Numbered from the stretch's first letter, positions 1-22,203 are shown. The stretch is 22,203 nucleotides of DNA from a virus (IMGVR_UViG_3300032050_000890:1-22203); one strand, 5' to 3'. Numbers and translations are program-made. The notes: generated by a model not told the origin, from the sequence alone.

Positions 1-559
1 AGAAAATAATTTTACGATTTTCACCAGTTGGCTTTACAAACTTTTTAGATAACTCTTCTGAATTATCCCATTTCATAGATGATGATTTATGTTCAGGTAA
101 GCCTGCTGTAAAACCAATAGATTGCCAATTATCTGCTTTATAAACTGCTCCAGTATTACCACCTGCTACAAATGTAATGATATGTTTAAGTTCATCTCCA
201 TATTTTTGTTTCCAAGCAATCGGGCCTTTTTTTCTCAATTCTTTTAAAACACGAGTTCCTGCATTCTTTATTGATTTTACCATACAAAATCTCCAATTAT
301 TACATATTGTGTTGAAAACTTCTCTATACTCCAACTTACTTAATTGTAACTTATTTAGCAAATCTTTTGGTGGTGGATATACTGAAGAACCTATACCAAT
401 CATACCAACAGGCTGAGATGGAAATGAATCTTCTTCGTATATTAACCAATCAATTCTCCTACCAACAGAAGCGTTATGTGGAACATACGAATGATAGTTT
501 TCAATTATTCTTTTAACAATATCTTTTTGAGATTGTGTTTTAACTTCAACTAAAATCAT
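1..559 (-). CDS. Mom/DUF4338-like GNAT-fold acyltransferase, partial (cut by window edge)
   Basis: The frame is open from the ATG at 559 to the left edge, giving 186 visible residues with the C-terminus missing. It starts 4 nt after the stop of the polymerase C-terminal fragment, so it is probably co-transcribed with it. Near the N-terminus are IIENYHSYVP, then CNNWRFCM, W-KQKYGDELKHIITFVAGG and GAVYKADNWQSIGFTAG. The last stretch corresponds to the G-x-x-Y-x-A-x-N-W-x-x-x-G signature seen in Mom-type and DUF4338 proteins, and the early Y-H pair lines up with the H-Y-x-H of the two Mom-like genes at 9003-10557. By family, such proteins are GNAT-like transferases, and Mu Mom modifies adenine in phage DNA. 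The exact substrate here is unknown. A different GNAT or DruA-like role is possible. Confidence 0.55.
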   Translation of the reverse strand, partial: MILVEVKTQSQKDIVKRIIENYHSYVPHNASVGRRIDWLIYEEDSFPSQPVGMIGIGSSVYPPPKDLLNKLQLSKLEYREVFNTICNNWRFCMVKSIKNAGTRVLKELRKKGPIAWKQKYGDELKHIITFVAGGNTGAVYKADNWQSIGFTAGLPEHKSSSMKWDNSEELSKKFVKPTGENRKIIF

Positions 560-563
560 CGTT

Positions 564-1331
564 TTAAAATCCAAAAAATTGTGAAGCTTTTTGTAAATTT
601 TTATTTGGTAAATCCCACTTCATCGCATTATAGAAATCATCTATTTTGTTTTGAAGAGCACCTTCCCAAATAGCATCCAAGTCGGTGTAATCGTTAATTA
701 TTTTTTCAATCTCCGGCGGGTCATTCCACCCTGTAAAACCAACGGTGTCTAACCCCAAATTGTTTCTTTTCAAATAAACCCACTTAATCTTATCACCATC
801 TTTCATTGGTTCAAATTTAAATGGACATTTGTAGTATTTCAATAGTTGATTATATGCAATGGCTGATTTGACATGCGCAGGTGTTCCTTTAGGGAACTTA
901 CCCAATGAATATGTACCATCATCATACTTACTCAATTCTTTTACAGCGGAGTTCTTTGCTATATCCTTCTTTGGTTGAGTTTCCATCCCCTCCTTAAAAT
1001 CTAATATCTTCTTATCAATATCACTCTTATTTACCCCTTTTAAGATATCCGATAGAACCTGCTCCATCACACCCTTAAAGTAAGTTGGAAAATCAGAGCG
1101 TTTAACATCCAATCCCTTTGCATCAATCTTATCACAGGGGACGGTGTTATCATTGATAATCCATTGAGCATATCGTTTTTTGGCAACCCAAAACCCAGAC
1201 TTAGCAATCGTTTCCTGCTTAATATCAAATCGGTGTTTCTCTATATTGAACAACCTTTTTGACATTACATCATAGGTTTTATTAATATGCTCCTGCACCT
1301 CCTTTGCAACTGATAGGATAGCGGGCACCAT
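564..1331 (-). CDS. Family B DNA polymerase, C-terminal fragment (palm end and thumb)
   Basis: This 255-residue protein matches the C-terminal part of T4 gp43-type polymerase. It has the GFWVAKKRYAQW segment (KKRY motif of the palm/thumb), SKYDDGTYSLGKFPKGTPAH, an AYNQLLK block, and a C-terminal end (ASQFFGF) like the clamp-binding tail of T4-type enzymes. The first ATG is at 1331, but the reading frame is open back to 1454. It encodes polymerase sequence upstream of that ATG, including TDSVFYEALPLV with the motif C aspartate (TDS codons at 1409-1401). A protein starting at 1331 would therefore lack motif C and could not complete the active site alone. The N-terminal half is at 2323-4074, with an endonuclease gene between. 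Whether the halves are joined by splicing, pair as a two-subunit enzyme, or are non-functional cannot be decided from sequence. Confidence 0.8.
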   Translation of the reverse strand: MVPAILSVAKEVQEHINKTYDVMSKRLFNIEKHRFDIKQETIAKSGFWVAKKRYAQWIINDNTVPCDKIDAKGLDVKRSDFPTYFKGVMEQVLSDILKGVNKSDIDKKILDFKEGMETQPKKDIAKNSAVKELSKYDDGTYSLGKFPKGTPAHVKSAIAYNQLLKYYKCPFKFEPMKDGDKIKWVYLKRNNLGLDTVGFTGWNDPPEIEKIINDYTDLDAIWEGALQNKIDDFYNAMKWDLPNKNLQKASQFFGF

Positions 1332-1408
1332 TTCCTCATCTGATTGTTCATTGATAGTTGGGTTTCGGTGCTTTACAAGCGGAAGAGCTTCATAAAATAC
1401 AGAATCAG

Positions 1409-1474
1409 TTAGGTGTCGGTGTAGACATTGTAGTCCACACCGACATTTTTCTTTTTAATTGTTTTTATTTTCAT
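1409..1474 (-). other. Mini-ORF carrying the upstream half of polymerase motif C (VYTDT, then stop)
   Basis: An ATG at 1474 overlaps the end of the endonuclease gene and opens a 21-codon frame, MKIKTIKKKNVG followed by VDYNVYTDT, then TAA. The final residues look like the strand leading into the motif C YxDTDS of a family B polymerase. DSVFY resumes 5 nt later in another frame, the frame of the C-terminal fragment. Deleting the 5 nt (TAACT) or a -1 shift at the stop would fuse this peptide to that fragment. The KIKTIKKKNVG part also resembles the start of a short C-intein. Either way it is a remnant of the join between the two polymerase halves. There is no independent evidence that it is translated. 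Confidence 0.4.
1414..1445. repeat. 13-bp inverted repeat (hairpin) at the polymerase fracture
   Basis: The arms are 1414-1426 and 1433-1445, with a 6-nt loop. Read on the minus strand, the inner arms are GTCGGTGTGGAC and GTCTACACCGAC, with one G-U wobble. On the plus strand that position is an A-C mismatch, so the minus-strand RNA forms the better hairpin. The 3' arm is also the sequence that encodes VYTD of polymerase motif C. The stem is GC-rich in an AT-rich genome. No U-run follows it on the minus strand, so it is not a normal terminator for the endonuclease gene. On the plus strand a T-rich stretch follows, but no plus-strand gene lies there. Confidence 0.7.
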
Positions 1475-2282
1475 AAATTGTTATATTTCCTCTATAATCT
1501 ATTCTTACAAACTTACAGTTTAATTGTGAGATAATCAAATTCATACGCCAAACATCCTTTGAATGTAATTCATCTTTTCTAAAATGATGTGGCTCATCAT
1601 ATTCTATTACAACATTATTTTTAATATCAAACCCATCTACAAAAAATGTAGTGTTTGGGACTTGATACTCCCCACCGTTTTCAGCATGCTGAAAAGTATA
1701 TCCATTTTCTTTACCATATTGCTCTATAATCGGTATTGAGTTTGGATTATAAAAATGTGGAGCGCCATCCCTTTTAACACGTTCAATAGCAGATTTACGC
1801 ATTCTTTCCAACTCTTCCGGTCTTTTTTTTCGTCTATAATTACCATTATCAGCACCATACCGTGCCTTTCGCTTAGATAATTCAAAATTCATACTATCGG
1901 CCACATCACGTCCATATTTTTCAATCCAAACCTTATAATATGATGAACCATAATTACCATTTAATTTACCAATATTACCACGTTTCTTATTATATTCATT
2001 AAAATCACTCTCATTCCAACCAAACTTATCTCTTTTATATTCGTAAGAATTACTATAAGCTTGTTTATATTTATATGTCTCCCATCTAATAAGTCCTTCA
2101 CACTCACCATATTTATTTTGTAAATTTTCAAGAGTTACCCTTTTTAAATAAGTTGTTTCGATATCGTGTAATGGTTCATTTGGAAATTTTTTAATATAAT
2201 CGGCAACACTCATATTATGATGTTTTAAATGAGTTGCGGTTATACTTTTATACTTTTGATTACATATTTTACATTCAATCAT
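1455..2282 (-). CDS. Homing endonuclease, Vsr/EDxHD-type, inserted between polymerase halves
   Basis: This 275-residue protein has three recognisable parts. Residues 1-35 form a Ros/MucR-like zinc finger (C4-x2-C7, H18, H21/H22, then SVADYIKKFP). Residues about 50-165 repeat the KYGE-EGL-RWE and YSNSYEYKRDKFGW patterns and the GxxNGNY (NUMOD3-like) DNA-binding motifs common in homing endonucleases. Residues about 205-265 have VDGFDIKNNVVIEYDEPHHF, K-D-x-x-R and CKFVRIDY, the PD-(D/E)xK-related core of the Vsr-like or EDxHD endonucleases. Such enzymes are known between the halves of genes interrupted by split inteins. It lies between the N- and C-terminal pieces of polB, 40 nt after the first. 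Its stop codon is in the same frame as the following polymerase fragment. It probably cleaves intact polB alleles near the motif C codons. Confidence 0.85.
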   Translation of the reverse strand: MIECKICNQKYKSITATHLKHHNMSVADYIKKFPNEPLHDIETTYLKRVTLENLQNKYGECEGLIRWETYKYKQAYSNSYEYKRDKFGWNESDFNEYNKKRGNIGKLNGNYGSSYYKVWIEKYGRDVADSMNFELSKRKARYGADNGNYRRKKRPEELERMRKSAIERVKRDGAPHFYNPNSIPIIEQYGKENGYTFQHAENGGEYQVPNTTFFVDGFDIKNNVVIEYDEPHHFRKDELHSKDVWRMNLIISQLNCKFVRIDYRGNITIYENKNN

Positions 2283-2322
2283 ATACAGATACCCCCATGT
2301 CTTTATACATAAATAGTAGTAA

Positions 2323-4074
2323 TTAAATTAAAACATCATCATTTTCGGTTAATTCTGAAACTTTTTTCGTTAAACCATTTGCGAGCTTTACCATAGTATT
2401 ACTACCCATTTGGATAGTCTTTCCGTTTTCCAACGTTATATCATATATTTCACCAATTAAGTTGGTATAATACTGATTCGCAATCTTTTCAGTAGTTTGA
2501 ATAACAGTTTTTCCCGTAATTGTAACTGCTTCTGCGTTATCAACATCATAGAATCTAAACGATGGTAATCCTAACACACCATATAATGAGTTAAGCATAA
2601 TCTTTTGGACAAGTTGGCGTTGGGAATAAAACTTATACAAATCTTTATTACCCTCTTTACCATACTTTTTCATCAAATCTTTATACTCAACCCTTTTATC
2701 AAACCACACATTTAGGATTTCAGGTATTACTCCCACCTGCTGATTTGAGTATATAACTCCATTTGAAGCAACAGAATAATTGTTGGATTTTATCAACTCA
2801 TTAAACTCACTATGCACTAATGGTGGTAATTGATTACTCTCATCATCAACCACAACATAAAGTTCAATTTTATTCTTTACATATTCCTCACTCGTAAACC
2901 CTTTAACCTTACCAACCTTTGTTTCAGGACTGATATTCAAACTCATAATAATGGATGGATATAGAGATGTTAAATCCAAGTCATACAACCATTGGTATAA
3001 GCCTGGTACAGGCTCTTTCACATACGCACCTTCAAACTTACCCTCACTATCCTCACCTTTCCTTTTTGGTTTGTTAGGAGCAACCCTACCACTTCTACGC
3101 AAGAATGTGAGTATCGCACCCTCTAACCACTTAGATGAAAATAAGAAATCTTCATAAGGAACATGCCCCGCGTGACATATCGCTCTAGCCAAATCAATGA
3201 ATTGGAGTTTTGCATCCAAGTCCACAACCAATTTAACATCTTCAACATTGTACTCAATGAATCGTTCCAAGTCATCTCGCATCAATTGGTCTAAGTTTCC
3301 CGTATATTGAACCTTACCCCTACCCAACTCTAACTTTGAAATGGTATCCAGTCGGTAATTAGGAAATTCCTGATAAGTGTAGGTTTTGTAAAGAGCAAGG
3401 TAATCTAAGCAAGAAACACCTGCTATCACATAACGCTCTCTATTTTTTAGGTAATCCACCTTTCCTATAGGTGATAGGGAATTAGCATTCTTATGCCCCA
3501 ATACCTTTTTTAACCTATTGTAAAGGTATGGTATATCAAAGAAATCAATATTCCACCCAGTTACAATTGTTGGATTTATTTCCTGCCACTTTTGAAGAAA
3601 TGCCCACAACAAATCTCTTTCGTTGTTGTATATGTTTACTTCTGCACCGCCAATAGTTTTGTTCAGTTTGGTATCACCCAAAACATAAACAAAATAATCT
3701 CCAGTCGCAGAGTCGTGTGCTGCGATGGAGGTTATACTATTATCGGCTTTTTCAACATTTGGGAGACCTGTATTCATCTCCACCTCAATATCAAATGTCA
3801 ATACAACATTCCCCGTTGAAACATCATCGGATGTTCCATACTCATCAATCAGAAATCGGGTGTAATCATTTACATCAGATTCATATAATTCTAAATTGGT
3901 ATCCTTTTCCCAATAAGTAAGCTTCTTTAAGCGTTTACCATATATAGAAAAATAAGAACCATTTCCATCAGGTGTGTAGGCGTATCTACTATACTTTTTA
4001 ATATAGTATCCTTTAACATCATCCCAACAGTGTATTGTGTTTGTTTCTTTATCATAGTATAGATTCTGATACAT
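2323..4074 (-). CDS. Family B DNA polymerase, N-terminal fragment (exonuclease, motifs A and B) with intein-like tail
   Basis: This 583-residue piece carries a complete 3'-5' exonuclease: Exo I FDIEVE at 95-97, Exo II NIDFFD around 175-180 and Exo III YNVEDV around 275-280. Polymerase motif A DLTSLYPSI begins at D367 and motif B KIMLNSLYG is at 491-499. T4 gp43-type proteins are about 900 residues; here the native sequence stops near NQYYTNLIG (about 541), just before motif C. Residues 541-583 (IYDITLENGKTI... SELTENDDVLI) resemble the second half of an N-intein, ending where split N-inteins usually end. The N-terminal Cys half and the block B TxxH are absent. The gene overlaps the glycosyltransferase gene by 23 nt at its start, and an endonuclease gene follows. 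Alone it lacks the second catalytic aspartate. Confidence 0.9.
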   Translation of the reverse strand: MYQNLYYDKETNTIHCWDDVKGYYIKKYSRYAYTPDGNGSYFSIYGKRLKKLTYWEKDTNLELYESDVNDYTRFLIDEYGTSDDVSTGNVVLTFDIEVEMNTGLPNVEKADNSITSIAAHDSATGDYFVYVLGDTKLNKTIGGAEVNIYNNERDLLWAFLQKWQEINPTIVTGWNIDFFDIPYLYNRLKKVLGHKNANSLSPIGKVDYLKNRERYVIAGVSCLDYLALYKTYTYQEFPNYRLDTISKLELGRGKVQYTGNLDQLMRDDLERFIEYNVEDVKLVVDLDAKLQFIDLARAICHAGHVPYEDFLFSSKWLEGAILTFLRRSGRVAPNKPKRKGEDSEGKFEGAYVKEPVPGLYQWLYDLDLTSLYPSIIMSLNISPETKVGKVKGFTSEEYVKNKIELYVVVDDESNQLPPLVHSEFNELIKSNNYSVASNGVIYSNQQVGVIPEILNVWFDKRVEYKDLMKKYGKEGNKDLYKFYSQRQLVQKIMLNSLYGVLGLPSFRFYDVDNAEAVTITGKTVIQTTEKIANQYYTNLIGEIYDITLENGKTIQMGSNTMVKLANGLTKKVSELTENDDVLI

Positions 4075-5179
4075 CTAATATCCTTCCTTTAAAATTGTTT
4101 TCTATATCCCAGCTTTTTAGTTGGTTTTCCCAACTCAATTTTGAAACCCATTTTGTTAAATCGGGTCTATTAACTTTTTTATCTAATAAATCATTTATCA
4201 TTTGTTCAAATTCGCTCTTACTATTATACAAAAAGGGGTATTCATTTCCAACCATTTCTGGATAACAAAAATCATTTGGTAGTAAGTATGGAACTCCTCT
4301 GCTTAAACCATCTGTTGTAGACATTGACCATGCGGAATATTTTTGGAAACACCCTACACCAAAATGTGCTTTTGATAGTTGGGTTAAGTAAACTTCCCTA
4401 TCAGCGTGTCCTATGTATTCTGTATATGGTTTGGGTAAATCTCTTAATGTAGTCAATACTTTAAAGTCTTTTCTTTTTTCCCATAAATTATCCATAATTT
4501 CAAAAAACCAATCAGCCCCAGTGTAAGCATCGTTTCGGTGATTAAACACTATTGTCTTTTCTCTATACCCAGCTGATGGTTTGTATTCATCTGCACCCAA
4601 ATACCAAGGTTGAATAATCTTATCTAATTTTTCAATTATATGGGGTTGAAAATCTTCGGATGCCCTTTTCAGTATTAAATCTTTTACCCATTGTGAATTT
4701 ACACCACACACCCTCATATTTAACATACCTCTTATATTTCTCCAAAAAGAATTATCATCTCTGGCGCCATTATCAGGTATTTCCCACCAATGCGAATATC
4801 CTATAATTGGTTGAGTTTTGTTGTAAATACGAGTAATTTTATATTCATTCGTCCATTCGGGTAAATGCGACCATATTAAGTTAAATTCGCCATTGTATTT
4901 ACCAATAATTCTATCAAAAAATTTATGTGGATAATCCACCCGCATTTTTGGTGGAAAGCAATCCAATCCATCCATTTTCACTAACTTAACATTCGGATAC
5001 TCAAACTGATTGATAATACCCGGATGATTATTCAAATCGGGATAAGGTAGAATCCATTCCCATTCCTTACCAATTTGAGTGTTATCTAAAAAGGATTTGA
5101 ACACCAATAGGAACGAATCCCTATTGATGTCCTTTGCCATCCCAAAGTTTGTATAATTAGGTATTATTAATGCTCTCAT
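4052..5179 (-). CDS. GT-B-fold glycosyltransferase-like protein
   Basis: This 375-residue protein has no signal peptide or membrane segment. The C-terminal half looks like a GT4-type nucleotide-sugar domain. KTIVFNHRNDAYTGADWFFEIMD starts it at about 210, followed by a middle segment with YTEYIGHADREVYLTQLSKAHFGVG. The donor-site loop STTDGLSRGVPYLLPNDFCYPEMVG is at about 290-315 and resembles the (E/D)xxxxGxPV loop of this family. The N-terminal half (NLIWSHLPEW, IIGYSHWWEIPDN) would be the acceptor domain. It lies 3 nt after the 657-residue gene and overlaps the polymerase start by 23 nt, so it belongs to the same operon. Phage enzymes of this fold glucosylate modified bases or decorate the virion. 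Its position next to replication genes and Mom-like genes favours DNA modification, but this is inference. Confidence 0.6.
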   Translation of the reverse strand: MRALIIPNYTNFGMAKDINRDSFLLVFKSFLDNTQIGKEWEWILPYPDLNNHPGIINQFEYPNVKLVKMDGLDCFPPKMRVDYPHKFFDRIIGKYNGEFNLIWSHLPEWTNEYKITRIYNKTQPIIGYSHWWEIPDNGARDDNSFWRNIRGMLNMRVCGVNSQWVKDLILKRASEDFQPHIIEKLDKIIQPWYLGADEYKPSAGYREKTIVFNHRNDAYTGADWFFEIMDNLWEKRKDFKVLTTLRDLPKPYTEYIGHADREVYLTQLSKAHFGVGCFQKYSAWSMSTTDGLSRGVPYLLPNDFCYPEMVGNEYPFLYNSKSEFEQMINDLLDKKVNRPDLTKWVSKLSWENQLKSWDIENNFKGRILDVSESIL

Positions 5180-5182
5180 ATA

Positions 5183-7156
5183 TTATGCTGATACATTTTT
5201 ATTTAATTCCTCAATACCATCTATGATAGATTCCAATGTAGAACAACTAGCTCTATATTGTGTTTTTGTAATCAAATCCTGATTATAGTATTGTTCAACA
5301 TCTTCCAACTTACGTTGATATGATTTTAATTTGTTTGGTTTTTTCTTACGTTTATCACCACTATTTGTACTAACATGCTGTAAACATCCATACTCCCATC
5401 TATTAAATGCATCTTCTAAGTGCTGCCAAGATGTACCAGGTAATGCTTTACCCATTCTTGCACCAACCTTAACCATTTTACCATCAGCATCTGATTCAAT
5501 CCAATACCAATCTTTAGAATCAGTTGCGTTATCAATAAATGTTATTTCTTCATCTTTCAATTCATCATTACTACTATCACCCACATTATCAATAACAACA
5601 CCAATTGCTTTACATATGTAGGGATATAGAGCTTTTAATTTGGAATTATATGCAGTACCTTGTTCAGTAAGTATATTTTCCAATTCTTGGCTGGTTATAT
5701 CAAATCCCATAGGTGTTCCCTTTCTATCTTTTTTGATTTGAATCGGTTCTGTCAAATACTGCTCTATAATAGAAAGGAACGCTGTTACATTTTGTTTTGA
5801 TGATTGCTCTTGTGAAAACTTAGCTGCCAATGCACCCATTGGAATAACTAATAATAATTTCCAAGAATCATACTTAATTAATTCTAAAATTTTCTTTTTA
5901 TTAAATTGCTTAGCATTTTTTATATCAGAATCAGATGAATTTGGATTATTAATTATATAATTAATTGCTTTTTCTAATTCAGAAAATCTATCGGTGATAT
6001 TTTTGAAAGATTGGTCATCAACTACTGAATCTAATGCTGATGCTATTTTTAGAATGCCAACGATATCCTTTTCTGCGTTATAACCCTTACCAATAAAATC
6101 TTTATAAAAGGAATCCATAGCTTGCTTAGATGCTTTCTCTCTACTTAACATCTCAAAAGCATGTGTTAATATTTTTTGTTGTTCCTCTATTTTTAGAGGG
6201 TCTTTAGAATTCCAATCAAACGATGATATTTTTTTAGCTATAAAGAAAGCTATTGTTGGGAATTGAGGAAGTGTTTCCCATACATCGGGCTCAGTATTAC
6301 CAAACACAAATCTTCTTAAGTTAGAATACTCTTTACCAACTGATAACGTTTCGAATAAGATATCGTTATCAATTTTGTTATAGATATCTAAGTATTGAAA
6401 TAAGTAGTGAGGACCAAACCATGGATTGTTTTTACCATTAAAGTTTACCATCTCATTAACGGCCTGAATCTTATCAGATACCATTATCTTAACATTCACT
6501 ATTTCATTTAAGATTTCATCAATCCCATCTTTACCAATAATTTCATATAGTGAAAACTTTTTAGAATTTGGTTCAGATTCAATCTTTGATTTCCAATTCT
6601 TTAATACAACGGGTAAACTATCACCAATAGCTTCTTCAATTTCGGCAATTGCCGCAATTACTTGAGATTTACTAAATTTTGGTGTTGAGTGTGTGGTTGA
6701 TACTGATTCAATTTGTTCTTCCATTACATTACCTCTATCTAATAATTTAAATAATCCAGTTGAATCATACATACTAGCAGGTATAAAATTGATTGTAGAT
6801 AATCTAGCTGCTCTCGATAAAAGATAACGAAGATTATCAATTTCCTTTTTGGCTGAGCGGTTCTTTAATCTATTAGTTTCAGCTTTTCTAAAAAACTTTT
6901 CTTCTTGTTGTTCTAACTTTCTCTTTACACTTCTACTTTGTGATTGATATGAATCAATTATGTTACCAACAGTAGTTAGTATATCAATCCAAATAGGTCT
7001 ACCATCGGTAGCCTTATTCTTAAGGTAAATTTCTTTTTGTTCGGATATGAACTTTTTTAATTGTGGAAATTCCGAATATTCTACCAATTTGGTAGCTACG
7101 AATCTCCCATGTGATGTTTCTTTGATTTCAAATAAATTCTGATTTGTTTTACTCAT
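5183..7156 (-). CDS. Large protein of unknown function (657 aa)
   Basis: I do not recognise a family. The protein is hydrophilic and soluble-looking, with a charged, probably coiled-coil segment at about residues 75-115 (KRKLEQQEEKFFRKAE, NRLKNRSAKKEID). The long middle section is mostly helical. It includes one hydrophobic stretch (WKLLLVIPMGALAAKF, near 440) that is too short and isolated to be a convincing membrane anchor. Near the C-terminus a W-rich block (DSKDWYWIESDADGKMVKVGARMG) precedes a Lys-rich segment (GDKRKKKPNKLKSYQRKL). A promoter-like site lies about 30-60 nt upstream and the start context is AAATAAA-ATG. It is the first gene of the operon that runs through the glycosyltransferase and broken polymerase. 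It could be a virion or internal protein, but nothing here proves it. Confidence 0.75.
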   Translation of the reverse strand: MSKTNQNLFEIKETSHGRFVATKLVEYSEFPQLKKFISEQKEIYLKNKATDGRPIWIDILTTVGNIIDSYQSQSRSVKRKLEQQEEKFFRKAETNRLKNRSAKKEIDNLRYLLSRAARLSTINFIPASMYDSTGLFKLLDRGNVMEEQIESVSTTHSTPKFSKSQVIAAIAEIEEAIGDSLPVVLKNWKSKIESEPNSKKFSLYEIIGKDGIDEILNEIVNVKIMVSDKIQAVNEMVNFNGKNNPWFGPHYLFQYLDIYNKIDNDILFETLSVGKEYSNLRRFVFGNTEPDVWETLPQFPTIAFFIAKKISSFDWNSKDPLKIEEQQKILTHAFEMLSREKASKQAMDSFYKDFIGKGYNAEKDIVGILKIASALDSVVDDQSFKNITDRFSELEKAINYIINNPNSSDSDIKNAKQFNKKKILELIKYDSWKLLLVIPMGALAAKFSQEQSSKQNVTAFLSIIEQYLTEPIQIKKDRKGTPMGFDITSQELENILTEQGTAYNSKLKALYPYICKAIGVVIDNVGDSSNDELKDEEITFIDNATDSKDWYWIESDADGKMVKVGARMGKALPGTSWQHLEDAFNRWEYGCLQHVSTNSGDKRKKKPNKLKSYQRKLEDVEQYYNQDLITKTQYRASCSTLESIIDGIEELNKNVSA

Positions 7157-7186
7157 TTTATTTGTTTTAGCGGGTTAAATAATAGT

Positions 7187-7218
7187 TAAATATACAAAAT
7201 AATTTTCAGATTTCCAAA
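7187..7218 (-). promoter_or_regulatory. Bacteroidetes-type promoter upstream of the 657-aa gene
   Basis: On the minus strand a TTTG element (7218-7215) lies 20 nt before TATATTTA (7194-7187). The layout matches the Bacteroidetes sigma promoter (TTTG, 19-21 nt, TAnnTTTG), with one mismatch in the last base. TTG directly precedes the -7 box, as at four of the other five sites in this window. A start near 7180 would give a leader of roughly 25 nt. Confidence 0.55.
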
Positions 7219-7233
7219 TTTTACTTACACAAA

Positions 7234-7258
7234 TACATCATATTCCTGGTGTATGGGT
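7234..7258 (-). repeat. Intergenic repeat element, copy A
   Basis: This copy contains ACCCATACACC (minus strand, 7258-7248) followed by ATATGATGTA. Copy B at 7994-8020 has the identical 11-mer followed by ATATGAATGTA with similar spacing. Both copies lie upstream of coding regions. The element could be a binding site or a second promoter type. Confidence 0.55.
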
Positions 7259-7273
7259 GAAGGGAAACTGGAC

Positions 7274-7287
7274 AAATAAACGAGTTA
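7274..7287. repeat. 14-bp direct repeat, copy 1
   Basis: The sequence AAATAAACGAGTTA occurs here, just downstream of the 82-aa gene, and again at 7753-7766, where it includes the stop codon of the 70-aa gene. Both copies lie at the 3' ends of small minus-strand genes. Confidence 0.55.
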
Positions 7288-7301
7288 GTGATAATTAAAA
7301 A

Positions 7302-7550
7302 TCACAAAATTGTACAATCGTCAATTTCATAAACCTTTGGATGTTTTTCTTTTAGTTTATTCATAGCATTCTCATAATTCTCAGCATAAATTAATTCATA
7401 ACAAATTGGGTATTCATCACCAATACCTAAACTAAAAGAAAGTAAATAAATATTAACCTTTTGTGAATTTTGTGATTTTTCACTATCACTAACATCAGAT
7501 GTATGTAATTTTTCATTACTCTTATCCAAGTTTTGTTCTTCTTTATTCAT
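7302..7550 (-). CDS. Small hypothetical protein (82 aa)
   Basis: The protein has a polar, Ser/Lys/Glu-rich N-terminal tail of about 30 residues, probably disordered. A compact domain follows (KVNIYLLSFSLGIGDEYPICYELIYAENYENAMNKLKEKHPKVYEIDDCTIL) whose alternating hydrophobic pattern suggests two beta strands and a helix. The start is an ATG after AAAAAATAAA, the A-rich start context shared by several genes here. It is one of a run of small genes between the Mom-like pair and the 657-aa gene. Such small accessory genes in phages often act early against the host, but there is no direct evidence of a function. It is followed by a short intergenic region with two repeated elements. Confidence 0.6.
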   Translation of the reverse strand: MNKEEQNLDKSNEKLHTSDVSDSEKSQNSQKVNIYLLSFSLGIGDEYPICYELIYAENYENAMNKLKEKHPKVYEIDDCTIL

Positions 7551-7566
7551 TTTATTTTTTTTAAAA

Positions 7567-7740
7567 CTATTTAAACTTACTACTTATCCAAATTAAACAT
7601 GCTGTTAATAAACCTAACCCACCACACAAAAATACTAATACATTACAGATGTACTTAATTGTTTTACTTTCATATTTCAGTGCGTTGTTAGAAATTAATA
7701 CACCTAACGCACCCATTACTAACCAAATTAAAATTACCAT
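7567..7740 (-). CDS. Small membrane protein (57 aa, two transmembrane segments)
   Basis: This short frame runs from the ATG at 7740 to TAG at 7567 and fills the gap between two other small genes. The protein has two hydrophobic helices. The first is ILIWLVMGALGVLIS near the N-terminus and the second is VLVFLCGGLGLLTACLIW near the C-terminus. A short polar hairpin (NNALKYESKTIKYI) joins them. That layout suits a small inner-membrane hairpin protein. No lipobox or signal-peptidase site is evident. Phage proteins of this kind can be holin-like or superinfection-exclusion proteins. The two-helix size is compatible with a small holin, but no lysis gene lies nearby, so I leave the function open. 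Confidence 0.55.
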   Translation of the reverse strand: MVILIWLVMGALGVLISNNALKYESKTIKYICNVLVFLCGGLGLLTACLIWISSKFK

Positions 7741-7752
7741 ATAGTTTTATTT

Positions 7753-7766
7753 AAATAAACGAGTTA
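7753..7766. repeat. 14-bp direct repeat, copy 2
   Basis: This is the second copy of AAATAAACGAGTTA. Its last three bases are the complement of the TAA stop of the 70-aa gene, so the element overlaps the end of that gene. Confidence 0.55.
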
Positions 7767-7976
7767 TAAAACATTTTTCTCAAACCAGTCACACATTGAA
7801 TCTTGTACAACCGAATCGGAAAATCCCCAATGGATTCCGTCCTTTTTTATATGTTCTGGTAATTGATTGTAATAACCTTCAACTTTATCATCATCTTCAA
7901 GTCCTATGATGTTCATTTGAAAAAGGACTTCATGTATTCCACTTTTATCCGAATCTTTTAATTCTTTGTATTCCAT
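7764..7976 (-). CDS. Small hypothetical protein (70 aa)
   Basis: The protein is acidic, starting MEYKELKDSDKSG and containing LEDDDKVEGYYNQLPEHIKKDGIHWGFSD. I chose the ATG at 7976. The frame extends upstream to a TTG at 8009, but that would put the start inside the repeat element at 7994-8020. The stretch before the ATG is T-rich with no Shine-Dalgarno. The HWGFSDSVVQDSMCDWFEKNVL end resembles small phage proteins of unknown function. I cannot assign a function. Confidence 0.6.
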   Translation of the reverse strand: MEYKELKDSDKSGIHEVLFQMNIIGLEDDDKVEGYYNQLPEHIKKDGIHWGFSDSVVQDSMCDWFEKNVL

Positions 7977-7993
7977 AAAAAAACGTTTAATTT

Positions 7994-8020
7994 TACATTC
8001 ATATAACAAGGTGTATGGGT
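7994..8020 (-). repeat. Intergenic repeat element, copy B
   Basis: This is the second copy of the ACCCATACACC ... ATATGA(A)TGTA element, 18 nt upstream of the ATG at 7976. It is one or two bases longer than copy A between its conserved parts. Confidence 0.55.
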
Positions 8021-8052
8021 AATTTTTTTACACTCAATCGTTAGTACCAATA

Positions 8053-8352
8053 CTACATTCCGTACTTCGATTTAAGTCTTTCCAGCTCATCTAATTCTCT
8101 ACGCTTAATATTTTCTTGATATTGTTTTTCTTTGCTAATACGTTCGTTATATTCTTCATCCGTTTCAATTCGGTTTGTAAAAGCTTGTATGGTAATAGAT
8201 ACATCTCCAAAAATTTCTTCTGTTTCAATTTCAATATATGTTACGCCAAGTTTTTCAAGCGTATCTAAATCTTCTTTTAGGCGTTTAAGTTCAACGCCAT
8301 AAGTCCACTCGAAATTAAAATCAACTTTAAATCTTCTTACTCGTTTTTCCAT
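8053..8352 (-). CDS. Conserved-type hypothetical protein with charged coiled-coil tail (99 aa)
   Basis: The protein begins MEKRVRRFKVDFNFEWTYG and has a small alpha/beta core (VELKRLKEDLDTLEKLGVTYIEIETEEIFGDVSITIQAF). The C-terminus, from about residue 62, is a charged helix rich in Glu, Lys and Arg (DEEYNERISKEKQYQENIKRRELDEL), probably a coiled coil. The start is an ATG after AAAATAAGTAAA, with no Shine-Dalgarno. The gene stands in the small-gene run, 42 nt after the 158-aa gene. No enzyme motif is visible. Confidence 0.65.
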   Translation of the reverse strand: MEKRVRRFKVDFNFEWTYGVELKRLKEDLDTLEKLGVTYIEIETEEIFGDVSITIQAFTNRIETDEEYNERISKEKQYQENIKRRELDELERLKSKYGM

Positions 8353-8394
8353 TTTACTTATTTTTAATTTTATGTATTTTCTTATATTTTTAAA

Positions 8395-8871
8395 TTATAC
8401 CATAGGAAATCCGGCGGAGGAAATAGTTGTTGATGGTAGTGGTTTAGAATTTTTAGCCACCAATGCAGCAACCAACGCATCGTGCGCTGCTCCTTTGGGT
8501 TGTTTAATGATTACACCATTATAATTGTTGTATTGTGGTGCGGATGAACTCCAACCTTTTGAGTGATTACTAAAAGCCCGTTGGCCATAGTTAGCAGCAA
8601 CCATTGGTGATACCTTTCCAATATTATCCCACCCACTTTCCCACTTTTTCAGTTCGGTTTTTTCCTTAAAAGTGATACTATCTTCGGTAAACCCAGCAAT
8701 CATTTTAGTTGGTGCTTTACGGAAAATGTTTTTACGCTCCTCACGATTTATCTCAATAAACAATACTGAGCGGACTTTTACCCTACAAACCTTTAGGTTC
8801 ATAGTGTAATCCTTACCATTCACTGGGATGGTCACTGCGACAACTTTACCTTCCAAACTTTGTAGTTCCAT
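8395..8871 (-). CDS. Hypothetical protein (158 aa)
   Basis: The N-terminal 70 residues look like a small beta-rich domain (LEGKVVAVTIPVNGKDYTM, VRSVLFIEINREERKNIF). The remainder is lower in complexity and rich in Ser, Asn and Ala, ending KPLPSTTISSAGFPMV, and is probably flexible. No signal peptide or membrane helix is seen. A promoter-like site lies about 32-63 nt upstream, and the leader carries a run of seven A then seven C a few bases before the ATG. It appears to be the first gene of the small-gene transcription unit. I do not recognise the family. Confidence 0.65.
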   Translation of the reverse strand: MELQSLEGKVVAVTIPVNGKDYTMNLKVCRVKVRSVLFIEINREERKNIFRKAPTKMIAGFTEDSITFKEKTELKKWESGWDNIGKVSPMVAANYGQRAFSNHSKGWSSSAPQYNNYNGVIIKQPKGAAHDALVAALVAKNSKPLPSTTISSAGFPMV

Positions 8872-8877
8872 AATATA

Positions 8878-8891
8878 GGGGGGGTTTTTTT
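8878..8891. repeat. A7-C7 homopolymer pair in the 5' leader of the 158-aa gene
   Basis: On the minus strand seven A are followed by seven C, ending six bases before the ATG. It is the most striking homopolymer junction I saw in the window and lies between the promoter-like site and the start codon. Confidence 0.7.
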
Positions 8892-8902
8892 ATCTTACAT
8901 AG

Positions 8903-8934
8903 TAAAGATACGAAGAAAAACCCATATTTCCAAG
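8903..8934 (-). promoter_or_regulatory. Bacteroidetes-type promoter (weak) upstream of the 158-aa gene
   Basis: On the minus strand CTTG (8934-8931) lies 20 nt before TATCTTTA (8910-8903). It matches the spacing of the other sites here but is a poorer match in both boxes. It lies in the only sizeable gap (131 nt) between the Mom-like pair and the downstream small genes, where a new start is expected. Confidence 0.4.
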
Positions 8935-8960
8935 CCTTTTAGATTAAATTTTCATTAAAG

Positions 8961-8979
8961 TTATCCACATTCCTGTGGA
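8961..8979. promoter_or_regulatory. DnaA-box-like 9-mer within a short inverted repeat
   Basis: TTATCCACA at 8961-8969 equals the bacterial DnaA-box consensus. Its TCCACA half pairs with TGTGGA at 8974-8979 across a 4-nt loop. It lies in the gap after the first Mom-like gene. An exact 9-mer in 22 kb could be chance; the combination with the dyad and the intergenic position is only suggestive. It could also be a weak stem-loop after the Mom-like gene. Confidence 0.3.
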
Positions 8980-9002
8980 AAAGTGTCTAATTTATTGGAC
9001 GG

Positions 9003-9806
9003 TCACCAAAAATTGACACCACTTTGTTCGGGCTGATAGGTGGTTTCGTGTCTCTCTATTTGAGGTATAAACTCTTCAGCATTTTTGGGATAATCCCTTA
9101 TTTCGTGCTTCAGTTTTGAATACAACTCCCTCTTTTCTTTCTTATTTTGAGCAACGATTTGAACATACCTATGTTTATCAGGCTCTTTCCTCCGCCAAAA
9201 AGCAGGATAACCCTCCTTACCAATCTCCTTTTTCAAATGGTCTAAATTATTACTACCCCACTTACTGAATACTGTCCTACTATGTATCCACTTATACGGA
9301 TTTTCTGTCAGAGATATCCCGTAGTTCGGCATCAGCGCAATTTCTGAGGACACCCCTTGGTAAATCCAATTGGTTGCCTGATAGATTTTGCCTAAATGCT
9401 CTTGTCCACTATCTGCATAAGATATCAGTAGTTTGATTTCCTTATCGTTTTCTCTGAACCATTTGAATGTTTGTCCAATAGCATAACTTTCAATGTTTGA
9501 ACCATACCCATCATGCACAAATAATCGGGTCAACTCTAATGCATTATCTTTAGATAACCCCTCACAAATTGAGGTTGCTGCTTTCGCACCAACGGGAAAC
9601 CCATAAATTGCGCATCCTATCAACTTTTCTGAATTACCAAATACATCATTTTCATCACCACTATAAAATATCCCAAATGCGTATCGGCACATTGTCCATG
9701 CGTGGGTATAGTGATAGGTTACAATCATATCCTTTGCTGTTGATTTAGCAATTGGATGTACCCTAACACGATTTACATCACAGTATTCTTTACCTTCAAT
9801 TTTCAT
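9003..9806 (-). CDS. Mom-like DNA modification acyltransferase, paralog 1
   Basis: This 267-residue protein has the Mom signature. Near the N-terminus is AKDMIVTYHYTHAW with a conserved His at 32. The middle has LELTRLFVHDGYGSNIESYAIGQTF, KLLISYADSGQEHLGKIYQATNWIYQG and, later, WIHSRTVFSKWG. The ending FWRRKEPDKHRYVQIV and LKHEIRDYPK matches its neighbour. Mu Mom is a GNAT-like transferase that converts adenine to N6-carbamoylmethyladenine, which protects phage DNA from restriction. The same chemistry is plausible here but not proven. It overlaps the upstream paralog by 11 nt, so the two are translationally coupled. The pair arose by tandem duplication and then diverged strongly. Confidence 0.8.
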   Translation of the reverse strand: MKIEGKEYCDVNRVRVHPIAKSTAKDMIVTYHYTHAWTMCRYAFGIFYSGDENDVFGNSEKLIGCAIYGFPVGAKAATSICEGLSKDNALELTRLFVHDGYGSNIESYAIGQTFKWFRENDKEIKLLISYADSGQEHLGKIYQATNWIYQGVSSEIALMPNYGISLTENPYKWIHSRTVFSKWGSNNLDHLKKEIGKEGYPAFWRRKEPDKHRYVQIVAQNKKEKRELYSKLKHEIRDYPKNAEEFIPQIERHETTYQPEQSGVNFW

Positions 9807-10557
9807 TTGATATAGGTTCTAATTTGTGTATTTCTTCCGTAATAATTTCACTTACCTTTGGATATGGTTGTAAGGGATGTTTTATACTATTCAGTATTTT
9901 CTTCCTATTCTTTTTATCCAATATGTAAAAATATCTATGTTTCTTTGGCTCTCGCCGAATCCAAAATGGTTTTGTTATTACCTTTTGTATCTGCTTTGGG
10001 TCATTTGTTCCATACCTAACAAACGATGTTCTACTATGAAACCAATCACCATCCTCATCCCACCTAAAACTCCAACTATCAGTCCATCGTAAATTATTAC
10101 CCTGATACAACCAATTGGTAGATTGATACACCGTTCCCAAATGCCCTTCTTTCGGGTCTGAATATGATATAAGTGCCCTAATATGAGGTGTGTTTTTCTT
10201 TAACCAATCAAATGTTTGAGAAACAAACCAACTCTCAATATTACACCCATACCCATCTTCAATCCATAAGCGGGTCAACTCCAGCACCTCCGTCCGTTCT
10301 AAAAGTTCGGATATGGAGGTGCCAGAATTTCTACCCACTGGGTCACCATAACAGGCAACCCCCACCAATTTTTCATTAACCCCACCGAAAAATTGGTGTT
10401 CCCCCTCATCTAAATAAAATAAACCAATTGAGTAACTAACTTTTGTCCATAAGTGGCTGTAGTGATTTTTTATAATCATCTCCTTTGCCACCGATTTACT
10501 AATCAACCTTACACAAAATTTGGATACATCTGAATAGTTTTTACCCTCTACTTTCAT
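9796..10557 (-). CDS. Mom-like DNA modification acyltransferase, paralog 2
   Basis: This 253-residue protein is the tandem paralog of the gene at 9003-9806. It shares the MKVEGKNYSDVSKF start, AKEMIIKNHYSHLW with His32, VLELTRLWIEDGYGCNIESWFVSQTFDW, ALISYSDPKEGHLGTVYQSTNWLYQG, WFHSRTSFVRYGTND and FWIRREPKKHRYFYIL. The middle region differs in a loop (RWTDSWSFRWDEDGD). The family link is to Mom of phage Mu (GNAT-like DNA adenine modification). Two copies may form a heteromer, or modify different sequence contexts. The start overlaps the end of the HTH gene by 17 nt, so it continues the nrd-thioredoxin-MazG operon. Confidence 0.8.
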   Translation of the reverse strand: MKVEGKNYSDVSKFCVRLISKSVAKEMIIKNHYSHLWTKVSYSIGLFYLDEGEHQFFGGVNEKLVGVACYGDPVGRNSGTSISELLERTEVLELTRLWIEDGYGCNIESWFVSQTFDWLKKNTPHIRALISYSDPKEGHLGTVYQSTNWLYQGNNLRWTDSWSFRWDEDGDWFHSRTSFVRYGTNDPKQIQKVITKPFWIRREPKKHRYFYILDKKNRKKILNSIKHPLQPYPKVSEIITEEIHKLEPISNEN

Positions 10558-10741
10558 AAGGCCATGTTAGTATATGTTTCCAAGTATAACCCTTAACGAT
10601 TTTACGAATATTAGCAGGTGAAACACCATTGTTCCTTGCAAGGACTCTGATGTTTCTATGTCCAACACTCCACAACTCACGAATAGATTTTACCTGCCCC
10701 TCCGTAAGTTTATGTTTTGGATGAGATTCACCACACAACAT
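10541..10741 (-). CDS. Small helix-turn-helix DNA-binding protein (66 aa)
   Basis: The protein starts MLCGESHPKHKLTEGQVKSI and continues RELWSVGHRNIRVLARNNGVSPANIRKIVKGYTWKHI. This is the helix-turn-helix often appended to HNH or GIY-YIG homing endonucleases (KLTxxxVxxIRxL ... LAxxxGVSxxxIxxIxxGxxWxxI), but no nuclease domain is attached. I chose the ATG at 10741, which follows the MazG stop after one base; the longer frame starts with a TTG at 10816 inside MazG. It overlaps the Mom-like gene by 17 nt. It may regulate the operon or be the remnant of a homing endonuclease. The gene is small, so confidence is moderate. Confidence 0.6.
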   Translation of the reverse strand: MLCGESHPKHKLTEGQVKSIRELWSVGHRNIRVLARNNGVSPANIRKIVKGYTWKHILTWPYESRG

Positions 10742-10742
10742 A

Positions 10743-11177
10743 TTAAATCTCCTCATTAAAAGGAATTTCAGTTTGTGAGTTCTTTGCTTCCCAAAATTTA
10801 TAAACGATTTTTCCAATATCAGGCTTTCTATAGTTCGGACCTTTTAAGATTTTACCATCCTCTCTATAAATTGGATTACCATTTTCATCCAACTTTGACA
10901 TATTGGAACTATGTACTTCATCAAATACATCCTCAATAATATCACCCATCCCATGTTGTAGAATTGTTCCTAATAAGATGTATAATTGGTCGGTGAGAGC
11001 GTCTGCAATACCAACCGGGTCATCATTCTGATTTGCCTCTTTGTACTCGTTTAACTCTTCCAAACCAAGCCTATACCTCAAATCGCATATTTCATCCGAT
11101 TGAACCATTGGGCTTTTGTAATACTTCTGACCATATACCTCGTGAAATTGCTTCACCTGCTCTAATTGCTTTTTCAT
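10743..11177 (-). CDS. MazG-like / phosphoribosyl-ATP pyrophosphohydrolase-like NTP pyrophosphatase
   Basis: This 144-residue all-alpha protein carries the MazG-superfamily metal-binding pattern. E-E-L-N-E (in GLEELNEYKEA) is followed by D-x-x-x-D in GIADALTDQLYILLG. It also has the SNMSKLDENGNPIYREDGKILKGPNY segment typical of phage members. These enzymes hydrolyse NTPs or dNTPs to NMP and PPi and can tune nucleotide or alarmone pools. Its place after nrdB-nrdA-thioredoxin supports a nucleotide-pool role. I use the ATG at 11177, because the upstream TTG at 11195 lies inside the promoter box. The promoter box ends 7 nt before this ATG, so the mRNA may be leaderless. Confidence 0.8.
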   Translation of the reverse strand: MKKQLEQVKQFHEVYGQKYYKSPMVQSDEICDLRYRLGLEELNEYKEANQNDDPVGIADALTDQLYILLGTILQHGMGDIIEDVFDEVHSSNMSKLDENGNPIYREDGKILKGPNYRKPDIGKIVYKFWEAKNSQTEIPFNEEI

Positions 11178-11184
11178 AACTATA

Positions 11185-11216
11185 CAAATATACAAAATAA
11201 TTTTTAAAGTGCCAAA
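11185..11216 (-). promoter_or_regulatory. Bacteroidetes-type promoter for the MazG-HTH-Mom unit
   Basis: On the minus strand TTTG (11216-11213) lies 20 nt before a perfect TATATTTG (11192-11185), and only 7 nt separate the box from the ATG at 11177. The -33 part lies inside the end of the thioredoxin gene. The promoter would start the MazG-HTH-Mom transcript with essentially no 5' leader. Confidence 0.7.
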
Positions 11217-11440
11217 TATTCTCCTAAAGATTTTACTCCAATAATTCTTTTGAACTCTGAACCATCTTTCATCAATATCACCGTTGGAACGCTTCTAATT
11301 CCATACGAACTTGCTAATCCAGATTCCGAATCCACATCAATCTTTTTTACAGGTATAGTTTTAGATACCTGCTCCATAATAGGAGCTAATTGTTTACAAG
11401 GTGCGCACCATTTTGCGCTAAAATACCAATATTCTATCAT
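11204..11440 (-). CDS. Thioredoxin-like (mini-thioredoxin, 78 aa)
   Basis: The protein has the active-site WCAPCK motif at residues 11-16 after MIEYWYFSAK. It then has the DVDSESGLASSYGIRSVPTVILM segment with the cis-proline, and ends FKRIIGVKSLGEYLAL. At 78 residues it is shorter than the usual thioredoxin of about 105, lacking the first strand and helix, as in phage glutaredoxin/thioredoxin hybrids such as T4 NrdC. It would deliver electrons to the ribonucleotide reductase encoded just upstream, whose large subunit ends in a CVSC redox pair. An AAGGA Shine-Dalgarno lies 6 nt before the ATG. It follows nrdA by 23 nt. Confidence 0.9.
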   Translation of the reverse strand: MIEYWYFSAKWCAPCKQLAPIMEQVSKTIPVKKIDVDSESGLASSYGIRSVPTVILMKDGSEFKRIIGVKSLGEYLAL

Positions 11441-11463
11441 TTTTAATCCTTTTTAATTTATTA

Positions 11464-13257
11464 TCAACCATCACATGAAACGCAATCTGGGTCAGTTGCT
11501 CTTGCTGCTATATCACCCCTTAATACTGATTCAGTTCTCATATAGTATAAAGTTTTGATTCCTTCTTTCCAAGCTTCCAAGTGAACTTGATTTATCCACT
11601 TTGGAGATGCTTGTGATGGGAACGCAAGATTTAACGATACGGCCTGGTCAATGTATTGTTGCCTAATCCCAGCTTGCTTTATTAATTCTAATTGATTGAT
11701 TTCTTTGAATGTTTTATACACATCTTTTACCCAATCAACTTCTTTACTTTGGATTACAGTTTCGGGCATCTCCTGAATGTTTGTTAGTTTGTTTCCCAAA
11801 AATCCCCACTTTTCTAACTCATCAATCCCTTGAACCGAACCACCATCTTCTAAAATCTTATCCCAAGTTTCTTTGTTATTGATTCCAATTTTACGAAGAA
11901 CCTTTTCCAACTCAGGATTCTTACGAATGAATGTTCCTTTTGAGGTTTGCTCCGTAAATACATTCGCTGCCCAAGGTTCAATGCCCGGTGAGATATTACC
12001 ACTTAACTTTGAATTAGACACCGTCGGTGCTATTGCCCTCAAGTGGGTATTCCGCATTTCAGTTCCAACACACCATAGAGGTTCACCATATTCTTTGGCC
12101 AAATCTCTACTTGCTCTTTCGCTTTCAATCTTTATTTGTGAGAATATCTTTCTCGTTTCAAATTGAGCGGGCAACCCTTCAAATGAAATACCTCTTTGTT
12201 GTAAGTAAGTATGCCACCCAAGAACACCCAATCCCAATGCTCTCCCCTTTTCAGCAGAACGAACCGAGTTTTCAAATCCTCTCATATTCTTTGCTTTCTG
12301 AATGAACTCTTCTAATACCCCATCCAAAAACCAGATAGCAGTATAAATCAAATCAGTATCTTTCCACTCATCATATTTTGCAAGATTGAGTGATGATAAA
12401 CAACATACAAACGAATGTGATTCATCGGTGTGTAAAGCGATTTCAGAACAAATATTGGTCATAAACACCTTCAACCCATTTTTCTTATATGCTTCCGGGT
12501 TTTGTTTGTTTACATTTCCCTTATACATAATATAAGGTTCTCCTGTTGCTTTTCTCTTCTGCAATAACTTACCCCACTTTCTTCTTGCTTCTTCATCCCC
12601 ATCCTCCAACTTACGCATAAACTTATCACCAACAACTGCGCATTGATGTAGATTAAGCGACTGGCGATTCACATCCCCCTTTGGTTCTCTGATTTCTAAC
12701 CACTCTTCAAAATCTTTATGTTCAATGTTTAGATTAACTGATGCTGCTCCCCTACGAACTGCTCCCTGATTTGTTGCAAGGATTGTAGAATCAAATATTT
12801 TACAAAATGGAACAATACCATCGGATGTTCCATTTCCAGTGATTTTGCTCCCCGCAGGTCTTATCATATTGATACCAATACCAACACCACCACCATGCTT
12901 CGCAAGTAACATCATTTCTAAATTCTTCTGCCCAATTTCTTGAATAGAATCACCCACATCAATACCAAAACAGGAAATAGGTAATCCCCTATCTGTCCCC
13001 GTGTTTGATAAGACAGGTGTAGCAAGGTTTAACCAACCACGCCATATATAATCAAAAAACTTTGATGCAAGTTGTGGTTTATCCAATCTCCTTGCTACCG
13101 CAGTACATACCCGCCAATAAGCATCTTTGGGTTTCTCTCCTGCTAAAACATAACCTTTTGATATTGTTTTTAGGTAAACTTCAGTATGTCCCCAAGCGGG
13201 GTAATCAACTTCTTTTTCCCATCCTAATTCTTCTGCTATTTTATCTGCTGTATTCAT
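11464..13257 (-). CDS. nrdA: Ribonucleotide reductase class I, large subunit (NrdA, short form without ATP cone)
   Basis: This 597-residue protein reduces ribonucleotides to deoxyribonucleotides for phage replication. The catalytic cysteine pair is C96 (LPISCFG) and C285/C286 (FVCCLSSLNL). The N-x-C-x-E catalytic motif is N268-C270-E272 (TNICSEIALHTD), and radical transfer tyrosines are Y571-Y572 (LYYMRT). The C-terminal redox tail is CVSC (592-595), which exchanges with thioredoxin. E. coli NrdA has 761 residues; the N-terminal ATP-cone (overall activity site) is missing, so dATP would not switch it off in the usual way. An AAGGA Shine-Dalgarno lies before the ATG, 12 nt after the nrdB stop, so the two are co-transcribed. 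Confidence 0.95.
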   Translation of the reverse strand: MNTADKIAEELGWEKEVDYPAWGHTEVYLKTISKGYVLAGEKPKDAYWRVCTAVARRLDKPQLASKFFDYIWRGWLNLATPVLSNTGTDRGLPISCFGIDVGDSIQEIGQKNLEMMLLAKHGGGVGIGINMIRPAGSKITGNGTSDGIVPFCKIFDSTILATNQGAVRRGAASVNLNIEHKDFEEWLEIREPKGDVNRQSLNLHQCAVVGDKFMRKLEDGDEEARRKWGKLLQKRKATGEPYIMYKGNVNKQNPEAYKKNGLKVFMTNICSEIALHTDESHSFVCCLSSLNLAKYDEWKDTDLIYTAIWFLDGVLEEFIQKAKNMRGFENSVRSAEKGRALGLGVLGWHTYLQQRGISFEGLPAQFETRKIFSQIKIESERASRDLAKEYGEPLWCVGTEMRNTHLRAIAPTVSNSKLSGNISPGIEPWAANVFTEQTSKGTFIRKNPELEKVLRKIGINNKETWDKILEDGGSVQGIDELEKWGFLGNKLTNIQEMPETVIQSKEVDWVKDVYKTFKEINQLELIKQAGIRQQYIDQAVSLNLAFPSQASPKWINQVHLEAWKEGIKTLYYMRTESVLRGDIAARATDPDCVSCDG

Positions 13258-13269
13258 CGTATCCTTAAA

Positions 13270-14262
13270 TTAAAATATATCACCCCAATCTTCACCTTCA
13301 CCTGCTTTACTATAATCGGTTGGCCTCATAGCAAAGAAATCAGTATGAGTCAATCCTCCCGTAAGGTGGTAAAACCACTCTAAATTACCTGCACTAACTT
13401 TATCATACTCAAATATGGGGTCATAACCTAATTCAACCAATTTTTCGTTAGCTCTTTGTTTTATAAACTCTTTTAAATCTACCGCTGATAGGTTTTCTAA
13501 ATCACCCATCTCAAACATCTTATCAATAAACTTTAGTTCCATCTCCACCATCAACTTTGCAGCAAACTCTATATCTTTTCTTACCTCACCCAATAGTTCA
13601 GGAAATTCTTCACACATATGCCTGAATAACCCACATCCCATTTTAGAGTGTAAAGATTCATCCCTAACTGACCATTTCATCTGCTGACCTACTCCTTTCA
13701 GTAAGTTTCTCATCTGAAATGAATAAAGGACTGCAAACGATGAATACAACGATACTCCCTCTGCAAACGCTGAAAAGATTGCCAAACTACGGCCTACCTC
13801 TGCTCTTGCTTTTGGGTTTGTTTGTAACTCTTCAGGTGTCCAATTTGCTGATACTTGTGTTAGGAATTCAAATTTTTCTTTGATTTCCGGCTCATGCATA
13901 AATGCAGCAAAATCTTCTAATCCCAATGTTTCATTAAGATAAGAATACGCAGTTGCGTGGATTGTTTCTTGCGAACCAAACGCCATAGCCATCTGCCGTA
14001 TCTCATGTTTTGGAAACCACTTTGTAACCATCCCTGTCCAATAATCAGAAACAGCGCATTCGGTTTGAGCGAACCCTAATAAGATATTACCTACTAAATT
14101 CTTTTCATGCTTCTTTAAATTTTCTTTCCAATCCTTCACATCCCCTTGCATCGGAATTTCGGTATGTAACCAAAAAGCCTGCATTTGGGGTAGCCATCCA
14201 TCAGTATAATATTCTGGATATTCAAATGGTTTAAACGGTATTCTCTCTTCAAATAATCCCAT
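13270..14262 (-). CDS. nrdB: Ribonucleotide reductase class I, small subunit (NrdB)
   Basis: This 330-residue protein makes and stores the tyrosyl radical used by NrdA. Metal ligands are visible as E68 (TECAVSD, where E. coli has Asp84), E99 and H102 (ETIHATAY), E168 (FAEGV), and E202 and H205 (RDESLH). The radical Tyr is Y106. So it looks like a standard iron-tyrosyl enzyme with Glu at the first ligand. The C-terminus (GEGEDWGDIF) would dock to NrdA. The start is an ATG with an AGGAG Shine-Dalgarno 8 nt upstream. TATATTTA at 14295-14288 could be a weak promoter -7 box. It lies 42 nt after gp41 and 12 nt before nrdA. Confidence 0.95.
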   Translation of the reverse strand: MGLFEERIPFKPFEYPEYYTDGWLPQMQAFWLHTEIPMQGDVKDWKENLKKHEKNLVGNILLGFAQTECAVSDYWTGMVTKWFPKHEIRQMAMAFGSQETIHATAYSYLNETLGLEDFAAFMHEPEIKEKFEFLTQVSANWTPEELQTNPKARAEVGRSLAIFSAFAEGVSLYSSFAVLYSFQMRNLLKGVGQQMKWSVRDESLHSKMGCGLFRHMCEEFPELLGEVRKDIEFAAKLMVEMELKFIDKMFEMGDLENLSAVDLKEFIKQRANEKLVELGYDPIFEYDKVSAGNLEWFYHLTGGLTHTDFFAMRPTDYSKAGEGEDWGDIF

Positions 14263-14303
14263 AATAATCTCCTAAAAATTTTGTGTGTAAATATAAATAC
14301 ATT

Positions 14304-15662
14304 TTAAAACCCAATATCACCTTTCATATCTTTGTATTTTTGTAATAAATTTTTTCTTACCAAAGTTCCCCCATCTTTCATCTCTTTTTGGGTGTTTTGA
14401 CCATCAATAGAATTATCATTGTATATCAAAATTTGCCCATTTGAAAAATTAGCTTTAGAAGGAAATGTCATTCCATCGGGTCCAAATCGGTTTTTAATAA
14501 CATGCCATCTCCCCGTCCCCGCTAACTTATCATCAATCTTCCTACTTAATGAAACTACGAAATCAGCGGTCATCAATTTGGAAAAAGAACCTGCAATTGA
14601 TGTTCCCGTAATTACATCCTGCTCAGCACCACTACGATTAATTTGTGAGGCTGTGTATAATGGAACACCATACTCCCCTGCCATACCCCTTAAATCCACT
14701 ATCAACTCTTCCAAAACCTCGTACCTTTTTTCTTTAGCAGAACCTTTTAACAAATCAGCGTAATCCACCACAATTACATCAGGCTTCTTACCCTGCAGTA
14801 TCATCCTATCTATATGCGCTTTTAAAGCATTCAAACCAGCAGTACCTGAATTAAACCCTTTAATAACCAAATCACCCTTTAGCGAGCCTACCACCCTTTC
14901 AACCTCTTCCATATTGTACTTTAGGTTAGGTATAGGTATCCCAGTGAAAAAGGAATCAAATCGTTGCCCCACCCATGCCTCCCATAATTCCAATGTATAA
15001 TACACTACGGTCTTACCACCCTTAACAGCGTTTGCCGCAACATTAACCAATGACCAGGATTTACCAATACCAGGCGGTGCTGCGAATATTATTAACTCAC
15101 CCATTCCAAATCCACCCTGTGTAATTTCATCTATAACATCCCACCCAGTTGGTATTGGATTTCTTGCTAAATCTTCATACCTTTGAGTTATCATTATCTT
15201 ATACTCATGCCCAACATTCGTTGGTTGACCTGCTTTCATAGCAGTATCAATGGTTGATTTTATCTTATCATACTTACCCTGCTCTAAAAGTGGTATTGAA
15301 TCTAAGATAGCTTGTTTAAGTGATTGATTTGTGCAAAAGTTTAAAGTTTCTTCTTTTACATAATCTAAATCATCTGATTCTAAATCCCGCCAAACCTGCT
15401 TTAAGGTATCTATTACTGATGTTTTTAGAATATCCCTCTCAATAGGGTTTATCTTCGTTTTAAGAACATCTAATGTTGGTTTGGATTCGTAGGTATCTAT
15501 GTACTCTAAAATCGTTTTACACAACCACTCAGAGGCTTCTGAGTCAAAATACTGCGGTTTTAGTATATCGTATATCTGCCTACTAAAAACCATATCCGAT
15601 AATAAAGCGGATAAGATTTTAGTTTGAAACCCCGTTCCAAATTTACTTCCAAATTTTTCCAT
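14304..15662 (-). CDS. Replicative DNA helicase, gp41/DnaB-type
   Basis: This 452-residue protein unwinds the replication fork as a hexamer. The N-terminal half (about 1-150) is helical. The RecA-like ATPase domain begins near 170. Walker A is APPGIGKS with Lys201, Walker B is DVIVVDYADLL with Asp300, the arginine/sensor region is TASQINRSGAEQDVITGTSIAGSFSK, and DFVVSLSRK follows. The length is close to T4 gp41 (475). It follows the 5' nuclease gene by 19 nt; a promoter site overlaps the end of that gene. The box ends 6 nt before the ATG, so an internal leaderless start is likely. No separate primase (gp61) or clamp loader is visible in the window. Confidence 0.92.
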   Translation of the reverse strand: MEKFGSKFGTGFQTKILSALLSDMVFSRQIYDILKPQYFDSEASEWLCKTILEYIDTYESKPTLDVLKTKINPIERDILKTSVIDTLKQVWRDLESDDLDYVKEETLNFCTNQSLKQAILDSIPLLEQGKYDKIKSTIDTAMKAGQPTNVGHEYKIMITQRYEDLARNPIPTGWDVIDEITQGGFGMGELIIFAAPPGIGKSWSLVNVAANAVKGGKTVVYYTLELWEAWVGQRFDSFFTGIPIPNLKYNMEEVERVVGSLKGDLVIKGFNSGTAGLNALKAHIDRMILQGKKPDVIVVDYADLLKGSAKEKRYEVLEELIVDLRGMAGEYGVPLYTASQINRSGAEQDVITGTSIAGSFSKLMTADFVVSLSRKIDDKLAGTGRWHVIKNRFGPDGMTFPSKANFSNGQILIYNDNSIDGQNTQKEMKDGGTLVRKNLLQKYKDMKGDIGF

Positions 15663-15668
15663 ATGATA

Positions 15669-15699
15669 CTAATATACAACCTTATTTGGTTTTTTCAAA
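15669..15699 (-). promoter_or_regulatory. Bacteroidetes-type promoter for the helicase gene
   Basis: On the minus strand TTTG (15699-15696) lies 19 nt before TATATTAG (15676-15669), and 6 nt separate it from the ATG at 15662. It overlaps the last codons of the upstream 5' nuclease gene. The -7 box has one mismatch to TAnnTTTG and equals the box of the gp32 promoter. Confidence 0.6.
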
Positions 15700-16734
15700 A
15701 TTATTTTTTAAAAGATTATCCAATCTCATAAAACTATTCCTTAACCACGAATCTACATTCGCAAAAGCAGTATATAACTTATCATACATAAACATTTTTT
15801 TAAACTCCAATAAATTTAACTTTGGATGATGATTATCTAAAATATCTCTCGTATTTGAAATAATTGATGTTGATATTTCAGGTAATTTTAATTGCATCAA
15901 ATCGTAGTTTAATTCTATGGTTTCTACTGATTCCAATAATTTTTTTGATAGTTTATCATCGCACCGTTCTTTAATTCCAGTGATAAACTCATTATAATCT
16001 AACTCCCCATCGTTTAAGAAATCCATTTTACCTAAAATAGTTTTCTTACCAATCCCATTCACACCTTTAATGTTATCCGATGAATCGCCCATAATAACCC
16101 TATACCAAATAAGGTTTTGAGGCATTACACCCCACTCCTCTTTGACAATTGATTCATCGTACATTATTTTTTTGATAGGTGAATAAACCTTAATTCTTTC
16201 ATTCACCAATTGTAAAAAATCTTTATCAGATGATAGTAATATCACCTCATTTTTAAAATAGTGGTTAGCCATCCAAGCCATCAAATCATCTGCTTCTACA
16301 TAATCTACCTGTAAAAGAGTTACGGGTAGGTTTTGAAGATACTCATACAAACGAATGAATTGCTTACGCATAGATTCCTGCTGGTCCTCTATATCTTCAT
16401 ATCCCTGCAATCTATTCAGTCGTGTAAGGCCTGTTCTACCACCTTTATAATCGGAGTACATTTTTTTCCTCCGATGCGAACCACCCTTACCATCAAATAC
16501 AATGATAACACGAGTAGGGTTCAAATTTCTAATAGTGGCTGCGGCGGATAACAGGAAGCCTGTTATACCACCACAGTGTTCACCATCATCGTTGAGAGCA
16601 GGGACTGCTCCGAAAACTCGGATGTACATATTCAACCCATCAATGATAAGGACTTTATCATTTAAGTTTTGATTTAAAACCTGTTGGTTTTCTTGTCCCA
16701 ACTTACTCAACAAATCTTTGTAATTCTTAGTCAT
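15682..16734 (-). CDS. 5'-3' exonuclease / RNase H (T4 Rnh, FEN-like)
   Basis: This 350-residue protein removes RNA primers and 5' flaps. Family residues are D30 (LIIDGLNMYIR), D81 (VIIVFDGKGGSHRRKKMYSDYKG), the acidic cluster in DYVEADDLMAW and LLSSDKDFLQL, and the H3TH-like IMGDSSDNIKGVNGIGKKT. This matches T4 RNase H and other FEN-type nucleases; T4 RNase H has 305 residues. I use the ATG at 16734; the earlier TTG is unlikely. The gene overlaps the end of uvsX by 8 nt and is followed by the gp41-type helicase. A small inverted repeat (ATAACAGG/CCTGTTAT) lies in its 5' part at about 16550-16568. Confidence 0.92.
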   Translation of the reverse strand: MTKNYKDLLSKLGQENQQVLNQNLNDKVLIIDGLNMYIRVFGAVPALNDDGEHCGGITGFLLSAAATIRNLNPTRVIIVFDGKGGSHRRKKMYSDYKGGRTGLTRLNRLQGYEDIEDQQESMRKQFIRLYEYLQNLPVTLLQVDYVEADDLMAWMANHYFKNEVILLSSDKDFLQLVNERIKVYSPIKKIMYDESIVKEEWGVMPQNLIWYRVIMGDSSDNIKGVNGIGKKTILGKMDFLNDGELDYNEFITGIKERCDDKLSKKLLESVETIELNYDLMQLKLPEISTSIISNTRDILDNHHPKLNLLEFKKMFMYDKLYTAFANVDSWLRNSFMRLDNLLKNNFEKTK

Positions 16735-17860
16735 CAAAATCGGATAGTTCTATATTATCAACATTTGCTTCATCGGATGCTTCTTTGTACGAAAGAATGT
16801 AAGAATTACAAATTTCGTTGTAGATTTTTTCCCTCACATCAGGACGAGTCTGAAGAATATCAGGAAAATTCTTTGCTTGAAACTTTATTTCTTCACCAGT
16901 TTCGTTATCCACCCAAGTATACCACGCACCACTTTGATTGGCTAACTTATAGTTTTTCATCATTTCTAACCAAGAACCTAAGTTATCAATACCACTATCA
17001 AAGTAAATATCGTAATCAATTGAGCGTAATGGTGGGCCCATTCGGTTTTTAATAACCTGTGCTCGGGTTTTAATACCAATCACCTGTTCCACGCCACCAA
17101 CTTTTGCTTTTAACTGACCCATTTGTTTCAAACGGATTCTACAACTTGAATGGAATGCGATTGCTTTACCACCAGATGTAGTCCACGGGTCGCCAAAGCT
17201 TACCCCCATCCTGGTCCTTAATTGATTTGTAAAGATAAGAGTGATTCTTTCTCTACCAATTAAGTTGGTGATTTTACGCATTGCTTTTGAAATGATAATT
17301 GCTTTTTGAGTTGCGTATCCCGCCTGGTCATAATCAGCTGAAATCTCAACCTTTGTTGATGCACCTGCTACGGAATCCACTACAATTGTAACCAATTTCT
17401 TTTTATCGGATTTTCTTACCGAATCAATAATTGAATCAACTGCTTCAAAAATATCTTCCACCGTTTCCAATGGAACATACAACATCTTTTTCAAATCAAC
17501 ACCAATCGCTGCCAAAAACTCCTGATTAAGTGCGTTTTCAGTATCAATGTACACACCCAATCCACCCCTCTTTTGCGTATCCGCAATTGAGTGGGCCGCT
17601 ACTAACGATTTACCACTACCTTCCAGCCCTGTAATTTCGCAAATTCTTCCAACAGGCAAACCACCATTGGTTCGGTTTGAAATAGCCAAATCTAACATTT
17701 CAGAGCCAGTAGACACCCACTCGTCTAAGTCGGTGGGTGTCTGCTCTGAACCATCTAAATAATAAGCTACTTTGTGTTGGGATTTGAATTTCTTATTAAG
17801 ATTATCAGCGAGTATGGTAGACAGCTCATCACGAACTATATCTACTTTAGGTTTACTCAT
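16727..17860 (-). CDS. uvsX: UvsX/RecA-family recombinase
   Basis: This 377-residue protein catalyses strand exchange and replication restart. The RecA core has Walker A GLEGSGKS at 78-85. It also has GVYIDTENAL, the Walker B region KLVTIVVDSVAGAS, the L1/L2 region with LIFTNQLRTRMGVSFGDPWTTSGGKAIAFHSSCRIRL, and RSIDYDIYFDSGIDN. T4 UvsX has 391 residues. The C-terminus is acidic (DNIELSDFDD). The ATG is at 17860, 5 nt after the gp32-like gene's stop, with no Shine-Dalgarno; translation is probably coupled. The 5' part (codons 37-54) contains a long inverted repeat at 17699-17750. Confidence 0.92.
   Translation of the reverse strand: MSKPKVDIVRDELSTILADNLNKKFKSQHKVAYYLDGSEQTPTDLDEWVSTGSEMLDLAISNRTNGGLPVGRICEITGLEGSGKSLVAAHSIADTQKRGGLGVYIDTENALNQEFLAAIGVDLKKMLYVPLETVEDIFEAVDSIIDSVRKSDKKKLVTIVVDSVAGASTKVEISADYDQAGYATQKAIIISKAMRKITNLIGRERITLIFTNQLRTRMGVSFGDPWTTSGGKAIAFHSSCRIRLKQMGQLKAKVGGVEQVIGIKTRAQVIKNRMGPPLRSIDYDIYFDSGIDNLGSWLEMMKNYKLANQSGAWYTWVDNETGEEIKFQAKNFPDILQTRPDVREKIYNEICNSYILSYKEASDEANVDNIELSDFDD
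17699..17750. repeat. 18-bp bulged inverted repeat inside uvsX
   Basis: On the plus strand the outer arms are TTCAGAGC (17699-17706) and GCTCTGAA (17743-17750), and the inner arms are AGACACCCAC (17711-17720) and GTGGGTGTCT (17733-17742). All are exact, with a 4-nt bulge (17707-17710) and a 12-nt loop. It spans codons 37-54 of uvsX, in the segment before the Walker A motif. The extent is unusual for coding DNA. Confidence 0.75.
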
Positions 17861-17865
17861 ACTGA

Positions 17866-18627
17866 TTAATCGTTAAAAAGGTCGTCAAATGCTTCTTTTA
17901 CTGAACTAGCTTTCGTTGTTGTTGGTGTGGATTCTACAACTGCAGGTTGTTCTGCTTTTGCTTCTTCTTTTACCTCACCAGTTTCCAACCAAACCTCCAA
18001 CATAGCCTTCAACTCGTCATAGGTATGTCTTTTGAAAATGGTTGTTAAATCAGCCTGACTTTTTACCAACTGAACGATATTCTTATCTTCAGTCATAGGT
18101 GTGGTATTTGGTTTTACCCTAATAAATGTTTCAGGATAAGATTTACCAACCTCTGCAGCTGATTTGAATTCTACAGTGATATCCCTACCACTCATCGGGT
18201 CGGTCAAATCACCATAATCTGGGTCTGCGAAGAACGCAAGGATTTCTTGGTAAACCTGCTTACCAAAGCCCCAAAATTTTACACCCTCTGATTCCTCACC
18301 TCTTACCAAAATAGGAACATAAGTTCTCATCTTTGGTGTCAATTTTTTAGAGAGATTGTAATCTTCCCTATCCTTTGTTGCTTTCAATTGCTCTGAAAAT
18401 TCAACGATAGGGTCTTTCTCACCAAAAGAAATGGGTGATAGAATCGTCTTACCACCAAAATCAAAGTGGAAATACAACTCAATAAAAGGGTTTTCTTTGT
18501 TGTGCACATAAGGCACTAATCGGATTTGCTGCTTACCTGGATTCGGTTTCCATAAGGTATCAGTCTTTTGTACTTTTGTTTGAAGTGAATTCAAACGGTT
18601 TCGGATTGCATTTAAGTCAATTGCCAT
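17866..18627 (-). CDS. gp32-like single-stranded DNA-binding protein (no zinc motif)
   Basis: This 253-residue protein binds and protects ssDNA in replication and recombination. Features are the basic/helical start (MAIDLNAIRNRLNSLQTKVQ), the core with IRLVPYVHNKENPFIELYFHFDFGGK and VPILVRGEESEGVKFWGFGKQVYQEI, and the acidic tail EAFDDLFND that would contact the polymerase and helicase. T4 gp32 (301 aa) coordinates zinc through Cys and His; no Cys occurs here, so the metal-binding subdomain is absent. I use the ATG at 18627, preceded by GGAG 5 nt upstream; the TTG at 18657 is less likely. It is followed by uvsX after 5 nt. Confidence 0.85.
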   Translation of the reverse strand: MAIDLNAIRNRLNSLQTKVQKTDTLWKPNPGKQQIRLVPYVHNKENPFIELYFHFDFGGKTILSPISFGEKDPIVEFSEQLKATKDREDYNLSKKLTPKMRTYVPILVRGEESEGVKFWGFGKQVYQEILAFFADPDYGDLTDPMSGRDITVEFKSAAEVGKSYPETFIRVKPNTTPMTEDKNIVQLVKSQADLTTIFKRHTYDELKAMLEVWLETGEVKEEAKAEQPAVVESTPTTTKASSVKEAFDDLFND

Positions 18628-18669
18628 AATTACTCCATTTTTTAATAGGTTAAACAAAAATTATAGTCA

Positions 18670-18701
18670 CTAATATACAACATTTAGTTGACAATTCCAA
18701 A
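18670..18701 (-). promoter_or_regulatory. Bacteroidetes-type promoter for the gp32-uvsX operon
   Basis: On the minus strand TTTG (18701-18698) lies 20 nt before TATATTAG (18677-18670). A transcript would begin about 35 nt before the ATG at 18627 and carry a GGAG ribosome-binding site. The gap it occupies is 106 nt and AT-rich. Confidence 0.6.
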
Positions 18702-18733
18702 TGTTTTTTCAAAAAAATTATTTTTTATTTTTT

Positions 18734-19123
18734 TTAATCTAAATTCTCTACTCTATAAATAGTAGTTCGCATGAATTTAAAACTATCATCAGAGGTTAAT
18801 AATACCCCATTTTTATAATCATCCCAATTCAACATATAGTTTTTATCTAAGATACCACCATTTAACGATTGAATAAGCCTGTTAAGGGCGTTTATCGTAT
18901 ATAAGGTGTTTGTTTCTCTTTTTCTATGAACCATAATTGTATTTGGTAAAAATTTTGATGATGGTGATGGTATGATATTGTAGCTGATAACCAACTCTTC
19001 TGAATTCTCTAAAGTCAATACGAATATCTTCTTACTGAAAAGAGTAAATCCAGTTTTTATAGTACCTAAATCAGAATCGCATTTAGGTTCGGTTGTAAAT
19101 GTTATCAGTAATTGTGTTTTCAC
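18734..19123 (-). CDS. Hypothetical protein (129 aa), GTG start
   Basis: The protein has an alternating beta pattern (KTQLLITFTTEPKCD, GFTLFSKKIFVLTLENSEELVISYNIIP) and a helical middle (TNTLYTINALNRLIQSLN). It ends YMLNWDDYKNGVLLTSDDSFKFMRTTIYRVENL. It begins with GTG at 19123, preceded by a GGAG Shine-Dalgarno (CGGAGCTATGA-GTG), 15 nt after the 587-residue gene. I do not recognise a named family; proteins ending in a NWDDYKN-type block occur in T4-like phages near gp32. No catalytic residues stand out. Confidence 0.65.
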   Translation of the reverse strand: MKTQLLITFTTEPKCDSDLGTIKTGFTLFSKKIFVLTLENSEELVISYNIIPSPSSKFLPNTIMVHRKRETNTLYTINALNRLIQSLNGGILDKNYMLNWDDYKNGVLLTSDDSFKFMRTTIYRVENLD

Positions 19124-19138
19124 TCATAGCTCCGTAAG

Positions 19139-20902
19139 TTATTTTACCAATGCAAATGGACCAGAAGATTTTATCATAACATCAGAAACTTCAAATCCTA
19201 AAAAATTCATAATCGCATCAAACATTTTTCCACCAAGACTTTTAATGTATGATATTGCTTCTTTTACTCTATCCATTATAGTTTGCAATATATCTTCAAC
19301 CTGTTTTTTTATTTTAGTAGTAACATTTTTAAACCCTTTTACCAAATTATTAAATAATGCAAATTCATCGATTCTTTGTTTACTAGCTTCTATTAAAATA
19401 GTTTTCCCAAGTTTAGATTTTGAAAACTCTTCATTTATAATATCTCTAAATGTTATATTTTCAATTAATTTTGATTTTGAAAGTTGTTTTGACCTTAATA
19501 CCAATGATGCTTGTGGATTAGCACCAGATGTTTTGAATGCTACATAAAATGAATTTTTAGATGCTAATGGTTTTGCATCATTTATACTATCCATTTTTAA
19601 ATGAGCGGTAACTTTGCCCGATGGGTCAAATTCTATTAACTGATTCGCAACAGCATTTTTATCTGAAAATTTATTAGTTCCTGTCGCTGCTTCAAAACAA
19701 AAGCATGTTTTAAAGTAAATATCTTTAAAAATTGACTGCATATCATTTGTTAGTTCTTTTGCATTCAATTGTAATTTTTCCATTTCAGCTATTGCTTTTT
19801 CTTGTGATGGGGTTAAAGTTTCACCACTATCGCGCAATTTTTCTAATGCGGTAATTGTACCTTTTTCCGTCATTTTTCCCATTTTTTGCTCTAATGTATC
19901 CAAAAATGATTTTAATAATGTGGGTTGATTTTCTCCGACCATTTTAATTGCGGCATTAAATGTTGCAATAGACTCTTTGGGACCGGCACTCATCAACTGA
20001 GAACCACCTGTTTTTTTTAAGGAAATTTTTTCATTACTATTACCTAATATATCGGTTTTTGGTGTTTTATCAGTTCCACCCCAATCAGAATTAATTGCTG
20101 CGGTAGCAGAACCCAACTGAGATAATTTATTAGATTTTATAATACCCCTAAACACATCCGCTATTTTTTTAGCATCTTCACCATAAGTAGACCAATATAC
20201 TTGAGCTCGTGCCCACTCTTTAGAACTTTCATCAATACCGTTATACGCACATATTATTAACGCTTCCCAATCTTCTCCCTTTGGCGAAGGACCACCACCC
20301 GTTAAGTGATTAAAAAGTTCAGGACTACCACCACCCACATTTGAAGTAGCAATTCTTACTTTAGTACCATTTGGTAATTGAAGAGTTTTTACAAAATCAC
20401 CAGAACCATATGTTTTAACAGACGGGTCATCATCTAATATAGTCAAAACATCCCCATTTTTTAAGTTAGGCGCCCATTTGGGGCCTTTACTCCCTTTTAA
20501 AAATATTTGATGACCTGCTTTGTATTCCGGCTTCATAAAACTTGCTTCAGATATAATATCTTCTTCTAAGTCCATTGTACCCGATTGTTCCATCTCCCGC
20601 TTCTTTTTCAGATATGCTTCTTTTTCAACATCGGTCATCATACCAATCTTAATCGCATCTAAATCCTTTTCTAACGGATTTTCCTCCTTAGGCTTTTCTT
20701 CCGTTGGAGGTGTTGGGGATTGCTCTAACAAACTTTTACGAAATTCATAAGCAATATCACTACCATACAATTCCTCTATTACATGAGTAATCGCATTTAT
20801 AGATTTTACACTATGTGGGTTTGTGAGTTCACCCCTTATTTCATTCCAAGTAAGTTGGGTTATTTCATTCAGTATATTATCTTTAAAACTATCATTCTTC
20901 AT
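19139..20902 (-). CDS. Unknown protein (587 aa) with a possible PD-(D/E)xK-like nuclease motif
   Basis: The first 115 residues are helical with a proline/Glu linker (PTPPTEEKPKEENPLEKD). From about 120 to 185 a small beta-rich domain follows (GHQIFLKGSKGPKWAPNLKNGD ... LPNGTKVRIATSNVGGG). Residues about 195-315 include GEDWEALIICAYNG, INSDWGGTDKTPKTDIL, EKISLKKTGGSQLMSAG and SIATFNAAIK. The D ... S-L-K-K arrangement resembles the core of PD-(D/E)xK nucleases and a motif seen in proteins of marine T4-like phages. The C-terminal 90 residues form helices rich in Lys (KNVTTKIKKQVEDI) then hydrophobic residues (GGKMFDAIMNFLGF). The function is not known; DNA processing is only a guess. Confidence 0.7.
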   Translation of the reverse strand: MKNDSFKDNILNEITQLTWNEIRGELTNPHSVKSINAITHVIEELYGSDIAYEFRKSLLEQSPTPPTEEKPKEENPLEKDLDAIKIGMMTDVEKEAYLKKKREMEQSGTMDLEEDIISEASFMKPEYKAGHQIFLKGSKGPKWAPNLKNGDVLTILDDDPSVKTYGSGDFVKTLQLPNGTKVRIATSNVGGGSPELFNHLTGGGPSPKGEDWEALIICAYNGIDESSKEWARAQVYWSTYGEDAKKIADVFRGIIKSNKLSQLGSATAAINSDWGGTDKTPKTDILGNSNEKISLKKTGGSQLMSAGPKESIATFNAAIKMVGENQPTLLKSFLDTLEQKMGKMTEKGTITALEKLRDSGETLTPSQEKAIAEMEKLQLNAKELTNDMQSIFKDIYFKTCFCFEAATGTNKFSDKNAVANQLIEFDPSGKVTAHLKMDSINDAKPLASKNSFYVAFKTSGANPQASLVLRSKQLSKSKLIENITFRDIINEEFSKSKLGKTILIEASKQRIDEFALFNNLVKGFKNVTTKIKKQVEDILQTIMDRVKEAISYIKSLGGKMFDAIMNFLGFEVSDVMIKSSGPFALVK

Positions 20903-20919
20903 AAGTATAAATATCTTTA

Positions 20920-22122
20920 TTATATGGTAAACATATTCTTATAATCATCTCCAACCTCTACCTTTACAGGATATCCACCCCACTCCATAATCTCTTTTAC
21001 CTTTTGTGGATATGTATCTATTTCATCTTCGGATACATCAAATAGGATTGAGTCATAAGTGTAAAGAACAGGTACTGATTTATAACCCTCTAATTGTTTA
21101 CTTAGTTTATTTATAATAAGTATGTTTCTTTCCGTTTCTAATGCTTGTAAAATATAGTTAAATAGTTTATTTTTGTTCATTTCCGGCAGTTTTCTAATAA
21201 GCCGTTTAAATATTGGTGTTTCAACCCCAGCATTAAACAAATACTCATTCCATAACTTATCAATTATAATAGAAACCGATTCGTAGAATGGTATGTGTTT
21301 ATACTCATCCTGCACCCCACCATAGAGTTGTCTAAAGGTTATGGGTTTTGCTTGCTCCATAGGTACTCCATACTGTTGACCTAACCAATTGTGAGCGGAC
21401 ATGTCTATTGGTATAGGGCTTCCTATTAAACCTCCAATTAATCGGATGTGATACCCATCATAATCAAAACTGAATAACTTACCCCCAACAAATCGGGATA
21501 TAAACCTGCTTCGGGTATCATCCCCCTTTTTCAATGCAGCGTAATTAATACCATTGAAAGCATTGGAAGGGCGGGAGGTGGATGTTAAAAAATTATAGTG
21601 TGTCATTTCCAACCCATCTTTGGATTGAAATCCATTCTTTTCTATATTATAAAGTGAGTGTGGGTATAGTGTAGAAAATTTTGTAGGTTCTACATTGGTT
21701 GATTTAAATAACTTTTTCCATTCACCAAAGAACTCATAGTGTTTTAGTATAGGTATTAAATCTCCTACCTTTGGAATCCCCCTTCGTCTGAAAACATTGT
21801 GGATTGGTAATTCATCTACACTATATTCTAATCCCAAATGAAATAAGTATGCTTGTAAATCATAAAGATTATCAGTTTTGTAGTGATATAAAAACGATTT
21901 CAAATCTACCACAAATACCTTCTTAAATCTACTCAAGTCTAATTCCCCACCAAATGGTTCTACATCCAAGTTTTTGTAGTTGATACAGCAATCAATCTCC
22001 CCATCGGAAATGAATAGGCAAGATAATTCCGTTTGAGCAGAGTGTTTGCTCAAAGAACTATATATTGGATACACCAAAACCCTGTCCGCAGACAGGGTGG
22101 TTGAGATTTCATTAAAAATCAT
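20920..22122 (-). CDS. Family A DNA polymerase-like protein (polymerase domain only, altered motifs)
   Basis: This 400-residue protein has the order of a Pol I-type palm and fingers. Residues 180-187 read TSTSRPSN (cf. TxTGRxSS). Motif A is DYDGYHIRLIGG from D220. The O-helix motif B is K259-PIT-F263-RQL-Y267-G268. NYILQALETE follows near 322, and motif C is YDSILFDV with D357. Both catalytic aspartates and the K-x3-F-x3-YG pattern are kept. However, the Glu after motif A Asp (DYSQIE in Pol I) is His, and the HDE of motif C is YDS. No 3'-5' exonuclease is visible; the N-terminal 150 residues are divergent. Pol I is 928 residues. Its promoter box ends 4 nt before the ATG. It may be a specialised or alternative replicative polymerase. 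Confidence 0.75.
   Translation of the reverse strand: MIFNEISTTLSADRVLVYPIYSSLSKHSAQTELSCLFISDGEIDCCINYKNLDVEPFGGELDLSRFKKVFVVDLKSFLYHYKTDNLYDLQAYLFHLGLEYSVDELPIHNVFRRRGIPKVGDLIPILKHYEFFGEWKKLFKSTNVEPTKFSTLYPHSLYNIEKNGFQSKDGLEMTHYNFLTSTSRPSNAFNGINYAALKKGDDTRSRFISRFVGGKLFSFDYDGYHIRLIGGLIGSPIPIDMSAHNWLGQQYGVPMEQAKPITFRQLYGGVQDEYKHIPFYESVSIIIDKLWNEYLFNAGVETPIFKRLIRKLPEMNKNKLFNYILQALETERNILIINKLSKQLEGYKSVPVLYTYDSILFDVSEDEIDTYPQKVKEIMEWGGYPVKVEVGDDYKNMFTI
22079..22098. repeat. 8-bp hairpin with UGCG tetraloop near the start of the family A polymerase-like gene
   Basis: On the minus strand, ACCCTGTC-TGCG-GACAGGGT lies 24-43 nt after the ATG A. The loop with its closing C-G pair matches the very stable C(UNCG)G tetraloop class. 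It is inside the coding region (codons 9-15, encoding TLSADRV) and could affect ribosome entry on this leaderless-looking mRNA. Confidence 0.7.
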
Positions 22123-22126
22123 TCAA

Positions 22127-22157
22127 CAAATATACAAAAGAAATTTGATATTACAAA
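22127..22157 (-). promoter_or_regulatory. Bacteroidetes-type promoter for the family A polymerase-like gene
   Basis: On the minus strand TTTG (22157-22154) lies exactly 19 nt before TATATTTG (22134-22127). The ATG at 22122 follows after 4 nt, so transcription would begin at or inside the start codon. It is the best match to the motif in the window. Confidence 0.75.
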
Positions 22158-22203
22158 TAGAGAACTTCAATATTGTAGCCCGAAACACGATAAACTGAAC
22201 TAA

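What the first reader, a model, noticed from the sequence alone, without database searches (positions are those of the whole stretch)
564..4074. DNA polymerase B gene fractured at motif C by a Vsr-type homing endonuclease
The sequence shows the exonuclease and motifs A and B in one gene, an endonuclease gene, then motif C, palm end and thumb in a second fragment. This is the order of the 'fractured gene' arrangement described for phage-like metagenomic genes with split inteins and Vsr-like endonucleases. The split point, before the YxDTDS motif, is the classical pol-c intein site. It also matches the natural two-polypeptide PolB of Methanothermobacter, where motif C sits in the small subunit. 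Whether this is a working two-part enzyme, a trans-splicing system or a dying gene is unclear.
Basis: partly seen in the sequence, partly recalled or inferred. Interest (0 to 1): 0.85.

Follow-up and report, generated by a model that had tools for sequence, protein, structure and literature searches.

The report
Split phage polymerase with ribosome hop
A bacterial virus carries its DNA-copying enzyme as two genes with a selfish cutting-enzyme gene between them, and the second gene has a stop signal inside the enzyme's active-site code that ribosomes apparently have to jump over by five letters, a trick known in phages chiefly from one gene of phage T4.

Summary
The fractured polB is real, but its anatomy differs from the annotation. 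The N chain (4074-2323, -) ends in a 43-residue tail. A free-standing endonuclease follows (2282-1455). The C chain starts at ATG 1474, not ATG 1331: MKIKTIKKKNVGVDYNVYTDT, then an in-frame UAA, then coding resumes 5 nt on (GAC ACC UA ACU GAU). A Thr-to-Thr hop would restore YTDTDS exactly. Six phage lineages share this; C chains are 40-68% identical between lineages. Take-off and landing codons vary but both stay Thr. In every case a strong, covarying hairpin abuts the take-off codon. Split alleles without the stop and intact polB lack it. Both sides of the stop are under purifying selection. No second family-B polymerase was found in these records. Sister phages with 97%-identical flanks lack the whole cassette. 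N tail and C head together match the intein (Hint) fold, but the splicing residues are missing: trans-splicing is unlikely, and a splicing-dead split intein probably clamps the two chains. Best reading: a mobile "split gene + endonuclease + ribosome hop" cassette, the counterpart in a DNA polymerase of T4 gene 39/mobA/gene 60. Hopping and subunit assembly are inferred, not measured.

The parts
2323..4074 (-). PolB N chain: exonuclease, motifs A and B, ending in an intein-derived tail
   Evidence: PF03104, PF00136; fold of L105 homologue = RB69 gp43
2326..2454 (-). N-chain tail GEIYDITLENGKTIQMGSNTMVKLANGLTKKVSELTENDDVLI: block-B-like intein remnant without TxxH
   Evidence: hhalign to genuine IntN block B P=1.7e-7; alignments
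1455..2282 (-). free-standing endonuclease gene of the family found in split-intein polB genes
   Evidence: alignment A9; dN/dS 0.07 against L049; Pfam MTES_1575 only in relatives
1409..1474 (-). start of C chain: ATG 1474, head MKIKTIKKKNVGVDYNVYTDT, stop TAA 1411-1409
   Evidence: sequence; dN/dS 0.08 against L055; conserved in six lineages
1414..1445 (-). 13-bp hairpin whose 3' arm is the motif-C codons and ends at the first base of the take-off codon
   Evidence: z=-9.1, -5.1; covariation; absent in non-hop alleles
1412..1414 (-). proposed take-off codon ACC (Thr)
1407..1409 (-). proposed landing codon ACU (Thr), 5 nt downstream, overlapping the last base of the stop
564..1406 (-). C chain after the hop: DSVFYEALP... 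rest of palm and thumb
   Evidence: PF00136; 26 codons before ATG 1331 have dN/dS 0.03
1437..2465 (-). extent of the inserted cassette relative to sister phages L004 and L013 (1,029 bases in place of 22-24)
   Evidence: blastn, flanks 97% identical

Best explanation
polB was split just upstream of motif C by a mobile cassette (dead split-intein remnants, free-standing endonuclease gene, hairpin and 5-nt stop insert). The N chain is translated from its own gene and ends in the intein-derived tail. The C chain starts at ATG 1474. After reading ...Y-T-D-T the ribosome holds peptidyl-tRNA-Thr on ACC with UAA in the A site; it lets go, slips 5 nt forward and re-pairs on ACU, then reads GAU UCU..., restoring the catalytic YTDTDS. 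The hairpin, refolding behind the ribosome, probably drives or locks the forward slip. Tail and head then meet as a splicing-dead Hint fold that holds the two chains together as one polymerase. The 5-nt insert probably also destroys the recognition site of endonucleases that target motif C, so it travels and persists with the cassette. Shown here: the layout, recurrence, selection, covariation and fold matches. Inferred: the hop, subunit assembly and protection from cutting.
For: Six lineages with stop + 5-nt gap between two Thr codons, always restoring YxDTDS. Codons on both sides of the stop under purifying selection. No ATG/GTG/TTG in the resumed frame between its upstream stop and motif C in the window. 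Hairpin in all seven hop alleles, covarying, absent in two non-hop splits and intact polB. Only one PolB, in pieces, per record, including one of 174,750 bases. Cassette absent from sister phages with 97% identical flanks; hop lineages interleaved with intact ones. Tail matches IntN block B; tail+head model matches inteins, including Aes123 PolB1. Non-hop split L457 shows head + motif C as one ordinary frame.
Against: No protein, ribosome-profiling or RNA evidence. The basic nascent head is equally present in splits without the hop, so it is no specific signal. The gap holds no take-off stem-loop like T4's. The hairpin's 3' arm lies inside the ribosome at take-off, so how it acts is unclear. 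The constant 5-nt gap is partly imposed by the search patterns. L055 and L326 need one tRNA-Thr to pair with ACG and ACU. Tail+head model confidence is moderate (pLDDT 67) and its fold-match E-values weak (0.009 at best).
Confidence: 0.72

Rival explanations
1. A conventional fractured gene: the halves are joined by protein trans-splicing of a split intein at pol-c.
For: Same site region, same endonuclease family, intein-like tail and head.
Against: No block A in the N chain, TxxH replaced, no HN or C-extein nucleophile junction in the C chain, across all eight tails/heads (against 65); would still leave the stop in motif C.
Confidence: 0.04
2. Translation crosses the stop by ordinary +2 or -1 frameshifting instead of a hop, giving YTDTTDS or YTDTLTDS.
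For: Either route reaches the right frame.
Against: Both insert residues into the catalytic motif, which is YxDTDS in all intact relatives sampled; the two flanking codons are Thr in every lineage, which frameshifting does not require.
Confidence: 0.06
3. The 5 nt are removed from the mRNA (splicing, cleavage and ligation), so ribosomes see an intact motif C.
For: A hairpin abuts the gap; phages can encode RNA ligases (general knowledge).
Against: No known intron is that small; no Rfam match up to E=1; the Thr codons flanking the gap are explained by tRNA re-pairing and not by this.
Confidence: 0.05
4. The C chain starts at ATG 1331 without motif C; the upstream ORF only serves regulation, and the gene is inactive or decaying.
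For: Gene callers would start there; an in-frame stop lies inside the active-site motif.
Against: Conserved codons upstream of ATG 1331 with dN/dS 0.03; motif C is catalytic; six lineages and several assemblies; no second family-B polymerase found.
Confidence: 0.05

Closest known systems
T4 gene 39 / mobA / gene 60 cassette with programmed 50-nt ribosome bypass (PMC5009743, PMC3014915, PMC11194080)
   Same: Essential replication gene split by about 1 kb with an endonuclease gene; near the start of the downstream gene an insert begins with an in-frame stop; [quoted passage not shown] stem-loop 5' of the take-off codon; gap absent in relatives
   Different: DNA polymerase instead of topoisomerase; gap 5 nt instead of 50; Thr instead of Gly; other endonuclease family; no take-off stem-loop in the gap; intein-derived tail and head; several lineages
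Fractured genes with split inteins and Vsr-like endonuclease (Dassa et al. 2009, PMC2677866, not held, from memory; Aes123 PolB1 intein, PMC11923092)
   Same: Gene order, endonuclease family, location at PolB motif C, Hint-like remnants
   Different: Splicing residues lost; motif C entirely on the C chain; stop hop added
Split gp43A/gp43B of Aeromonas phages 44RR and 25 (PMC2988022)
   Same: T4-type PolB as two chains, endonuclease gene between them in phage 25, split enzyme active
   Different: Split before motif B; intron of phage 25 in motif B; no hop in motif C
Synthetic stop-hops (described in PMC5009743)
   Same: Short hop over a stop flanked by matched codons
   Different: Natural, conserved, hairpin-linked, and out of frame (8 nt specify one residue rather than 9)

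Membership tests
T4 gene 60-type programmed bypassing | Stop codon directly after the take-off codon | tested here: met
   UAA in all seven alleles; note that the search patterns required it for some of them
T4 gene 60-type programmed bypassing | Take-off and landing codons read by the same tRNA | tested here: met
   Both Thr in all; identical codons only in L105 and L352
T4 gene 60-type programmed bypassing | 5' stem-loop | tested here: met
   its position differs, ending at the take-off codon
T4 gene 60-type programmed bypassing | Take-off stem-loop formed by the gap | tested here: not met
   Gap is 5 nt
T4 gene 60-type programmed bypassing | Nascent-peptide stimulator | tested here: inconclusive
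   Basic head present, but equally in non-hop splits
T4 gene 60-type programmed bypassing | Bypass product demonstrated | not testable with these tools
   Needs protein chemistry
Fractured gene with trans-splicing split intein | IntN block A with Cys/Ser at position 1 | tested here: not met
   N chain goes from extein straight to a block-B-like tail
Fractured gene with trans-splicing split intein | Block B TxxH | tested here: not met
   Absent in all eight tails, TEDH in five genuine ones
Fractured gene with trans-splicing split intein | IntC ending in HN before Cys/Ser/Thr | tested here: not met
   Head runs directly into motif C
Fractured gene with trans-splicing split intein | Free-standing endonuclease of the Vsr-like family between the halves | tested here: met
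   Window endonuclease aligns with those of L458-L463
Split gp43 of phages 44RR/25 | Split at the 43A/43B site before motif B | tested here: not met
   Window split lies between motifs B and C
Methanothermobacter two-subunit PolB | Motif C on the small subunit | not tested

The most novel reading that the evidence does not exclude
A mobile cassette makes ribosomes hop 5 nt through the catalytic motif of a replicative DNA polymerase in at least six phage lineages, with a hairpin as driver, while a splicing-dead split intein serves as the clamp of the two-chain enzyme: a short-gap natural bypass that spreads between phages as a unit with a homing endonuclease.
Probability: 0.6. Interest if true: 0.92.

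Novelty: new variant of a known kind. Interest (0 to 1): 0.87.

Why it matters
Programmed bypassing in phage genes has rested on essentially one well-proven case, T4 gene 60; a review of T4 post-transcriptional control says it appears unique to that gene and asks whether other T4-related phages have more (PMC3014915). Here is a candidate in another essential gene, in several lineages, with natural variants of take-off codon, landing codon and hairpin that form a ready comparative series. It would support the idea that bypass gaps arise as endonuclease-linked cassettes, give a very short and easily tested hop, and show an intein turned from splicing element into subunit glue.

Tried and rejected
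Group I or II intron or other known RNA: no Rfam match up to E=1. C chain starting at ATG 1331: conserved codons upstream. Trans-splicing: splicing residues absent. The 44RR/25 split as the same event: different site. Basic nascent peptide as proof of hopping: rejected because non-hop splits share it. A second polymerase as substitute: a 400-aa PolA-like protein exists but occurs also in relatives with intact polB. Cellular genomes: the hop pattern gave 7 hits in genome contigs, none polB. No isolate phage with the hop was recognised; the closest isolate polB is Microcystis phage Mel-JY01. PDB sequence searches with the endonuclease found nothing.

Full report
What is there. The window is a 22,203-base virus record with T4-type replication genes on the minus strand (UvsX-like recombinase, DnaB-like helicase, SSB, NrdA, NrdB). 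The N-terminal PolB piece (4074-2323) carries the exonuclease and polymerase motifs A and B; the endonuclease ORF is 2282-1455; the C-terminal piece carries the rest of PF00136. Intact sister phages read ...GDYNIYTDTDSVYF... without a break (L004, L005, L013, L056). The window allele thus holds 5 extra nt within motif C, with an in-frame UAA.

Is it real and maintained? The split and the 5-nt insert recur at 100% (L002, L061), 92% (L049) and 57% (L055) N-chain identity. Pattern scans added L105 (no endonuclease between the halves), L245 (endonuclease 50% identical), L326 and L352 (endonuclease remnants). C chains of different lineages are 40-68% identical. Between window and L049 the 26 codons after the stop and before ATG 1331 carry 10 synonymous and 2 nonsynonymous changes (dN/dS 0.03); the 21-codon head has dN/dS 0.08 against L055, the endonuclease 0.07 against L049. 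Each of the nine split records examined, including a 174,750-base one, holds only pieces of one PolB. A 400-aa PolA-like protein is present too, but relatives with intact PolB also have it.

Mobility. L004 and L013 have about 97% identical DNA on both sides but lack the cassette: 1,029 bases of the window (1437-2465) stand in place of 22-24 bases. In a tree of the C chains, window/L049 group with intact L004, L055 falls inside an intact clade, and L245 beside intact L059 (the long branches of L105, L326 and L352 are not placed reliably). L105's C chain is 86% identical to that of L180 and L181, whose group has intact polB. So the cassette has entered several lineages, or been lost in many.

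How the stop is passed. Take-off/landing pairs are ACC>ACU (window, L049), ACG>ACU (L055, L326), ACU>ACU (L105), ACG>ACC (L245), ACC>ACC (L352). Of the routes tabulated, only a 5-nt hop from Thr to Thr yields YxDTDS; +2 yields YxDTTDS, -1 adds two residues, readthrough goes out of frame. All seven alleles have a hairpin whose 3' arm is made of the motif-C codons and ends at or next to the take-off codon (z -4.5 to -9.1). Two split alleles without the stop (L457; LR756508, which has an intein there) and intact polB have none. Six distinct hairpin bases keep 98% of pairs, with three doubly changed pairs; 2 of 500 shuffles reach the covariation score, and all slid registers score far lower. Doubly changed pairs include G-C to C-G (L352), G-C to A-U (window against L105 and L245) and U-A to C-G (L055).

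Caveat on search bias. The pattern scans required TAAC after the Thr codon, so the fixed 5-nt gap in L105, L326 and L352 is partly a product of the search. Window, L049, L055 and L245 also came from protein scans blind to it, as did the non-hop L457. Hairpin, head, tail and endonuclease were never terms of the pattern scans.

How the two chains hold together. The N-chain tail aligns with the block-B region of genuine trans-splicing polB inteins (hhalign P=1.7e-7; a tail+head profile scored 31.4 against at most 18.6 for 30 column-shuffled controls), but TxxH is missing and block A is gone; the head resembles the first strand of IntC but has no HN. In L105 the two halves are in one frame, 7 codons apart; reading through the stop allowed one model of tail plus head (pLDDT 67). 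Its 20 best PDB matches are all inteins or hedgehog Hint domains, among them the Aes123 PolB1 split intein 9hth (E 0.009-0.3, TM about 0.45-0.67). The N chain itself models as RB69 gp43. I infer that a splicing-dead split intein clamps the chains. Two-chain enzymes from split phage genes are known to be active (PMC2988022).

Origin and role. The same endonuclease family sits in genuine split-intein polB genes at motif C (L458, L459, L460, L462, L463). LR756508, a 484-kb phage, has the same tail and head and, within motif C of its C chain where the window has its 5-nt gap, a complete pol-c intein. Motif C thus seems to be a shared target; intein or hop would each disrupt it. That the hop protects against cutting is inference by analogy with T4 (PMC5009743 reports the proposal that the 50-nt insert gave protection against the endonuclease linked to its spread). 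In L105, where no endonuclease remains between the halves, the hop still persists.

Comparison. In T4, topoisomerase gene 39 was split by mobA, and gene 60 carries a 50-nt bypassed gap with matched codons, a stop after take-off, a 5' stem-loop and a nascent-peptide signal (PMC5009743, PMC11194080, PMC3014915). The present system shares the cassette logic, stop, same-tRNA codons and 5' stem-loop; it differs in gene, gap length, codon, endonuclease and the intein-derived clamp, and lacks a gap-borne take-off stem-loop. It works like gene 60 but is a distinct element.

Limits. No expression data exist here; hopping efficiency, the hairpin's action, subunit assembly and endonuclease specificity are untested. 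I found no report of this system in the papers I searched, which cover open-licence papers only.

Noticed in passing
window 20920-22122 (-): A 400-aa protein with a weak DNA polymerase A match over its C-terminal part (phrog_17, E=1e-9), conserved at 37-81% identity in all ten related phage records searched, including those with intact polB; possibly a reduced or inactive PolA-like palm.
   Followed up: partly
window 9003-10557 (-): Two adjacent, overlapping Mom-like DNA modification genes (phrog_1384, E=3e-46 and 1e-52).
   Followed up: no
L457 1914-5265 and L461: polB in at least three pieces: split again inside the finger region as well as before motif C, with nuclease-like ORFs in both gaps; here motif C has no 5-nt insert.
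   Followed up: partly
L003 7401-7602: Same N chain and tail as the window (94%), but followed by a GIY-YIG-like endonuclease start instead of the Vsr-like one; contig ends there. The endonuclease of the cassette seems exchangeable.
   Followed up: no
L174 and L175 (LR756508.1): A 484-kb phage with polB split by the same tail and head, an intein inside the N chain at motif B and a pol-c intein inside the C chain, the chains about 2.5 kb apart with other genes between.
   Followed up: partly
L245 reverse strand 1713-2462; L352 reverse strand 4102-4302; window 10541-10816 (-): L245 has a second related endonuclease-like ORF just after the C chain; L352 has after its C chain a small ORF (GHRNIRVIARNYKVSTTNIRKIVKG) nearly the same as one in the window at 10541-10816, perhaps a mobile DNA-binding module.
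   Followed up: no
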